Source: a bacterium
Lineage (GTDB): Bacteria > Vulcanimicrobiota > Vulcanimicrobiia > Vulcanimicrobiales > Vulcanimicrobiaceae
DNA length: 64,000 nucleotides
Assembly: GCA_021805775.1 (NCBI GenBank)
Contig: JAJZED010000001.1
Coordinates: forward strand, 155,800 to 219,799
Reading direction: 5' to 3'
Positions 1-64,000 of this stretch are shown in pieces. The position numbers and the translations under genes are program-made. Numbering within the stretch: position 1 is the stretch's first letter; each line of letters begins with the position of its first letter. The notes beneath the pieces were generated by a model. The model was given only the letters and a program-made list of their open reading frames with translations. It did no database searches and had not been told where the DNA came from.

Positions 1-667
1 GCGCTACTCGGGGTGACAACGGCGCTGCGCGGGGTGACAGCTTCGCGCTACTCGGGGTGACAACGGCGCTGCGCGGGAGTTTTTGTCACGCCGAGTAGGT
101 TGCGTAGCAACCGTATCGAGGCGGAGTACGAAACGCCCCTCGATACGCGCTTCGCGCTACTCGGGGTGACAGCTTCGCGCTACTCGGGGTGACAACGGCG
201 CTGCGCGGGAGTTTTTGTCACGCCGAGTAGGTTGCGTAGCAACCGTATCGAGGCGGAGTGCGAAACGCCCCTCGATACGCGCTTCGCGCTACTCGGGGTG
301 ACAACGGCGCTGCGCGGGGTGACAGCGGCGCTGCGCGGGAGTTTTTGTCACGCCGAGTAGGGGGGTGTTGTCACGCCGAGTAGGTTGCGTAGCAACCGTA
401 TCGAGGCGGAGTACGAAACGCCCCTCGATACGCGCTTCGCGCTACTCGGGGTGACAGCTTCGCGCTACTCGGGGTGACAGCTTCGCGCTACTCGGGGTGA
501 CAGCTTCGCGCTACTCGGGGTGACAGCTTCGCGCTACTTGGGGTGGCAGCGGCGCGCTACTCGGGGTGGCAGCGGCGCGCTACTCGGGGTGGCAGCGGCG
601 CGCTACTCGGGGTGGCAGCGGCGCGCTACTCGGGGTGACAGCGGCGCGCTAAGCGGGGTGACGGAAT
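1..667. repeat. Array of hairpin repeats and 23-bp tandem repeats
   Basis: No gene is supported here. The first ~440 bases alternate copies, in both orientations, of a module with constant left flank TGTCACGCCGAGTAG, a small hairpin such as GTTGC-GTA-GCAAC, and constant right flank CGTATCGAGGCG. From about 440 the array collapses into a tandem 23-bp unit (GCTACTCGGGGTGACAGC plus TTCGC), about five copies, followed by about five copies in which the TTC part reads GGC and TGACA often reads TGGCA. The array ends just before the 3' end of the namZ-like gene. The short ORFs that cross it are by-products of the repeat. Confidence 0.85.
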
Positions 668-1882
668 TCAGTTGGGATAGAGCAGATATTTTGCGCGGAG
701 CTTCATGAAGCGTGCGAGCGCCGGTTGCCACGACTCGACGATCTGTCGCGCGCTTTCGCCGCGCTCCAACCCCAGCCGCACCGCATCGGTGCCCCAATCA
801 TCATCCATCCCGCGCGCGTTGATGCGCAGCCGCGGCATCAATCGGTGTCCTGCAACGAGTAGCTCCACCGCCGTTTCAACGCTGCGAAACCGGTGCGGAT
901 GCGTGACGTAGAGCTCGACCCCTTTGAGCTCGCGGCCGCGCCAGAAACCGAAGAACGGCGACCACGCCGCGGGGCGAAAATAGACGCCGGGAAGATGCTT
1001 TGCATTGAGCGCGCGCGCATAGGCGTAGGCCGGCATCCCAAGATACCCGGCGTAGAAGAACGGCTTCGCCGTGCCGACGCCGTTGTTGATGCCGCCGTTA
1101 TCGATCAGACCCGTGCATGGATAGACGAGCGTCGTTTGCCAGGTCGGGATATTCGGCGAACTCTCCACCCAACGTAGCCCCGTCTGGTTCCAAAGCATCG
1201 ATCGCCGCCAGCCGATCATCTTGACGACGCGCAGGTGCGCGTGAATTCCGAAGGCGTTGTTGAACATCTCGGCGAGCTCGCCGATCGTCATGCCGTGACG
1301 CATCGCGATCGGATAGAGACCGATAAACGAGCGGAAACGCGGGTCGAGCACCGGGCCTTCCACAATCTCTCCCCCGATCGGGTTCGGACGGTCGAGCACC
1401 CAGATACTCTTATGGTAGCGCGCTGCCGCACGCATGACCTCGGCCATCGTCGAGATATAGGTATAGGCGCGATCGCCGACATCTTGAATGTCGAAGAGCA
1501 GCACGTCGACGCCGCGCAACATCGCCGCCGTCGGCATTCGCTGCGGCCCGTAGAGGCTGTAGACGGGAAGCCCCGTGCGCGGATCGCGATACGACGACAC
1601 GAACTTCCCCGCGAGTTGATCTCCGCGCAGCCCGTGTTCGGGAGAATAGATCGCTTTTATGCAAATATGGGGATTCTCGCGAATGGCGTCGACGACGTTC
1701 ACGAGTTGCGACGTGACGCCGGTCTGGTTGGTGACGACGCCGACGCAGCGTCCGTGAAGATCGTGCCAGGTGGAGCGCAAGAATACTTCGTCGCCCAGCA
1801 CGACCTTCGCACGCGGTATCGCGCCGAAACCGGTAACCGAGAGGAGCAGCGCAAGCGCTGCCGCCGTGCGTGTGATCTTCAT
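668..1882 (-). CDS. namZ: DUF1343 / exo-beta-N-acetylmuramidase NamZ-like protein
   Basis: A 404-residue protein with an N-terminal signal peptide (hydrophobic run at residues 7-19) and the features of the DUF1343 family: VVTNQTG at about 49-55, SPEHGLRG at 80-87, and a central DRPNPIGG segment. Characterised members (NamZ) release terminal N-acetylmuramic acid from peptidoglycan fragments, so a role in muropeptide recycling or turnover outside the membrane is likely. The length matches the family. Its ATG overlaps the mqnD stop (ATGA), so it is the last gene of the coupled queD-queE-mqnB-mqnD-namZ run. The enzymatic role is inferred from the family; the family call is firm. Confidence 0.88.
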   Translation of the reverse strand: MKITRTAAALALLLSVTGFGAIPRAKVVLGDEVFLRSTWHDLHGRCVGVVTNQTGVTSQLVNVVDAIRENPHICIKAIYSPEHGLRGDQLAGKFVSSYRDPRTGLPVYSLYGPQRMPTAAMLRGVDVLLFDIQDVGDRAYTYISTMAEVMRAAARYHKSIWVLDRPNPIGGEIVEGPVLDPRFRSFIGLYPIAMRHGMTIGELAEMFNNAFGIHAHLRVVKMIGWRRSMLWNQTGLRWVESSPNIPTWQTTLVYPCTGLIDNGGINNGVGTAKPFFYAGYLGMPAYAYARALNAKHLPGVYFRPAAWSPFFGFWRGRELKGVELYVTHPHRFRSVETAVELLVAGHRLMPRLRINARGMDDDWGTDAVRLGLERGESARQIVESWQPALARFMKLRAKYLLYPN

Positions 1883-2718
1883 GCGATGAATGCGGCGTTC
1901 GCGTCGTCGGGCAGGATGCCTGCGCCTCGACCGCGTGCGAAGAGCTCCTCGACTGCAAGCACGCCTTCGGCACCGACATCGATACTGTATTCGTTGACGT
2001 AAAGGCCGATATGCGCGCGCATCACCGCTTCGTCCATCTCGAACGCGTGCTCGCGAACGTACGGCATGATCGCGGCTTCATCGTTGCGAGCGAACGCCAG
2101 GCTGGCACGCACCGCGGCATCGATCTGCAGCGCCCGTTCGTGGCCGAGATCGCGCCGCGCGAGAATCGCGCCGAGCGGAATCGCCCGTCCGGTCGTCTCC
2201 TCCCACCACGCGCCGAGATCGAGCAATGCGTGCAAACCGGCGTTCTGATAGGTGAAGCGCGATTCGTGGATGATGAGCCCTGCGTCGACTTCGCCGCGCG
2301 ACACCGCGCCGACAATTGCATCGAAACGCATGATGCGCGTGCGCGGGCGTCGCCCGAGCGCGAGTTGGAGCAGCAGAAAGGCGGTCGTGCGCTCGCCGGG
2401 GATTGCGACGAGCGGATCGTCGAGCGAGGCCCAGCTATGAACGCGGTCGGGGCGAGCGACCACCAACGGGCCGCAACCGCGGCCGAGCGCTCCCCCGGAA
2501 CGCAGAAGGCGGTAGTCGCGCATCAGGTAAGGAATCGCACCGTAACTCACCTTCGTAAGCGGGTAGCGCGCCTCGGCTGCGGCGTCGTTGAGTTCGTCGA
2601 TATCGAGCAACACGACGTTGACGCGCGGCGCGTCGGGGAGCAATCCGTTCGTAAGCGCGGCGAAAATATAGGTGTCGTTCGGGCACGGTGAGTAGGCGAG
2701 GGCGATGCTGTCGTTCAC
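1879..2718 (-). CDS. mqnD: 1,4-dihydroxy-6-naphthoate synthase (MqnD)
   Basis: MqnD cleaves cyclic dehypoxanthine futalosine to 1,4-dihydroxy-6-naphthoate in the futalosine pathway to menaquinone. The N-terminus LAYSPCPNDTYIF is the family hallmark, and the solute-binding-protein-like fold follows, with a central segment rich in LLLQLALG-type helices. I start it at the GTG at 2718 (VNDSIAL...), giving 279 residues, the normal size. An in-frame upstream ATG would add a basic extension lying inside mqnB. The GTG overlaps the mqnB TGA (GTGA), which indicates translational coupling to the preceding pathway gene. Confidence 0.92.
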   Translation of the reverse strand: MNDSIALAYSPCPNDTYIFAALTNGLLPDAPRVNVVLLDIDELNDAAAEARYPLTKVSYGAIPYLMRDYRLLRSGGALGRGCGPLVVARPDRVHSWASLDDPLVAIPGERTTAFLLLQLALGRRPRTRIMRFDAIVGAVSRGEVDAGLIIHESRFTYQNAGLHALLDLGAWWEETTGRAIPLGAILARRDLGHERALQIDAAVRASLAFARNDEAAIMPYVREHAFEMDEAVMRAHIGLYVNEYSIDVGAEGVLAVEELFARGRGAGILPDDANAAFIA

Positions 2719-3320
2719 GTCGGCTCCACGGAAGCGAAAAGGCGATGAGTTGCGTCGGCGAGCGCGGCGAAGGCCGCCGCGACATTCCACGTTTCGCTCG
2801 CGCGCGGGCCGACAAGGTTGGAGATGCCGCGTAGTTCGAGCGCGCGGACGTGGGCGAGTTCGGCGGCGCGCAAGACCGCAAATCCTTCCATGCTCTCGAT
2901 CTCCGCTCCCAACGCCGAGAGACGCTCGCAGGTGCTCGCTGCGGTCGTCACGCGCGAGACGGTAACGCCGGTGCGCTGCGGAATGCCGCTCTCCGCGAGC
3001 ATTTCGACCAACGACGGGTCGCTCTGCGCTCGCGAGTAGAGGCGGTCGCCCGGTGGAAGGCGTAGCGCCTCACCGTTCTCGCGGTCGAGTTCGACGAAAT
3101 CGGCGGCGACGGCGCAACTCTCGCCGATCGCCGCACGACCTTCGAAGGCGCCGGCGATGCCGATATTGAGAACGAGATCGTAGCGTTCGCCGACGAGGGC
3201 AGCCGCCGTACGCGCCGCCGCTTCGACCGGGCCGACCCCGCAGAGTAGCGTTTGCACTTTTTCGGGAAGCGCGATCCGCGCGCGCTCGAAATTCGTCGCA
3301 CAGACTGCAAGGATGCGCAC
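2715..3320 (-). CDS. mqnB: Futalosine hydrolase (MqnB)
   Basis: A nucleoside phosphorylase-fold hydrolase of about 201 residues. MqnB removes hypoxanthine from futalosine to give dehypoxanthine futalosine. Visible features are the glycine-rich LLCGVGPVEAAARTA segment, LVLNIGIAGAF, and the late active-site block EIESMEGFAVLRAA characteristic of the MTA/SAH nucleosidase superfamily. The start chosen is GTG at 3320 (VRILAVCATNFE), one base after the queE stop. Its position next to mqnD separates it from generic MTA/SAH nucleosidases. The other Mqn genes are not in this window. Confidence 0.9.
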   Translation of the reverse strand: MRILAVCATNFERARIALPEKVQTLLCGVGPVEAAARTAAALVGERYDLVLNIGIAGAFEGRAAIGESCAVAADFVELDRENGEALRLPPGDRLYSRAQSDPSLVEMLAESGIPQRTGVTVSRVTTAASTCERLSALGAEIESMEGFAVLRAAELAHVRALELRGISNLVGPRASETWNVAAAFAALADATHRLFASVEPT

Positions 3321-3321
3321 G

Positions 3322-3921
3322 CTACGGTATCCCGATGAATTTATGCGTCTGCAGCGAGAGGCGAAAGCGCTTGGGGTGCGCGCGCGCATAGGCAACCGCG
3401 AGCTCGATGTTGCTTGCTTTGTTGCCCTCCGGCTGTAAAAAAATTGTCGGTTGCTCGGGGAAAAGCGCGAGATGCTCTTCGGGTACGCGCCGGTCGACGA
3501 TAAGCTTTACTTCGTCGGCGCGTCGTGCCATGCGTGCGTCCACGCGTTCTTTCGGTGAGACGCAGAGCCAGACATCGCGTGGCAATTCGGAAAAAATCGT
3601 TCCGTTGCTTTCGATGTGTACGCGCCGACCGGCCCTGCGGAGCGTTTCGATCAATGCCGGAGTTGCGCTCTGTGCCAACGGTTCGCCGCCGGTGAGCACG
3701 ACCATCGGGCAGTCGCCGCCGAGCTCGCCGACCCGCGCGACGACTTCGTCAACCCGTGCGAGCGAGCGTATCGCGTAGTCGGTATCGCAAAAATCGCAGG
3801 CAAGATTGCAACCGGCGAGCCGCACGAAGACCGCCGGCGTGCCGGCCCACGTTCCCTCGCCTTGGAGCGTATAAAAAATCTCGGCTATGCGTAGCGTCTC
3901 CGACGTCTCGGCGGCGTTCAT
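3322..3921 (-). CDS. queE: 7-carboxy-7-deazaguanine synthase (QueE), radical SAM
   Basis: QueE converts 6-carboxytetrahydropterin to 7-carboxy-7-deazaguanine, the ring contraction step toward preQ0 and queuosine. The sequence shows IFYTLQGEGTWAG followed by the radical-SAM cluster motif CNLACDFCDTDY (CxxxCxxC) and VVLTGGEPL, all diagnostic. The ATG at 3921 gives 199 residues and overlaps the queD stop as ATGA; a longer ORF start lies inside queD. No queC or queF is seen here. Confidence 0.95.
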   Translation of the reverse strand: MNAAETSETLRIAEIFYTLQGEGTWAGTPAVFVRLAGCNLACDFCDTDYAIRSLARVDEVVARVGELGGDCPMVVLTGGEPLAQSATPALIETLRRAGRRVHIESNGTIFSELPRDVWLCVSPKERVDARMARRADEVKLIVDRRVPEEHLALFPEQPTIFLQPEGNKASNIELAVAYARAHPKRFRLSLQTHKFIGIP

Positions 3922-4292
3922 CGAAGGTCGTTGCAGCGTAACACGGCGCACGCCGTGGGCGTCTCCCAGAGAACGAGTTCGTCGAGCAGCGGGAGCGCGG
4001 CGGCGATTTGGGCGTGAATCCAGAGCAACACGTTCTCGGCGGTCGGATTTTCGACGAATTCATCGAGCGTACGGTGGTCGAGCCGATCGACAATTTCGCG
4101 CCCCACGACCGAGGTGATGCTTTCGAAGTCGGCAACCATGCCGGTCGCCGGGCCCGTCTCTTGGAGCGGTCCGCGCAGCGCGATCTCGAGCAGATACGAA
4201 TGCCCGTGCATGCGCGCGCATTTCCCGGCGTGGTGGGGAAGTGCGTGCGCGGCTTCGAATCGGAAGTGCTTGCGAATCTGTAAAACGGGCAT
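3918..4292 (-). CDS. queD: 6-carboxytetrahydropterin synthase (QueD)
   Basis: QueD makes 6-carboxy-5,6,7,8-tetrahydropterin from dihydroneopterin triphosphate, the step before QueE. At 124 residues it has the family pattern: FRFEAAHAL near the N-terminus, then CARMHGHSYLLEI with the zinc-binding histidines, MVADFESI, LDHRTLDE, and a late WETP block. It is the first gene of the minus-strand operon and lies 72 bases from the divergent DUF4438 gene, so the operon promoter should be in 4293-4364; I could not assign clear -35/-10 boxes there. Confidence 0.93.
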   Translation of the reverse strand: MPVLQIRKHFRFEAAHALPHHAGKCARMHGHSYLLEIALRGPLQETGPATGMVADFESITSVVGREIVDRLDHRTLDEFVENPTAENVLLWIHAQIAAALPLLDELVLWETPTACAVLRCNDLR

Positions 4293-4364
4293 AGCGTTCG
4301 ACCCTACTCTTTCGCGCCGCCCGTCCCCGAACCCTGATTCCCGTTAAAGGAGCTCGCCCCGAGC

Positions 4365-5240
4365 ATGAAATTGCACACCAATCGCGAGGAACTCGTCGTC
4401 ACCCTCGTCGCCGGCGTCATTGCCCCCGCCCTGATCAATTCCGGAATCTACGACGTGAGCGCGGAAGGCGACCCTTTCGTGCTGCCGAGCATCGGCGGCA
4501 TCAACCCCAACGTGCGGATCGGCGACGGAGCCTTCGCTTTTCTTGCCGACCATATCGAACCGGCGGTGAGCATGCGCAATAACGACGACCGCCAAAATAT
4601 CGCCTTCAATGCGATGTCCTGCATCGGTAATCCGGTGCGCGTCCTCTCCGGCGATGCGAAGGGCGCGCTCGGCCGCGTCACGGGTACGCACGGCGGCATC
4701 GAGCACGTGATCGCCGATTTCGAATCGGCGAGCATGGAGAAGATGGCGATCGGCGATGCGGTGCAGGTCCGCAGCTGCGGGCTTGGCCTGCGCTTACTCG
4801 ATGCACCGGAGGTGCGTGCGTTTAACGCCGATCCCGATCTCCTCGATGCGTGGGGCATCGAAGTTCGTAAGGGGCGCGTGCACGCGAGCGTCGCGAAGAT
4901 CGTTCCTGCGGCGGTGATGGGAAGCGGGCTCGGGCGCTCGACGGTCGTACGCGGGGATTACGATATTCAGTGTTTCGATGACGCGATGGTCGAACGCTAC
5001 GGACTGCGCGATCTTCGTTTGGGCGACATCGTCGCGATCGTCGATGCGGATAATTCCTACGGCCGCATCTATCGGCAAGGCGCGATCACCATCGGCGCCG
5101 TCGTGCACGGCCGCTCGTTCGTCGCCGGGCATGGCCCCGGCGTAACGACGCTACTGACCTCGCGAAGCGGAGCGATTGAGGTTTCCGTCGATGTGGCGGC
5201 AAACCTCGCGACGATCTTTCCGACGATGAAGGAGCGCTAG
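4365..5240 (+). CDS. DUF4438 family protein
   Basis: A soluble 291-residue protein that I match to the DUF4438 family (function unknown). Typical features are an early region with INSGIYDVSAEGDPF, then LPSIGGINPNVRIGD, a glycine-rich TGTHGGIEHVI segment and a C-terminal ITIGAVVHGRSFVAGHGPG segment. No signal peptide or membrane segment is seen. A Shine-Dalgarno-like AAAGGAG lies about 12 bases before the ATG. It converges with the E2 gene, and both use the palindrome CTAG for their stop codons. Family assignment is from memory of motifs. Confidence 0.7.
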   Translation: MKLHTNREELVVTLVAGVIAPALINSGIYDVSAEGDPFVLPSIGGINPNVRIGDGAFAFLADHIEPAVSMRNNDDRQNIAFNAMSCIGNPVRVLSGDAKGALGRVTGTHGGIEHVIADFESASMEKMAIGDAVQVRSCGLGLRLLDAPEVRAFNADPDLLDAWGIEVRKGRVHASVAKIVPAAVMGSGLGRSTVVRGDYDIQCFDDAMVERYGLRDLRLGDIVAIVDADNSYGRIYRQGAITIGAVVHGRSFVAGHGPGVTTLLTSRSGAIEVSVDVAANLATIFPTMKER

Positions 5241-6613
5241 AGAATTCCGGCCGGGCCCATCGCTTCGAGACGACGCTTGAGATCGCTGAGGAAGCCGCTC
5301 GCGACGTAGCCGTCGACGACGCGGTGATCGAGCGAGAGGCAAACGTTCATCATGCTGCGGATAGCAATCGCGTCGTCGGCAGTGACGACCGGGCGTTTCA
5401 CCATCGCTTCCATCGTGACGATGCCCGCTTGCCCTCCGTTGATAATCGGAGCCGAGGCGATGCTGCCGTTGGAGCCGTTATTATTGACGGTGAAGGTGCC
5501 GCCGGCAAGATCGTCAACGCCGAGCTTATTGCGGCGCGCCTTATCGATGAGCTGTGCCGATGCAACGGCGAGGCCCTTAACCGAAAGCTGGTCGGCGTTC
5601 CGAATCACCGGCACGACGAGATTGGTCGGCAAGCCGATCGCGATGCCGATATTGACATCTTTGTTGACGTAGATGCCCTCATCGGTAAACCGTGCGTTCA
5701 TCAGCGGGAATGCCGCGAGCGATTCGACGACCGCGCGAATGAAGAACGGCAGCATGGTAAGTTTGAGCCCGCCGGTTTCGTGATCGAATTTATCTTTCTC
5801 GCGCTGGCGCCACTTCCAAAGGTTCGTGACGTCGACTTCGACCATCGACCATGCGTGCGGGGCGGTGTGTTTGCTCTCCACCATGCGCTGGGCGATGATG
5901 CGCCGCGCTTGGTTGAGCGGAATCGTCGTTCCCGGAATCGGCTCCCCGTACGTCGAGGTGCCGCCGACGGGCGGCTTCGCGTGCGTCGGCGGCATCGCCG
6001 GTGCGCCGGTCGCGCCGAAATTCGTGCCGACGGCGATCGCCTGTCCGACCGCTGCGGCCGGGCCCATCTGCGCTGCGGTGAGTACGTCCTGTGCTGTCAC
6101 GCGACCGTTCGTGCCGCTTCCCTGCAAGGCGCGAATATCGATGCGATGTTCGCGCGCAAGTTTGCGAACCGCCGGCGATGCGACGCGTAGCGCCGCTTCG
6201 AGCCCGACGATATCGAGTTCGGCGGGGCGTGCGGACGCGGGCGCGGCATGCGCCGCTTGCGGAGGGTGAACGGCATGCGAGGTGCTGCCGTTGCTCGGCT
6301 TGGGAGGCGCGGCCGCTGCGTCGGCGACCTGCTGCGTCGGCTCGGTGCCGTGCGCGTTGCTCTGCGTTGCGGCGCCGACTTCGTCGATGATCGCAATCGG
6401 CGTTCCGGTTGCGACGGTCTCGCCTTCTTTCACGAGAATTTCGCGCAGCGTCCCGGTGACGGGTGCCGGAACTTCGGCGTTGACTTTATCGGTCGAGACC
6501 TCGACGAAAGCTTCGTATTTTTCGACGCTCTCGCCCGGCTTTTTCAGCCACTGCGCGACCGTCCCCTCGGTGACGGTCTCGCCGAGTTGCGGCATCGTAA
6601 TCGTGGTCGCCAT
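5237..6613 (-). CDS. 2-oxoacid dehydrogenase E2, dihydrolipoamide acyltransferase
   Basis: The acyltransferase core of a pyruvate or branched-chain 2-oxoacid dehydrogenase complex. Domain order: N-terminal lipoyl domain (1-78) with lipoylated Lys43 in VSTDKVNAE; a Pro/Ala-rich linker; a peripheral-subunit-binding domain at about 138-175 (SPAVRKLAREH...GRVTAQDV); a second long linker with GGTSTYGEPIPG; and the catalytic domain ending with LSLDHRVVDG, whose His and Asp are catalytic. 458 residues is normal for a single-lipoyl E2. It is the last gene of the E1alpha-E1alpha-E1beta-E2 run, 27 bases after E1beta. No E3 gene is present. Confidence 0.93.
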   Translation of the reverse strand: MATTITMPQLGETVTEGTVAQWLKKPGESVEKYEAFVEVSTDKVNAEVPAPVTGTLREILVKEGETVATGTPIAIIDEVGAATQSNAHGTEPTQQVADAAAAPPKPSNGSTSHAVHPPQAAHAAPASARPAELDIVGLEAALRVASPAVRKLAREHRIDIRALQGSGTNGRVTAQDVLTAAQMGPAAAVGQAIAVGTNFGATGAPAMPPTHAKPPVGGTSTYGEPIPGTTIPLNQARRIIAQRMVESKHTAPHAWSMVEVDVTNLWKWRQREKDKFDHETGGLKLTMLPFFIRAVVESLAAFPLMNARFTDEGIYVNKDVNIGIAIGLPTNLVVPVIRNADQLSVKGLAVASAQLIDKARRNKLGVDDLAGGTFTVNNNGSNGSIASAPIINGGQAGIVTMEAMVKRPVVTADDAIAIRSMMNVCLSLDHRVVDGYVASGFLSDLKRRLEAMGPAGIL

Positions 6614-6640
6614 ATCGTTTCGTTTCTTTCGTTTTTACTA

Positions 6641-7651
6641 TTAAAAGCGGGCGAGTTCGCGCATCGCTTCGGCGATCTTCGCCGGCGAGGACATATACTC
6701 GTGTTCGAGCGGTTCGGCGTACCCCATCGCAGGCACGTCGGGGGCGCAGTGGCGACGAATCGGTGCGTCGAGCGAAAAGAGCGCTTCCTCGGCGACCATC
6801 GCGCTGATCTCCGCGCCGATGCCGCCGAATTTGTTGTCTTCATGCACGACGAGCAGTTTGCGCGTCTTTTCAACCGACTGCAGAATCGCCGTTTTATCCA
6901 TCGGACGGATCGAACGCAGATCGATCACTTCCACCGAGATGCCCTCTTGTTCGAGTTGCTGCGCCGCTTCGAGCGCCCAGTGGACGTAGAGCCCGTAGGA
7001 GACGACGCTGAGCGCGCTGCCCTCTTTGAGCACGTTGGCTTTGCCGATGGGAATGGTGTAGTGCCCGTCGGGAACCTCGCCCTTGATGAGGCGATAGGTT
7101 TTCTTGTGCTCGAGGAAGAGCACCGGATCGGGGTCGTCGATCGCCGCGTTGAGCAGGCCTTTCACGTCGGCGGGGAACGCCGGGGCGAGAATTTTCAATC
7201 CCGGAACGTGATAGAAGAGCGCTTCGATCGAAACGGAGTGCGAGAGCGCGCCGCGGACGCCGCCGCCATAGGGCGTGCGAATGACGAGCGGACAGGTGTA
7301 TTCGCCGTTGCTGCGATAGCGCGTCTTGGCCGCTTCGCCGACGATTTGGTTGAACGCCGGATAGATAAAATCGGCGAACTGAATCTCGGCGATCGGGCGG
7401 AGCCCCTCCATCGCCATGCCGATGGCGATGCCGACGATCGAAGCCTCGGCGATCGGCGTATCGATGACTCGTTGCGGGCCGAACTCTTTCGCGAAATCCT
7501 TCGTGATGAGAAAGACGTTGCCGCGCGCGCCGACATCCTCGCCGAGGATCACCGTGCGTGGATCGTTTTTCATCGCATCGTAGAGCGTCGCGCGCACGGC
7601 ATCGACGTTGTTCATGACTTGCGAGGTTTGGGTTGGGCTGCTCACTGCCAC
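6641..7651 (-). CDS. 2-oxoacid dehydrogenase E1 beta subunit
   Basis: The beta chain of the thiamine-diphosphate E1 component. The sequence shows VILGEDVGARGNVF, DTPIAEASIVGIAIGMA, IQFADFIYPAFNQIV and RTPYGGGVRGALSHS, typical of branched-chain and acetoin/pyruvate E1-beta chains, and the late LLVVHEDNKFGGIGAEI block. The GTG start at 7651 overlaps the end of the upstream E1-alpha gene by 10 bases. It probably acts on branched-chain 2-oxoacids, but substrate choice cannot be read from sequence alone. 336 residues is the family norm. Confidence 0.93.
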   Translation of the reverse strand: MAVSSPTQTSQVMNNVDAVRATLYDAMKNDPRTVILGEDVGARGNVFLITKDFAKEFGPQRVIDTPIAEASIVGIAIGMAMEGLRPIAEIQFADFIYPAFNQIVGEAAKTRYRSNGEYTCPLVIRTPYGGGVRGALSHSVSIEALFYHVPGLKILAPAFPADVKGLLNAAIDDPDPVLFLEHKKTYRLIKGEVPDGHYTIPIGKANVLKEGSALSVVSYGLYVHWALEAAQQLEQEGISVEVIDLRSIRPMDKTAILQSVEKTRKLLVVHEDNKFGGIGAEISAMVAEEALFSLDAPIRRHCAPDVPAMGYAEPLEHEYMSSPAKIAEAMRELARF

Positions 7652-8667
7652 GGCTGCCAGGCTCCTTCGTAGAGATGCGTGTAAAGATCGGCTGCCGTCG
7701 GGTACGGCATCGCTTCGGCGCGATCGGTCGCCTCGTTGGTTTCGCGTAAGACGTCGCGCTTGAGTTGCTCGACATCGGCGGCGCTCATTACGTCGTGATC
7801 GATCAATACGCGTTCGAAACGCGGCACCGGATCCTCTTTACGATGCGCCGCGACCTCTTCTTTCGTCCGATAGGTCATATCGTTGTCGTCGGTCGAGTGC
7901 GCGAGGAAGCGGTAGCACATGCCTTCGAGCAGAGTCGGGCCGCCGCCGCTGCGCGCGCGGTCGAGCGCTTCGTTGACGCTGCCGTAGGTTTCGATCGGGT
8001 CGAAACCGTTGAAGCGGTGGCCGGGGATTCCATACCCGGCGGCGCGTTTCCAAATCTCCGGCTGCCCCATCTGGTGTTCGATCGGCGTCGAGATCGCCCA
8101 CAGGTTGTTCTCGACGAGAAAAACGACCGGAAGCTTATGGATCGAAGCGAAATTGACCGACTCGTGCCACTCGCCTTCGCTGGTCGTGCCGTCGCCGCAG
8201 GTGACCAGCACCGCGCGCCCGCGCTCGCCGCGATATTTCATCGCGTATGCGGCGCCGACGGCGTGCGGAATGTGCGCTGCGAGAATCGACGAGAACGACA
8301 TAAGCCCGGCGGCTTTACTCGAGTAGTGATTGGGAAATTGCCGCCCACCGTTATGGTCGTCGGCGCGCGCGAAGAGCGAGAGCAAAATTTCGTACGACGT
8401 CAGCCCGATGCCCAGTGCCAGGCCGAGATCGCGATAATAGGGAGCGAGCAAATCCTTGCCGCGGTGAAAAGCCATCGCCGCGCCGGCTTGCAGCGCTTCG
8501 TGCCCCTCGCTCCCGAGCGCGAAGGGAACCTTCCCCTGGCGGTTGAGTTGGAAGCCGCGGTTATCGAGTTGTCGTTGCAAGAGCATGTTGCGGAACATCG
8601 CCCGCAGTTGATCGTCGCTCAAGCCGTTGCGCTCGAGCTTCTTGCCCTTCGTATCGGTCTTCGCCAT
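7642..8667 (-). CDS. 2-oxoacid dehydrogenase E1 alpha subunit (copy 1)
   Basis: The alpha chain of the E1 component, 341 residues. The ThDP-binding motif GDGTTSEGEWHESVNFA...ENNLWAISTP is clear, as are the N-terminal FQLNRQGKVPF and SEGHEALQAG blocks of branched-chain-type E1-alpha and the phosphorylation-loop-like RFLAHSTDDND. It ends ten bases inside the E1-beta gene, so the two subunits are translationally coupled. The gene immediately upstream is a close paralogue of identical length. This copy is the more likely partner of E1-beta because it is directly coupled to it. Confidence 0.92.
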   Translation of the reverse strand: MAKTDTKGKKLERNGLSDDQLRAMFRNMLLQRQLDNRGFQLNRQGKVPFALGSEGHEALQAGAAMAFHRGKDLLAPYYRDLGLALGIGLTSYEILLSLFARADDHNGGRQFPNHYSSKAAGLMSFSSILAAHIPHAVGAAYAMKYRGERGRAVLVTCGDGTTSEGEWHESVNFASIHKLPVVFLVENNLWAISTPIEHQMGQPEIWKRAAGYGIPGHRFNGFDPIETYGSVNEALDRARSGGGPTLLEGMCYRFLAHSTDDNDMTYRTKEEVAAHRKEDPVPRFERVLIDHDVMSAADVEQLKRDVLRETNEATDRAEAMPYPTAADLYTHLYEGAWQPWQ

Positions 8668-8692
8668 CTAGATTGTCCTTATCGTGCGTGAG

Positions 8693-9718
8693 TTATCGCC
8701 ACGGATCGGTGGAATCCGCGTACACGTTCCGGTAGAGTTCTTCGCCGCCGGGGTAGGGCATCGCTTCCGCGCGGTCGGTCGCCTCGTTAATCTCGGCGAG
8801 CAGCTCGCCCTTCAGGCGCTCCAACGCTTCGGCTGAGAGAATACCCGCCTCGTCGAGCCGACGCTCGAAATTCGGCACCGGATCGTCGCGGCGATGCGCC
8901 TCGACCTCTTCCCGGCTGCGATAGGTACGGTCGTCGTCGTCGGTGGTATGCGAGAGGAAGCGATAGCACTTCGCTTCGACCAGCGTCGGCCCGCCGCCGG
9001 TCCGCGCGCGGTCGAGCGCATCGGAGACGGCGAGATAGCAAGCGACCGGGTCCATGCCGTCGACACAGGTCGAGGGAAGGCCGTACCCGGCCGCCCGGCG
9101 CCAGATATCCGGCTGCCCCATCTGTTTTGCGAGCGGCGTGCTGATCGCCCACTCGTTATTCTCGCAGAGAAAGACGACCGGCAGCTTGTGGACGGCGGCG
9201 AAGTTGAGCGATTCGTGCCACTCCCCCTCGCTCGTCGCGCCGTCGCCGAAGGTCGCAAGCACCGCGCGGCCGTGTTCGCCGCGCACGCGCAGCGCATAGG
9301 CGGCACCGACGGCGTGCGAGAGTTGCGCGGCGATAATCGAGGAAATCGTCGCGATGCCGAGGCGCCGGCTCGAATAATGGTGCGGAAACTGCCGCCCGCC
9401 GGACTGGTCGCTGCCGCGAGCGAAGAGCGAGAGCAGCACCTCGTAGGAGGTGAGCCCAACGCCGAGGGCGAGCCCGAGATCGCGGTAATAGGGGAAGAGC
9501 AGGTCGCGCCCGCGCGCAAAGGCCATCGCCGCGCCGGCCTGCACGCCTTCGTGCCCCTCGCTCGCCGAGGCGAACGGGATCTTCCCTTGGCGGTTGAGCT
9601 GAAAGCCGCGGTTTTCGAGCATACGCTGGAGCAGCATGGTGCGCAGCATCCCGACGAGTTGCTCGTCGGAGAGGCCCGCACGCTCGAAGGGCGGCGAGGG
9701 ACGGTTCGTTGTAGCCAC
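8693..9718 (-). CDS. 2-oxoacid dehydrogenase E1 alpha subunit (copy 2)
   Basis: A tandem paralogue of the E1-alpha gene 25 bases downstream, also 341 residues when begun at the GTG at 9718 (VATTNRPSPPF...). The ORF stays open to 10288 but that extension runs antisense through the 9822-10607 gene. The motifs FQLNRQGKIPF, SEGHEGVQAG, GDGATSEGEWHESLNFA, CENNEWAISTP and RFLSHTTDDDD are all intact, so both copies look catalytically competent. Differences cluster in the N-terminus and in the segment after the ThDP motif. It may give the complex a second substrate specificity. The promoter should lie in 9719-9821. Confidence 0.9.
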   Translation of the reverse strand: MATTNRPSPPFERAGLSDEQLVGMLRTMLLQRMLENRGFQLNRQGKIPFASASEGHEGVQAGAAMAFARGRDLLFPYYRDLGLALGVGLTSYEVLLSLFARGSDQSGGRQFPHHYSSRRLGIATISSIIAAQLSHAVGAAYALRVRGEHGRAVLATFGDGATSEGEWHESLNFAAVHKLPVVFLCENNEWAISTPLAKQMGQPDIWRRAAGYGLPSTCVDGMDPVACYLAVSDALDRARTGGGPTLVEAKCYRFLSHTTDDDDRTYRSREEVEAHRRDDPVPNFERRLDEAGILSAEALERLKGELLAEINEATDRAEAMPYPGGEELYRNVYADSTDPWR

Positions 9719-9821
9719 GGGGTGACGTACTCGCCTGGCCCGCTGCCGAAATCCTGCGCGCCTTCTTAAAGTACGAACGCCCGCGAAGGGTGCTTGGTTT
9801 GCAAAGCGAAAAGAGCCGCCG

Positions 9822-10607
9822 ATGATACGCATTGTAGCAACGCTTTTTGCCGCGTCTTTTTTTGCCGTCGCCGCCCTCTGCTTCATGCCGTGCCCGGCTG
9901 CCGCGAGCAATATTTTCTGCGCGGCGTCGGCCGGCGTTCTTCCGCTCGATCCGGCGACCGGTCTCATTTCGCCGGAGCAATCGACGACCCGATATGCAGT
10001 CATTCTCGGCGTGCGAGGAAAGCGCACCGTATCGGCGAGCGTAACCTTTATTAACCGGAAAAACGCGTATATCGTCGATATTCCCACCTCGCCCATCTTC
10101 GCATTGAAGAACCGGCACGACCGGTACACGCAAGCGATGCTGGTGCGTTTTGCACACCCAACGCACGTTCGGTACGCGTATGTCGATACCGCCGCGGTCG
10201 ATGGTGCGGCCGCGATTACCTGCCCGACGGTACCGCTGAAACCGATCGTTCCGCGGAAAATGACCGGGAAAGAAATCATCGGGCACACCTCGCAGAAGTT
10301 CGACGCAACATTCCAGCAAGCGTTGCCGCCGCTGCCGTGCGGCGCGGTTTATCGGCGAACGAAAGTGCTACATGCGGGAACGGTCTATGGCGGCGATTTC
10401 GGCCTGAAATCGCGTTCGGCGGTCGCATTGGTTGCACTCGATTCGCGCGGGAACTCCGCTTCCGTGAAGTTACTCAAATCGAGCGGTATAGCGCAGTTCG
10501 ATCAAAACGTCCTAGCCGCGGCGGAGTCGACGAAGTATCGACCGGCGAGTTTTCTCTGCACGCCGATCGTCAGCGAGTATATTTTTGTGGGGCAGTATTC
10601 ACCGTGA
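9822..10607 (+). CDS. Secreted protein with TonB-like C-terminal domain
   Basis: A 261-residue exported protein. A signal peptide is seen at residues 1-27 (hydrophobic core ending CPAAAS). The last ~75 residues (SAVALVALDSRGNSASVKLL...FDQNVLAAAESTKYRPA) have the pattern of the TonB C-terminal fold, in which 'F-D-x-x-V-L-A-A' precedes the 'T/W-x-F-x-P-A' strand. Four cysteines may form disulfides. No TonB transmembrane anchor or proline-rich spacer is present, so a periplasmic or surface role other than energy transduction is more likely. It overlaps the next gene by GTGA and the two are probable paralogues. Confidence 0.65.
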   Translation: MIRIVATLFAASFFAVAALCFMPCPAAASNIFCAASAGVLPLDPATGLISPEQSTTRYAVILGVRGKRTVSASVTFINRKNAYIVDIPTSPIFALKNRHDRYTQAMLVRFAHPTHVRYAYVDTAAVDGAAAITCPTVPLKPIVPRKMTGKEIIGHTSQKFDATFQQALPPLPCGAVYRRTKVLHAGTVYGGDFGLKSRSAVALVALDSRGNSASVKLLKSSGIAQFDQNVLAAAESTKYRPASFLCTPIVSEYIFVGQYSP

Positions 10608-11575
10608 CCCGTCATCGCCGGCTCGCACTCGCGTTTTGCGTGCTCGTTGCTCTCGCTTCGCTACCGCGCGCGGCGGCGGCGTGGCAAACGCAGCAAATTC
10701 CCTATCGTTCCTATTGTGCGGCATGGATGCGGCGGATCTCGCGCGCAGGCAGTGTGGCGCGACCGTCGCAAGGCCCCGGTGTACCCGGGAGCGCGCTCGG
10801 TGGCGGTGCATCGATCTGGCGGTACGAGTTGTCGGCACCGACGCCCGCGGCGCTCTCCGTCGAACTCACGATGCAGACGACGAAGGGCTGGTATCGCGTC
10901 ATGGCGCCCACGGTGCCATTAGTCAAGGACGGTGGCCACTATCGCTCGAGCGAGGCGGCCTTTCGTCGCAACGAGGTTCACTCTCCCGCGCAGTTTTTCG
11001 AACTACCCTTTGCAGCCGGGCGACCGAAGTACGTATGGGTCTCGAAAGTCGGCTATGAGGGTGCGACCCCGCAGACGCCGTGCCCGGCGATGTGGGTGAA
11101 GGCGCCGCGATCGCAAAAGCACGCAAAGTCGAAGAAGCAATCCGCTGCCGAGCGAAATATGCCCAAGTGGTTACGGCATTTTCGTACGAAACGCGTCAAT
11201 CCGTCGGTTTACGATGCGCACGCGTTGCCCCCGGTTGGGGCGATCGCTCGCGCACATGCGATCTCGGAGCCGGAGAGCGTCTTGACGTGCACGCATCCCT
11301 TTCGGCAAGCGCGCGTCGAACGGGTAACCGCGCCGGATTATCCAGGAGCCGCCGCAGCGCAGGGCGAGTATTACGAGCTCGCAGTCGCGGTTTCGGTCGA
11401 ACTCGGTCGCAAGGGGCAGATCGTCGGGCTCGGCTTTGAGAGCCCCTCCGGGAACTCGCTGTTCGATGGCAACGCGCTCTACGCGGCCTCGCAGACGACC
11501 TATTTGCCGAAGATTGGGCTCTGTCGGCCGGTTCCGGGCTTCTACATATACCTCGCGCAGTACGCCCCCGGGTAG
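10604..11575 (+). CDS. Secreted TonB-C-like protein, paralogue of the preceding gene
   Basis: A 323-residue exported protein if begun at the GTG at 10604, which overlaps the TGA of the preceding gene; the ORF is open further upstream but only inside that gene. The N-terminus has a clear signal peptide (LALAFCVLVALASLPRAAAA). The C-terminal part (VSVELGRKGQIVGLGFES...LFDGNALYAASQTTYLPKIGLC) repeats the TonB-C-like pattern of the upstream gene, including the paired cysteines. A basic KSKKQSAAERN stretch sits in the middle. The role is unknown; coupling suggests the two products work together. Confidence 0.6.
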   Translation: MTRHRRLALAFCVLVALASLPRAAAAWQTQQIPYRSYCAAWMRRISRAGSVARPSQGPGVPGSALGGGASIWRYELSAPTPAALSVELTMQTTKGWYRVMAPTVPLVKDGGHYRSSEAAFRRNEVHSPAQFFELPFAAGRPKYVWVSKVGYEGATPQTPCPAMWVKAPRSQKHAKSKKQSAAERNMPKWLRHFRTKRVNPSVYDAHALPPVGAIARAHAISEPESVLTCTHPFRQARVERVTAPDYPGAAAAQGEYYELAVAVSVELGRKGQIVGLGFESPSGNSLFDGNALYAASQTTYLPKIGLCRPVPGFYIYLAQYAPG

Positions 11576-11650
11576 TTGCACGCTCCGTTCGCGCCGGGCA
11601 CAGGCTGCCCGGAGCGGAACCCGGCGGGCGGGCGCCGTAACTCAGCCGCC

Positions 11651-12823
11651 ATGATCGCCGAAGACCGCGTCGATATCCCGATGGAGGAGCTCGTCGCCTA
11701 CCGCCGCCACCTCCACGCCCACCCCGAACTCTCGTTCCAGGAGTACGAGACGGCGGCGTTCGTCGAGCGCGAGTTGCGCTCGTTCGGCTTCGACGACGCG
11801 AGCTTGCGGACGAAGGTCGCGAAAACCGGCATCCTCGCCACGCTGCGCGGTGGGCGTCCGGGGCCGGTCACGATGCTGCGCGCCGATATGGACGCGCTGC
11901 CGATGGATGAGGTCGCCGAGGTTCCGTACCGTTCGCAACGCCCCGGTGCGATGCACGCCTGCGGACACGACGGTCACGTCGCGATTCTGCTTGCGGCGGC
12001 GCGCGCGTTGATGGCGCGGCGCGACGAGGTTCCGGGAACGATCGTTTTCTGCTTTCAGCCTGCCGAAGAAGGGCTCGCCGGTGCGAAAGCGATGCTCGAC
12101 GAAGGCGTGCTCGAAGATCCGCACGTCGATCGCGTCTTCTCGCTCCATCTCTATTCCGGGCTCGACGTCGGCAAGGTCGGCATTCGCGACGGAGCATTCT
12201 TTGCATCGTCGGATCGTTTTTCGCTGCAGATTACCGGCAAGGGCGGTCACGGCGCGATGCCCGAGAACACCGTCGATCCCATCGTCGGCGCGGCGCAACT
12301 CGTCGGTGCGTTACAGACGATCGTGAGCCGCGAGATCGCGGCGAGCGAACCGGTCGTCGTCACGGTGGGAAAATTCGATTCCGGCACCACTTTCAACGTG
12401 ATTCCCGAATCGGCGACGCTATTGGGAACGGTGCGCACGCTCGACGCGGAGGTGCGCGCTTCGATGCCCGCGCGCATGGAGCGCATTATCGCCGGGCTCT
12501 GTTCGGCGATGCGCTTGGAGTATCGCTTCGATTATCACTGGGGCTACCCGATTACCGTCAACGATGCCGCGACCAACGACGTGGTGCGCGCGGTCGCTGC
12601 ACGCACGCTCGGCGACGGCGCGATTACCGACCCGCACCAGGTCGGGCTCTGGGGCGAAGATATGGCGTTCGTGCACGAATGCTGCCCGGGCGCGTATTTT
12701 CTCGTCGGCGTTCGCGGGCCGGAGCGCGGACACGAACCGCAGCATAGCCCGCGCTACGATATCGACGAACGCGCGCTCGGCGTCGGGTTTCAGATGATGG
12801 TGGGCCTGGCTCTGCGCGGCTAG
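11651..12823 (+). CDS. M20 family amidohydrolase / peptidase
   Basis: A di-metal hydrolase of the M20D subfamily (hippurate hydrolase, N-acyl-amino acid or IAA-amino-acid hydrolase type), 390 residues from the ATG at 11651. The N-terminus YRRHLHAHPELSFQEYETA, the metal-binding MLRADMDALP and MHACGHDGHVA, and PAEEGLAGAKAML are all family signatures; the dimerisation domain begins around GKGGHGAMPE. No signal peptide is seen, so it is cytoplasmic. The exact acyl-amino acid substrate is not predictable. The following 245 bases before the next gene hold no recognisable feature. Confidence 0.9.
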   Translation: MIAEDRVDIPMEELVAYRRHLHAHPELSFQEYETAAFVERELRSFGFDDASLRTKVAKTGILATLRGGRPGPVTMLRADMDALPMDEVAEVPYRSQRPGAMHACGHDGHVAILLAAARALMARRDEVPGTIVFCFQPAEEGLAGAKAMLDEGVLEDPHVDRVFSLHLYSGLDVGKVGIRDGAFFASSDRFSLQITGKGGHGAMPENTVDPIVGAAQLVGALQTIVSREIAASEPVVVTVGKFDSGTTFNVIPESATLLGTVRTLDAEVRASMPARMERIIAGLCSAMRLEYRFDYHWGYPITVNDAATNDVVRAVAARTLGDGAITDPHQVGLWGEDMAFVHECCPGAYFLVGVRGPERGHEPQHSPRYDIDERALGVGFQMMVGLALRG

Positions 12824-13068
12824 CGCTCTTCGACGGTTTGCACCCACAGGATGGCGCGCGCGTACCCATCGAGTACGCGTCGCGTTCGAGCCGCGAGGAG
12901 CTGGACCAAGCGAACGTCCATAGCCGGGGCATACGACGCCGGGGCCCGGAGGCTTTCGCTTGCGGGGCGCACCTGCTGGAGGGCTGCTACGGTAGAACGC
13001 GCAAATACGCGGCGGCGATGCTCGCCAGAGCGGCGCGCACGTTCGTTTTCTAGGGGAGGGATACAACG

Positions 13069-13956
13069 ATGCGACTGATTACCCGAGCCGACCTCGACGG
13101 GTTGACATGCGCGATTCTCTTGCAAGAAGTCGAGAGCATCGATGCGATCGATTTCGCGCACCCGAAGGACGTGCAAGACGGACGCATTGCAATCGATGGG
13201 AACGATATTCTCGCGAATCTTCCCTACGATGCGCGAGCGGGAATGTGGTTCGACCATCACCTCAGCCAAGAAGAGCAGGCATTCGGCAGCACGGTGAAGG
13301 GCGCGTACGATATCGCGCCGAGCGCGGCGCGCGTGATCGCGAATTACTATAAATCGCCGAAGTTCGAGCGCTTCACCGAGTTGCTCGAGGCGACCGACCG
13401 GCTCGATGCGGCAAAACTCACGCGCGAGGATATCGTCAATCCGCAAGGCTGGATTCTCGTCGGCTACACGCTCGATCCGCGCACCGGGCTCGGCGCGTTT
13501 AAGAGTTATTTCAAGCACCTCATGGAGCTCGCAAAATCGATGCCGGTGGAGCAGGTGCTCGCCGACCCCGAGGTGAGCGTGCACGTCGAACGGCTGCGCG
13601 CCGAGGAGAGCGCGTTTAAAGCGTTGCTTGAAACGAAGAGCCGGCTCGACGGTAACGTCGTCATCACCGATATGCGCGGCGAAAAACATCCGCCGAGCGG
13701 CAATCGTTTTCTCGTCTATACGCTCTTCCCGAGCGCGAACGTTTCGGTGCGGATCGCCGACGGACACGACGGCAGCTACGCATCGATTCAAGTCGGGCAC
13801 TCGATACTCAATCGCACCTGCAAGACCAGCATCGGCGACTTGCTCTCCGAATACGGCGGCGGCGGGCACGAAGGTGCGGGCACCGCGCAGCCGCCGACGC
13901 CCGAGGTGGAGCGCGTGCTCGCCGAGATCGTTACGATGCTCAAACGCAACGGATAG
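13069..13956 (+). CDS. DHH family phosphoesterase
   Basis: A 295-residue DHH/DHHA1 phosphoesterase. The N-terminal metal motif TRADLDGLTCA, the DHH signature FDHHLS at about 63-68, and the DHHA1 motif YGGGGHEGAG near the C-terminus are all present. Family members cleave short RNA, nucleotide second messengers or polyphosphate; this compact form resembles exopolyphosphatase-related proteins, and the substrate is unknown. A purine-rich Shine-Dalgarno (GGGGAGGG) precedes the ATG by about 8 bases. The ABC exporter genes follow after only 6 bases. Confidence 0.85.
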   Translation: MRLITRADLDGLTCAILLQEVESIDAIDFAHPKDVQDGRIAIDGNDILANLPYDARAGMWFDHHLSQEEQAFGSTVKGAYDIAPSAARVIANYYKSPKFERFTELLEATDRLDAAKLTREDIVNPQGWILVGYTLDPRTGLGAFKSYFKHLMELAKSMPVEQVLADPEVSVHVERLRAEESAFKALLETKSRLDGNVVITDMRGEKHPPSGNRFLVYTLFPSANVSVRIADGHDGSYASIQVGHSILNRTCKTSIGDLLSEYGGGGHEGAGTAQPPTPEVERVLAEIVTMLKRNG

Positions 13957-13962
13957 CGCGGG

Positions 13963-14670
13963 GTGTTGTTAGAGGTCGTCGGCCTGAGCAAACGTTTCGG
14001 AGCGAAGGTCGCGGTCGACGAGCTTTCGTTCTCGGTTGCAGGGGGAGAAATTGTCGGGCTGCTCGGCCCCAACGGCGCGGGAAAGAGCACGACCTTTCTC
14101 GCGCTCGCCGGTTTTCTGCGCCCGGAATCGGGAACGATATCGTGGAGCGGGCGTACGCTCGGCCACGACCGAGGCCGGAGCATCGCGTTAATTCCCGAGA
14201 CGCCGGAGGTCTATCCGGCGCTCACGATTTGGGAGCATCTCGTTTTTGTTGCGAAGAGCAACGCACTCGCTCCCGGATGGGAGAAGAAGGCGGGCGAGAT
14301 GTTGGAGCGCTTGGGGCTCGACGGCGAGCGCGACACGTTGGGCCGCGCGCTCTCCAAAGGGATGCGTCAGAAAACGTTGATCGCCGCGACCTTGCTCGCC
14401 GATACTCCCGTTTTGTTGCTCGACGAACCGATGATCGGGCTCGACCCGCAGGGGCAGCGAGAATTACGCGAGATGCTCCTCGCTCTACGGGCGGCGGGGA
14501 AGGCGATTCTCATCAGCACGCACATGCTCGAACAGGCGCAGCAGCTCTGCGATCGACTCGTTATCATCAAGGCAGGGCGATTGGTCGCAGCGGGCACCAT
14601 CGACGAACTGCGCGAACGCGTCGGCCGCGAAGATGCCGAAGAACTCTTTTTAGAACTGACGCGCGCCTGA
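13963..14670 (+). CDS. ABC transporter ATP-binding protein (ABC-2 type exporter)
   Basis: The ATPase of a two-gene ABC exporter, 235 residues from a GTG start at 13963. Walker A is GPNGAGKS, Walker B is LLLDEPMIGLD, and the signature loop reads ALSKGMRQK, the variant usual for ABC-2 and CcmA-like ATPases. The gene downstream begins one base after the stop and encodes the membrane subunit. The substrate is unknown. Confidence 0.9.
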   Translation: MLLEVVGLSKRFGAKVAVDELSFSVAGGEIVGLLGPNGAGKSTTFLALAGFLRPESGTISWSGRTLGHDRGRSIALIPETPEVYPALTIWEHLVFVAKSNALAPGWEKKAGEMLERLGLDGERDTLGRALSKGMRQKTLIAATLLADTPVLLLDEPMIGLDPQGQRELREMLLALRAAGKAILISTHMLEQAQQLCDRLVIIKAGRLVAAGTIDELRERVGREDAEELFLELTRA

Positions 14671-14671
14671 G

Positions 14672-16255
14672 ATGAACGGAGATGTCGCGGCGCTTGCGTA
14701 CCTGGAATGGCGCACGCGCGTGAATGAATGGCGCGAAACACTCCGCACGCCCGCCAAGTTGGTGATGCTTCTTTTGGGGATCGCCTATTACGCGGTCTTC
14801 GGGATGCTGCGCATCGAGGAAGCGCGCAAACATGGAGAGTCGGCGGGCCTGCACGAACCATTCGCTACGCTCGCGAGCTGTGCCGTGCTTCTCATCATGA
14901 TGATACCGGCGTGGACGGGGGCTCGGGGCGTGTTGAAAATATTTTCATCGTTCGCCGATGCCCGATTTCTCATCTGCTCGCCGTTACGGGAAGAGATCGT
15001 CATTCCGTTCTTGGTATTGCGGAATAATCTCTTTTCTATCGGGCGTTTCGCGACGCTCGCGCTTCTCTACGCGCTCATCGTCCCGATGGCCGGTGGAGTG
15101 GTCGGTATGCTGTTTGGCATCTTGGGAATGTTGCTCGTCGGATCGGTGCTTGGATCGCTCGCTTTTCGGATTCGCACGGTATTCGGAGCGGCCGTCGCGC
15201 ATAGCCTTGCCGTCGCATTAGCGCTCGTTGCACTGGTGCCGGCGGCGGCGATCGGTGCGGGAGCGCTTTGGGCGGGCGCGCAGCCGCTCGCGCACTGGGC
15301 AGTCGGACTAGGATTAGGGCGCGCGATCGTCACGATTTTCGCCGGAAATCCATGGGCGCTGGCGCTGCTCTACGCGCTCTTTGTTGTGTTGGCGCTCCTG
15401 TCGTTCATCGGCGCGCGCGATCTCTATCCGGAGATCTATACCGCCTCGTACCTGGGAATGAACGCCGTCGCGCAGCGCAGCAGCGGGCGCTGGAGCGCGC
15501 TAGCCTCTCGCAGCGCGTCGAAGCAGCCGACGATTGCGGTGTCAAATGCGAGCCCGCGCGGAATGACCGGCGCGTGGGCGATTTTATGGAAGGACTGGGT
15601 TACTTTTCGGCGCGTGGGTGGGGCGCAATGGTTTCTTGCGATCGGAACGGCGGTCGGCTTGGGCATCGGCATCATCGCCGGCGAGCTCATGCGCTCGCCG
15701 ACGACCGTTGTTGCCGGCGGCATGATGCTCGGGACGACGCTGGGCTCGGTGTTTGTGAGCGTTTCGTTGATGGCGACGTTCATGCTGGATACGGATATCG
15801 GCAAACCGATCTGGTGGCTTTCGGCAAGTTCGTTACGGGTGCGTCTGTACGTTTGGACGGTGGCGACGGCGTGGCGTACGACGCTTCCGGTCGCGGTTGG
15901 AATGACGGCCTTCGGTATTGCTTTCGGTAATTTTGCGATTGCTCTCTTGGCGTTTCCCGGCGCCGCAGTCGCGATTGTATTTTTGCGGAGCATCGGCGTC
16001 GCGCTCTATACGATTTTTCCGTGGAATAGTGGGGCCGCCTCGATTGCCGGGATGTTGCGCATGCTACTCTCGATGCTCGCCTTGGTGCCGCCTTTACTCG
16101 CGTTTTTCGTTGGAACTGCGGTCGCGCAGCAGGTGGAGTTCGGCGTCTTCTGCGCTGCGATCGTAACGATCGGTGAGACGCTGCTTTTCCTCGAGTTCGC
16201 CGCCGCGCGAATTACCGGCAATGGCGCAGCGATAGCGCGCGAAGCAACGGGGTAA
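14672..16255 (+). CDS. ABC-2 type membrane subunit of putative exporter
   Basis: A 527-residue polytopic membrane protein with about 12 hydrophobic segments, e.g. LVMLLLGIAYYAVFGML near residue 30, and strong clusters at about 120-260 and 330-520. A soluble loop of ~60 residues lies near the middle (around residues 255-310). It directly follows the ATPase gene with a one-base gap and is its expected partner. The family resembles putative ABC exporter permeases of 500-560 residues. A single hairpin repeat follows the stop codon. Confidence 0.8.
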   Translation: MNGDVAALAYLEWRTRVNEWRETLRTPAKLVMLLLGIAYYAVFGMLRIEEARKHGESAGLHEPFATLASCAVLLIMMIPAWTGARGVLKIFSSFADARFLICSPLREEIVIPFLVLRNNLFSIGRFATLALLYALIVPMAGGVVGMLFGILGMLLVGSVLGSLAFRIRTVFGAAVAHSLAVALALVALVPAAAIGAGALWAGAQPLAHWAVGLGLGRAIVTIFAGNPWALALLYALFVVLALLSFIGARDLYPEIYTASYLGMNAVAQRSSGRWSALASRSASKQPTIAVSNASPRGMTGAWAILWKDWVTFRRVGGAQWFLAIGTAVGLGIGIIAGELMRSPTTVVAGGMMLGTTLGSVFVSVSLMATFMLDTDIGKPIWWLSASSLRVRLYVWTVATAWRTTLPVAVGMTAFGIAFGNFAIALLAFPGAAVAIVFLRSIGVALYTIFPWNSGAASIAGMLRMLLSMLALVPPLLAFFVGTAVAQQVEFGVFCAAIVTIGETLLFLEFAAARITGNGAAIAREATG

Positions 16256-16265
16256 GCGCGCCTCC

Positions 16266-16313
16266 CTGTCATCCCGAGTAGGTGGCGAAGCCACCGTATC
16301 GAGGGGCGCGCTC
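16266..16313. repeat. Single hairpin repeat with GGTGGC/GCCACC stem
   Basis: One isolated copy of the chromosome's hairpin element: left flank TGTCATCCCGAGTA, stem-loop GGTGGC-GAA-GCCACC, right flank GTATCGAGG. It sits between the convergent exporter permease and toxin genes. The stem differs from that of the array at 1-440 while base pairing is kept. Confidence 0.85.
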
Positions 16314-16319
16314 TGACGA

Positions 16320-16874
16320 TTACCCGCGCGATAATGCAGCAGCTATCGTTTTCGTCGGCAGCATCATCCGGTGGAACGGCGCTTCGTGGAGCGTTGCAAA
16401 ACCGTACCGCGCATAAAATGCGGCGGCACGATCGTCGGCGGGATCGGTAATGACGGCGACCGCACCGCTATTTGCGGCGGTGCTGAAGGCACGCTCGAGC
16501 GCGCTCCACAGGAGAAGCTTCCCCAGGCCACGACCCTGATACGCACGCGCGATGCCGAGTTGCCCGAGGAGAAGCACCGGAATGCGTTGGAGCCCATGCA
16601 CCCTCAGTGCCCGAGCCGTGGCGAGATCGAGTTCGCCATCGCGATATTCGTGCGGCGCAAGCGTGTAATATCCGAGTACCTCCGACGGGTTGTCGACGGC
16701 TGCGAGAACGAATGTCGCCGCGCGATAGTAGCGAGTCGCTTGAGCCGCCGTCGTGCGGAGGTAGCGATCGACGGTCTCCTTTCCGCAGTGGAAGCTCTTG
16801 CGATCGTGGAGCGATGGATCGAGTGGGAGGATCTGGATGCGAAGGCGACCGCCGCGGTTATCGTTCGAGGTCAA
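16320..16874 (-). CDS. GNAT acetyltransferase, TacT-like toxin
   Basis: A GNAT-fold N-acetyltransferase that pairs with the upstream DUF1778 antitoxin; relatives (TacT, AtaT) acetylate aminoacyl-tRNA and stop translation. The acetyl-CoA loop QGRGLGKLLLWSALERA and the late FYARYGFATL block are typical, as is the N-terminal SFHCGKETVDRYLRTTAAQ. There is no ATG in the right place. I use the TTG at 16874, which gives 184 residues and overlaps the antitoxin by 17 bases; an ATG-started frame would extend right through the antitoxin. The catalytic tyrosine of the family aligns with Y in FYARYGF. It looks intact. Confidence 0.82.
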   Translation of the reverse strand: MTSNDNRGGRLRIQILPLDPSLHDRKSFHCGKETVDRYLRTTAAQATRYYRAATFVLAAVDNPSEVLGYYTLAPHEYRDGELDLATARALRVHGLQRIPVLLLGQLGIARAYQGRGLGKLLLWSALERAFSTAANSGAVAVITDPADDRAAAFYARYGFATLHEAPFHRMMLPTKTIAAALSRG

Positions 16875-17154
16875 AACCGTCGGGAACCGGATTTGCAGCG
16901 AGCTTTCGAAGTGCGTCGGTGGGCGGCGGCGGGGCGAGGAGGAGATCGTAAAAGCGCCGACGATGATCGGCCGCGAGCAGGGAGACGCCGCTCTCTTCCA
17001 CGACGCTGCGGGCCGAGCGAATCGCGACCGTAGCAATGAACCGGGAAAGATCGCCCTCGCTTGCCAGGGCTGCGGCTTCCTCGATATAGGCTCGTTCTCG
17101 TTCGGTAAAACGCACCGAGACGCGTGCGTCCCGGCGGGATGGGGTGGCTGGCAT
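16858..17154 (-). CDS. DUF1778 antitoxin (TacA-like)
   Basis: A 98-residue ribbon-helix-helix antitoxin. The N-terminal RRDARVSVRFTERERAYIEEAA is the DNA-binding part, and the C-terminal half should wrap the GNAT toxin encoded next. DUF1778-GNAT pairs are an established type II toxin-antitoxin class. The start is supported by an AAGGAG Shine-Dalgarno eight bases upstream. Overlap with the toxin gene couples their translation. A near-consensus promoter with a palindrome lies upstream. Confidence 0.88.
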   Translation of the reverse strand: MPATPSRRDARVSVRFTERERAYIEEAAALASEGDLSRFIATVAIRSARSVVEESGVSLLAADHRRRFYDLLLAPPPPTDALRKLAANPVPDGFDLER

Positions 17155-17188
17155 TGATTGCGCTCCTTATCGTTCTCGCCGACTGAAA

Positions 17189-17236
17189 AACCGTATTCCC
17201 GGTTCTCAGTATAGCGCGACAAGCGGTCGGCGGCAA
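17189..17236 (-). promoter_or_regulatory. Promoter and probable operator of the toxin-antitoxin operon
   Basis: Reading on the minus strand: -35 TTGCCG (17236-17231), a 17-base spacer, -10 TATACT (17213-17208). Just downstream is the palindrome AACCG-N6-CGGTT (17204-17189), placed where a TacA-type antitoxin would bind for autoregulation. The gap to the antitoxin ATG is about 35 bases. Confidence 0.65.
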
Positions 17237-17397
17237 CAATAGCCGCCACTTGGCGGTCGATGGCGCCGTTATGAAAGCTCGGAAGCCGCGTAGGAGGCGT
17301 CATTGCCGCGCGAGAACCGCGAATGCGGGGGAATCAGCTGGTAGCGGAGGGCTCTTGGTGGCCGTCTCGATTTTATCGCCGCGCGAACCGGGGGATC

Positions 17398-18756
17398 GTG
17401 TCCCCGGGAGTGGTGTACGAAAGGATCGTCCTCGTAGCATAGAGAGCGGTCACCGTGGCTTTCGGCGAAGGTCGTTTTTGAAACAGAAACAGCTACGCGA
17501 TAGGAACCACGATGACCAACCCCGGTATGACACTTACCGAGCTGGTTGAAAAGGGCGCCGACGTCGATGTGCTGCGCGAGATGCTCCGGCTCGTCGCCCA
17601 GCGCATGATGGATCTCGATGTCGAAGGGCTCTGCGGTGCGGCTTACGGCGAACGCGAAAAGGCGCGCGAAAACTCCCGGAACGATTATCGCGATCGTACC
17701 TGGGAGATCCGTACCGGTGCGATCGATCTCCGCATTCCCAAACTGCGGAAGGGCAGTTACTTCCCTCCGTTTCTCTAACCGCGTCGCACCGCTGAGAAAG
17801 CGCTGGCTGCGGTGATTCAAGAGGCGTATATCCAAGGCGTCTCGACGCGCTCGGTCGACAACTTCGTCAAGGCGATGGGGATGACCGGTATATCGAGTAG
17901 CCAGGTCTCGCGCTTGTGCGCCGAAATTGACGAGCGCGTCAATGCATTTCTCAATCGTCCTATCGAAGGCGATTGGCCCTATCGCTGGATCGATGCAACC
18001 TACGTCAAGGTGCGCTCCTCAGGGCGCATCGTATCGATTGCGGTAATAATTGCCGTCGGGGTGAACACCGACGGAACGCGGGAAGTCCTTGGAATGACTG
18101 TGGGCCCCAGCGAAGCCGAGCCGTTCTGGAGCGATTTCTTACGCAGCTTGCGCCATCGCGGTTTACATGGTGTGCGCCTGGTGATCTCCGATTCGCTCGT
18201 CGGCTTGAAAGCCACGATTACCAAGGTATTCAAAGCGACGTGGCAACGCTGTCGGGTGCATTGTATGCGTAATGCACTCGCGTACGCCGGCAAGGGACAA
18301 CGGCAGATGGTGCTCGCGCTTATCAATACGGTCTTCGCTCAGGAAACCGCCGAAGCAGCGCACGTTCAGTGGCGCGTCGTCGCCGATCAACTACGCGAAA
18401 AGTTCCCAAAACTTTCAGCGATGCTCGACGAAGCCGAGCACGACGTGTTGGCGTTCATGGATTTCCCCAAAGCGCACCGAAAGCAAATCGCATCAACCAA
18501 CCCGCTCGAACGCCTCAACGCCGAGGTCAAACGGCGTACCGATGTCGTTGGTATTTTCCAAGCGACTCGTCGATCACCCGTCTCGTCGGCGCTCTGCTGC
18601 TCGAACAGTACGACGAGTGACAACTCAACCGGCGGTACATGCAGCTCGAAGGAATGGAGGCCGTCAGCGATAATCAGAGACCCAGGTTGTCAGCGGTCAT
18701 TACCGGCTGATGCCGACCTCGCCGAGCCGCGGCTCGTACACCACTCTGCGGGGCAC
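17398..18756 (+). mobile_element. IS256-family insertion sequence (defective)
   Basis: A 1359-bp element bounded by imperfect 23-bp inverted repeats. The left end 17398-17420 begins GTGTCCCCGGGAGTGG and the right end 18734-18756, read inward, begins GTGCCCCGCAGAGTGG; both end in TGTACGA. Inside is one IS256-type transposase broken by three lesions. The 8-9 bases flanking each end do not match, so no target duplication remains, which fits an old insertion or a rearranged flank. It sits between the toxin-antitoxin pair and a truncated VirB11-like gene. Confidence 0.85.
17512..18710 (+). pseudogene. IS256-family transposase, three disabling lesions
   Basis: A DDE transposase of about 399 codons that reads through in one frame except for lesions. 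At 17776-17778 TAA replaces the codon expected between FPPFL and PRR (a GAA glutamate in relatives). At about 18559-18561 one base is missing after GIF, shifting the frame. At 18618-18620 TGA stands where a Trp codon follows EQYDE. The reading otherwise continues to the TGA at 18708-18710. The catalytic residues are still visible: WIDATYVKV, VISDSLVGL and NPLERLNAEVKRR. It cannot make full-length protein without suppression. Confidence 0.9.
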
Positions 18757-18768
18757 AATCTAACGGGG

Positions 18769-18820
18769 AAATGCTCGGTAATGATATCACCGAGTCGCTA
18801 TTTGGGGAAGTAAGACCTAT
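18769..18820 (+). repeat. Imperfect direct repeat, copy 1 (flanks island segment)
   Basis: Copy 1 of a ~50-bp element that recurs at 20209-20257. Shared blocks are AATGCT, ATGATA-CACCGA-TCG and TTTGGGGA...TAAGAC. It starts 12 bases after the IS256 right end. In copy 2 AATGCT is the end of a membrane-protein gene (Asn-Ala-stop); here AATGCTCGGTAA could likewise read Asn-Ala-Arg-stop in another frame. Confidence 0.6.
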
Positions 18821-19601
18821 TTACGGCTCGCGTGTCCAGGCGTCTGCCCCGCCTGTATCGGAATGGACGCTTATCATTCGGAACCATTCACGCCGAATAA
18901 TTCCCTGGAAAACCTACGTTGATGCCGCAGCGCAAGAGGCGGCGATAAACGAGGACTGGGAAGGGGCCGAGCGGCCTATGGCGGGATGGGACGAAGCGAT
19001 AATCGGCGCAATTAGACAGCACCGCAACATAATAGTGGCTGGCGCCGATTCGAGCGGGAAAACAACGGCGCTAAACACTCTCAACGCGGAACACGCGAAA
19101 ATGTTTCCCGAGGAGCGGCTTGTCGTCGTGCAAGACCGCCGCGAAATCGTACCATGCTTGGACGATCATATTGTCATTATGGCGCGCGTCGAGCAATCAC
19201 GGCCGGGAGCCAACGGAACCTCGTCGCGCTATATGTACGAGTTTGGCGATGCTGGCGAAGATGCGATGCGGTGCGATGGAGATACGCTGGTGTGCGGCGA
19301 GGTGCGCGACCCGCTATCCGCGATCGGCCTGGTCGGCGCGACAAACACAGGGCTCCGCGCGATCCAGGCGACGATTCACGCGCGTAGCGCAGAGGATGTG
19401 CCGACTAGGTTAGAGGAGCTTGTGCTCGACGGAGGGCGGCAACCGATTCGCCGTCGCGTCGCTAAAATGTGCGAGTTGATAATCTATATGCAGCGGAGCG
19501 AGATAGATCGCGTTCGTCGAATCGTGGATGTTGTACGGGTACTTGGCGTTGATAGCCAAGAGAGGTATCGGTTCGAGCGGGTCGCCCCTGTAGCCAGGTA
19601 A
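18771..19601 (+). CDS. VirB11/TrbB-like secretion ATPase, N-terminally truncated remnant
   Basis: The C-terminal two thirds of a conjugation or type IV secretion ATPase. Visible are the tail of the N-domain (YGSRVQASAPPVSEWTLIIRNH), Walker A AGADSSGKTT, RLVVVQDRREIV, the box with GDTLVCGEVRDPLSAI, and ATIHARSAEDVPTRLEEL. About 75 residues of the usual N-domain are absent, and the first ~16 codons of the ORF come from a direct repeat next to the IS256 end, so the ATG at 18771 is unlikely to be the original start. Catalytic motifs survive, but no other transfer genes are present. It is best read as a relic of an integrated conjugative element. Confidence 0.75.
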   Translation: MLGNDITESLFGEVRPIYGSRVQASAPPVSEWTLIIRNHSRRIIPWKTYVDAAAQEAAINEDWEGAERPMAGWDEAIIGAIRQHRNIIVAGADSSGKTTALNTLNAEHAKMFPEERLVVVQDRREIVPCLDDHIVIMARVEQSRPGANGTSSRYMYEFGDAGEDAMRCDGDTLVCGEVRDPLSAIGLVGATNTGLRAIQATIHARSAEDVPTRLEELVLDGGRQPIRRRVAKMCELIIYMQRSEIDRVRRIVDVVRVLGVDSQERYRFERVAPVAR

Positions 19602-19622
19602 ACGGCAAGCCGGGCAATCAGC

Positions 19623-19651
19623 TTGACTAACTGACGACGGGCACTTATATT
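19623..19651 (+). promoter_or_regulatory. Strong sigma-70-like promoter
   Basis: -35 TTGACT (19623-19628), 17-base spacer, -10 TATATT (19646-19651), in a locally AT-rich stretch. A very strong Shine-Dalgarno (AAGGAGGAGG) lies just before the ATG at 19684. The consensus quality is unusual for this window and suggests an imported gene. Confidence 0.7.
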
Positions 19652-19683
19652 AAAAATAAATCCACAAAGGGAAGGAGGAGGAA

Positions 19684-20217
19684 ATGAACGAGTACGCACT
19701 AGAGTTATTGACGCCAAAAGCAAAGGCCCCGCGCAATTTGCGACGGCGAATTGCTGGGTGGCTTGCGTTCGAGCTAATGATTAACGGGAAGAGGTTTCGG
19801 TATATCGCGAGTGGCGGCATCATTCCGGGCGCTATTGGCGCGATCTTTGGCTACGCGATCTATGCTCACCATGTGGCCGCACACGATACTGCGCCTGTGG
19901 TGATGCTCTTTGCCGGGTTTTCGTTCGCGTTCGTGGGCTGGATGTTTAATTCGGTCAAGGTAACATTCGGAGGAAAAATCAAGCGGCAATACGGCGAGCT
20001 GCGCCCGCATCTGTGGGTAGGAGCGTTTATGCCGAGGCAAGCGGCGGCGAGCGGAGCCGTGTTCGTCGTGTTCTTTTACCTGGTCGGCGTGGTGCTTACT
20101 CCCGCGTTGTTCGCGTGGTCGATCGCGCTTGGTGTCGTGAATCTCGTTGGTGCGCCATTCGGTGTTCGGCGGCGCTTGCAGGCGGCATCGCTAACGAGCG
20201 TGGCGCCTAATGCTTAA
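19684..20217 (+). CDS. Small integral membrane protein, island-encoded
   Basis: A 177-residue protein with a basic N-terminus and four predicted membrane segments, at about residues 40-60, 68-90, 118-140 and 142-160. The sequence between the second and third segments (GGKIKRQYGELRPHLW) is charged and probably cytoplasmic. I do not recognise the family. Its neighbour is a TrbB-like ATPase, so a conjugation-related membrane role is possible but unproven. It has its own strong promoter and ribosome-binding site, and its last codons fall in copy 2 of the flanking direct repeat. Confidence 0.65.
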   Translation: MNEYALELLTPKAKAPRNLRRRIAGWLAFELMINGKRFRYIASGGIIPGAIGAIFGYAIYAHHVAAHDTAPVVMLFAGFSFAFVGWMFNSVKVTFGGKIKRQYGELRPHLWVGAFMPRQAAASGAVFVVFFYLVGVVLTPALFAWSIALGVVNLVGAPFGVRRRLQAASLTSVAPNA

Positions 20218-20257
20218 GATGATACCACCGAATCGTTTTTGGGGAGTTAAGACTTAA
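20209..20257 (+). repeat. Imperfect direct repeat, copy 2
   Basis: Copy 2 of the element at 18769-18820, about 78% identical over the alignable part. It begins with the last codons and TAA stop of the membrane-protein gene and continues into ATGATACCACCGAATCG and TTTTTGGGGAGTTAAGAC. The two copies bracket a 1.4-kb low-GC segment. Confidence 0.6.
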
Positions 20258-20288
20258 GATCACCTCGCGATGGCTGCTTGCGGAACCC

Positions 20289-21262
20289 CTAGAAATCCAA
20301 CTCGGATATTTCCTGTAGATGCTCGAGCGTCAAGTCCTTTGTGTTTGGTTGGTAGATGGAGTAGCGTTTTTCGCTAATGCCGATTCCGTTGGCTATCAGG
20401 AAGTCAACAAAATGTTGACCGTCTATAAGCGCGATTGGCTGGCGTTCGTTATGCGTGGCGTCATCTTCGGCCAAATCTCCGATTACACCCGATGTAATGA
20501 GCAGCCCCGATTCGTGTACGGAAAGCGATCCGCGCAGTTGTTGTATCACCGGGCGTCCCACGCGCTTCGTGCGTTTTACTTGAATTGCCGTATGTAAGTT
20601 GGTAATGCCGCCCGCAACCAACATCGCGCGCAAATCGATTCGCCCGTCATTGCTGCGCTTCGTCACGACGACATCACGATAACCGAGACGCAAAAGCAAC
20701 GCGCGAACGAGCCATTCAAACGCGGTGGGATCCATCGTACTGATGAACTCTAACAAGGCGTTTCGCACACCAAGTTGTGCGTGCTTTATCGCGGCGTCGA
20801 GGTCGCTCTGCGGGGTTCGAAGCGGGGCATCGAGGCTCGCATCGACATGGATAGGCTCGAGTCTATCCGCAAGCTCTGCGTTGAGTGCGGCGACGATGAC
20901 GGGATCGCGCAGCCGTAAATTTGTACCTCGAAACAACGAGAATGGTTTGAACTCCGCCAGCACGCCGCCTCGCGAGAGGATCTCGTATCGGGTAGCGGTG
21001 GATCCACGCGAAAATCGTAGGCAACTTAGACGCGGTAGTCGCCGAAGCTGCCTCCAGGATTATCCCGAACCGGGGAGGTGACGCGACCGACGGCAACGAG
21101 GGCAGCGTTTTCGCCGGCGTTGCCGACGTTCCAGAAGAATACGCGATCCCCCGGACTGACCTCTTTGCGGCCCTGGTTCATGGCCCACCACTCATCGACG
21201 CCGGCCTCGAGGGCAGCGATAAGATCGTACCGCTTCGGATTTACTTGAAACAACCAGTCCAT
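20289..21262 (-). pseudogene. EVE domain-Mrr restriction endonuclease fusion, broken
   Basis: Two reading frames make up one disrupted gene. From the ATG at 21262 (Shine-Dalgarno GGAGG upstream) an EVE domain runs for 78 residues (MDWLFQVNPKRYDLIAAL...GDRVFFWNVG) to a TAA at 21026-21024. The same frame continues VAYDFRVDPPL, and a one-base loss near 20976 moves the reading to EILSRGGVLAEFKPFS and then an Mrr-type nuclease domain: FEWLVRALLLRLGYRDVVVTK, DGRIDLRAM, AIQVKRTK (the D...QxK core), and GLLITSGVI. EVE domains read modified bases and Mrr domains cut, so the ancestor was probably a modification-dependent (type IV) restriction enzyme. The nuclease half could still be made from a GTG or internal start near 20963. 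Confidence 0.8.
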
Positions 21263-21610
21263 TGAGCCCTCCTCGATGGGTCGGCGGAGCGCCTTTCTGC
21301 CGAGCGGGGTTGCGGTCTAATGCCACGTCTCCTTTATCTCGATCCGGGATAGAGCGAGCGGCTTGAGGGGCGGACTAGGACCCGTCCCATCCGCAACTTC
21401 CGAGAGGTGAGACCGTATCGCTTCTGGATGTTTCGCTGAGAGTGGCGCTCGCGATTCTCGAGCTTGTCGGGGCCTTCTAGCGCCTTTTCGCTAGGCATGC
21501 GTCGATAGCCGATATCTCGGCAACTGAGCTCGGAGGACGCACGCGTCAGGCCGCCGTGATTTCATATTTTCGCGCGAGGAACGCGAAGATTCCAAGCGAA
21601 GCGCGCTCGT
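21263..21610. other. Intergenic region, no gene seen
   Basis: About 350 bases between the EVE-Mrr relic and the 599-residue gene, whose 5' ends face each other. It should hold both promoters. I see a short perfect hairpin, CTAGCG-N6-CGCTAG at 21477-21494, without a T-run, and no tRNA or convincing -35/-10 pair. Confidence 0.5.
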
Positions 21611-23410
21611 ATGATCGGCGATCGGGTTGGCTGGAATAAAATCGTTCCGCTCACGCGCACGGTTTTGCGTGTCCGCGTTCATACCGCCGAATCCGCGGGC
21701 GCTTTTCGGCGTTCGTGCGAGGTCGCGCGCGAGTGGCTCGACGCGATCGCGCAGCGGCACGGCGTCGTAACGGCTGTCGGCGACGGCAGCATGCCGGGCG
21801 ACACTTCCCCGATACTGCGAATGCGCGAGGCCCTGCGGCGCGAACAGCTGGCAAGCCTCCTCGCGGAATACCGGCACGGCGACGAACGCAACGCGCATCG
21901 CCTTTGGCACGGTCAGCTCAGCGTGAGCCCGCACCCCGAACATGGCGGCGATGCGGCGGTGCTCGATCTCTCGCTGCGGCTCTTTTACCGTAGCGACGAC
22001 CCGCTCGATCTCTACCCGCCGTCGCTTTTCCGTGCCTTGATCGAACGCATCGGCCTCGTCGACGGCGACCCACTCGAGCGTACGCCGTGGCATGTCGCTG
22101 TAAGCGATATTCCGCGGCTCGTCGCGGCGGTCGATCGTGCCGAACGTCGGCACCCGATCCTCTTGCTCAGCGAGCCGCTCGCGGTCGATGCCGAGGAACT
22201 CGCCGAGAAACTCGCCGGCATCGCGCGCGTGGTTTGCGTGGGCGACGATGCCGGGTGGGCGCTGACGAATCGGTTCGGTCGGCAGGCATCGGCGTTCGGT
22301 GGGTTTGCGCGTCTGTTTCCAGCGCGCGCTTCTTTCGGCGAACCAAAGAGCAGCCTCGGGCTCAATCCGCAGCGCCTGCTCGGCGCGGTCGCCGCCGGAG
22401 GCGAGGCGATCGGCGTCTCTTTTGCCCGCCGGTTGCGCGAGGCGGTGCTCGACGCGAATACCTTTCGTTTCGAAACGCGCGCGGTGTTGCGCTGGGAAGA
22501 AGTCCGCGACACCGAGCCCGGCGCAGCCGCAGAGGCCACCGCTGCTCCACCCGTACAGCAGCCCGCCGATGACGGCGCCGTACGCATCGCCGAACTCGAA
22601 AACCAAAACGATTCGCTGCGCAAAGAACTCGCCGCCGTGCGCAAGGAAAGGGATCAATATTTTTCAGAGTGGGACGACAGCGACCGCGCACGCGAAGCGC
22701 TGCTCAAGGAGCGAACCGAGAGTCTCTCTCTCCCGCTGGGGGAATTCGCCGAAGAAGAGCGCGCGCAACTGCGAAAAATGTTCGCGGCGACCGAACTGCT
22801 CGCCGAGCATTTCGAGCGGGAAGCAAAGCTGCTCGACCAAATCACCGACGCCGAAGATCTTGCCGAACGCTTCCGCTCGCGGCTTTACGAAACGGCGCCT
22901 ACCGTCGGTCGTGCGGCTTTTGGAAGCGACGATCTGGTGCCGTGCCCGGTCGATTGGAGCGATTTTGCCTCGCTCGACCGGTGGCGCGAAAGCAGGTTCG
23001 GGGCGCGAATGCTCTTCCATCCGCGTATCGAGGAGCGCCTCGCCGCCGGGCATCTTACCGCCGATGGCGCTGCCGCGCTCTTTACGATACTGCGCGCACT
23101 TGGCGGCCCGTTCGTCGATATGTGCTGCGGAATCCCCGGTGCTCGCGATAGCTGGAGCAGGGCCGTGCAGGGGCTCGTCGTGCGCAAAGCGATCACGTCG
23201 ATCGGGCTCGGGCGCATCGCTGCCGAGCAATACGACTGCACGTTCGGCGGGAGCACCATCCGTGGTGACGAGCAGTGGCACGTCCGTCAGGGCGGCGTCG
23301 ATTTCGAAGGGCGGCACGCCTGCGTCTATTACGTCTGGTTCGAACCACGGCAGGCGGTGCTGATTACCTCGATGCCGCGCCACCTCGACACCGCGAACGC
23401 CTACACGTAA
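21611..23410 (+). CDS. Large uncharacterised protein with central coiled coil
   Basis: A 599-residue soluble protein that I do not recognise. Three parts can be seen. The N-terminal ~300 residues hold a module with RHPILLLSEPLAVDAEEL, then LAGIARVVCVGDDAGWALTNRFG; similar wording occurs in large bacterial proteins of conflict-type loci, but this is only an impression. Residues about 325-390 form a charged coiled coil (AELENQNDSLRKELAAVRKE). The C-terminal ~190 residues carry VPCPVDWSDFASLDRW, a conserved-looking MCCGIPGARDSW, and a basic end with GGSTIRGDEQWHVRQGG. There is no signal peptide or membrane segment. It lies next to the mobile/defence relics. No clear Shine-Dalgarno precedes the ATG. 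Confidence 0.7.
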   Translation: MIGDRVGWNKIVPLTRTVLRVRVHTAESAGAFRRSCEVAREWLDAIAQRHGVVTAVGDGSMPGDTSPILRMREALRREQLASLLAEYRHGDERNAHRLWHGQLSVSPHPEHGGDAAVLDLSLRLFYRSDDPLDLYPPSLFRALIERIGLVDGDPLERTPWHVAVSDIPRLVAAVDRAERRHPILLLSEPLAVDAEELAEKLAGIARVVCVGDDAGWALTNRFGRQASAFGGFARLFPARASFGEPKSSLGLNPQRLLGAVAAGGEAIGVSFARRLREAVLDANTFRFETRAVLRWEEVRDTEPGAAAEATAAPPVQQPADDGAVRIAELENQNDSLRKELAAVRKERDQYFSEWDDSDRAREALLKERTESLSLPLGEFAEEERAQLRKMFAATELLAEHFEREAKLLDQITDAEDLAERFRSRLYETAPTVGRAAFGSDDLVPCPVDWSDFASLDRWRESRFGARMLFHPRIEERLAAGHLTADGAAALFTILRALGGPFVDMCCGIPGARDSWSRAVQGLVVRKAITSIGLGRIAAEQYDCTFGGSTIRGDEQWHVRQGGVDFEGRHACVYYVWFEPRQAVLITSMPRHLDTANAYT

Positions 23411-23427
23411 CGCACAACTGCAGGATG

Positions 23428-23602
23428 CCGCCTCGATACGCTGCCTTCGGCAGCTACTCGGCGTGACAGATCGGCGCCTCGATACGGTTGCTTCGCAACC
23501 TACTCGGCGTGACAGATCGGCGCCTCGATACGGTTGCTTCGCAACCTACTCGGCGTGACAGCACCTACTCGGCGTGACAATACCTACTCGGCGTGACAAG
23601 CT
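23428..23602. repeat. Hairpin repeat array with two stem types
   Basis: Copies of the chromosome-wide hairpin element in the reverse orientation: one with stem CTGCC/GGCAG, two with stem GTTGC/GCAAC, then two short 'CCTACTCGGCGTGACA' ends. It separates the 3' ends of two convergent genes. Confidence 0.85.
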
Positions 23603-23619
23603 GCGTCCTGCGCGGCCGG

Positions 23620-24216
23620 CTACTTCCAGATTTCGATAAAATACGAGCCGGGGGTAACGCTCGTGTTTCCGCCGCCGGGGTATTCGTACGAGGTTCCGCC
23701 GTTGCTAACGACGCTCTGCGCCGGCGAAAATACCGTGCAGTTCGAGTATTGGAAGATCTCGCCACTAAACGGGCCGGTCGCGGTCGTGGTGAATTGCGTG
23801 TCGAGGAGACCGGTATTCGCTCCAAACGATCCGTTCGGCGCAAACGTAAAGGCGGTGAGGATGGAGAGCTCGATCGTTTCGATGACGGTCTTCCCGGTGA
23901 CCGGGCACGCCCCCGTTGCGAATCCTTGGGTCTCGTAATATGAAACCGTCTCGGAGGTTGCGCCCGAAATCGTTACCGTCCCGTAGAAATTCAGAATAGT
24001 GCCGGTACTCGGAAGCGTGAACGATTCCGGCGTCGTTGGGGTGTTGTTTGAGAGCGTAAAGGAATATGCCGTTGGGCTCGCACTCGGATTTGGCGTCGGA
24101 ATCGCCCCGGCGCCGCCGACAGACCCAGGGCCGCAGGCCAACGTCGCCGATCCGCCGATCGCAACGAGTGATTGGGTGAGAACCTTTGTTACTCGTGCAA
24201 GTTTATTTGAGCTCAT
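23620..24216 (-). CDS. Secreted hypothetical protein
   Basis: A 198-residue exported protein. A signal-like N-terminus (KVLTQSLVAIGGSATLACG) is followed by a Pro/Ser/Thr linker (IPTPNPSASPTAY) and a beta-rich, Thr/Ser-rich body (e.g. FYGTVTISGATSETVSYYETQG). The cysteine at the end of the leader could be lipidated, but its -3 residue is Thr, not the usual Leu, so I leave that open. Two further cysteines might form a disulfide. No family is recognised. It lies beside the Lgt-like and Lnt genes. Confidence 0.6.
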   Translation of the reverse strand: MSSNKLARVTKVLTQSLVAIGGSATLACGPGSVGGAGAIPTPNPSASPTAYSFTLSNNTPTTPESFTLPSTGTILNFYGTVTISGATSETVSYYETQGFATGACPVTGKTVIETIELSILTAFTFAPNGSFGANTGLLDTQFTTTATGPFSGEIFQYSNCTVFSPAQSVVSNGGTSYEYPGGGNTSVTPGSYFIEIWK

Positions 24217-24255
24217 AGCGATCGGCGGTTGCCGCTCGCTCGGAGGATATCCTGC

Positions 24256-24897
24256 CTACCTCAGAACGGCGATCGCTGCGGTGCCGCAAATCAACGCACC
24301 GAGAGCGATTGAATCGACCTGTTTGAGCGCGCTGCCGAGCGAACTGCCGCGCATACAGCGTGAGAAGAGGCGCAGAGCCAGAGAACAGCCGAGGATAGCC
24401 GCCGTGCTGAAAAGACGGGGCACGCTCGCTTCGTAGAGCGTTGCGAGCGCGGCGAGGCTGAGTGCAAGGCTGCAGATCGCCTCGATCGTCGGCAACGGAG
24501 CGCGCCAGGGAACGGCGGCGCGGCAACAGCCGAGAAAAACACAGCCGATCTTCCCGACGGCGTAATAAAACAACAGACTCGCGAGAAAAATTGCAACGAG
24601 CGCGGTGCGGTCGACGCTGTGCGGTATGAAGACGAGGAGCACGAAAAACGATCCGGCAGAGCCGATGAGTGCGCCCTTCGCCGAAAATTCATTCCGAAGG
24701 TCCGTGCGTTCCGCCGCTGCATCGATGGCGGAGCGAGCAATGAGCCCGATGCTCCCAAAGAGGAGCGGCACGTACGCGAGGGCGAGGCTCCACAAGATAT
24801 TTGCGCAGTAGCGCTCGTATGCGAACGCGAGAAGCGGCGGGCATAAAAGGATTGCGGCAAGGCGCGTACGGCGCGCCACTCGTCCCTCGAACTGCAT
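24256..24897 (-). CDS. Lgt-like integral membrane protein
   Basis: A 213-residue polytopic membrane protein from the ATG at 24897; a longer ORF start at 24960 would overlap the divergent lnt gene. It has six or seven hydrophobic segments. The motif YYAVGKIGCVFLGCC in the middle matches the 'G-R-x-x-C-F-x-x-G-C-C' element of proteins related to prolipoprotein diacylglyceryl transferase, but the classical Lgt phosphatidylglycerol-binding signature is not visible. It is shorter than true Lgt (about 260-300). Divergent placement next to an lnt homologue supports a lipid-transfer role, not proven. Confidence 0.6.
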   Translation of the reverse strand: MQFEGRVARRTRLAAILLCPPLLAFAYERYCANILWSLALAYVPLLFGSIGLIARSAIDAAAERTDLRNEFSAKGALIGSAGSFFVLLVFIPHSVDRTALVAIFLASLLFYYAVGKIGCVFLGCCRAAVPWRAPLPTIEAICSLALSLAALATLYEASVPRLFSTAAILGCSLALRLFSRCMRGSSLGSALKQVDSIALGALICGTAAIAVLR

Positions 24898-24962
24898 AGG
24901 TGGTGGCGGCCGCGGTTCGTTTGGGAAGGGTGCGATGCCTGCATTGCCAAAACCTCTCATCG

Positions 24963-26420
24963 ATGATCGCGTTGGTCGCCGTTACGCTACTGTGCGGCGC
25001 CGCGTGTGGTGCGCTCCTCGGCGCGCAGTGGGCAGCGCCGTTTGCCGTGGTGACGCCGCTGACGCTCTTTCCGCTCTTTTACGCCTATCGGTTCAAACGC
25101 CGCAGCATCTGCGTATGGCTTACGGTTGCCTATACGGCTGCGCAATTGCTCGTCGGGCTGCGGTGGGTCTACCTGGGCGCCGTCGCGCACCAAGGGCCGG
25201 GCGTCTATTATACCTCGGCGATCGCGTTGCTCTATGAGTGCATTCCGTGTGCGCTCGTAGGATTTGCTGCATCGTTCTTCGCAAAGCGCTCCGCTTGGCG
25301 GTGGTGCGTTGCAATCGCGAGCCTCTGGACGCTCGGCGAATACTGGCGAGCGAACTCCTCACTCGGCGTTCCGTACGTCCAGGTGGGGCACGCGCTCGTC
25401 GATACGCCCTTCGTCGCGATCGCGCGCATCGGGGGCACGGAGATACTCACGTTCGCGTGCGTGCTCGCAGCCGCCGCGCTCTTCGAAGCGTCGCGGGGCG
25501 CGCTGCGGTGGCGCGTTTTCGGTTGGACGCTCTGCGTCGCCGTCATTCTCCTCTGTGCGGTTGCGTTCGACAAACCGATTCCGGTAACGAAGCCCGGTTT
25601 CGGCGCCGCCGTCTTTCAGTTCGGACAGGTCGGCGCGGCCGGCAACCTGCAAAAATATCTCGCGTCGTTCCAGCGATTGCAGCTCGGGCGCGGTTTCGCC
25701 GTCTGGCCCGAATCCGATCTGAATTTGGGGCCTGGAACAACGTTGAAAACAATCCGTGCCGCCGTGCGTGCGCGCGGCATTCCCCTGCTGGCGGGGGGAA
25801 TCGTCACCGACGCGACTGGGACGCACGATGCACTGATGTTCTTCGGGAGCGACGGCCGCATCGGCGGGTACTACGCGAAGCGCCATCTCGTGCCGTTCGG
25901 AGAGTACGTCCCGCTGCCCGCGCTCGCGCATTATCTCATTCCCGTTGCGCTGACGCGGTCGTTACCAAATCTCTCTCCCGGCCTGGGCCCCACGACGTTC
26001 GTGGCCGGCAATCATATCGTCGGGCCGCTCATTTGCTACGATGCGTCATTCCCGGCGCTCGCGCGCGACGAGGTGGTCGCCGGCGCGAACGTCCTCGTTG
26101 CCGCGACCAACGACGCCTGGTTCGCGCACGCACCCGGCCCGTGGGAGCTCGAGCAGAGCGCACGTTTGGTTGCGATCGAGACCGGGACGCCGATGGTCTT
26201 GGCGGGGACGGTCGGGCCGTCGGGCGTGATCGGCGCCGATGGGCGCTGGACGGGAAGGTTGCCCGTTCGCTCCTCGGCGCGCGCGGTGTTTACGGTGCCG
26301 CCCGCCCGCGCGACCCTCTACGACGCATTCGGCGACGCGCCGCCGTTGGTCGCGATTGCGTTCCTATTATTGCTCGCGGCAACCGAGTGGCGCCGAGTGC
26401 GGCGTTGTCAGCCCGAGTAG
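24963..26420 (+). CDS. lnt: Apolipoprotein N-acyltransferase (Lnt)
   Basis: Lnt adds the third acyl chain to lipoproteins. N-terminal membrane segments occupy about residues 1-200, followed by a nitrilase-fold periplasmic domain with the catalytic triad visible: Glu in VWPESDLNL, Lys in YYAKRHLVPFGEYVP, Cys in PLICYDASFP. A last hydrophobic segment (LVAIAFLLLLAATEW) anchors the C-terminus. I prefer the ATG at 24963 (485 residues) to the ORF start at 24900, which would overlap the Lgt-like gene's start. The final codons Cys-Gln-Pro-Glu-stop are supplied by the hairpin repeat that follows, so an insertion probably reset the C-terminus. Confidence 0.88.
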   Translation: MIALVAVTLLCGAACGALLGAQWAAPFAVVTPLTLFPLFYAYRFKRRSICVWLTVAYTAAQLLVGLRWVYLGAVAHQGPGVYYTSAIALLYECIPCALVGFAASFFAKRSAWRWCVAIASLWTLGEYWRANSSLGVPYVQVGHALVDTPFVAIARIGGTEILTFACVLAAAALFEASRGALRWRVFGWTLCVAVILLCAVAFDKPIPVTKPGFGAAVFQFGQVGAAGNLQKYLASFQRLQLGRGFAVWPESDLNLGPGTTLKTIRAAVRARGIPLLAGGIVTDATGTHDALMFFGSDGRIGGYYAKRHLVPFGEYVPLPALAHYLIPVALTRSLPNLSPGLGPTTFVAGNHIVGPLICYDASFPALARDEVVAGANVLVAATNDAWFAHAPGPWELEQSARLVAIETGTPMVLAGTVGPSGVIGADGRWTGRLPVRSSARAVFTVPPARATLYDAFGDAPPLVAIAFLLLLAATEWRRVRRCQPE

Positions 26421-26830
26421 CGCGTTGTCAGCCCGAGTAGCGCGTTGTCAGCCCGAGTAGCGCGAAGCGAGTATCGAGGGCGCGGTGTCAGCCCGAGTAG
26501 CGCGAAGCGCGTATCGAGGGCGCATTGTCAGCCCGAGTAGCGCGAAGCGCGTATCGAGGGCACATTGTCAGCCCGAGTAGCGCGAAGCGCGTATCGAGGG
26601 CACATTGTCAGCCCGAGTAGCGCGAAGCGCGTATCGAGGGCGGTTCGCGGGCCGCCTCGATACGCTGCCTTCGGCAGCTACTCGGCGTGACAGATTGCCG
26701 CCTCGATACGGGCGCTGACGCGCCCTACTCGGCGTGACAATTTGCGCCCTACTCGGCGTGACAGATCGCCGCCTCGATACGGGCGCTGACGCGCCCTACT
26801 CGGCGTGACAACACCTACTCGGCGTGACCG
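26402..26830. repeat. Hairpin repeat array (two flank types)
   Basis: The left part holds three short GCGTTGTCAGCCCGAGTA units and then several full copies with flank TGTCAGCCCGAGTAG, stem GCGC-GAA-GCGC type and right flank GTATCGAGGGC. The right part switches to reverse-oriented copies with CGCCGAGTAG flanks and stems CTGCC/GGCAG and GGCGC-GTCA-GCGCC type. The first copy gives lnt its stop codon. No gene is supported between 26421 and 26835. Confidence 0.85.
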
Positions 26831-26835
26831 GGGCG

Positions 26836-28194
26836 CTAGAACGTAACCGTCGTGCCGCGCGTCGCGACTTGCGCGCTCCACTTGAGCTCTTGGCGCACCT
26901 CGGCGGCGAGCGCCGCCGCCGATGCCGGTTCGCCGTGCACCGCGTAGAGCTGCGGAGTGCCGGTGCAGGTATGCAGCCAGCGCAGCAGCCCGGCGCGGTC
27001 GGCATGCGCGCTGAAGCCTTTAAGCGCGACGATGCTCGCGCGCACCGGCAGCGCGTCGCCGTAGATGCGAACCGTTTTCGCCCCGTGCTCGAGCACATTC
27101 CCAAGCGTCCCCACGCTCTGATAGCCGCAGAGAATAATCGTCGCGCGCGGATCGCTGAGATGGTTGTGCAGATGGTGCAGAATGCGCCCGCCGCTCGCCA
27201 TGCCGCTCGCCGAGATCACCACGAAATTGCCGGGCATCGCATTGAGCGCCTTCGATTCGTCGGTGCTACGATGTTCGGTGAAATGGTGAATCCCGAACGG
27301 CGTGCTCGGGCTATCGCCGACGATGTCGCGGCGTTCGCCGCCGAAGCGTTCGAAGAGCGCATCGACTTTTTCCGCCATCGGGCTATCGAGATGGATCGCG
27401 AGATTGGCGATCGCGGGATCTTGGTGCTGCAACTGCGCGATCGCGTAGAGAATATCTTGCGTGCGCTCGACCGCGAACGCGGGAATGACGATCGCGCCGC
27501 CGCGTGCGATTCCGGCGCGCAGCGCATCACCGAGCGCCGCGATGCTCTCCGCTGGGTGCTCGCGGTCGCCGTAGGTCGATTCGCAGCAGATGATATCGGC
27601 GGCACCGATCGGCGACGGGTCGGCGAGCAGCGGACGCCCATAGCGGCCGAGGTCGCCGGAGAAGAGCACCTGCTTTCCTTCGACTGCGAGATGCACGAAC
27701 GCCGAACCCAAAATGTGTCCGGCGTTGCTATAACGCGCCGAGCAGATCCCGGCGACCGAAAACTCGCGCTCGTATTCGACCGGCTCCATTTTGCGTAGCG
27801 TGCGCGCGACGTCGCGATCGTCGTAGAACGGTGCGGGCGCATGCGGTTGTTCGTGCCCGTGGCCGCGCTCGCTAAGTTCCTGTTGCAGGTGCGCGGCATC
27901 TTCGAGCACGATCTCGGCGATCGCCGCCGTCGCCGGCGTGCAATAGATCGGGCCGTCGAAGCCGTCTTTCACGAGTTTGGGAAGATAGCCGGTGTGGTCG
28001 AGATGTCCGTGCGTGATCACGACCGCGTCGATCTCCTCGGCATCGACGGGGAGCTTCGCATCGTTGAGTGCGCGCACGTCGGCGGTTCCCTGGAAGAGCC
28101 CGCAATCGACGAAAAAGCGTTTCCCGCCGACGGTGACGAGATGTTTGCTGCCGGTGACGGTTCCCGCCGCTCCGACGAAGGTGATCTCAGCCAC
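26836..28194 (-). CDS. MBL-fold beta-CASP hydrolase (RNA-processing type)
   Basis: A 452-residue metallo-beta-lactamase protein with a beta-CASP domain, related to CPSF73-like ribonucleases. The zinc motif is ITHGHLDHTGYLPKL (HxHxDH), and the N-terminus EITFVGAAGTVTGSKHLV is typical of this group. The beta-CASP part begins at about residue 210 (IVIPAFAVERTQDIL); later motifs are MASGGRILHHL and GFSAHADRAGL, which belong to the RMMBL/KH-like end. Members process RNA or act as endo/exonucleases; the substrate here is not known. It overlaps the start of the neighbouring SLOG gene by 8 bases. Confidence 0.88.
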   Translation of the reverse strand: MAEITFVGAAGTVTGSKHLVTVGGKRFFVDCGLFQGTADVRALNDAKLPVDAEEIDAVVITHGHLDHTGYLPKLVKDGFDGPIYCTPATAAIAEIVLEDAAHLQQELSERGHGHEQPHAPAPFYDDRDVARTLRKMEPVEYEREFSVAGICSARYSNAGHILGSAFVHLAVEGKQVLFSGDLGRYGRPLLADPSPIGAADIICCESTYGDREHPAESIAALGDALRAGIARGGAIVIPAFAVERTQDILYAIAQLQHQDPAIANLAIHLDSPMAEKVDALFERFGGERRDIVGDSPSTPFGIHHFTEHRSTDESKALNAMPGNFVVISASGMASGGRILHHLHNHLSDPRATIILCGYQSVGTLGNVLEHGAKTVRIYGDALPVRASIVALKGFSAHADRAGLLRWLHTCTGTPQLYAVHGEPASAAALAAEVRQELKWSAQVATRGTTVTF

Positions 28195-28801
28195 GAACTT
28201 CCTCCAAACGCTGATGCAGTGCGGAAAAATTGCCGGTACGATTGAACGCGACCGAACTCGGCAGCGATTCTTTGCGATAGTAATCGAGGCAGGTATCGAC
28301 GAGTTTCTCCGGGTCGGAGTTGGTGAAGATCGTCGAGCCGGTCTCTTTTTTCACTAAGTCGGCGATCTTTGGGAGATCGTTGGAGATGCCGCCGGAATCG
28401 GTGAGGATGCCGATGAGCTTGCCTTCATCGTAGGCGATGCAAAACTCGCCGAGCGTTCCACTTCGCCCGCCGACGAAAAGGACGAAATCGGAGCTATGAA
28501 TGTTGTGCGTCTCACGCCCCATCAATCCCGAGCCGGTAAAAACGATGGTGGTGTACGGCTGTAACGGAGAACCGTAGACGTTCACGTGCTCTTCGCGCGA
28601 GAGTGCCGGCGAGACCCCGAGGCTCGCTCCTCCCTCCTCGTGCGCACCGAGCGTCGCTGCGTGCGGCAGCCCCGGGCATGCGCCCGTGACGATGGTGCAG
28701 CCGCGCTGGGCGATGCGCCTCCCGAGGCGTCGCGCGCGGTCGAGCTGTTCGGCGGTCAAAATACCGCCGGCGGAACCCATAACGCCGATCTGTATCTTCA
28801 T
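28187..28801 (-). CDS. SLOG/LOG-family nucleotide-binding protein (TIGR00725-like)
   Basis: A 204-residue Rossmann-type protein starting at the ATG at 28801 (MKIQIGVMGSAGG). The sequence GCTIVTGACPGLPHAA and the motif GGRSGTLGEF (GGxGTxxE) place it in the LOG/SLOG superfamily, whose members hydrolyse cytokinin-type nucleotides or bind nucleotide messengers. The upstream-extended ORF would run into the divergent ETF-QO gene and is not needed. It is probably co-transcribed with the MBL gene. Confidence 0.82.
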   Translation of the reverse strand: MKIQIGVMGSAGGILTAEQLDRARRLGRRIAQRGCTIVTGACPGLPHAATLGAHEEGGASLGVSPALSREEHVNVYGSPLQPYTTIVFTGSGLMGRETHNIHSSDFVLFVGGRSGTLGEFCIAYDEGKLIGILTDSGGISNDLPKIADLVKKETGSTIFTNSDPEKLVDTCLDYYRKESLPSSVAFNRTGNFSALHQRLEEVRG

Positions 28802-28855
28802 GTTCTCAGTCTTCGGCGCAAGAGTACGGAGCGCCCGGTGCCGAAGCAACCACTC

Positions 28856-30514
28856 ATGGCACAAGAACGCGATCGTCTCGATGTCGATGTCCTCTTCGTG
28901 GGCGCAGGGCCCGCCTCTCTCGCCGGTGCGATCCGGCTCGGCCAACTCGCCGCCGAGCAGAAGCAAGCGCTCGAAATCCTCGTGATCGAAAAGGGCGGCG
29001 ATATCGGCAGCCACGGCATCTCCGGCGCCGTGATGGACCCCAAGGGAATCGGCGAATTACTTCCCGATTGGCTGCAACGCGGTGCGCCGGTGGAATCGCC
29101 GGTGACCAGCGACGAACTCTGGTTGCTCACCGCGGGCGGAAAAATTAAGGCACCGTTCACGCCGCCGCCGCTCAACAATCACGGCAAATATGTAACGAGC
29201 TTGCAGAAGATGGCGAAATGGCTCGGCGAGCAGGCCGAGGCCGCAGGCGCACAGGTCTTCGCTGAGTTTCCCGGGCAGGAGTTGCTCTGGGAGGGCGACC
29301 GCGTCGTCGGCGTGCGCACCGGCGATAAAGGTGTCGCGCACGACGGCTCGCACAAAGCAAACTACGAACCCGGCGCGGATATCTACGCGAAGGTCGTCGT
29401 ACTCGGTGAAGGCGTGCGCGGAACGCTCGCCAAGCAGGCGATTGCAAAACTCCATCTCGACGCCGGCAAAGAGCCGCAGGTCTACGCCGCGGGCGTGAAA
29501 GAGCTCTGGAAACTGCCCGCCGGGCGCTTTGCCGCCGGCGCGGTCATCCACACGCTGGGCTATCCGCTCGCTCCCGATACCTTCGGTGGCGGATTCATCT
29601 ACGGCATGGCCGACGACGTGCTCGATATCGGTCACGTCACCGGGCTCGACGCGAAGAACCCGACGAGCGATCCGCACAACGAATTGCAACGCATGAAGCA
29701 GCATCCGGCGATCGCCGCATTGCTCGCCGATGGAAAACTCATCCGCTACGGCGCGAAGGCGATTCCCGAGGGCGGTTTCTTCGCGATGCCGCGCCCGTAC
29801 GCCGATGGACTGCTTCTTACCGGCGATTCCGCCGGCTTCCTCAACGGTATGCGTTTGAAAGGCATCCATCTCGCGATAAAGTCGGGCATGCTCGCCGCCG
29901 AAACGATCTTCGCTGCGGTGCAAGCCGACCGTTACGACGCACAGCAGTTAAGCGGCTTCGTCGAACGCTTCCAATCGTCGTGGGCGTACGAAGAGATGCG
30001 TTCGGCGCGCAACTTCCATCAAGGCTTCGAACACGGCATGTGGGCCGGGATGTTCAATGCCGGTCTCTCCACCGTTACCGGCGGTCGCGCGTTCGGCTTC
30101 ATCGAAAAACTCGGCGCGGTCGCCGGGCACGAACGCATGGAGAAACGCGGCTATCAAGCCGATCCGTCGCCGCGCGCGAATCTCGATAACGTGTTGACGT
30201 TCGATAAACTCACCGACGTCTTCAATTCGGGCACGATGCACGACGAAGACCAGCCCTGCCATCTTCATGTCGCCGACACGAACATCTGTCGCGATCGTTG
30301 TACGGTAGAGTACGGCAACCCATGCGGTTATTTCTGTCCGGCCGCGGTCTACGAACCGCTCTTCGAAAAGAAGGACGGCAAATTCGAAGGGCGTCTGCAG
30401 ATCAATTTTACGAACTGCGTCCATTGCAAGACCTGCGATATCGCCGATCCGTATCAAATCATCACATGGGTGCCGCCGCAGGGCGGGGAAGGCCCCGTTT
30501 ACACGGGGATGTAG
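28856..30514 (+). CDS. Electron transfer flavoprotein-ubiquinone oxidoreductase
   Basis: ETF-QO passes electrons from ETF to quinone at the membrane. 552 residues from the ATG at 28856; FAD motif VLFVGAGPASLAGAI, substrate loop with HGISGAVMDPKG, GEGVRGTLAKQAI, and a C-terminal 4Fe-4S cluster domain with cysteines in NICRDRCT...CGYFCPA...NCVHCKTCDI. Length and order match the bacterial/mitochondrial enzyme. ETF subunits are not in the window. Menaquinone from the Mqn pathway is the likely electron acceptor in this organism. thiO follows three bases later. Confidence 0.92.
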   Translation: MAQERDRLDVDVLFVGAGPASLAGAIRLGQLAAEQKQALEILVIEKGGDIGSHGISGAVMDPKGIGELLPDWLQRGAPVESPVTSDELWLLTAGGKIKAPFTPPPLNNHGKYVTSLQKMAKWLGEQAEAAGAQVFAEFPGQELLWEGDRVVGVRTGDKGVAHDGSHKANYEPGADIYAKVVVLGEGVRGTLAKQAIAKLHLDAGKEPQVYAAGVKELWKLPAGRFAAGAVIHTLGYPLAPDTFGGGFIYGMADDVLDIGHVTGLDAKNPTSDPHNELQRMKQHPAIAALLADGKLIRYGAKAIPEGGFFAMPRPYADGLLLTGDSAGFLNGMRLKGIHLAIKSGMLAAETIFAAVQADRYDAQQLSGFVERFQSSWAYEEMRSARNFHQGFEHGMWAGMFNAGLSTVTGGRAFGFIEKLGAVAGHERMEKRGYQADPSPRANLDNVLTFDKLTDVFNSGTMHDEDQPCHLHVADTNICRDRCTVEYGNPCGYFCPAAVYEPLFEKKDGKFEGRLQINFTNCVHCKTCDIADPYQIITWVPPQGGEGPVYTGM

Positions 30515-30517
30515 GCG

Positions 30518-31654
30518 ATGAATTCACTAAACGAACGCGGCGAGATCGTCGTCATCGGCGCCGGGCTCATCGGGTTGAGCCTCGCCTTCGAACTCCGTCG
30601 TCGCGGCGCGCGCGTCGCCGTCTTCGATCGTTTCGAACCGGCGAAAGCCGCTTCGTGGGCGGCCGCCGGCATGCTCGCGGCGCGCACCGAAGAGATCGCC
30701 GACGAACCGATGCGCGTGCTCTGTAACGATGCGCTCGAAAGTTTCCCCACGTTCGTCGATGCAGTGCGCGAAGCGAGTGCGATCGATCCGCAACTGCGTC
30801 GCGACGGCATCGTGCAGGCGGCGTTCGACGAAGCGGCGCTGGCACGGCTGCAGGCGCGCGCGCGCGCACTCGCAGCCGAAGGCGTCGGGCACACGCTGCT
30901 CGACGCACGCGAAGCATTGCAGCTCGAGCCCGCGCTTGCAAGCGGCGTCCTCGGTGCCCTGCTCACGCACGACGAAGGCAGCGTCGACAATCGATTGCTC
31001 GGGCGCGCGCTTCTCGCGGCGCTCGCGCGCATGCACGTGCAGGTCGCGACGAGCGAAGAGATCGAGTTAGAATTCGATGCGCGCCGCGTCTGCGGCGTGC
31101 GCACGCGCTGGGGCTTTCGCCCGGCGGAGATCGTCGTCAACGCCGCCGGCGCATGGGCGCCGCATCTCGCCGGAGTTCCCGACGAGTGCCGCCCCCCGGT
31201 CGAGCCGGTGAAGGGCGAGATGCTCGCACTCGCGATGCCGCACGATTTTGTTCGTCACACGATCTGGCTGGGCGGCTGTTACGTCGTTCCGCGAACCGAT
31301 GGGCGCCTGCTCGTCGGAGCGACCGGCGAGCGCGTCGGTTTCGACCATCGCATCACGGCGGGCGGTCAACGGCAACTCCTCGATCGCGTGCTCGCCGGGG
31401 CGCCGAGCCTCGCCGGCTTCTCGTTGGTCGAGCAATGGTCGGGGCTGCGCCCCGGAACTCCCGACGAACGCCCGATTCTCGGCCGGACGCCGCGCGACGG
31501 CTACCTGCTTGCGACCGGGCACTACCGCAACGGCGTGTTGCTCTGCGCGCGGACGGCGGAACTGCTCGCCGACGAGATCGAACGCGGCACGCCGATCGAC
31601 CCCGCCTTCTCGCTCGCCCGATTCTCGAACAACGAGGCCGCCGTCGGCGCGTGA
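30518..31654 (+). CDS. thiO: Glycine oxidase (ThiO)
   Basis: ThiO oxidises glycine to dehydroglycine for thiazole synthesis. The FAD-binding IVVIGAGLIGLSLAFELRRRG and the family-specific KAASWAAAGMLAAR are clear at the N-terminus; the end GLRPGTPDERPILGRTP...ATGHYRNGVLLC is also diagnostic. 378 residues is normal. Its TGA overlaps the thiS GTG. It is directly downstream of the ETF-QO gene and probably in the same transcript. Confidence 0.92.
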   Translation: MNSLNERGEIVVIGAGLIGLSLAFELRRRGARVAVFDRFEPAKAASWAAAGMLAARTEEIADEPMRVLCNDALESFPTFVDAVREASAIDPQLRRDGIVQAAFDEAALARLQARARALAAEGVGHTLLDAREALQLEPALASGVLGALLTHDEGSVDNRLLGRALLAALARMHVQVATSEEIELEFDARRVCGVRTRWGFRPAEIVVNAAGAWAPHLAGVPDECRPPVEPVKGEMLALAMPHDFVRHTIWLGGCYVVPRTDGRLLVGATGERVGFDHRITAGGQRQLLDRVLAGAPSLAGFSLVEQWSGLRPGTPDERPILGRTPRDGYLLATGHYRNGVLLCARTAELLADEIERGTPIDPAFSLARFSNNEAAVGA

Positions 31655-31854
31655 GGGTGGAGATCAACGGCGAGCGGCGCGAGCTCGCCGCCGCCGAAGC
31701 GACGCTCGCCGAGGTGCTGGCGACGCTCGGGATCGAGGCGAACGGCGTCGCCGTCGCCTGTAACGACCGCGTCGTGCGGCGCGGCCAGTACGCGCAGCAG
31801 CGTATCGCCGAGGGCGACCGCATCGAGATCGTCCGAGCCGTCGCCGGTGGGTAG
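31651..31854 (+). CDS. thiS: Sulfur carrier protein ThiS
   Basis: A 67-residue ubiquitin-like sulfur carrier ending in the obligatory Gly-Gly (RAVAGG). The core [24 protein letters not shown] and EGDRIEIV are typical. The start is GTG at 31651, overlapping the thiO stop, or the GTG at 31657 two codons on. Confidence 0.92.
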
Positions 31855-31916
31855 GTGCCGCCGGGGCGACCTTAGCTGGATGTAGGTTGCTTCGCGCGGT
31901 GGAAGATAGGGCGGTG

Positions 31917-32711
31917 ATGCAAAGCTTCGAAGATAGCCCGCTCCGCATCGGAGCCTACGAATTTCGTTCGCGCTTGATCGTCGGCACGGGAAAGTATCCC
32001 TCGATGGAAGCGATGCAGGCGGCGCACGCGGCGAGCGGTGCGGAGATGGTGACGGTGGCGATCCGGCGCGTCAATCTCGGCGAGAAAGGCGGCTCGCTGC
32101 TCGACTACATCGATCGTTCGAAGATGACGATTCTTCCGAATACCGCAGGCTGTTTCAACGCGCGCGATGCCGTCGCCACCGCGCAGCTCGCGCGCGAATT
32201 GCTCGAGACCGATCTCATCAAACTCGAAGTAATCGGCGACACGCAAACGCTCCATCCCGACACGCGCGAAACGCTCGTTGCCGCCGAACAGCTCGTCGCC
32301 GACGGATTCACGGTGCTGCCGTATATCGGCGACGATCCGGTTGCGTGCGCGCAACTCGAAGCGCTCGGCTGCGCGGCGGTGATGCCGCTCGCCGCACCGA
32401 TCGGCAGCGGCTTGGGCATCTGCAATCCCTACACGATTCGCATCATCAAGGAACGCGCGGGCGTTCCAGTGATCGTCGATGCTGGAGTCGGTACGGCCTC
32501 CGATGCCGCCGTCGCGATGGAACTCGGCGTCGATGCGTTGCTGATGAATACGGGCATCGCCGTCGCGCAGAACCCGGTTGCGATGGCCGAAGCGATGGCG
32601 CTTGCAACGCGTGCGGGGCGGCTCGCGTTTCTCTCCGGGCGGATGGAGAAGCGGTTATACGCCAATGCTTCCAGCCCGTTGCAGGGGTTGATCGGCAGCA
32701 CGATCGCCTAG
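31917..32711 (+). CDS. thiG: Thiazole synthase (ThiG)
   Basis: ThiG condenses deoxyxylulose phosphate, dehydroglycine and thiocarboxylated ThiS into the thiazole phosphate. 264 residues from the ATG at 31917; motifs [54 protein letters not shown], and [13 protein letters not shown] are characteristic. A 62-base gap separates it from thiS and holds no recognisable riboswitch. ThiF, ThiH and ThiC are not in the window; the presence of ThiO replaces ThiH. Confidence 0.93.
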
Positions 32712-32718
32712 CCGCTGC

Positions 32719-33362
32719 GTTGTCACGCCGAGTAGCCGCTGCGCTGTCACGCCGAGTAGCCGCTGCAAGCGGCGTATCGAGGCGTGTTTTTTTGCTGCGC
32801 GGGCCCTCGATACGCGCTTCGCGCTACTCGGGCTGACAATCATTGCAACGCGGAGTAGCGAGGTTCTGTCACGCCGAGTAGCCGCTGCAAGCGGCGTATC
32901 GAGGCGTGTTTTTTTGCTGCGTGGGCCCTCGATACGCGCTTCGCGCTACTCGGGCTGACAATCATTGCAACGCGGAGTAGCGAGGTTCTGTCACGCCGAG
33001 TAGCCGCTGCAAGCGGCGTATCGAGGCGTGTTTTTTTTGGTGCGTGGGCCCTCGATACGCGCTTCGCGCTACTCGGGCTGACAGAGCGCCCTCGATACGC
33101 GCTTCGCGCTACTCGGGCTGACAGCGCGGGCCCTCGATACGGTGGCTTCGCCACCTACTCGGGCTGACAGCGGGCCCTCGATACGCGCTTCGCGCTACTC
33201 GGGCTGACAGCGCGGGCCCTCGATACGCGCTTCGCGCGACTCGGGCTGACAGAGCGCCCTCGATACGGTGGCTTCGCCACCTACTCGGGCTGACAGCGGG
33301 CCCTCGATACGCGCTTCGCGCTACTCGGGCTGACAAATCCGCGCGCTACTCGGGCTGACAAA
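32719..33362. repeat. Large hairpin repeat array with three near-identical blocks
   Basis: From 32719 two short copies, then three tandem blocks of ~115-120 bp, each made of a GTCACGCCGAGTAG copy with stem CCGCT-GCAA-GCGG, a T-rich spacer (TGTTTTTTTGCTGCG), and a reverse-oriented CCCGAGTAGCGC copy. The right part (33085-33362) is a run of reverse copies with stems GCGC/GCGC and, in two copies, GGTGGC/GCCACC. It separates thiG from the convergent methyltransferase gene. No gene is supported in it. Confidence 0.85.
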
Positions 33363-33372
33363 TCGGCGGTGA

Positions 33373-33939
33373 CTAACGGCGATGCGCTACCACGAACCAG
33401 TGTACCGCTCCGCTGAGCGGCGCGCGTTCGTGCGCCCAGGCTCCGACGATTTCGTCGACCTCGACCTCGCGGAGATCCGCGATCGCGAAGCGCTCGTCGA
33501 GAACGCCGCGCAGCGTCGCTTCATCGAAGTAACTATGGGCGACGCCGCGTTCGTCGCCTTCGGTGGGGGCGAACGTCGCGGGGCCAAGCCGCGTGCCAGT
33601 GCCGAAGCGCGCATCGCGTTGCGAACCGAAGGTCGCGAGGAAAGGCGCCCCGGCGGCGAGCCCTCGGGCGATCTCGGCGAGAAGCGCGGCGATCTCGTCG
33701 GGGGTGCCGTGCAACAGCGTATGCGTAGAGAGCGCCGCCGCCGCCCCGTTCGCCGGGGCGAGCTCCGAGCTGAAATGAACGATCTCGAAGCCTGCCGCCT
33801 CGAGCGCGCGGTGGTTGCGCCCGCTCCCATGCCCGATCTCGATCACCCGCGCTCCGCGCGGAAGGCGCGCGATGAGTTCGCGAGCGAGCGGGTGTGCGGC
33901 GCGCAAGATGTCGGCGAGATTTGCGGAAGAGTCGGTCAT
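33373..33939 (-). CDS. Class I SAM-dependent methyltransferase
   Basis: A 188-residue methyltransferase. The SAM-binding motif I is ARVIEIGHGSGRNHRAL; then an acidic/hydrophobic region (FEIVHFSSE) in the motif II position. The protein is small and lacks a target-recognition domain, so the substrate is unknown. Its ATG (33939-33937) shares bases with the ATG of the divergent channel gene in the sequence CATG. Confidence 0.78.
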   Translation of the reverse strand: MTDSSANLADILRAAHPLARELIARLPRGARVIEIGHGSGRNHRALEAAGFEIVHFSSELAPANGAAAALSTHTLLHGTPDEIAALLAEIARGLAAGAPFLATFGSQRDARFGTGTRLGPATFAPTEGDERGVAHSYFDEATLRGVLDERFAIADLREVEVDEIVGAWAHERAPLSGAVHWFVVAHRR

Positions 33940-35890
33940 GCTAGCCGAAGCGCTCATTATCGTTGTGGGCGGCGATGACCTCGCATACGAAGTCTGCGCG
34001 GAGATTCTCAAGACGCGCGGGCATGAGGTTGCGCTCGTTTGGAAGCATGACGACGAACGCGCCGACCGGCGCTTTACCCAGATGGCGGAGCGTCTTGCCG
34101 AGCAATACCGCAAGAACTTCCGCCTCATTCACGCCGATGCAACCGACGCCGACGCCTTGCGTCAGGCCGGCCTCAAGGGTAAGGACGATCCCCATCTCGG
34201 GCACCGGTTTTTTGCACTGGTGGCGGTCTCGCCGAGCGATCGCCTCAACCTCCGCATCGCACTCGCCGCCCGCGATATCAACGATACCGTGCGCGTTACG
34301 ATCCGGCAGTTCAACCCACTGCTCGGACAAAAAATTCAGGAAGGGTTGCGAGAGAACTGCACGGCGATCTCGCCGGCCGCTCACGCCGCCGCGACCTATG
34401 CCGCCGCAGCGATCGATCCATCCTGCCGCTACGCAATGCCGTTCCCGACGCTGGAAACGCTCGCCGAGCGGCGTTCGCATCCGCAATCGACGATGGATGA
34501 AGCCGACGAAGTCGGCGAGATGCGCACCTCGGGGCTCTTCGGTTTCTCGGAGCGAACGGCGGCCGCGTTCGGTGTCGTCGGCCTCAATATCGATCAGGCC
34601 GAGCGTCGAATCAACGCGCGCATCGTCTCGGTGAACGGAGAGCATCCCTATCTCTGCGCCGGCGAGAATTCTGCATCGAACGCCGCACTGATCGCGCGAA
34701 AACTCCAACCCGAGGATGCTCTCGTCGTCTTCGGGGCGATGCGTGCGCTCAAACGCAGGGCTGCTGAATTTCGCGAACGTCGCCCGTGGCGACTCAACGA
34801 AAGGCTGCGCGGCGCCATCAACGATATTGCGACCGGCATTCGCCGCACCGAACCGATCCTGCGCACCGTAACGATCGTCAGCCTTGCCTTGTTCGTCTGC
34901 TTCTCAATCTTTTTTAGCTTCGTTCTCAAACTCAATCCGCTCGTCGCCGTCTACTACGTCGTCACGACGATGACGACCGTCGGATATGGCGATATCACTC
35001 CGTGCGTGAATTGCGCCACCGGCCCGATCGCGTTTCCAACTGCGCTCGCGCTCTCGGTCTCCATGTTGGCGATGTTTACGGGCATATTCGTTTTTGCCGT
35101 CTTTACGGCAACGATCACCTCGACGCTCAATGCCGCGCAAATTCGCCGTCTGCGCGGATTACGGCAGATCCACCGTTCGGGGCACATCATCGTCTGCGGC
35201 TCGGGGAACGTCGGCTCGCTGGTCATCGACTACCTACGCGAACTCGGCGAAGAGGTGGTCGTGATCGAAAAAAATCCCGATACGATGTTGGTCGAACTCG
35301 CTCGCGATCACAAAGTCGATCTCCTCACCGGCGACGTCACCAACGATGAGACGATCGCATTTAGCTCTCCGGAGCGCGCGAAAGCGCTCGTCGGGGTTAC
35401 TAACAGCGATACCGGCAATCTCGAGGCGGCTTTGGGCGCGCGCTCGCGCTCGCCCGCCGAATCGCCGCTGCACGTCGTCTTGCGCGTCGACGACCGCTCG
35501 TTCGGGGAATCGATCCAGCGACACTTCGGCATCGCGTCGTTTTCAACGAGCGAATTGACCGCGGCGACGATCGCCGGGCTCGCTCGTTTCGAATCGACGC
35601 GCGGGCGTTTTCAGGTGCCGCGCCCCGATGGATCGGGGCTCGCTACCTATCAGCTCGCCGAGCGCCTACAAGGCGACGAGAATCTTCCCCCGCCCTCGTC
35701 GCCCGATCTCATCGCACGCGGCGAATCGGTTCGCTGGGTTCCGCTTTTTGTCTGGCGAGAGTCCGCCCGGGGCAAGGGAATGGCGCTCTCCATCCACAAC
35801 TTTCGCGGGGAGGTCGAACCGGGCGACCGGCTCCTCTTCATGGTACCCCTCGATCAGTTTGTCGTAGGGGTAGGAAAGGATAGTGGATGA
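33938..35890 (+). CDS. Potassium channel with N- and C-terminal RCK (TrkA-N) domains
   Basis: A 650-residue ion channel. First RCK domain at residues ~5-150 (IIVVGGDDLAYEVCAEIL), two membrane helices around residue 310-385, the pore signature TTVGYGDIT between them, and a second Rossmann RCK domain (HIIVCGSGNVGSLVIDYL...VVVIEKNPD) followed by a TrkA-C-like end (GEVEPGDRLLFMV). This order resembles RCK-pore-RCK prokaryotic channels. The selected ATG at 33938 is shared with the divergent gene in CATG; a longer ORF is open upstream but is antisense to the methyltransferase. The next gene overlaps its stop. Confidence 0.85.
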   Translation: MLAEALIIVVGGDDLAYEVCAEILKTRGHEVALVWKHDDERADRRFTQMAERLAEQYRKNFRLIHADATDADALRQAGLKGKDDPHLGHRFFALVAVSPSDRLNLRIALAARDINDTVRVTIRQFNPLLGQKIQEGLRENCTAISPAAHAAATYAAAAIDPSCRYAMPFPTLETLAERRSHPQSTMDEADEVGEMRTSGLFGFSERTAAAFGVVGLNIDQAERRINARIVSVNGEHPYLCAGENSASNAALIARKLQPEDALVVFGAMRALKRRAAEFRERRPWRLNERLRGAINDIATGIRRTEPILRTVTIVSLALFVCFSIFFSFVLKLNPLVAVYYVVTTMTTVGYGDITPCVNCATGPIAFPTALALSVSMLAMFTGIFVFAVFTATITSTLNAAQIRRLRGLRQIHRSGHIIVCGSGNVGSLVIDYLRELGEEVVVIEKNPDTMLVELARDHKVDLLTGDVTNDETIAFSSPERAKALVGVTNSDTGNLEAALGARSRSPAESPLHVVLRVDDRSFGESIQRHFGIASFSTSELTAATIAGLARFESTRGRFQVPRPDGSGLATYQLAERLQGDENLPPPSSPDLIARGESVRWVPLFVWRESARGKGMALSIHNFRGEVEPGDRLLFMVPLDQFVVGVGKDSG

Positions 35891-36342
35891 TCGGAGTCGG
35901 CGACACGTTGCCGGAGGTGACGCTCCTCGATGATGAAGGCCGGACGGTTCATACCGCGGGCCTGCTTGGCGCTCCCCTCGTTCTGTATTTTTACCCCAAA
36001 GACGATACCCCGGGCTGCACCAGCGAGGCCTCGCAGTTCCGCGATCTCTATCGTTCCTTCGAACGCAAAGGCGCCCACATCGTCGGCGTCTCGCGCGATT
36101 CGGTCGCCTCGCACCAAAAATTTAAGGCGAAATTCAAAATCCCGTTTGCATTGCTCTCCGATACGGAGTCGGAGCTCTGCAATGCCTGCGGGGTGCTGAT
36201 TGAAAAAAACATGTACGGCAAGAAAAGTGTCGGCGTCGCTCGCGCGACGTTTCTTTTCGACGAGCACGGGAAGGTCGTCGCAGCTTGGCCGAAAGTCTCC
36301 GTCGATGGACACGCGGAAGAAGTGCTGGCGGCGATATCGTGA
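35887..36342 (+). CDS. bcp: Peroxiredoxin, BCP/PrxQ type
   Basis: A 151-residue thiol peroxidase. The peroxidatic site FYPKDDTPGCTSEASQF is intact with Cys44; the second cysteine five residues later that marks typical PrxQ (TPGCTxEAC) is a Ser-Gln here, so the resolving thiol must be elsewhere (two cysteines occur at LCNACG) or external. It overlaps the channel gene (ATGA) and the next gene (GTGA), a tightly coupled trio. Confidence 0.9.
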   Translation: MIGVGDTLPEVTLLDDEGRTVHTAGLLGAPLVLYFYPKDDTPGCTSEASQFRDLYRSFERKGAHIVGVSRDSVASHQKFKAKFKIPFALLSDTESELCNACGVLIEKNMYGKKSVGVARATFLFDEHGKVVAAWPKVSVDGHAEEVLAAIS

Positions 36343-37115
36343 CCGACGATAGCCTGCGCTTACGTATTTTGGGCTCGAGCGATTCCGTTCCGCGCGCTTG
36401 GCGTGCCTGCAGTTGCTATTTGCTGCAGAGTAACGAGACGTCGATCATCATGGATTTCGGCACGGGCGCGCTACCGCGGTTGCGGGGCGCGGTCGCGTAT
36501 CCCAAGATCGATGCGATGTTGATCTCGCACATGCATGCCGACCACTTCGTCGATCTCATTCCATTGCGGTACGGTCTGAAGTACGGCCCGGAATTTCGCG
36601 AAGAACGACTGCCGCTCTGGTTGCCGCCCAACGGCACCGAGATGCTGCGCGCGCTCTGCGGCGCGTTTGCTTCCGAGGGGCCGGGCGATTTCCTCGATGA
36701 CGTCTTCGACGTCCAAGAATATAACCCGGAGCAGCCGTTGCATATCAACGACATGTGCATCACCTTCACGAAGACGATCCACTATATCGATTGTTATGCC
36801 ATGCGCGTTGAAGTCGACGATCGCGTTCTCACGTACTCCGCCGATACCGCGCCTTGCGACCGAGTTATCAAGCACGCCGAAGACTGCGATGTTTTTATCT
36901 GCGAAGCGACGCTTGGGCTCACGCCCGAGAAAGGGATGCGCGGCCACGCGACCGCCGCCGAGGCCGCCGAGATGGCCGAGCGGGCGGGAGCGCGGCATCT
37001 CCTACTCACGCATTACGGAAGCAAGGTGAATCCCGACGATATGCACGATGCCGCAGCGCGCGTCTTCGGCGGCCGCGTCACCATCGCCGACGACGGGAAC
37101 GAATTCAGCGTCTAA
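36339..37115 (+). CDS. MBL-fold metallohydrolase (ribonuclease Z-like)
   Basis: A 258-residue metallo-beta-lactamase fold protein from the GTG at 36339. The zinc motif is ISHMHADHFVDLIPL (HxHxDH), with later VLTYSADTAPC and LLLTHYGSKV, giving a ribonuclease Z/AtsA-like organisation. No exosite arm for tRNA is evident, so it may act on a small molecule. Its TAA abuts the TAG of pyrE. Confidence 0.8.
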   Translation: MTDDSLRLRILGSSDSVPRAWRACSCYLLQSNETSIIMDFGTGALPRLRGAVAYPKIDAMLISHMHADHFVDLIPLRYGLKYGPEFREERLPLWLPPNGTEMLRALCGAFASEGPGDFLDDVFDVQEYNPEQPLHINDMCITFTKTIHYIDCYAMRVEVDDRVLTYSADTAPCDRVIKHAEDCDVFICEATLGLTPEKGMRGHATAAEAAEMAERAGARHLLLTHYGSKVNPDDMHDAAARVFGGRVTIADDGNEFSV

Positions 37116-37670
37116 CTAGTTTTCGGTCTTCGCGTCACCGCGCGGCAGCGAAAAAGCGATGAGCGCGTTGATCGGTGCGAGCCCGCGGCTCACCACCGCG
37201 TAGGGCGTCACCTGTAAGCCGAGCGCTTCGAGCCGCGCCTTTGCGGCGATCAACTCGGTTGCATTGGTGATGACGTCCTCCAACAACAGCGCGTGCTGCC
37301 CCGGTGCGTAAGCGCCTTCGACGTACTCATCGGGGAAGGCGCCGTACCCTTTGGGTTGTTTGCGGACGGCAAGCATCGGCAGTCCGGTGAGCTGGGAGAC
37401 TGCCGTTGCGATGACGACGCCGCCGAGTTCGGTGCCGCCGATGACATCGGGGCGCAAGTGCGCGATAACGGGAGTGAAGAGCCGCGCGATGCGGCGCAGC
37501 ACGACCGGGTCGCTAAAGAGGCGGAACTTGTCGATGTAATAATCGCTGCGCACGCCGCCCGAGAGTTGGTAATCCCCTCGGGTCAGCGCGCGTTCGACGA
37601 TGATCTTGCGCAACCAGGCGATATCGCCCGGCGGCACGACCGATTCGCCGGGATGCCCTAAATGCTCCAT
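37116..37670 (-). CDS. pyrE: Orotate phosphoribosyltransferase
   Basis: 184 residues from the ATG at 37670. The type I PRTase pattern is present: GGVRSDYYIDKFRLFSDP, VIGGTELGGVVIATAV, MLAVRKQPKGYG and the PRPP loop ALLLEDVITNATELI. The loop is altered from the usual 'VDDVITAGT'-type: the Gly of T-x-G-T is Ala. It starts inside the end of the SBP gene (13-base overlap; a second in-frame ATG two codons earlier is possible). pyrE is isolated from other pyrimidine genes. Confidence 0.85.
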   Translation of the reverse strand: MEHLGHPGESVVPPGDIAWLRKIIVERALTRGDYQLSGGVRSDYYIDKFRLFSDPVVLRRIARLFTPVIAHLRPDVIGGTELGGVVIATAVSQLTGLPMLAVRKQPKGYGAFPDEYVEGAYAPGQHALLLEDVITNATELIAAKARLEALGLQVTPYAVVSRGLAPINALIAFSLPRGDAKTEN

Positions 37671-39283
37671 TGCCATGCGTTCCAGCTTTCGACCACATGA
37701 TTGGGGGCGAAGCCCTTGAACGAAGTGCTGATCGGTTCCATCTGGCGTTCGTAGTAGAGGTAAATAATCGGTACGTCGGTTGCCAGGAGTTGCTGGATCT
37801 TCGCGTAGGCTTTCTTCCGCGTCGCGCGATCGTAGGAAGTGAGGGCGATTTTTTGCAGCGCCTCCATCTGCGGATTGCAGTAGCGTGAGTAGTTGTATCC
37901 CATCGGTGCAACGTTCGCACAGGTCGTCTGCGTCGAATCGTCGGGGTCGATACCGGCATACCACCCGGCTAAGGCGAGATCGAATTTCCCGCCCTGGAGG
38001 ATGCCGCCAACGCTGGCCGGCGCGAAAAGGACGTCCCCGGCGAAGTATTTCACCTGGACTTTAATGCCGACTTTGCGCAGCATCGCTTGGATGATGACGC
38101 TCTTCTTGACGCGCGTTGCATTGGAGTTATCGGTGACGAGAACGAGTTCGAGTTGCTGCCCGTTCTTGACGCGGATGCCGCCCGGGCCGACCTTCCAACC
38201 GGCGGCGTCGAGCAGCGCGCGTGCCTTTGCCGGGTCGTAAGAGATCGCTTTCACGTGAGGATCGTACGACCACATAAAGGGTGGCGTATCGGAGAGTGCC
38301 TTCTGCTCTTGCCCGAAGGTGAGCGTGTCGATGATGCGTTGCTTGTCGATCGCGGCAGCGACGGCTTGCCGGACGCGCAGGCTCTTCAGGAACGGGCGCT
38401 GCGTGTTGACGTAGATGCCCGAGAAGCCGTTCGCGCTCATCCAGCGGATATCGATCCCCGGAATCGTTTTGATGACCGGATAATTGCTGATCGAGGCCTG
38501 GAACATCCAGTCGATATTGTGCGTGCGCAGCAAATTGATCGTCGTATTTTCGTCGGGAATAATACGAATGGTGATTTTCTTTAACTTCGGCTTGCCGAGA
38601 AAAAAGTTATCGTTGCGCAGCAAGGTAATATGATCGCCGTGGACCCATTCGGCGAACCGGAAGGGCCCGTCGCTCACGGTCGGCTCGCTGTTGAACGGAA
38701 CGGTATTAATGTTGGGGTATTGAGCGAGCACGTGTGCCGGGGCGATGAAATACGGTTGATCGCTATTGGTGAAGAAGGTATCGACAAAGGGTGCGAACGG
38801 TTTCTTGAGATGTACGACGACCGTGTAGGGGTTGGGGGTAGCGATCGAAGCGATATCGGTATATCCGTGACGCGAGATCACGTCGTTGTTGGGGTTCATA
38901 ATCGCTTTCCAGGAAAAAACGACGTCGGCTGCAGTAACCGGTTTCCCGTCGGTCCACTTGGCGTCGGTGCGCAAGTGATAGGTTATCGTCAACCCGTGGT
39001 CGGTGATGCCGCCGTTATGCAGCGTCGGTACGGCCGACGCGAGCATCGGTTGCATTTTGCCCTTGGAATCGGGAACGATGAGCGGTTCGAACATCAGCGC
39101 ATCGACTAACACGTCGGTGGTATTGGAATTGAGAAGCGGGTTGAGGTTCTTGACGTCGCTTTGAACCGCTATGCGCAGGTGCCCGGGCTCGACGCCGGCG
39201 CCGACGGCGTTCTGCGATCCCGATTTCGAGCAGGCAACGACGAGAGTAAGGAGCAGCGCTCCCGAGAGCAAGCGTTTCAACAA
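37658..39283 (-). CDS. Peptide/oligopeptide ABC transporter substrate-binding lipoprotein
   Basis: A 541-residue family 5 extracellular solute-binding protein. A lipoprotein signal ends in VVAC at Cys18. The start is a TTG at 39283, supported by GGAGG eight bases upstream. Typical segments: LNPLLNSNTTDVLV, YHLRTDAKWTDGKPVTAADVVFSW, and GVEL-like closing region with RKKAYAKIQQLLATDVPIIYLYYERQ. No permease or ATPase genes are adjacent, so it may serve an orphan or distant transporter. Confidence 0.88.
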   Translation of the reverse strand: MLKRLLSGALLLTLVVACSKSGSQNAVGAGVEPGHLRIAVQSDVKNLNPLLNSNTTDVLVDALMFEPLIVPDSKGKMQPMLASAVPTLHNGGITDHGLTITYHLRTDAKWTDGKPVTAADVVFSWKAIMNPNNDVISRHGYTDIASIATPNPYTVVVHLKKPFAPFVDTFFTNSDQPYFIAPAHVLAQYPNINTVPFNSEPTVSDGPFRFAEWVHGDHITLLRNDNFFLGKPKLKKITIRIIPDENTTINLLRTHNIDWMFQASISNYPVIKTIPGIDIRWMSANGFSGIYVNTQRPFLKSLRVRQAVAAAIDKQRIIDTLTFGQEQKALSDTPPFMWSYDPHVKAISYDPAKARALLDAAGWKVGPGGIRVKNGQQLELVLVTDNSNATRVKKSVIIQAMLRKVGIKVQVKYFAGDVLFAPASVGGILQGGKFDLALAGWYAGIDPDDSTQTTCANVAPMGYNYSRYCNPQMEALQKIALTSYDRATRKKAYAKIQQLLATDVPIIYLYYERQMEPISTSFKGFAPNHVVESWNAWQWSI

Positions 39284-39329
39284 CGGCGGATCCTCCGAGT
39301 GTAAGGCGATAAATGGCTGACGAAGGCGA

Positions 39330-41324
39330 TTAGGTGGTGGTACCGGCGGGAACGCGCCCAGGAGGCGCCGGGTCGTACCGTTCGTGACTCCATCGATAGG
39401 TTCCCAACCCCTGGGTGGCGGTGCGCAGTTCGGTAATATAGCGGGCGAGCTCGACGAGCGGAACGTCGGCTTCGACGATCTCGCGCCCCTCGCGGTCGCT
39501 TGGTTTCATTCCGAGAATCTGCCCGCGTTTCGCGGTAAGCTGCCCGATGACCGTTGCGGTAAAGTGCGCGGGAATCGTCACTTCGACGCGAGCGATCGGT
39601 TCGAGGATAACCGGCTTGCACTTCGGCAACGCTTCGCGGACCGCCATGCTCGCGGCGGTGCGAAAGGACTGCTCGCTCGAATCGACATCGTGATACTGCC
39701 CGTCGAAGAGCGTTACGTGCAGATCGGTGACCGGATAACCGCTGCTCCCGCGGGCGAGCGCTTCGCGTACGCCCTTCTCGACGGCGGGAATGAATTGCTT
39801 GGGAACGACGCCGCCGACGATCTCGTCGTCGAAGAGCAGCCCGCTGCCGCGCGGACGCGGTCGAAAACGAATATGCACGTCGGCAAACTGTCCGTGCCCG
39901 CCGGTCTGATGCTTGTAGCGTGAATGAATTTCGGTTCCCGCAGAGATCGTCTCGAGATAGGGCACCGCCGGCGGCGCAACGTCGATCTCCACCCGGTGCT
40001 TGCGGGCGAGGCGTTCGACTGCGATGCCGACGTGCTGCTCTCCGCAGCCCAGGAGCAGTTGCTCGCCGGTAAATTGAGCGCGCGCGAGTTGGAGCGAGGG
40101 GTCTTCCTCTATGATCCGCGCGAGCATCTGCGATATCTTGGCTTCGTCGATGCGTTCCTTCGGCTTGATGGCGACCGCGAAGACCGGAGGCGAGAACTCG
40201 ATCGGCGGTAGCGGTTTTACCGTTGGGGCGCCGGCGAGCGTCGTGCCGGTCGTTACCCCTTCGAGCCGCGCGATGGCGACGATGCTACCCGGCCCGGCGC
40301 TACTTAACGGTTCGCTTTTCTTCCCGAAGAGCCGATAGAGCCCACCGACGCGGATCCGTTCGCCGGTGCGTAGATCGGTAATGGTCGCATCGCCGGTCAG
40401 CGTGCCGTCGTGAATGCGCGCGACGGAGAGTTTGCCCGATTGCGGGTGAACGATCGTCTTGATGACCTGCGCGCGCAGCGGGGCCTGCGCGTCGCCGACC
40501 GGTGCCGGAAACCAGCGCTCGATCGCTCGGAGCAGCGCGGCGACGCCGTACCCGTGAATGCCGGCAGCGACGAGTACCGGGACGATTTGGTCGTGCGAGC
40601 ATTCGTCGCAGAGATTGCGATCGATCTCGTCGGCCTGCGGTTCGACATCGTCGAGGAGCTCTTGCATGAGCGCATCGTCGAAATCGGCCATCGCTTCGAG
40701 AAGCGTTCGGCGAGCTTGGCGAGCGGGGAGTTCGAGCGCAGGTTCGATCGCCTCGGCGCGTTCGCCATCGGCGGAGAAGCGAGCGGCCTGCATCGTGGCG
40801 AGGTCGATATAGCCGACGAGCGTATCGTCGCGGCTGATCGGCAGTTGCTCGGCAACGAGGTGACGCCCGTAGAGACGCTGCAATTCGGCGAGCGTTGCAT
40901 CGAACTCGGCGCCGGGCCGATCGAGCTTGTCGATGACCACGATATGCGGCAAACGAAGGCGTTCGATCTCCTCAACGAGCGCATGCGTGAGTGCGATGCG
41001 CGACGGGTCGGCTTCGACGACGATGACGGCGGCATCGACGCCGCGCAGTGCGGCGCGCGTCTCTTCGAAGAAATCGATGAAGCCGGGCGTGTCGACGAGA
41101 TTGATCTCGATCGCATCGTGCGTCGCACGTGCGAAACCGACGCAGGTCGATTGTGCGTGGGCGATATCTTCGGGCTCGCTATCGGTCGTCGTCGACCCGT
41201 CGCTTACCGAACCTCGTCGCGCGACCGCTCCGCATGCGTACAACAACGCTTCGAGCAACGTCGTCTTGCCCGAATGATGGGGGCCGACGAATGCGACGTT
41301 GCGAATGCGCGGATGTTCGGACAT
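39330..41324 (-). CDS. Elongation factor G-like GTPase
   Basis: A 664-residue EF-G-type translational GTPase. G1 is GPHHSGKTT, G3 is VDTPGF, and G4 reads IDKLDRPG where EF-G normally has NKMD, so the guanine-recognition Asn is Asp. Later domains have the EF-G order: domain II (LRAQVIKTIVHPQSG), III (MLARIIEEDPSLQLA), IV (GGVVPKQFIPAVEKGVREAL) and V (EPIARVEVTIPAHF). It is about 35 residues shorter than classical EF-G and resembles EF-G paralogues of unknown role. A Shine-Dalgarno AAGGAGGG precedes the ATG. It is not with rpsL/rpsG/tuf, so it is probably not the housekeeping EF-G. Confidence 0.85.
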   Translation of the reverse strand: MSEHPRIRNVAFVGPHHSGKTTLLEALLYACGAVARRGSVSDGSTTTDSEPEDIAHAQSTCVGFARATHDAIEINLVDTPGFIDFFEETRAALRGVDAAVIVVEADPSRIALTHALVEEIERLRLPHIVVIDKLDRPGAEFDATLAELQRLYGRHLVAEQLPISRDDTLVGYIDLATMQAARFSADGERAEAIEPALELPARQARRTLLEAMADFDDALMQELLDDVEPQADEIDRNLCDECSHDQIVPVLVAAGIHGYGVAALLRAIERWFPAPVGDAQAPLRAQVIKTIVHPQSGKLSVARIHDGTLTGDATITDLRTGERIRVGGLYRLFGKKSEPLSSAGPGSIVAIARLEGVTTGTTLAGAPTVKPLPPIEFSPPVFAVAIKPKERIDEAKISQMLARIIEEDPSLQLARAQFTGEQLLLGCGEQHVGIAVERLARKHRVEIDVAPPAVPYLETISAGTEIHSRYKHQTGGHGQFADVHIRFRPRPRGSGLLFDDEIVGGVVPKQFIPAVEKGVREALARGSSGYPVTDLHVTLFDGQYHDVDSSEQSFRTAASMAVREALPKCKPVILEPIARVEVTIPAHFTATVIGQLTAKRGQILGMKPSDREGREIVEADVPLVELARYITELRTATQGLGTYRWSHERYDPAPPGRVPAGTTT

Positions 41325-41346
41325 GAGAGCCCTCCTTGCGCCGAAT

Positions 41347-43161
41347 CTACCGGCGTTTTGACTTTTTCGCCGTGGCGGTTTTCTTTACGACGGTTTTTTT
41401 CGCGATCGCCTTCGCGACCGGGCGCGCGGCGGCTTTCTTTGCGACGGGTTTCGCCGGTGCGGTCTTCTTCGCCGGAGCGGTTTTCTTTACCGGAGCGGCT
41501 TTCTTCGCCGGAGCGGCTTTCTTCGCCGGAGCGGCTTTCTTCGCCGGAGCGGCTTTCGCCGAAGCGGCTTTCGCCGGAGCGACTTTTTTCGCCGGAGCGG
41601 CTTTCGCCGGAGCGACTTTTTTCGCCGGAGCGGCTTTCGCCGGAGCGGCTTTCTTTACCGGAGCGGCTTTCTTCGCCGGAGCGGCTTTCGCCGCGGGCTT
41701 CGCTGCCGCGGTTTTCGCCGCGGGCTTCGCTGCCGCGGTTTTCGCCGCGGGCTTCGCTGCCGCGGTTTTCTTTACCACGGGAGCAACTTTTTTCACCGCA
41801 GGTTTCGCGGCGGGCTTTGCCGCCGGTTTCGTTGCGGGGGCTTTCGGTTGGGGCGGCGGCGCGCTCTTCTCTTTCGGCGCATCCTTTGCAGGCTTGGCCG
41901 GTGCGGTGCGCTTCGGCGAGCTTCTCGCGCCGCGCGCTGTCTCCGGCGATCCCTCGCTCGGCGATTTTGTCGCGCGTTCCGGCGAGCCGGCGCGCCGTTT
42001 CGAACCGACGTCGCGTACGCTGCGCGCGCGCTGTTCTGCGAGTCGACGCTCTTCCTCTTCGTCGATCTCGGGCAGGCCGAGTTCGGCACGGCTGAATCCG
42101 GCGATGCTCGTGCCGGGCTGCGGAATGTCCACACGCTTTGCGCGCTCGATATGCTCGCGGCTCGCGCGCAACGCGACCTTCGCTAAACGTCCGGCGATCG
42201 GGAAGACGACTTCGTTGATATCGAGATCGCGGAGAATGTCGGCGATCAGCTCGAAGCCGTTTCCTTGATCCTTCGGGCTATGGGCATCGGAGCCGATCGC
42301 GACGGCAACCCCTGCCGCCGAGGCTTTTCGCATCAGCCGGGTGTACGCCGCGAGCATTAAATCCCGCTGCTCGGGTGCGACGCCTTCGCGATAGAGAAAA
42401 CGAACGTTGATCTCGACGGCGATGCCGCGTTCTTTGCAAATCTCCAGGAGCCGATCTTCGTAGCGCTCGAGGTTTGCAGTTTCGGGCCACGCACCGAAGG
42501 TCGCCGCGACGTAGAAATGCCCGACGATATGGGTCGGCAGCGTCGCAATATCTTCGAAGAGGCGTTGCGTGTAGAGCTCCCAGAGCCGCTCCGCCCCGAC
42601 CGATTCGAGCAGATGGGCAAACTCGGGGTTATCGAAGGGCCAGAGCCAGTCCGCGCCTTTTTCGGGATGTTCGATCGGAACGAAATGAATCGAGCGTACG
42701 ATCCCATCGGGGCGCATCGCGTCGATGATGTTGGCGACATCGGGGCGCGAACGCGGGTCGTTATCGACCTCGGCACCGATGGAGAAACGCATGCCGCGGC
42801 GCAGTGCCTCGGAGACGATCGTCGCGTGCGCGACATCGACGACGGCGGTCTCGGCGGCACCGTAAACATCGCCGGCGAGTGCGAGCTTGAGCGCGCGACG
42901 AACCGTGTTGATTGCGCCGGGATCTTCGAAGGTGAGGAAGTTGACGTGGTCGCTCACCATGAGAAAGCGCGGCGAGCCGCGTCGACAGGCATGATAGAAC
43001 CACAGAAAAAGCATGCGCGCGCTATACGGCAACGGACGCTCTTCGGAAAATGCACGGTGTTCGCCCTTCGCGTGCCCGTGTACGTCGGGAATTGCAGCGA
43101 TGGCGAGCTGCTTCTCTGTGTCTTTCAGCGTTCTGCTTCCTTCACTCCGCGAGGTATCCAC
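41347..43161 (-). CDS. PHP-domain phosphoesterase with histone H1-like Ala/Lys-rich tail
   Basis: About 600 residues in two unlike halves. The N-terminal ~370 residues form a PHP domain (PDVHGHAKGEHRAF, MVSDHVNFLTF, IGAEVDNDPRSR, IVGHFYVAATFG, AVAIGSDAHSPKDQG) of the histidinol-phosphatase/polymerase type. From about residue 390 the chain becomes a low-complexity tail of AAPAKKAAPAK-like repeats ending KKTATAKKSKRR, as in H1-like bacterial proteins that bind DNA. The start is uncertain: no ATG lies between the pcp stop and the first motif; I give the GTG at 43161, and a CTG within the pcp stop region is another possibility. It overlaps pcp by 37 bases. Confidence 0.75.
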   Translation of the reverse strand: MDTSRSEGSRTLKDTEKQLAIAAIPDVHGHAKGEHRAFSEERPLPYSARMLFLWFYHACRRGSPRFLMVSDHVNFLTFEDPGAINTVRRALKLALAGDVYGAAETAVVDVAHATIVSEALRRGMRFSIGAEVDNDPRSRPDVANIIDAMRPDGIVRSIHFVPIEHPEKGADWLWPFDNPEFAHLLESVGAERLWELYTQRLFEDIATLPTHIVGHFYVAATFGAWPETANLERYEDRLLEICKERGIAVEINVRFLYREGVAPEQRDLMLAAYTRLMRKASAAGVAVAIGSDAHSPKDQGNGFELIADILRDLDINEVVFPIAGRLAKVALRASREHIERAKRVDIPQPGTSIAGFSRAELGLPEIDEEEERRLAEQRARSVRDVGSKRRAGSPERATKSPSEGSPETARGARSSPKRTAPAKPAKDAPKEKSAPPPQPKAPATKPAAKPAAKPAVKKVAPVVKKTAAAKPAAKTAAAKPAAKTAAAKPAAKAAPAKKAAPVKKAAPAKAAPAKKVAPAKAAPAKKVAPAKAASAKAAPAKKAAPAKKAAPAKKAAPVKKTAPAKKTAPAKPVAKKAAARPVAKAIAKKTVVKKTATAKKSKRR

Positions 43162-43835
43162 ATGCGCGAGGTGCGCTCGCGTGGCTGTGCGGCGCTCTCC
43201 GCACCGCGGTTTTCGACCCACGGCACGATGCATTCAATAATTTGTTCGACGCCTTTTTTCATGAGTTCGAAGGTCATCGAGGGATGGGTCTCCGGGCCGG
43301 CGGCGATCGCCTGAGCCGGGAGAAACGGGAGATGGACGAGGCCGACGAGCACGGGAGGTGTCGCCGTCTCGGTGAGCGCGAGTAGTTCGTAGAGCGACTG
43401 GTTGCAGATAAACGTGCCCGCGGAATTCGACACGTATCCCGGTACGCCGATCTCCGCCCACGCCGCGACGATTTTCTCAAACGGGAGATTGGAGAGCCGG
43501 GCATCGGGGCCGCCGCGCACGATCGGCTCGTTCTTGCGCAGGACGCCGACGTTGTCGGGGATATCGAAGTCGAGGACGTTGACCGCGACGCGCTCGAGTG
43601 CGAGGGCGCTGCGCCCGCCCGCCTGCCCCAACAGCAAAACGATCTCGGGCTCTTCTTCGAGGCGGAGCAGTTCGAGACGGTCGTGGAGCGAGCGCGTCTC
43701 CACCGGAAGAATCGCAACGGAGATCGGACGCCCCGCGATGAGGCGGCCGTCGAGGCTGCGCGCGACCAACTCGCTTGGGTTAACTTTCTCACCGCCAAAG
43801 GGCTCGAAGCCCGTGACGAGCACGCGATTGCTCAC
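43125..43835 (-). CDS. pcp: Pyroglutamyl-peptidase I
   Basis: A C15 cysteine peptidase that removes N-terminal pyroglutamate. VLVTGFEPFGGEKVNPSE at the N-terminus is diagnostic; the catalytic Glu lies in the NVLDFDIPDNVG region, the catalytic Cys in SNSAGTFICNQSLYEL, and the His in LVGLVHLPFLP. 236 residues is slightly longer than usual because of a C-terminal tail (~20 residues, RERTSRMWIPRG). Confidence 0.93.
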   Translation of the reverse strand: MSNRVLVTGFEPFGGEKVNPSELVARSLDGRLIAGRPISVAILPVETRSLHDRLELLRLEEEPEIVLLLGQAGGRSALALERVAVNVLDFDIPDNVGVLRKNEPIVRGGPDARLSNLPFEKIVAAWAEIGVPGYVSNSAGTFICNQSLYELLALTETATPPVLVGLVHLPFLPAQAIAAGPETHPSMTFELMKKGVEQIIECIVPWVENRGAESAAQPRERTSRMWIPRGVKEAER

Positions 43836-43893
43836 GGCGTTCTAGGTTAGCGCCGCGAGCGCGGTTCCCTGGTTTTTCGCTCGTAACCCAGCC

Positions 43894-44634
43894 TTAGTGT
43901 ACCGGGTGGTAGCCTTCCATTGCGAGCAGGCGAGCCTTGAGTTCGACACCGTAACCGTAGTGATGGAGTGCGCCGGTCGCGTCGACCACGCGATGGCACG
44001 GCACCAGAATCGGAATCGGGTTGCGTGCCATCACGCGCCCGACGGCTCGCGCGGCGCTCGGGCGGCCGATCTGTTTGGCGAGCCATCCGTACGAGCGTAC
44101 CTCGCCCGGCGGGATCTCGACGGTCGCGCGGAGCGTCGCCTGTTCGAACGGCGTGAGATCGCTGATATCGACCGACGACGCATCGACCTGCCAGGTGGTG
44201 AAGAACGTCGCAATGATCGCGCGCAGCGAGGGCGGTAACTCGGCGCGGTCAACGGGGCGGCGGAGGCGGCGTTCTACCCGCGCGGCGACATCTTCGTAGG
44301 GCTCCCCCAGATCGATGCCGACGTAGGCGATTCGCGATTCGCGGTGACCGATGTAGAGGCGGCCGATCGGCGAATCGACGAGCACGAGATGGATGGGGTC
44401 GAGGCGTTCGCGGCGTTGTAAGAGCGCGATATGCTCGACGACCTTTCGCGCGAGATCGCAGGTCGGTTCGGGGTTGGGAAGCGACTCGAGTTTGTGCGCG
44501 AGCACTTCGTACTGCCGGTAGGATTCGTTGCAGGTTGGGCAGGCATCGACGTGGATGTGCACCGCTTCGTGGAGCGTCGCCGTCCCGTCTCCACGGACCT
44601 CATCCCACATCGCGTCGACATCACGACAGCGCAT
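43894..44634 (-). CDS. ZAS anti-sigma domain fused to O6-alkylguanine-DNA alkyltransferase
   Basis: A two-domain protein of 246 residues. Residues 1-60 contain a zinc-binding anti-sigma (ZAS) motif, His28-x3-Cys32-x2-Cys35 (HIHVDACPTC), as in ZAS-family anti-sigma factors. Residues ~80-246 form a complete MGMT/Ogt domain: SPIGRLYIGHRE, TPFEQATLRATVEIPPGEVRS, the DNA-binding SAARAVGRVMARNP and the active-site ILVPCHRVV. The gene overlaps the end of an ECF sigma factor gene by 14 bases, so the pair is co-translated. The likely role is to tie sigma activity to alkylation damage. Direct sensing by the alkyl acceptor cysteine is inference. Confidence 0.9.
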   Translation of the reverse strand: MRCRDVDAMWDEVRGDGTATLHEAVHIHVDACPTCNESYRQYEVLAHKLESLPNPEPTCDLARKVVEHIALLQRRERLDPIHLVLVDSPIGRLYIGHRESRIAYVGIDLGEPYEDVAARVERRLRRPVDRAELPPSLRAIIATFFTTWQVDASSVDISDLTPFEQATLRATVEIPPGEVRSYGWLAKQIGRPSAARAVGRVMARNPIPILVPCHRVVDATGALHHYGYGVELKARLLAMEGYHPVH

Positions 44635-45304
44635 CGCTCAACTCCTCATCGGTATCCTTGACCAAACGGCCCAATTGCGGGCCGAGTATCTTGCGGAGAA
44701 TACGCACCGCACGATGGACGTGCGATTTCACGGTGCCGATCGGTTGGCCGAGGATCTCCGCGATCTCGGGGTGGCTGCGCCCATCGATAAAGCGCAGGGT
44801 CGCGGCTGCGCGGAGATGGGTCGGCAGCGAGAGCAACGCCCGCTCCACCATCGCCACTTCATCGTTGCGCTCCACGACGGTCTCCGGCTGAACCGGCCGG
44901 TCGCCGACGTCGCGCAGTAAGGCATCGGGATCGGCGAGTGCGTCGATTGCAACGCTTGGGGGCTTCTTGCTGCGCAGGCGATTGCGCGTAACGTTGAGCG
45001 CGATGGTGTAGAGCCATGGCTGCAACCGAAGATCGCGCCGCTGCTCTTCGCCCATCTTCCCAAGCGCACGAAAAGCCCGCACGAAGGCATCCTGGACGAT
45101 CTCCTCGGCATCTTCACGGTTGCCCGTCATGCGGAGGGCGAAACCGTAAAGACGACGTTGATAATCGCCGACGATGCGATCGAAGGTCGACGTGCTCGGG
45201 ATAAATGCCGACGCCGCTGCAGGCGAGCCATCGCCCGCGATACGCGCCCTCCCGACCGCAGGTAGCAACGGAATCTCCCTCATCGGCGGCGCGTAGGCGA
45301 TCAT
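44621..45304 (-). CDS. ECF sigma factor partner of the anti-sigma-MGMT fusion
   Basis: A 227-residue extracytoplasmic-function-type sigma factor. Region 2 is at about 45-115 (RRLYGFALRMTGNREDAEEIVQDAFVRAF then QPWLYTIALNVTRN), region 4 at about 160-210 (ALLSLPTHLRAAATLRFIDG then IAEILGQPIGTVKSHVHRAVRIL). A ~35-residue disordered extension precedes region 2; a later start is possible. The co-translated ZAS-MGMT protein downstream is its expected antagonist. Promoter and autoregulation were not identified. Confidence 0.9.
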   Translation of the reverse strand: MIAYAPPMREIPLLPAVGRARIAGDGSPAAASAFIPSTSTFDRIVGDYQRRLYGFALRMTGNREDAEEIVQDAFVRAFRALGKMGEEQRRDLRLQPWLYTIALNVTRNRLRSKKPPSVAIDALADPDALLRDVGDRPVQPETVVERNDEVAMVERALLSLPTHLRAAATLRFIDGRSHPEIAEILGQPIGTVKSHVHRAVRILRKILGPQLGRLVKDTDEELSDALS

Positions 45305-45391
45305 ATGATCTCCCCAACCGCCGCGGCCCGGAGGACGGTTTCACGGCGAGCGCTCCGGTTTCCCGCGTTGAGGGATTTTCGAACGCGCGCG

Positions 45392-46156
45392 CTACGGCGA
45401 GGGCGTCGGTTCGGGCGATACCGAGGGGCGTGCGGTCGGCGAGCAATCGGGAGCAAAGCGGCGCACGAAGAGGATTTCGATCGGACCGCTCTGCCCCGAC
45501 GCGGCGAGGACGCCGGTGATGCGGAGGCGGCTACGCAAGCGGAGCAGCGAGCCCGCAGCATCGTATTCCGCGGTGCCGACGAGCGCGATGCGTCCGTCGA
45601 TGCTCGCAGTGGGAAGCTCCGGCAGCGGGCCGCGCATCGGCCCCGATGCGGTGAATGCCACGCGAACCCCGCCGGCGGGAACAGCCGCGAGCGATCCGGC
45701 GGTGCGCAAACTCCCGTGGAGCGGCGCCCCCCCCAGCGGCGAGGAGGCGGTAAACGGAATCGATTGCGTGAGCCCGGCGAGCGCGGCGAGTGTTTTTGCG
45801 TCGATGCGCGCAGCAAAGGGTTGGTCGAGTAGCGAGAGCGAGTCCTCATCTTGGTTCAGCGAGGTGCGAATCTCGCGAAGATCGGGGGTGAGGATGCGCA
45901 CGACGCGCGCGGTTTTATGGCGAACGCGCGAACCGAGCGTCTTGGTATAGTCGATGACGTTTTCAAAATGTAAGCTCGCTCCGACGCGGCGTACCCGGAG
46001 ACTCTGCGTTCCATCGTAGAGGACCGTCATCACATTGCGTCCGTCGATGGTGTAGGCATCCTCGCCGCTGAAGCGTGAAAGCGCCGGCGAGCACGTCGTG
46101 CGGGCTTGCGCGCCGAGCAGAAGAATGGAGAAGAGCGCGGCGACGATGCGTTTCAT
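45392..46156 (-). CDS. Exported hypothetical protein
   Basis: 254 residues from the ATG at 46156, overlapping the upstream membrane-protein gene by ATGA. A signal peptide (RIVAALFSILLLGAQA) is seen; the body is beta-rich (LHFENVIDYTKTLGS, RVVRILTPDLREIRTSL), ending in a Pro/Ser/Thr-rich SVSPEPTPSP. A much longer ORF reading upstream is only the antisense or overlapping shadow of the neighbours. Family not recognised. Confidence 0.65.
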   Translation of the reverse strand: MKRIVAALFSILLLGAQARTTCSPALSRFSGEDAYTIDGRNVMTVLYDGTQSLRVRRVGASLHFENVIDYTKTLGSRVRHKTARVVRILTPDLREIRTSLNQDEDSLSLLDQPFAARIDAKTLAALAGLTQSIPFTASSPLGGAPLHGSLRTAGSLAAVPAGGVRVAFTASGPMRGPLPELPTASIDGRIALVGTAEYDAAGSLLRLRSRLRITGVLAASGQSGPIEILFVRRFAPDCSPTARPSVSPEPTPSP

Positions 46157-46824
46157 GGATTTGCCGAAGATGCTTCGACGAACATGCGCGCCGCCACTGC
46201 CGCCAGGGCGACTTGCGCGATAATTGCAAGTACCAGCGTGCCGTCGGCACGAAACCCGCGCGGGAGAATGAGTGCTATCTCCAGGAGCATCGCTTGGAGC
46301 CCGAACTCTGCGGCGAGGAGCAGGCACATGCGCCCGAAGTTGCGCGCGTGCATTGCCAGCGAGAGCGTGCGCACGATCGCATGCGGAAAAAGGTCGATCG
46401 CCGAGAGATCGGCATCGAGCGTCGCGGCGACGTCGGCGAAGATCGTCGCGGCGAGGAACGGAACGAGCAACAGATCCCAGAGGATCATTCCCGGCACGGT
46501 CGTCAGCGACTGAACCAGCGAGAGCACGAGATCGATCAGGATGACCGCCCAGGAACGTTCGAGCAAGCGTTCGAGCGTTGCCCCGAGCGGGCGCGGCGAG
46601 CCGTCGGGGAGATCGGTGACCCAAAGATAGATGAAGCTTGCAACGAGCGGGAGTACGATGAGTTGCGCGGCGCTCTGAGCGACCGGGGGGCGGAGCGGTG
46701 CGCGAGCGATTGCCAACCCGAGAGCGCAGCCGATCGCCGTTACCGCGATCGTACCGCGACGGCGATTCCATAAGCGCGTGAAGGCCTCTCGGAGGAGCGC
46801 CGAGAGCGCAAGTGGTGCCGGCAC
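46153..46824 (-). CDS. Integral membrane protein, unknown family
   Basis: A 223-residue protein with about five hydrophobic segments (e.g. GTIAVTAIGCALGLAIA, LIVLPLVASFIYLWV, AVILIDLVLSLVQSL, and a C-terminal LVLAIIAQVALAAVAA). The N-terminus LALSALLREAFTRLWNRRR is amphipathic. It resembles small YIP1/DUF-type membrane proteins but I cannot name a family. Coupled to the exported protein downstream by ATGA and preceded by the 126-residue gene, it forms a three-gene minus-strand unit. Confidence 0.65.
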   Translation of the reverse strand: MPAPLALSALLREAFTRLWNRRRGTIAVTAIGCALGLAIARAPLRPPVAQSAAQLIVLPLVASFIYLWVTDLPDGSPRPLGATLERLLERSWAVILIDLVLSLVQSLTTVPGMILWDLLLVPFLAATIFADVAATLDADLSAIDLFPHAIVRTLSLAMHARNFGRMCLLLAAEFGLQAMLLEIALILPRGFRADGTLVLAIIAQVALAAVAARMFVEASSANP

Positions 46825-46830
46825 GTAGCG

Positions 46831-47211
46831 CTAGCGGTAGAGCGCGGCGAGCGCCGAGAGGCGCGCGTGACTGAGGAAAAATCGCACCGATGCGTTGGTG
46901 CCGCAAACGATAACCTCGTCGAGCCTGCGGCATTCGCGTCCGTCGACGGTAACCGTTATGTCGCCGGAGTCGAGTGCAGCAAGCGTGCGCTCGAAGTTCC
47001 GTTCGAAGAGATCGCGCGGCGCGCGGTCGCCGATACTCTGTCGTACGGCGAGCGCGAGAATCTGCACGAGCGCGAGCGGAGTTGCGAGGGCGAACGCGCT
47101 TGCATCGCCGTCGGCGATGGCGTTGAGGTCGAGCGGAACCCTCACGTGGATCACGCGAGAATACTTCGCCGTCAAATCGAGGATCAGCCTGCCCGTAGCG
47201 CGTACTTCCAC
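46831..47211 (-). CDS. Hypothetical protein, 126 residues
   Basis: Soluble protein of unknown family from the GTG at 47211. The pattern (LDLTAKYSRVIHVRVPLDL, then LALVQILALAVRQSIG, then DITVTVDGRECRRLDEVI) suggests an alpha/beta fold of about 120 residues. It is the first gene of the three-gene unit to 45392, and its start is only 11 bases from the divergent 47223 gene, with a perfect palindrome between. Confidence 0.55.
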   Translation of the reverse strand: MEVRATGRLILDLTAKYSRVIHVRVPLDLNAIADGDASAFALATPLALVQILALAVRQSIGDRAPRDLFERNFERTLAALDSGDITVTVDGRECRRLDEVIVCGTNASVRFFLSHARLSALAALYR

Positions 47212-47220
47212 GCTATAGCG
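47211..47220. promoter_or_regulatory. Perfect 10-bp palindrome between divergent starts
   Basis: CGCTATAGCG overlaps the first base of the minus-strand GTG and fills the gap to the plus-strand ATG at 47223. It could be a shared operator, or its TATAGC/TATAG could act as overlapping -10 elements; either way there is no room for ribosome-binding sites outside the genes. Confidence 0.45.
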
Positions 47221-47222
47221 TC

Positions 47223-48008
47223 ATGAACGATCTTTCAAACCGTCGCCGTCGCGAACAGCCTCCCGAAGGAGGCAGTTGGATGCCGGTCCTACTCCTCGGC
47301 CTTTTAGTCGTGCTCGCGGGGCTCGCTATCGGGGGGCTTGCCGGGCGCCTAACGGCGATGCACGCTCATCTGCCGAAGAGCGTTCCAAGCATCTCGCCGG
47401 TTCCGACGCAGACGCCGACGCTTGCGCCGGTTTCGACGCCGACACCGAAAACGACGCCGACACCGAAGACGACGCCAAGTCCGAAGCCGACAGCGAGCCC
47501 GAAACCGACGCCGAGCCCCGCGGCGAAACCCTCGCCCACTGCGAGCCCGCTCCCCTCACCGACGCGGAAAGCCGTGCAGAGCGCGCCGCCGAGCCCGCTT
47601 CCAAGCGCCGCTACGAAGCCGCATAGGATCGAGAAAAAACCGCACGCTCCCTTGGCACCAAAGGCTTCGGTGGTGCGGAAAGCGCACCCGAGCCCGACGC
47701 CCGCTCCGGTGCTCGCCGGTTCGGCCGCGCGATCGCTGGTGCGCGTCTATCTCGCCGACCTTGCGCGCGGCGATAGTGCCGGCGCCGCGGCGTTGCTCGC
47801 AAGCGGAAGCCCCGATACGTTTATCGATGGGACGCTACAGATGGGAACGGTCGGCAGCACTCCCGCTGCGAACGGCGCGCAGAGCGTCACCGCGCAGATT
47901 ATCGTGGGCGTAAAACATTATACGATGACGTTTCTGGTCGGCAAACGGGGCGGACGCGCCGTCATCCTCTCGCACGCGGCGGCTTCGGCTACTCCGACTC
48001 TGCCTTAG
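47223..48008 (+). CDS. Membrane-anchored Pro/Thr/Ser-rich protein
   Basis: A 261-residue bitopic protein: basic N-terminus with RRRREQ, one membrane helix at about 20-42 (VLLLGLLVVLAGLAIGGLAG), then a long spacer built of TPTPKTTP and SPKPTASP repeats to about residue 150, and a globular end of ~90 residues (SLVRVYLADLARGDSAGAAALL...HYTMTFLVGKRGGR). It should project a small domain away from the membrane. The extracellular domain is not recognised. It converges with sufU, overlapping it by 20 bases. Confidence 0.65.
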   Translation: MNDLSNRRRREQPPEGGSWMPVLLLGLLVVLAGLAIGGLAGRLTAMHAHLPKSVPSISPVPTQTPTLAPVSTPTPKTTPTPKTTPSPKPTASPKPTPSPAAKPSPTASPLPSPTRKAVQSAPPSPLPSAATKPHRIEKKPHAPLAPKASVVRKAHPSPTPAPVLAGSAARSLVRVYLADLARGDSAGAAALLASGSPDTFIDGTLQMGTVGSTPAANGAQSVTAQIIVGVKHYTMTFLVGKRGGRAVILSHAAASATPTLP

Positions 48009-48378
48009 CGAGCCCGGCGAGCGCCGCGCTCTTTAATACACTCAGCCCGAGCATCGCGCACTTCATGCGCGTTGGGCTAATATCGATCCCGACATTCTCC
48101 AGAACGCTCTCTTTACCGAGCGCGAGAAGATGTTCGAGCGACTTTCCCCTCGCCTGTTCGAGCAGCATCGAAGCCGAGGCTTGCGAGATCGCACAGCCTT
48201 TCCCGGAGAAACGAATGTCGCTGACATTTCCGGATTCATCGACGGCGATCTCGACCCGCATCTCGTCGCCGCAGAGCGGATTGCGATCTTCAGCGACGGC
48301 ATCGGGTTCGGGGAGATGTCCGAAATTGCGTGGGTTTCGATAGTGGTCGAGAATAAAATCGCGGTAAAAGTCGTCCAT
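47989..48378 (-). CDS. sufU: Fe-S scaffold SufU
   Basis: SufU receives sulfur from SufS and works in cluster assembly. 129 residues; YRDFILDHYRNPRNFG at the N-terminus and Cys residues in NPLCGDEM, GKGCAISQASASML and RMKCAMLGLSVLKS match SufU. It is the last gene of the minus-strand suf operon, 30 bases after sufS. Confidence 0.92.
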   Translation of the reverse strand: MDDFYRDFILDHYRNPRNFGHLPEPDAVAEDRNPLCGDEMRVEIAVDESGNVSDIRFSGKGCAISQASASMLLEQARGKSLEHLLALGKESVLENVGIDISPTRMKCAMLGLSVLKSAALAGLAKAESE

Positions 48379-48408
48379 CGTTCTTTCTCCGAGTCGGCGA
48401 ACTTTCGG

Positions 48409-49668
48409 CTACGAGAGCCGAAAAATCGCGGCTGCCTTCTCTAAGCCGGTGATGAGAGCATCGACGTCGCTGCGGTCGTTATAGAGATAGAACGATGCGC
48501 GTGCGGTTGCGGCGAGATCGAGGCGTCCCATGAGCGGCATCGTACAATGGTGCCCCGCGCGAATGCAAATGCCCTCGGTATCGAGGATCGAGGCGAGATC
48601 GTGGGCGTGAATATCGGCGAAATTCATCGAGATGACGCCGGAACTGCGTTCGGGATCGTGCGGGCCGTAGATGGCGAGGCCTCGTTCCTCCAACGCCCCT
48701 AATCCCTCGAAGGCGTAGGCGAGCAATGCCCGTTCGTGGGCCCGGATATTCTCCATGCCGTAGCCCTCGAGATAATCGATCGCGCTGCCGAAGGCGATCG
48801 CATCGGCGATATTCGAGGTGCCGGCCTCGAACTTCCAGGGCAGTTCGTTAAAGGTCGAGCGTTCGTAGGAGACGCTGCGGATCATATCGCCGCCCGATAA
48901 GAACGGCGGCATCGCATCGAGCAAGGCGCGCTTTCCGTAGAGCACGCCGATGCCGGTTGGGCCGAGCATTTTGTGCGCGGAGAGCACGTAGAAATCGGCA
49001 TCGAGCGCGCGAACGTCAACCGGCATGTGCGGCGCGGCCTGCGCCCCATCGACGAGCACGATGGCGCCGGCCGCGTGCGCGCGTGCGACGACTTCGGCGA
49101 TCGGAAGAATCGTACCTAACGTATTGCTGACGTGCGCGATCGCAACCAGCTTGCAACCTTCCAGCAGCGCGTCGAGCGTGTCGAGTTGCAGCTCGCCGCG
49201 GTCGTTGACCGGAATGAAGCGCAGGCGCGAGCCGCTCCGTTCCGCGAGCAACTGCCACGGAACGAGATTGGAATGATGTTCGAGCTCCGAGACGAGAATG
49301 ACGTCGCCTTCATGCAGATTCGCACCGCCCCAACTCCACGCGACGAGATTGATCGCTTCGGTGGCGTTGCGCGTCCAAATAATCTCCGCCGACTCCGCGG
49401 CATTGAGAAAACGGGCAACCTTCGCGCGTGCCTCCTCAAAGGCATCGGTCGCACGGGCGGCGATTTCGTAAACGCCGCGATGAATGTTCGCGTTATATTC
49501 GCGATAGTAACGTTCGATTGCATCGATGACGACCGTGGGCTTCTGCGAGGTCGCCGCAGAGTCGAGATAGACCAAGCGCTTTCCTCGCGACGTGCGTTCG
49601 CCGAGGATCGGGAAATCCGCGCGGACGTCGCGTTCGCCGGCGACGAGGGCGCTTGCCGTGCGGCTCAT
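48409..49668 (-). CDS. sufS: Cysteine desulfurase SufS
   Basis: A PLP-dependent group II cysteine desulfurase, 419 residues. YLDSAATSQKP near the N-terminus, the PLP lysine in LSAHKMLGPTGIGVLYG, FEAGTSNIADAIAFG, and the active-site cysteine in IRAGHHCTMPLM are present. It starts with an ATGA overlap to sufD. Confidence 0.93.
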   Translation of the reverse strand: MSRTASALVAGERDVRADFPILGERTSRGKRLVYLDSAATSQKPTVVIDAIERYYREYNANIHRGVYEIAARATDAFEEARAKVARFLNAAESAEIIWTRNATEAINLVAWSWGGANLHEGDVILVSELEHHSNLVPWQLLAERSGSRLRFIPVNDRGELQLDTLDALLEGCKLVAIAHVSNTLGTILPIAEVVARAHAAGAIVLVDGAQAAPHMPVDVRALDADFYVLSAHKMLGPTGIGVLYGKRALLDAMPPFLSGGDMIRSVSYERSTFNELPWKFEAGTSNIADAIAFGSAIDYLEGYGMENIRAHERALLAYAFEGLGALEERGLAIYGPHDPERSSGVISMNFADIHAHDLASILDTEGICIRAGHHCTMPLMGRLDLAATARASFYLYNDRSDVDALITGLEKAAAIFRLS

Positions 49669-50873
49669 CGTAACGTTTCGACGATTCGCCGCGTCAGCGA
49701 TTCGCGTAAGCTAGCGGTGGGAAATGCATCGACGACCGGCTTGAAAAATCCCAGTGCAATCGTGCGCCGCGCCTCGTTTTCGTCGAGCCCGCGCGAGCGA
49801 AGGTAAAAAATCTGCTCGTCATCGATCGCTCCAATCGTCGCGCCGTGGTAGGCCTTTACGTCGTTACAGGCGATCTCTAATGCCGGAACCGAATCGATAT
49901 GCGCTTTCGGGCCGAGAATGAGTGCGTCGTCGCGCAGCGAGGCATCGCTGCCGGCGGCATGGGGAAGGATGACGATGTTGCCGAGAAACCGGGCGATCGA
50001 TTCGTCCCCGGCCGCCGCTTTCACGACGGTTTGCGACGAGGTGTTCCCGGCGACGTGACGGACGGTCGCCGCAACATCGAGATGCCCGTTGCCGGTTGGC
50101 AGGAAGATTGCGCTCTGCTCCATCCGGGCGCCGGAGGCATCGAGCGAGGTATCGCGATCGCGGAGGATGAGCCCTTCGCCGAAATCGGCGCTTGCGAGAG
50201 CGATCGATCCATCGCGGCCGACGTGTGAGAGCGCGCACTCGACGGCGACGGAGCCGCTATCGACCCGTTGTGCCGTCGCATAATGCAGGTGCGCGCGTTC
50301 TTCGACGATGAGTTCGCTCGTGCCGACGACGAATGCACCGGTCGGGTTCACAAATTCGACGATGACGGTGGCGCGCGCGCCGGGCTCTAACAATACGAGC
50401 GTGCGCGGGAACGCCGGGATTGCATCGATGTTATAGGTGATAACGATCGGCTCGGCGACGTCGTAATCGGCGGGAACGTGCACGAGTGCGCCAAACGAAC
50501 TCAACCCGAGTGCAAGCGCGCCGAATTTCGAACGTTCGAGATCGATGCGTCGCGTGATATGTGCGAGCGTTTCGGCATGCTCGCGCGCGGCAGTCGCTAG
50601 CGGTAGTGCGATTGCACGGCCGAGCGAACCGGAAAATGCGACCTCGTGCTTCGCGGCCTCCGCGGGCAGCGGATCGAAGGCGAGCGCGTCGAGATCGATC
50701 TTCCAGCGGCGGTTCGGGCGGGTACGCCCGGAGGGATTGGTAAGGTAAAGATCGACCGCTCGCGCGCGCGCGGCATGCGCGAGGATCCGCACGTCGGCGG
50801 CGTTTGCCGCACTTTGAAGACGATCGCGGGTCGGCGGAGCGAGGAGGCCTTCAGGCACGCGCACCGACCTCAT
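49665..50873 (-). CDS. sufD: SufD-like subunit of the SUF scaffold complex
   Basis: A SufB/SufD-family protein of 402 residues from the ATG at 50873. The C-terminal HGATIGAIDDEQIFYLRSRGLDENEARR is typical; the size and divergent core (no SufB-type cluster cysteines recognised) point to SufD. Other starts are the GTG at 50858 or ATG at 50888. No sufB is found in this window, which is unusual. Confidence 0.83.
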   Translation of the reverse strand: MRSVRVPEGLLAPPTRDRLQSAANAADVRILAHAARARAVDLYLTNPSGRTRPNRRWKIDLDALAFDPLPAEAAKHEVAFSGSLGRAIALPLATAAREHAETLAHITRRIDLERSKFGALALGLSSFGALVHVPADYDVAEPIVITYNIDAIPAFPRTLVLLEPGARATVIVEFVNPTGAFVVGTSELIVEERAHLHYATAQRVDSGSVAVECALSHVGRDGSIALASADFGEGLILRDRDTSLDASGARMEQSAIFLPTGNGHLDVAATVRHVAGNTSSQTVVKAAAGDESIARFLGNIVILPHAAGSDASLRDDALILGPKAHIDSVPALEIACNDVKAYHGATIGAIDDEQIFYLRSRGLDENEARRTIALGFFKPVVDAFPTASLRESLTRRIVETLR

Positions 50874-51612
50874 CGCGAATGCCGTCATAGCCCTCGCGTT
50901 CGATCCGCTCGGCGAGGTCGTGGCCACCGGTGAGCACGATGCGCCCATCCATCATGACGTGGACGACATCGGGGGTAACGTGTTTGAGAATGCGCGGGTA
51001 GTGGGTGATGATCAGCATCCCCGCCTGCCGTCCCTCTTCGCTCGCGCGCAGCGCAGCGATGGAGTCTCCGACCGCGCGGAGTGCGTCGACGTCGAGCCCG
51101 GAATCGGTTTCGTCGAGAATCGCATACTTCGGCGCGAGCATCGCCATCTGCAGCATCTCGAGGCGCTTCTTTTCGCCGCCGGAGAAGCCGTCGTTGAGGT
51201 AGCGCCCCATAAAAGAGGGGTCCATCCCGAGAATGTCCATCTTCTCGACGAGCATTGCGCGGAACGCCGCCGGCGCGAGGGAGCCGGGTCGAACCGCCTG
51301 TCGGGCGGCGTGAAGGAAGTTCGCGACCTTCACCCCGGGGATCGCGGCGGGGTATTGGAACGAAAGGAAGAGGCCGGCTCGGGCGCGTTTTTCCGGGGAG
51401 AGATCGAGCATCGAGGTGCCGTCGAGCGTTGCACTCCCGGCGGTGACCTGGTAGTGCGGATGCCCGGCCAATGAGAGGGCGAGCGTCGATTTCCCGCTGC
51501 CGTTCGGGCCCATCAGGGCGTGGATCTTCCCAGGCTCGACGACGAGGTCGATGCCGCGGAGAATCTCGGTGTTTTCAACGGTCGCGCGCAACCCTGCGAC
51601 GCGTAAACCCAT
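50851..51612 (-). CDS. sufC: SufC ATPase
   Basis: The ABC-type ATPase of the SUF complex, 253 residues from the ATG at 51612 (GLRVAGLRATVENTEILRGI aligns with the usual N-terminus). Walker A MGPNGSGKST, the SufC-specific LFLSFQYPAAIPGV, signature GFSGGEKKRLEMLQM and Walker B AILDETDSGLD are intact. It is the first gene of the sufCDSU operon, so the promoter at 51676-51704 should drive the operon. TTG/GTG starts up to six codons earlier are possible. Confidence 0.92.
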   Translation of the reverse strand: MGLRVAGLRATVENTEILRGIDLVVEPGKIHALMGPNGSGKSTLALSLAGHPHYQVTAGSATLDGTSMLDLSPEKRARAGLFLSFQYPAAIPGVKVANFLHAARQAVRPGSLAPAAFRAMLVEKMDILGMDPSFMGRYLNDGFSGGEKKRLEMLQMAMLAPKYAILDETDSGLDVDALRAVGDSIAALRASEEGRQAGMLIITHYPRILKHVTPDVVHVMMDGRIVLTGGHDLAERIEREGYDGIRDEVGARA

Positions 51613-51675
51613 GGTTTCGCTCACTGCCAACCTGCTCCAGATCTTTTGAATGGGTGCTGTCTATGCTCCGGGGTT

Positions 51676-51704
51676 ATCGTAGCCTCGCTTTCCTAGAAAG
51701 TCAA
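51676..51704 (-). promoter_or_regulatory. suf operon promoter
   Basis: Minus strand: -35 TTGACT (51704-51699), 17-base spacer, -10 TACGAT (51681-51676). The spacer and upstream DNA include CTAGA motifs repeated in inverted order (CTAGAAAGT ... ACTTTACTATCTAG), a plausible SufR operator that would overlap both divergent promoters. Confidence 0.65.
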
Positions 51705-51712
51705 GGAAAAAC

Positions 51713-51741
51713 TTTACTATCTAGGTCGCACATGCTAGAAT
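51713..51741 (+). promoter_or_regulatory. sufR promoter (probably leaderless transcript)
   Basis: Plus strand: -35 TTTACT (51713-51718), 17-base spacer, -10 TAGAAT (51736-51741). The -10 box ends ten bases before the ATG at 51751, so the transcript would start almost at the initiation codon. Confidence 0.5.
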
Positions 51742-51750
51742 TCGGTGCAG

Positions 51751-52395
51751 ATGTACGCAGATCGTTTCTTTCAAAGCACCCGAGGGCGGATCGTCGAGGA
51801 ACTGCGCCGGCGCGGGAGCGCCTCGGCGGCGGATCTCGCTGCCTCCTTCAATCTGTCGCCCAATGCCGTGCGCCAGCAGCTCATCGTTCTCGAGCGCGAC
51901 GGCCTCGTCGTCGAACGCTCCGTGCGTCGCGGGCCGACCAAGCCGACCCTGGAGTTCTCGCTCGCCCCGCTCGCCGATCGGTATTTTCCGCAGGCCTACG
52001 ACCGGATGCTCTCCGCCGTGCTTCGGGAACTGCGCGAGCAACACGGCCCCGAGGCGGTCGAGCGTCTCTTCGACGGCATCGCGGACCGGACGCTGGCGAA
52101 GGTGCGCGAGCGGATCACCGGCGATAACACGCACGATCGTGCGGCTCAACTCGGCGACGTGCTGCGCGAGCAAGGGGTATCGGCGACCGTCAATCTCATC
52201 GAAGGCGGCGTTGAATTGCGCGAGCATCATTGCCCGTACTCGGAGGTCGCGAAAGAGAACCCTGAAGTCTGCAGCGTGATCCACCGCGTGATCGATGAGA
52301 CCATCGGCGAACATGCTCAGACCGAATCGATTGCAACCGGCGGGCGCGAGTGCCGGTTTGAAGTGCGTTCGGCAATCGCCGCCGCAGCTCCATAG
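51751..52395 (+). CDS. sufR: SufR-type Fe-S-sensing transcriptional regulator
   Basis: A winged-helix repressor with a C-terminal cluster-binding region, 214 residues from the ATG at 51751 (a GTG two codons earlier is possible). The N-terminal HTH is STRGRIVEELRRRGSASAADLAASF...AVRQQLIVLERDGLV. The C-terminal half has Cys in LREHHCPYSEVA, NPEVCSVI and GGRECRFEV, the SufR ligand pattern. It is divergent from sufCDSU and is expected to repress it when the cluster is bound. Confidence 0.85.
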   Translation: MYADRFFQSTRGRIVEELRRRGSASAADLAASFNLSPNAVRQQLIVLERDGLVVERSVRRGPTKPTLEFSLAPLADRYFPQAYDRMLSAVLRELREQHGPEAVERLFDGIADRTLAKVRERITGDNTHDRAAQLGDVLREQGVSATVNLIEGGVELREHHCPYSEVAKENPEVCSVIHRVIDETIGEHAQTESIATGGRECRFEVRSAIAAAAP

Positions 52396-52416
52396 AAAGA
52401 AAGCGAACGTACGATC

Positions 52417-52911
52417 GTGGATTTTCCGAAATTTCAGAGGCTGGTCGAAGAGCGTCGAGGGTTCCGCACGATGGAAGATGCGACCGCGAGCGGCGAGTAT
52501 TTTAGCGATTCATGCGGTGACATGTATAATTTCTTCCTCAAAGTCGGCCCCGGCGCGGTCATCGAAGATATCTCGTATTTCACGACCGGGTGCGGTTTCG
52601 GTACTGCGACCTGTAGCTTGGTCGTCGATCTCGTGCGCGGACGCACGATCGATGAGGCCGAAGCGCTGAGCACCGCGGAGATCGAAGCCGCGCTCGACGG
52701 CTATCCCGAGAAGAAGAAAGATTATCCGCAGCGAGCGATTGAAGCGCTCCACGTCGCCGTCGCCGACTATCGCGCAAAGCTCGCCGCCGGGTCGATCCCC
52801 GATTTTGCGGCGATGCCCGCGCCGCCGCGCGCCGCCGCGCCGCGCGAACTCGTCGATCTCGCACCGGCCGCGCCGGTCGCCGAGGAAAAAGTTCTCATCC
52901 GACTGCACTGA
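52417..52911 (+). CDS. NifU N-domain/IscU-like Fe-S scaffold
   Basis: 164 residues from a GTG at 52417, 21 bases after sufR. The three scaffold cysteines are in SDSCGDMYNFFLKV, TTGCGFGTATCSLVVDLV; a C-terminal ~60-residue extension rich in Pro/Ala (MPAPPRAAAPREL) follows. It differs from SufU in the same locus, so the region has two U-type scaffolds. It may be regulated with sufR. Confidence 0.8.
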   Translation: MDFPKFQRLVEERRGFRTMEDATASGEYFSDSCGDMYNFFLKVGPGAVIEDISYFTTGCGFGTATCSLVVDLVRGRTIDEAEALSTAEIEAALDGYPEKKKDYPQRAIEALHVAVADYRAKLAAGSIPDFAAMPAPPRAAAPRELVDLAPAAPVAEEKVLIRLH

Positions 52912-53141
52912 CGCTGCCGCTTCCGTGCGGCTTCCCTGTCACGCTGCGTCGCCGTAATGTCACGCCGAGTAGCTGCCGAAGGCAGCGTATCGAGGCGGCG
53001 CTTCCATGTCACGCCGAGTAGCTGTGCTGTCATGCCGAGTAGCTGCCGAAGGCAGCGTATCGAGGCGGCGCTTCCATGTCACGCCGAGTAGCTGTGCTGT
53101 CATGCCGAGTAGCTGCCGAAGGCAGCGTATCGAGGCGGCGC

Positions 53142-53251
53142 TTCCGTGCGGCTGCGCGCGCCCTCCTCGCTAGACGCTCGCGGCTCGGACAAGCAATGTC
53201 AGGGTCCTCGCCGCTCGCTTAAGCGCTCGTCGGGGCATCGCAGCCGCACGT
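53142..53251. repeat. 110-bp direct repeat, copy 1
   Basis: Begins TTCCGTGCGGCTGCGCGC and ends CATCGCAGCCGCACGT; read by eye it is identical to 53404-53513, 262 bases on. The block is not a hairpin element; it begins and ends with sequences (GTGCGGCTGCG / CGCAGCCGCAC) that are themselves inverted repeats, so the whole 110 bp could form a large stem-loop. Confidence 0.85.
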
Positions 53252-53403
53252 TCGCGCGCACGTTCGCGTCGCTGCGTCGCCGTGCTGTCATGCCGAGTAG
53301 CTGTGATGTCATGCCGAGTAGCTGTGATGTCATGCCGAGTAGCTGCCGAAGGCAGCGTATCGAGGCGGCGCTTCCGTACGCTGCCGCTTCCGCGCGCTGC
53401 CGT

Positions 53404-53513
53404 TTCCGTGCGGCTGCGCGCGCCCTCCTCGCTAGACGCTCGCGGCTCGGACAAGCAATGTCAGGGTCCTCGCCGCTCGCTTAAGCGCTCGTCGGGGCAT
53501 CGCAGCCGCACGT
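53404..53513. repeat. 110-bp direct repeat, copy 2
   Basis: Second copy of the block at 53142-53251, with the same terminal inverted sequences GTGCGGCTGCG and CGCAGCCGCAC. Confidence 0.85.
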
Positions 53514-53626
53514 CCACGTGCACGTTCGCGCACACGTTCGCGTCGCTGCGTCGCCGTGCTGTCACGCCGAGTAGCTGCGCTGTCACGCCGAGTAGCTGCC
53601 GAAGGCAGCGTATCGAGGCGGCGCTT

Positions 53627-54262
53627 TTACCGCACTAAAAACGGATTCGTGCGACGCTCTTTCCCGATCGTCGTGCTCGGACCGTGCCCGGGAACGACGA
53701 TCGCTCCGTCGTCGAAGGTGAGAAGCTTGCGTTCGATCGAGTCAACGATATCCTCCATCGATGTTCCGCCGAGGTCCCAACGCCCGATCGCTCCGGCGAA
53801 GAGGGTGTCACCGCTGAAAATCGTGCTCGCACCGCCGTCCTCGACGGCGAAACTCACGCTTCCGGGCGTATGCCCCGGCGTGTGCAACACGTGGAGCGCA
53901 AGCGATCCGACGCGGAGGTTATCCCCGTCGAGAAGATCGCCGTCGAGTTCGACCGGCTCGGGCATCGAAAAGCCGAATGCACGCACTAACGCCGGTTGGG
54001 CGCGATAGATCGGCAGATCGGCGGGGTGCAGCAGCGCTCGCGCTCCCGTTCGCGCGCGCAGGCCGCCGACGTCGGCGATGTGGTCGAAGTGCGCGTGCGT
54101 GTGGAGGAGATAGCGCGCGCGCAGGCCGCGTGCGGCGAGGCGTTTGAGCACTTCGTCGCGGCCGTCTCCGCCATCGATGACGATTGCATCGCCGCTCTCT
54201 TCATCGCCGAGGATCGTGGCGTTGCAGGAGAGCGCGCCGACGGGGAAGCTTTCGATAATCAC
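53627..54262 (-). CDS. MBL-fold hydrolase, glyoxalase II-like
   Basis: 211 residues from the GTG at 54262. The motif LHTHAHFDHIADVGG (HxHxDH), HTPGHTPGSVSFAV and VVPGHGPSTTIG are the signature of the hydroxyacylglutathione hydrolase-like group. Its GTG overlaps the stop of the flavin reductase gene (GTGA). Substrate unknown, perhaps a thioester. Confidence 0.87.
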   Translation of the reverse strand: MIIESFPVGALSCNATILGDEESGDAIVIDGGDGRDEVLKRLAARGLRARYLLHTHAHFDHIADVGGLRARTGARALLHPADLPIYRAQPALVRAFGFSMPEPVELDGDLLDGDNLRVGSLALHVLHTPGHTPGSVSFAVEDGGASTIFSGDTLFAGAIGRWDLGGTSMEDIVDSIERKLLTFDDGAIVVPGHGPSTTIGKERRTNPFLVR

Positions 54263-54759
54263 GGAACGCGCTCTAATGCGAAGGTGCGGAATGCGCCGTC
54301 GAAATACCCGAGTGGTTCTCCGGGGTGATGTGCGGCCCGTTCGATCTCGGCGATGAAGATGGAGTGCGAGCCAACCTCGTGCTCCGCGGCGACCACGCAC
54401 TGGAAATGCGCGAGGGCGCCTGAGACGAGCGGAATATCGCCGAGCCCGGCGACGGTTGCTAAGCCTTCGAATTGCCGTTCGCGCCGTTTCCCCGAAAAAC
54501 GTTCGGCGATCTCGCGTTGGTCGGCGGCGAGGACGTTCAGCGCGAAACGACGTGAATGCGCGATGTAGAGATAACTGCGCGCTCGACGATTGATGCAGAT
54601 CGAGAGCGTCGGCGGTTCGAGCGAGACGCTGGTAAACGCGCTAATCGTAATCCCGCGTGCCTCGCCTTCACGAACCGCCGTAACGACCGCAACCGCCGTC
54701 GGGACGTACCGCAGTGCCGCGCGCGTTGCCTCTGCGAGCGCGGGCTCGCCGCGACTCAC
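54259..54759 (-). CDS. Flavin reductase (split-barrel FMN-binding protein)
   Basis: 166 residues. PTAVAVVTAVREGEARGITISAFTSVSLEPPTLSICINRRA is typical of RutF/HpaC-like flavin reductases that feed reduced flavin to monooxygenases. No monooxygenase is adjacent. It overlaps the genes on both sides by four bases. Confidence 0.87.
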   Translation of the reverse strand: MSRGEPALAEATRAALRYVPTAVAVVTAVREGEARGITISAFTSVSLEPPTLSICINRRARSYLYIAHSRRFALNVLAADQREIAERFSGKRRERQFEGLATVAGLGDIPLVSGALAHFQCVVAAEHEVGSHSIFIAEIERAAHHPGEPLGYFDGAFRTFALERVP

Positions 54760-55382
54760 CGAATGCGAGCCCCGATGCCGATGCCGTTGCCGAGTGCAAG
54801 AATCGTCGCGTCGAGATCGGGATGGCTAAGAAAGCGTTCGTTGAAGGCGCGAATCGCGCGCTCGTCCTCGCTATCCTTCGTCGTCGGAGTCTCGGCGACG
54901 TTGCCGAGCAGACAATCGTCTACCACGATCAGCCCCGAACGCTTGAGCATCGGAACCACGAGATCGAGATACTCGATATACTCCGGTTTGCGCGCGTCGA
55001 GAAAGACGATGTCGAGGTTGCGATGGCCGAAATTCGGCAACAACTCGAGCGCGCTCTGGTTGAAGAGCGTAATATAATCGCCTTCGCCGGAACGCTGAAA
55101 ATACGATAGCGCGATCTCGGTCCGCGTCACGTCGGTATCGAGCGTCCAAATTTTACCCATCGGCGGTTGGGCGAAGGCCATCCACAGCGTCGCGTAGCCA
55201 TACCCGGTTCCGATCTCTAAAATACGGTTGGCCTGCATCGCATGAACGAGCGTCGAAAGCAAGCGCCCCGTATCGCGAGAGACCAGCGGGACGCCGTCCT
55301 TGCGCGCATGTTGTTCGAGCTCCAACAAGAGCGCATGGATCGGCGGGTGTACGCTTTCGAGGTAGGTTATCGCATCAGCCAC
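54756..55382 (-). CDS. O-methyltransferase
   Basis: A SAM-dependent O-methyltransferase of the catechol/caffeoyl-CoA type, 208 residues. Motif I is ILEIGTGYGYATLWMA; then DTDVTRTEIA and the metal-linked DIVFLDARKPEYIEYL and VVDDCLLG. The acceptor is unknown. First gene of the three-gene minus-strand unit to 53627. Confidence 0.87.
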   Translation of the reverse strand: MADAITYLESVHPPIHALLLELEQHARKDGVPLVSRDTGRLLSTLVHAMQANRILEIGTGYGYATLWMAFAQPPMGKIWTLDTDVTRTEIALSYFQRSGEGDYITLFNQSALELLPNFGHRNLDIVFLDARKPEYIEYLDLVVPMLKRSGLIVVDDCLLGNVAETPTTKDSEDERAIRAFNERFLSHPDLDATILALGNGIGIGARIR

Positions 55383-55474
55383 CCCGCAACGCTTCGCGCT
55401 TTGCAGTGGATCGGCCCGCCTCTCCGGGCTTGTGGGAAGGCCGTGTGCCGCCGGGGGCGAACGCCTAGCAGCCC

Positions 55475-56185
55475 ATGATTGCGAGGCTGCGCCTCTTTCC
55501 GCTTCATGCGGTGCTCTTCCCGGGAGCAGCGCTCAACCTTCATATTTTCGAGCCGCGCTATCGGCAGATGATCGCCGAGTGTCTTGCGACCGGCGAAGGG
55601 TTTGGGGTCGCGCTTATCGCCGACGGTGCGGAAGCGGGGGATCCCGAGGTGACGCCGCATGACGTCGGTACGATCGCGGAAATTTCGACCGCGCATCAAT
55701 TACCGCTTGGCCGCTACTTCATTCAAACGATCGGCACCGAGCGCTTTCGCATCCTCGAGGTGCTGGCGCGTGAACCGTACCTCCTGGTGAGAGCGGAGAT
55801 TCTGGAAGAAGCGCCCCCGACGCGCGCGCTCGACGAACTTGCCGATCGCCTAAAAACGGCATTCGAAGAGTATCTTGCGCTCATCGTCGAGTATTCCGGC
55901 AACGATCTGGAGGCCGATACCCCCGACGATCCGACCGCGCTCTCATTTTTTGTTGCCGATGCGTTGCGTATCTCGGAGAGCATCAAACAGCGACTCCTGG
56001 AATTGACGGAGACCGAGATTCGCCTGCGCGCCGAGATCGACGTGCTCGAACGGTTGCTGCCGCAACTGCGTCGGGTGGTGGAGCGTCGACGCGCGGAGAT
56101 CGAATTACGTCGCGCGCGCGGCGAAGATATCTTGCATCGTACCGCGCCCGATCCATTGCTGGGGACCTACTTCAGCTTGAATTAA
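55475..56185 (+). CDS. LON peptidase N-terminal (substrate-binding) domain protein
   Basis: 236 residues with only the Lon substrate-recognition domain: RLRLFPLHAVLFPGAALNLHIFEPRYRQMI at the start is diagnostic, followed by an alpha-helical part (ESIKQRLLELTETEIRLRAEI). No AAA or protease domain is present, which is normal for this family. Its TAA is shared with the folD stop in TTAA. Confidence 0.9.
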   Translation: MIARLRLFPLHAVLFPGAALNLHIFEPRYRQMIAECLATGEGFGVALIADGAEAGDPEVTPHDVGTIAEISTAHQLPLGRYFIQTIGTERFRILEVLAREPYLLVRAEILEEAPPTRALDELADRLKTAFEEYLALIVEYSGNDLEADTPDDPTALSFFVADALRISESIKQRLLELTETEIRLRAEIDVLERLLPQLRRVVERRRAEIELRRARGEDILHRTAPDPLLGTYFSLN

Positions 56186-57033
56186 TGCGCCGATTCCGCA
56201 GCTTCGATGACGTTGTGTAAGAGCGTCATGTTCGTGACCGGGCCGACGCCGCCGGGAACGGGAGTGATGGCTCCGGCAACTTCAAGCGCGCTTTCGTAAT
56301 CGACATCTCCGCGCAGAACGCCGTCGACGACGGTCGTTCCGACATCGATAACCGTCGCCCCCGGCGCGATATCGGCACCGCCGATGAGCCCGGGAACTCC
56401 GGTGGCTACGACGACGATCTCGGCGAGCGAAAGGTAAGGTTGGAGACTCGCGGATTCCTTATGCAGAACGGTGACGGTCGCATCGGCGGCGAGCAGCAGC
56501 AACGCGACCGGGAGCCCGACGACGATCGAACGCCCGATAACAACGGTGCGCCGTCCGAGCGGCGGCCAATGGGGGCTGCGCTCGAGGAGACGCATGACGG
56601 CGGCCGGGGTGGCCGGAACGAAACGCGTGCCGCTCCCGAAGGCGAGGTGCCCCTGGTTGGTGGGGTGCGCTCCATCAACATCTTTTTCGGGCGGAATCGC
56701 ATCGGCGATATGGCGAATCGAGAGCGATGTTGGAAGCGGTTGCTGCAGCATGACGCCGTGAACGCTCGGATCGGGGCCGAGCCGTTCCAGGCTCTTTCGC
56801 ACCGCTGCCGTATCACTCGTTTCGGGGAGTCGTTCGACGCAGACCTCGACGCCGCAGCGTTCGCCGCTGCGGACGAGGTTGCGAACGTAGGCAACGCTCG
56901 ACTCGTTCTCGCCGACAAACACGATGGTCAATCGCGGCTGGATGCCGCGAGCGCGCAACGCAGCGGCGCGTGCCGTTAAATCGGCGCGCATCTCGGTTGC
57001 AAGGGCACGGCCGTCGAGAATGTGAGCGGGCAT
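56182..57033 (-). CDS. folD: FolD, bifunctional methylenetetrahydrofolate dehydrogenase/cyclohydrolase
   Basis: FolD interconverts methylene-, methenyl- and formyl-tetrahydrofolate. 283 residues from the ATG at 57033. Present are GVMLQQPLP, IPPEKDVDGAHPTNQG, VVIGRSIVVGLPVALLL and ITPVPGGVGPVT. At the Y-x-x-x-K catalytic site the sequence reads Tyr49-Val-Arg-Asn-Leu53: the lysine needed for cyclohydrolase activity in characterised enzymes is absent. The dehydrogenase activity may remain. The start shares the sequence CATG with the divergent gene. Confidence 0.88.
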   Translation of the reverse strand: MPAHILDGRALATEMRADLTARAAALRARGIQPRLTIVFVGENESSVAYVRNLVRSGERCGVEVCVERLPETSDTAAVRKSLERLGPDPSVHGVMLQQPLPTSLSIRHIADAIPPEKDVDGAHPTNQGHLAFGSGTRFVPATPAAVMRLLERSPHWPPLGRRTVVIGRSIVVGLPVALLLLAADATVTVLHKESASLQPYLSLAEIVVVATGVPGLIGGADIAPGATVIDVGTTVVDGVLRGDVDYESALEVAGAITPVPGGVGPVTNMTLLHNVIEAAESAH

Positions 57034-57352
57034 GAGCGAGCCCACGATTCGTTTAGAAGGAGTCGGGCACCTGGAACGCGTTCGTTGCGAAGTACGCCTC
57101 GAGCCTCGATTTGACGAGGCTGCATTTGCCGCGGCGTTCGCTCGTTTTCGGCGGCTCTATAACGTCGCTCCGCTGCAGGGAACTTGCAGTGCCGACGTGC
57201 TGTTCCGTCTCGAAGAGCTCGCCGCATCTCGTGGCGAGCGATTGGAGGCCCGGATACGGTACGGCGGGGTTCCGCTCTCGGCGGAAATTTTGCCGCCGGG
57301 GCTCCTGGTACTCGAAGGTGAGGTCGATGAACATCGCATGGGAGACTGGTAA
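57032..57352 (+). CDS. Hypothetical protein, 106 residues
   Basis: Small soluble alpha/beta protein of unknown family (e.g. FDEAAFAAAFARFRRLYNV, LFRLEELAASRGERLEARIRYG, then an edge of GLLVLEGEVDEHRMGDW). It starts in the CATG shared with folD and ends 9 bases before the TlpA gene, suggesting co-transcription. Confidence 0.5.
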   Translation: MSEPTIRLEGVGHLERVRCEVRLEPRFDEAAFAAAFARFRRLYNVAPLQGTCSADVLFRLEELAASRGERLEARIRYGGVPLSAEILPPGLLVLEGEVDEHRMGDW

Positions 57353-57361
57353 GAAAGTCGT

Positions 57362-57901
57362 ATGCTCGCTCCGATGACTCGGCTTTGGCGCTGGTTCTTA
57401 GTGATTGCTGCGATCGCGCTCGCGGCCTTTTTGTTGATCCCCTATTTCCGCCCCTCGACCTCCGCCGGCCCGGGCACGCTCGTCGGCGCTCCGCTTCCCG
57501 ACCTTCCGCTCGTCGACGAACGCGGCGCTCCGTATTCGCTCGCCGGCGAACGCGGGCGCGTGCTCGTGGTCAATCTTTGGGCCTCGTGGTGCCCGCCCTG
57601 TCGAGCCGAGATGCCCGATCTCGAGCGCGTCGCTCGTAAGGAAGCGGCGCACGGGGTGCGCGTGATCGGCATCGATCAAGGCGAATCCGGCGCGGTTGCG
57701 CGTTCGTTCGCTCGCTCGCTCGGAATCACGTATCGCATCGTGGTCGACCCGACGCAACGCTACGGTCGTGCATTCGGGGCCTTCGGCCTCCCGACAACGG
57801 CGATCGTCGATCGGCGCGGTATCGTGGTGCGCGCGTTCGATGGGCCGCTCACCTATCCGCAGATCGTTCGTGCCCTCAAACCGCTTTTGGAGTCACCATG
57901 A
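57362..57901 (+). CDS. TlpA/ResA-family thiol-disulfide oxidoreductase
   Basis: 179 residues: an N-terminal membrane anchor (FLVIAAIALAAFLLIPYF) followed by a thioredoxin-fold domain with the CxxC motif in WASWCPPCRAEMP. Members reduce disulfides outside the membrane, often for cytochrome c maturation. It overlaps the next gene by ATGA, and that gene encodes a membrane protein, so the two may work together. Confidence 0.88.
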   Translation: MLAPMTRLWRWFLVIAAIALAAFLLIPYFRPSTSAGPGTLVGAPLPDLPLVDERGAPYSLAGERGRVLVVNLWASWCPPCRAEMPDLERVARKEAAHGVRVIGIDQGESGAVARSFARSLGITYRIVVDPTQRYGRAFGAFGLPTTAIVDRRGIVVRAFDGPLTYPQIVRALKPLLESP

Positions 57902-58824
57902 AAATCGGCGCTGCCTTCTGCATCGCGCTTTTTGCCGCGGCGCTCGCCGAGATCGCATTCCCCGACGCGACCTTCGTGCACGCAACGTGGTGGATCTTGG
58001 CGATCGCCGCCTTGGCGCTCCTCGGCAGTATTCGCGTTCTGCGTTCCTTGCGAGCGGTGCCGACGCGTCGGCGCACGACTGCCGCCTTACTGATGCTCGC
58101 GGCGATGCTCGTCGTCGGCGCGGCCGGTTTTTCAGACTCGCTCTTCGCCCCCGATCCGCGCACGATCGTTGCGGTGCCCGGGGCGCAAGTTGCGCTGCCG
58201 GAGCTCGGCGCGACGCTCGTCTTTCCCGATCTCGATCGCCGCGGTGCGCGCGTTCTGCTCCAACGTGGAGGAACGAAGGCGCCGATTTCGTGTCGCCACG
58301 GCCTTTACCGCGGTGCGACGCTGCTGCGCTGTTTCAAGCGGACGGTTGTCGCCGTCAGCGCCGATTCGCTTGCAGGCGCGCACCTTACGATCACGCAGCC
58401 TACCGGGAGCACCTTTCTTTCCCCGGTGCTATTGATGCAGCATACGCAAGAGATCGCCGGTTTCAATCTCCCCTTCGATTCTTTTGCGTTGCCTGCGGTT
58501 CATCGCGATGTCAAGGTCGTGCTCTTCACGGCGGCGCAGGCGCAATTGCTCCGCGGCGGAAGCGCGCATCGCACCGTACTCTTCGCCGTCGACGATTCGC
58601 TCGGTCGTACGCTCGCGCATAGCCTCGGGCTCGCGGCGAACGGGCAGCGCGCGCGCGTCGCCGATCTCTACTTGCAACCACGCATCCATCGCTATCCGGC
58701 GATCGTCGTTCTCGCCGTTCCCTCGCTGCCGATTCTGGGACTAGCCGTGTTGTTCGGGTTAGCGGCGCTCGGGTTTTGGATCTTCGGGGGGCGCCCCGGC
58801 GACGAGCGCACGCAAGTTCGATAG
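57898..58824 (+). CDS. Membrane protein, unknown family
   Basis: 308 residues. Three hydrophobic segments near the N-terminus (residues ~5-20, 30-50 and 62-80), a soluble domain with two cysteines (CRHGLYRGATLLRC) at about 125-260, and a C-terminal helix (LPILGLAVLFGLAALGFWIF). The organisation suits a membrane partner of the TlpA protein, though I cannot name it. It overlaps the convergent 58759-60897 gene by 66 bases, so one or both 3' ends overlap antisense. Confidence 0.6.
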   Translation: MKIGAAFCIALFAAALAEIAFPDATFVHATWWILAIAALALLGSIRVLRSLRAVPTRRRTTAALLMLAAMLVVGAAGFSDSLFAPDPRTIVAVPGAQVALPELGATLVFPDLDRRGARVLLQRGGTKAPISCRHGLYRGATLLRCFKRTVVAVSADSLAGAHLTITQPTGSTFLSPVLLMQHTQEIAGFNLPFDSFALPAVHRDVKVVLFTAAQAQLLRGGSAHRTVLFAVDDSLGRTLAHSLGLAANGQRARVADLYLQPRIHRYPAIVVLAVPSLPILGLAVLFGLAALGFWIFGGRPGDERTQVR

Positions 58825-60897
58825 CTCGATACTCCCCGCCGAACGATTCGCTCTCCCCGGTCCGAGCGCGCGCACGATATAGATGCCGGTGAGGCGTAAC
58901 GGCGGCAGCGCCGTCTTTGGGATAATTACTCGCACCGAGCGGAGGCCGGGACGCTCGAGCCTTTCCGCGGTGAGCAAGATGTCGTCGTTACGCGCATCGC
59001 GCATCGCGACCCGCAGGACCCCACCCTGCCCCGCGGAGCGAACGTCGAACGTCAGCGCGGTCGTCTCCGGCGGTAACGGCTGTTCGAAGAGGGCGAAAGC
59101 CGCACGCTCGGCACCGCTGAAATCGTAAGCGAGATCGACGGCATCTCCGCCGTTCGCTGCCGTGACGCCGCCTGCTTGCGAGGCGGGAACGCTCAAGAAC
59201 CGCGCGACACGCGCCAGACGTAATCGAACGAAGTGCATGCCGACACGCACGCTTCTCGATGCGATGGTGCCGCCGATCTCCAAATGTGCGACGGTATCGC
59301 CATCCCCTACGGTCATCAGGCCCGAAGGGGAGATGTTCGCACCGACGGCGTGCCAGGGAAGCTCGCCGGGAAGCGCGATTCGCGCCCCATCGACGTCGCG
59401 CGCGGTCGCGCGCAGTTGCAGCGTACCGTTCGCCGTCACGTCGGCGAGCCGCGGATGAATCGTCAGCGCGGCGGGGCGATCGAAGATTTCGAGCGCAACG
59501 CTCCCCCGTAACGGTCCGTCGCCGAGCACGAGCCGTCCCCTACCGGCTGCGCGAGCGAGGAACGTGCCGTTCGCAAAGGTGCCGAGGGACGAGGGTTCGA
59601 TGCGAGCGCGAACGTTCGTGTCGGCGGCTCCGAGCGGATGGAGCGCGCTATCGACGCGCAGAATATTCAGTTCGACGCGAGCACCGACCAGCGCGCGAAT
59701 TTTCTGCGGGCGAACGGCGAGCGCCGCCGGCGGCCCAATCGGCGCAAGTTCTTCGATAGCGATTCCTTCAGCGAGGCGGCGCTCCGTTCCATCGGAGGGA
59801 TCGCCGAGAACGCGCGGGTGCATGCGACCGGGCGTGCGCGCGAGCATGAGCGACGATCCCCCTCCGTCGAGCGCCATCGCGTCGCGTGCGCCGAGCGAGA
59901 GCATCAACGCTGCAAGTTGACGACGCGTGACGCCGATACTGTAGTGAGGATTCTTCCCATCGATCTCGACAATCAGTACGCGACCGCTTGCCGTCGTACC
60001 GATCGCCGTCGTCGGAATCGCCACCGAGAAACTCGCTCCGTTTGGACCCTCGGGATCGTGTTGGTACTCTCCCGCGCGCAAAAACATCGGGCCGCCGCCG
60101 AATGCCGTGCGAATCGAAGCGCTCTCGCCGCCTCGTTCGATCGTACCCGCAATGGCGAGCGTTGCCCCGACGGGCGGAACGCCGATCGCCGATTCGGTGG
60201 TAAGGCCGTAGGAGAGATAATATCCCGCTGGGTTGCTTTGGAGGTTATCGGCTACCCCGAGCACGCGATAGGTCGCAAAGGGCGGCGACCCGGCGATCGG
60301 TGCGAGCGCGAGGAGCGTTGCATCGGGGAACGCGGGCATCGCACCGTACGACGGAAGAAAAAGCACCGGGCCATCGTTCGCGCGGCGATCGATCGCCGCG
60401 AGCGGAAGCCGCAGGGTGCCGAGCGAGATCGAGCCTTGAAATACGAGGCTGCCGATTCGCGCGTCTCCATTTGCATCGATGGCGAACATCGCGCGCGGAT
60501 AGGGCGTGCGCAATAGCGAGCCGTTGCGCACCAGTCCCCCGATCGGTGCGCCGTTTCCCGCGATAGCGAAGTAGTCTCCGTTTACTGCCGCAACAGCACG
60601 ATGGTGTGCGGCGAGCATCGAGGAAAGGCGCTCCCGCGCGCCAACGAGCGTATGGTGGGCGAGAAACGGCACGAGGCGTAGCCGCGGGTCGTGCGGATCG
60701 AACGCCAGCACGGAGGCATGGATGGGGCCTAGCGCGGTGAGAAAACGATAGCGCGCGAGCCGGAGCCCGGGCGCGATCTCGGTGCGCGATGCCGTTTCGG
60801 CAAGAACTTGGGGAAAGGGCGGAGGCGGCGCAATCGCTCCGGTTGTGAGAAGAAGCAGGCTCGCCGCGAGTGCGCGCAGCGAGTTCTTCTCGATCAT
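58759..60897 (-). CDS. Phosphodiester glycosidase family protein (NAGPA/DUF2233-like)
   Basis: 712 residues from the ATG at 60897. A signal peptide (LAASLLLLTTGAIA) and then a NAGPA-like catalytic domain at ~50-390: AVNGDYFAI, AIDANGDARIGSLV, VEIDGKNPHYSIGVT, MALDGGGSSLML, GDPSDGTERRLAEGIAI. The rest is a set of beta-rich domains. It may remove sugars from cell-wall or exopolysaccharide phosphodiesters. Start overlaps the upstream gene by ATGA. Confidence 0.83.
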   Translation of the reverse strand: MIEKNSLRALAASLLLLTTGAIAPPPPFPQVLAETASRTEIAPGLRLARYRFLTALGPIHASVLAFDPHDPRLRLVPFLAHHTLVGARERLSSMLAAHHRAVAAVNGDYFAIAGNGAPIGGLVRNGSLLRTPYPRAMFAIDANGDARIGSLVFQGSISLGTLRLPLAAIDRRANDGPVLFLPSYGAMPAFPDATLLALAPIAGSPPFATYRVLGVADNLQSNPAGYYLSYGLTTESAIGVPPVGATLAIAGTIERGGESASIRTAFGGGPMFLRAGEYQHDPEGPNGASFSVAIPTTAIGTTASGRVLIVEIDGKNPHYSIGVTRRQLAALMLSLGARDAMALDGGGSSLMLARTPGRMHPRVLGDPSDGTERRLAEGIAIEELAPIGPPAALAVRPQKIRALVGARVELNILRVDSALHPLGAADTNVRARIEPSSLGTFANGTFLARAAGRGRLVLGDGPLRGSVALEIFDRPAALTIHPRLADVTANGTLQLRATARDVDGARIALPGELPWHAVGANISPSGLMTVGDGDTVAHLEIGGTIASRSVRVGMHFVRLRLARVARFLSVPASQAGGVTAANGGDAVDLAYDFSGAERAAFALFEQPLPPETTALTFDVRSAGQGGVLRVAMRDARNDDILLTAERLERPGLRSVRVIIPKTALPPLRLTGIYIVRALGPGRANRSAGSIELSNLRALVAGAPPEDPKPERR

Positions 60898-62111
60898 CGC
60901 CAAACCGCGACCGCCAGCGGATAACCGGCGGTGCGAAGCGGCGCCCCCGGAATGCGCGCGAGCGTCGCAGCGTTGAAGATATCCAATCGGTTATCGCGCG
61001 CGCAGGGAACGTAGAGACGGTCGGTGGGCGCGTCGAAGGTCGGGTCCCACGGAGTGTGGCAGGTGTGGAGCGGCGCGTGGATCGCTTGCAACGTACGAGG
61101 ATCGAGCACGTAGACCACGTCGGATGCTTCGTCGGTCACAAAAAGACGGTGCGCGCTTCCATCGAGTGCGAGCCCAAGCGGAAGATTCAGTAACCCGCTC
61201 CGCGCGACGATATGGAGACGCGGTTGCGTCGCAATTTCAACGACGTCACCGTCGTCGTCGGTCATGCCGCCGTTTCGAACCGCATAAAGATGCGTGCCGT
61301 CGGCATCGAGCGCGAGCGAAAAAACGCGCATCCCAATCTCGATGCGGGCGACCGGCTTCATCGTTCGTGCGTCGAGTTCGAGCACGCTCCCGTCGTTGAC
61401 GTTCGCGACGTAGAGGAGGTTGCGTTGAGGATCGATGGCGATGCCCTCGGCGGTCATTCCCGTCTTGGTGATCTGCGGCCGCGCAGAAACGCGCGCAACC
61501 GCACCGAGTCCGTCAAAATCGCGTAGGGTGGCAAAAAACGCTCCGCCCGGAGCTGCGACAATCTCATCGCTCGCCGACAGAGGGCGACGGACGATTCGCC
61601 ACGGAGCGCGTTCGATGATAGTGAACGCGCTGCCGTCGTTGTCGGTGACGGCGAGGCGAGCGCCGTCGGCGGCGAGATCGCTCGGCGAACCACCCGTGGC
61701 AACGAGCCCCAACATCGAGAGGCTTCGCGCGTCATACAACGCGACGCCGTCGTCGTAGCAAGCGACGGCGATAAGCGTCGCGTTTTTGGGCGGAGCGGGA
61801 AGAATCTTTACGGTGCGTGTGGCGAGCGCGTGACCGTCGCTTGCAATGACCTGCGCGCTCCCCGGGCTTAGCAAGGAAAGATAGCGTGAATCGGTGCCTG
61901 CCGAAGAGATGCGCGCGGGGCCGACGACCGACCACGTGGCGCTTGGCGCGAGGCCGACGGCGGTTAGCGCGATGCGGCTTCCGACGAAGTACGGCAGCGG
62001 AGCGAACGAAATTTTTGCCGGAACGAAGTTGCCCGCTCGCGGTAACCAAATCGCACCGAGCAGTGCAACTGCGGCGGCGCACGCATAGAGCGAGGTGCGT
62101 AACGGCTTCAT
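60894..62111 (-). CDS. YncE-like beta-propeller protein, exported
   Basis: 405 residues from the ATG at 62111. An N-terminal hydrophobic signal (LYACAAAVALLGAIWL) and a series of repeats with the 'LYVANVNDGSVLELDARTM' and 'RLFVTDEASDVVYVLDPRTL' pattern of YVTN beta-propellers. Probably a periplasmic or surface scaffold. Coupled to both neighbours (ATGA with the nitrilase upstream, ATGA with the glycosidase downstream). Confidence 0.8.
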   Translation of the reverse strand: MKPLRTSLYACAAAVALLGAIWLPRAGNFVPAKISFAPLPYFVGSRIALTAVGLAPSATWSVVGPARISSAGTDSRYLSLLSPGSAQVIASDGHALATRTVKILPAPPKNATLIAVACYDDGVALYDARSLSMLGLVATGGSPSDLAADGARLAVTDNDGSAFTIIERAPWRIVRRPLSASDEIVAAPGGAFFATLRDFDGLGAVARVSARPQITKTGMTAEGIAIDPQRNLLYVANVNDGSVLELDARTMKPVARIEIGMRVFSLALDADGTHLYAVRNGGMTDDDGDVVEIATQPRLHIVARSGLLNLPLGLALDGSAHRLFVTDEASDVVYVLDPRTLQAIHAPLHTCHTPWDPTFDAPTDRLYVPCARDNRLDIFNAATLARIPGAPLRTAGYPLAVAVWR

Positions 62112-63367
62112 ACGGAGCATTTGTGGCGGAGCATTTCTACGCGGGCGAGGGTGGCGAGAGCGTCGCTGCTCGGCGCGAGTTCGCCGATTTCGGTCCGAGC
62201 GATATCGATAGCGAACGAAACGACCGGCTGCTGCGAGCTGCTCGAGGTAAGGATCGTTCCCTCGGGATCGACGGCGAAAATTTCCGCCGAAGGACGATGC
62301 ACGACGACGCCGTAGCAGCGCAGTTCGGCACAGCGCGCGCGAGTGAACCGCTCGCACCAACTGCGTTCGAGGTCGCTCTCGCAGCGAAATACCCGCATGC
62401 CGTGCAAGCGTGCTTCGACGAGTGCAAGCGGCGATGCGAGCGCCGCGTCGTCGATCTCCCACGCATCGGCGATGCTATCGAGGGCGTCGAGAAAGCGGCG
62501 CGCAGGCTCGGTCACCGATGCGGCGTCATACGCAACGGCGACGCGCCGACGAGCGGGCATTGCGGCGCTCGGCGCGCCTCCGGGAAGGGCGAGCGCGCGC
62601 GGGCGTATGAAAGCGTTTGGCGCGCCGATCTCGACGGTTGCGAAGATCGTCTCTTCGGTGCGCTCGGAGGCCCGAGCGAGGATGGAACCGTCCGCGGCGA
62701 GGATCGCGCTCTTTCCGCAGTAGCGAGCGATGTCGGCTTCGCCGCCCGCCTTGTTGGCGGCGACGAACGGCACGCGGTTCTCACGGGCGCGGACGAAGGC
62801 GAGCAAGTCAGCCTGAAGATTCTCCAACGCAGAGGGGTCGCGCCCGCTCGTTACCCAGGCGGTCGGCATGGCAAGAATTTGCGCGCCGCGGTCGACGAGG
62901 CTCGCGGCGATCGTCGGGATGCGGCCATCGGCACAGACCAACGCGCCGATCTTTCCCAGCGACGAATCGATGGGTTCGATTCGTTCTCCGGGGGTGAACC
63001 AACGGCGGTCGAAGTGCCAGAGAAAGATCTTGTCGGCGTAGCCGGCACGGCTGCCGTCGCGGTCGATCAGGAGTGCTGCATTAAATCTGCGCTCGGCTTC
63101 AACGCGTACGAAACCCACGAGGATCGCGCTACCGAAGCGTCGTGCCAGGGCCGCGAGCTCCTCGAGCGCGCCATCGATCTCCGACGGTTCGACCGGGCTC
63201 TCGCCGAGAATGTAACCGGGGATCGTCGCCTCCGGCAGAACGAGCAGGTCCGGCTTCTCCGCCAGCGAGCGCTCGACGGCATGGCGAATGGCCGGCCAGC
63301 GTTCGGGAAAAGCGGAGCGGTCGTGTGCTTGCAACTGGAGTGCGGCGACCCGCAATTGGGAACTCAT
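62108..63367 (-). CDS. Carbon-nitrogen hydrolase (nitrilase superfamily)
   Basis: 419 residues. The Glu-Lys-Cys triad is visible in LLVLPEATIPGYI, YADKIFLWHFD and GALVCADGRIP. The N-terminal ~270 residues complete the nitrilase domain; the remaining ~150 (VAVAYDAASVTEPARRFLDAL...) are an additional region that I cannot place. Could be an amidase. It opens the coupled three-gene run ending with the phosphodiester glycosidase. Confidence 0.85.
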   Translation of the reverse strand: MSSQLRVAALQLQAHDRSAFPERWPAIRHAVERSLAEKPDLLVLPEATIPGYILGESPVEPSEIDGALEELAALARRFGSAILVGFVRVEAERRFNAALLIDRDGSRAGYADKIFLWHFDRRWFTPGERIEPIDSSLGKIGALVCADGRIPTIAASLVDRGAQILAMPTAWVTSGRDPSALENLQADLLAFVRARENRVPFVAANKAGGEADIARYCGKSAILAADGSILARASERTEETIFATVEIGAPNAFIRPRALALPGGAPSAAMPARRRVAVAYDAASVTEPARRFLDALDSIADAWEIDDAALASPLALVEARLHGMRVFRCESDLERSWCERFTRARCAELRCYGVVVHRPSAEIFAVDPEGTILTSSSSQQPVVSFAIDIARTEIGELAPSSDALATLARVEMLRHKCSV

Positions 63368-63471
63368 CGTGCAAGGGTTCGACGCCCTCTCATCGCTAAC
63401 CTCAAGGATGCAACGCGCTGCAACGTCTGCGGCGCGCTATCTCCCTCGACGACATGGAGACAAGGAGTACC

Positions 63472-64000
63472 GTGAAAATCTCTTTCCTAACCGGTGGCAT
63501 CGTGCTCGCAAGCGCGGTCGCCCTTCTCGGCAGCGCAACCGCGCGGGCTGCCGAACATCCCTGCGCGAACAAACCGAGCAAATGGCAACGAACGGAGTGC
63601 CGTGAAATGGTTCGTTCTGCGCCCGGGGACCAATACTTCGGGCGTCTGAAGTTGAGCTACCTCGGCATTAATAACACGTTCCACGACGACGCCATTCGTG
63701 CCGGCGCGTACACGACGAACTCGGGGCTTATCTCGTCGGTGAATTTCGCCGATGAAGCCTTGCGCGATTGGGCGCATCGTTATCCCGGCGATCCGCAACT
63801 CGCGCGCAGCTACTTTCTTGCGATTCAGGCGATGAGCAAGCTTTATGTGAAGCCGGAGCAGGATCGCGCTTACCATTACATGCTGGTGCTGGTGAAGAAG
63901 TTTCCCCACACCTATTTCGGCAAAGTGATGAAGAAGAGCTTAGCGCGCGGCTTCACCGAACATTGGTATGCACCGGCTCAGCCGTGCGGAAGCACCGGAG
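63472..64000 (+). CDS. Exported protein, partial (runs off the window)
   Basis: From a GTG at 63472 with an AAGGAG-like Shine-Dalgarno seven bases before. The reading frame stays open to the window edge (176 codons seen). A signal peptide is clear (LTGGIVLASAVALLGSATARA); the mature part begins AEHPCANKPSKW and is helical further on (e.g. FAIQ/LAIQAMSKLYVKPEQDRAYH), compatible with a tetratricopeptide-like periplasmic protein. Family unrecognised. Confidence 0.7.
   Translation, partial: MKISFLTGGIVLASAVALLGSATARAAEHPCANKPSKWQRTECREMVRSAPGDQYFGRLKLSYLGINNTFHDDAIRAGAYTTNSGLISSVNFADEALRDWAHRYPGDPQLARSYFLAIQAMSKLYVKPEQDRAYHYMLVLVKKFPHTYFGKVMKKSLARGFTEHWYAPAQPCGSTG

Follow-up and report, generated by a model that had tools for sequence, protein, structure and literature searches.

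Sigma/anti-sigma pairs are known that respond to redox state, singlet oxygen and envelope stress. ZAS anti-sigma factors are recognised by a HisX3CysX2Cys motif, a fourth ligand (Cys or His) 23-26 residues before it, and a gene downstream of that for an ECF sigma factor (PMC4960319). The zinc ligands of RsiW, the partner of SigW in Bacillus subtilis, are C3, H30, C34 and C37 (PMC5358783). In the ChrR/RpoE pair of Rhodobacter sphaeroides the ZAS domain is followed by an extra C-terminal domain, a cupin that serves as the stress sensor, and the way in which added domains of this sort disrupt the complex with the sigma factor is described as unknown (PMC4960319). Alkyltransferases have been tied to transcription in two other settings. 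Ada of Escherichia coli, an autoregulated activator, joins an MGMT to C4 phosphotriester-sensing and AraC-type DNA-binding domains. For the ECF122 group, described as having no anti-sigma factor, a review names 6-O-methylguanine DNA methyltransferases among the conserved neighbours, with an example from Cellulomonas (PMC8999054).

The window analysed here is a stretch of 64,000 nucleotides from a bacterium of the Vulcanimicrobiaceae (assembly GCA_021805775.1, contig JAJZED010000001.1, positions 155,800 to 219,799 of the forward strand). It contains an ECF/ZAS pair, a type of pair already known; what is new is that the C-terminal domain of the ZAS protein is an MGMT. This observation is real and conserved, and the ZAS-MGMT form is undescribed so far as the literature searched shows, no paper joining anti-sigma factors with alkyltransferases having been found there.

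The sigma factor gene and the ZAS-MGMT fusion gene

Both genes lie on the minus strand. The upstream one (44621..45304) encodes a 227-residue sigma factor matching Sigma70_r2 (2e-15) and Sigma70_r4_2 (9.6e-14), and hence having regions 2 and 4 only, the composition of an ECF sigma factor. The fusion gene (43894..44634) encodes 246 residues plus stop and overlaps the sigma gene by 14 bases (44621..44634, minus strand), suggesting translational coupling. The overlap is again 14 bases in most of 37 homologous loci and 11 in four, and in three it is absent or replaced by a short gap. The neighbours within the window include genes for a pyroglutamyl peptidase, an EF-G-like protein and a solute-binding protein, none of them a repair gene. 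Window positions 37661-43233 hold the solute-binding protein gene, the EF-G-like gene and a gene for a Pfam-less protein with a Lys/Ala/Pro-rich tail, and these three are kept downstream on the same strand in 48-65 of 70 loci.

The ZAS domain occupies residues 1-78 (44401..44634, minus strand). Its H28-x3-C32-x2-C35 motif (codons at 44551-44553, 44539-44541 and 44530-44532) is completed by C3 (44626-44628), 25 positions ahead of H28, giving the same CHCC ligand set as RsiW. All four ligands are invariant in 75 of 75 distinct full-length homologues. Compared with the PDB, the family profile matched RsiW best (3.5e-5), across the zinc site and the following helices, and also RslA (0.018; PDB 3hug, titled a membrane protein in its record, which we take to be RslA of M. 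tuberculosis), and the profile of the sigma family correspondingly found RsiW's partner SigW as its best match (5wuq_A, 6e-29). Taken singly, the window protein is a weak ZAS match, with an E value of 0.042 against the RsrA model and 14 bits against the cut-off of 62.5 for the RsrA equivalog TIGR03988; Pfam zf-HC2 was matched by 19/35 members of the fusion family. Judged from sequence, the N-terminus belongs with the CHCC anti-sigma zinc sites of RsiW and RsrA and not with the C4 Ada N-domain, and its homologies point to putative zinc binding and sigma inhibition. Where RsiW is membrane-bound and freed by proteolysis, the fusion has an MGMT as its C-terminal part; ChrR resembles it in carrying an extra C-terminal domain, although there an HHCC site is combined with a cupin for singlet oxygen, and here a CHCC site with an MGMT. 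The predicted structure of the ZAS half is of low confidence (pLDDT about 45-66) and places a short linker, residues ~74-80, between the last ZAS helix and the first MGMT strand. Most of the fusion family has extra cysteines at 48, 51 and 59, of which C48 and C51 have been lost in the window genus.

The MGMT domain, with both halves of the fold, spans residues 79-246 (43897..44400, minus strand). It matched PF01035 at E 4.7e-30 (103.7 bits, cut-off 27) and TIGR00589 ogt at 96.1 (cut-off 46.4), and the alignment to Ada-C (1sfe) runs from 78 to 242 of the profile (E 2e-24). The predicted fold, mostly at pLDDT about 90 in this part, matched M. tuberculosis OGT and Ada-C 1sfe in Foldseek. The catalytic C213 lies in the sequence PCHRVV (codon 43996-43998, minus strand); P212-C213-H214-R215, Y182, N205 and E240 are invariant in the 75 proteins, and R196 is found in 74. 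The MGMT half is, by its residues, catalytically complete, and alkyl transfer itself is predicted. A second MGMT-family gene in the same genome, a minus-strand open reading frame of 165 aa (L002, G000:C11), reads PAHRV, with Ala for the catalytic Cys. Alkyltransferase-like proteins have Ala at this position, and the homologue is probably one of them. Within the 96%-complete assembly the fusion is therefore alone among MGMTs in having a catalytic Cys, and looks like the sole working MGMT there. Neither an Ada_Zn_binding (C4) domain nor a PF09859 oxygenase was found in the window genome by genome-wide search, which covered these two only, and no link of the ZAS form to alkB, alkA or aidB was found outside that search.

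Conservation was followed in two sets of loci, which were pooled to give the 75 proteins. A search of 60 relatives turned up homologues of full length in two of the order's families; 37 were extracted, each of them (37/37) directly downstream of the same sigma gene on the same strand. When 84,980 species genomes were scanned with a pattern from the ZAS part, 70 loci were recovered; the sigma gene directly precedes the fusion at 68, and the remaining two have no more than about 100 bases of contig upstream. These loci carry the titles Candidatus Eremiobacterota (or Eremiobacteria, Vulcanimicrobiota) or unspecified bacterium, except for two titled Rhodospirillales and one titled UBP12. The two Rhodospirillales contigs (L095, L104) match genomes of the window's own family and are probably mislabelled. 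By our own count, the ZAS profile scores better than 1e-25 in 94 genomes of two families belonging to one order, whereas the best E values from elsewhere in the phylum are about 1e-8. The fusion is thus carried by about 94 genomes of one order of soil bacteria in Candidatus Eremiobacterota. It was found nowhere else: the phylum scan gave none outside these two families, chromosomes of other phyla were covered by the single pattern scan, which is blind to diverged fusions, and none of 72,556 plasmid records had a place covering 80% of the query. A chance fusion is argued against by the 75 homologues, which keep CHCC and PC213HR without exception, and the pairing with the sigma gene, kept at 37/37 and 68/70 loci, is far beyond chance.

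An earlier note, made from the letters of this DNA, had proposed an ECF sigma gene overlapping by 14 bases a gene with an H28/C32/C35 zinc motif and a complete MGMT with PCHRVV, and had suggested looking for such fusions beside ECF sigma genes in other genomes. The open reading frames and their overlap were as described, the sigma/ZAS pairing is borne out by domain matches and by adjacency across the loci counted above, and the MGMT by its domain scores, fold match and invariant active site. The motif was also correct, although the fourth ligand, C3, had been overlooked.

A promoter-like element and the search for targets

Upstream of the sigma gene lies the ECF-type promoter-like element GTGAAAC-N18-GGTT (45316..45344, minus strand), whose 3' end is 11 bases short of the sigma ATG. 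It is the single match to this sequence within the window. Of 76 upstream regions, 64 contain an equivalent, against a mean of 0.74 and a maximum of 3 after shuffling; the regions come from related genomes and are therefore not independent. The second element usually lies 9-12 bases ahead of the ATG. In both families the motif is kept while the sequence between and around its elements varies. Its resemblance to ECF promoters, and its position just upstream of the sigma factor's own gene, suggest that the operon is autoregulated.

Further targets were sought with the patterns TGAAACYN{16,18}GGTY in 9 genomes, GTGAAACN{17,19}GTY in 3 and GTGAAACCN{15,18}GTY in 10. Contexts were read for all own-genome matches of the first, for selected other matches of the first and second, and for those of the third that repeated earlier ones. 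Most of the matches read were inside genes. The exceptions were one at groES that overlaps CIRCE and a TTGCAC..TAATAT promoter; one at the gene for an S8 protease, where the -10 is of CGTC type; one across the start of a transporter-like gene; and two that were intergenic, with no gene at promoter distance. The protease element, GTGAAAC-N-CGTC, is ECF-type promoter-like, lies nine bases before the gene (L191 2595-2622, G000:C7) and recurs in L192 and L193, so that it is conserved in three genomes of the genus. The three pattern searches, which are blind to diverged promoters, revealed no second reproducible target in up to ten genomes. The wider alkylation-repair regulon envisaged in the earlier note was accordingly not found, the motif recurring reproducibly only before the sigma operon.

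A possible mechanism and its alternatives

The reading that we favour, at about even chances, is of an autoregulated sigma factor held by a cytosolic CHCC ZAS partner that MGMT alkylation uses up, freeing the sigma factor to remake the fusion. At rest, by homology, the ZAS half would keep the sigma factor inactive. The MGMT half would take an alkyl group irreversibly on C213, or would then be destabilised and degraded, as spent alkyltransferases are, and the altered protein would lose its hold on the sigma factor; release of this kind is plausible. Free sigma factor would fire the promoter upstream of its own gene, making more sigma factor and more ZAS-MGMT until unalkylated protein again outnumbered it. 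Replacement of a single-use repair enzyme would in this way keep pace with its use, and the sigma factor would act mainly on its own operon. Members of the MGMT family are consumed stoichiometrically, and since each can be used only once, using it up could itself trigger making more. This property, together with a fusion that is apparently the only working MGMT and with an operon that is the only target found, is the strongest argument for a stricter proposal, to which we give somewhat less than an even chance: a homeostat that counts itself, in which each alkylated MGMT frees one sigma factor that chiefly transcribes the replacement operon. Such a system would be distinct from the Ada activator. 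Both join an MGMT to a transcription-control domain and, apparently, both are autoregulated, but the fusion would act by inhibiting a sigma factor and has no Ada zinc domain. If true, the anti-sigma factor would be a single-use DNA-repair enzyme, and transcription would be coupled directly to the number of repairs carried out. The MGMT would also provide a covalent, well-studied trigger with which to probe how the extra domains of ZAS proteins act; pseudosubstrates such as O6-benzylguanine exist.

The low confidence of the predicted ZAS half and the lack of repair genes among the window neighbours speak against the favoured reading. The fused MGMT could instead be a passenger, merely co-expressed, and the input might be oxidation, since CHCC ZAS proteins can be redox sensors, as RsrA is. 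It is possible, if rather doubtful, that the CHCC site is opened under disulfide or metal stress so that the sigma factor is released, with the MGMT simply an effector supplied by the operon. The ligands are those of RsrA, CHCC proteins can sense disulfide stress (PMC4960319), and many homologues have the further cysteines at 48, 51 and 59; the first two of these are, however, absent from the window genus, and the window protein scores 14 against the RsrA cut-off of 62.5. The redox determinants of RsrA on either side of its zinc cysteines, E40 and L45 (PMC5358783), are also unmatched, the fusion having A31, and N or Q at 36, and the nearest PDB match, RsiW, does not respond to oxidation although it too is CHCC (PMC5358783). 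The operon's own promoter as the only one found, and the conserved synteny around the locus, would equally suit constitutive negative feedback, in which ZAS-MGMT sets a steady MGMT level through the autoregulated promoter and no stress-dependent release takes place. We consider this distinctly unlikely, as the inhibition would be lifted by any loss of activity or breakdown of alkylated MGMT; for that reason it merges with the favoured reading of alkylation-driven release, unless spent protein still binds the sigma factor.

Two further explanations concern the N-terminal half. The earlier note had offered, beside alkylation of the MGMT, methylation of the ZAS cysteines as the switch. Zinc-bound cysteines are nucleophilic, and N-Ada works by such methylation in the repair of methylphosphotriesters; the domain here, however, is of the CHCC RsiW/RsrA kind and not a C4 Ada N-domain. 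This candidate was rejected, and is very improbable, on the grounds that the genome has no Ada_Zn_binding match, that the ZAS domain is related to RsiW and RslA, and that true Ada zinc domains sit in the sister module described below and in canonical Ada proteins. That the N-terminal region has ceased to be an anti-sigma domain and become a DNA- or protein-binding zinc finger for the MGMT would fit the low similarity of the single window protein to ZAS models, but is scarcely credible given an invariant full CHCC set, linkage to one sigma gene wherever the contig extends far enough, and an RsiW profile match over the zinc site and the helices that follow.

A sister module and the ECF122 group

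Several genomes of the order carry a sister module, in which a related sigma gene is followed by one for a protein that lacks the CHCC motif and has a short N-terminus, an MGMT and, at the C-terminus, an Ada zinc domain. Its loci, from Eremiobacterota and Actinomycetota, include L230 2451-3822, L238 2587-3910, L239 1460-2841, L278 1576-2944 and L281 2998-4400, and similar pairs of sigma factor and MGMT-Ada occur in Nonomuraea, Rubrobacter and Streptomyces. The true Ada zinc domain in this module, within the same and other bacteria, supports the analogy with Ada that had been drawn from the window. An oxygenase of PF09859, a family whose Pfam name refers to damaged DNA, lies close to the module in G038 (L230), G014 (L239), G012 (L232) and probably G040 (L236), and near canonical Ada genes in G119, G101, G021, G028 and G100.

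The sigma factors of the two modules are sisters in the tree (99/96; 100/98 with Actinomycetota added), with the ZAS form as one clade; the MGMT trees agree weakly with those of the sigma factors, and the actinobacterial placements are unsure because of long branches. The actinobacterial loci fit the description of ECF122, and the sister module, set beside that group by description, probably belongs to it. An MGMT gene in the neighbourhood is common to the window locus and the Actinomycetota sister loci, but the window form departs from the description of ECF122 in having a full ZAS domain. The fusion thus bears on the link between MGMT and ECF sigma factors that was noted, without explanation, for ECF122. 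In an alignment judged by eye, the sister proteins seem to have retained a segment resembling the final anti-sigma helix found in the ZAS form.
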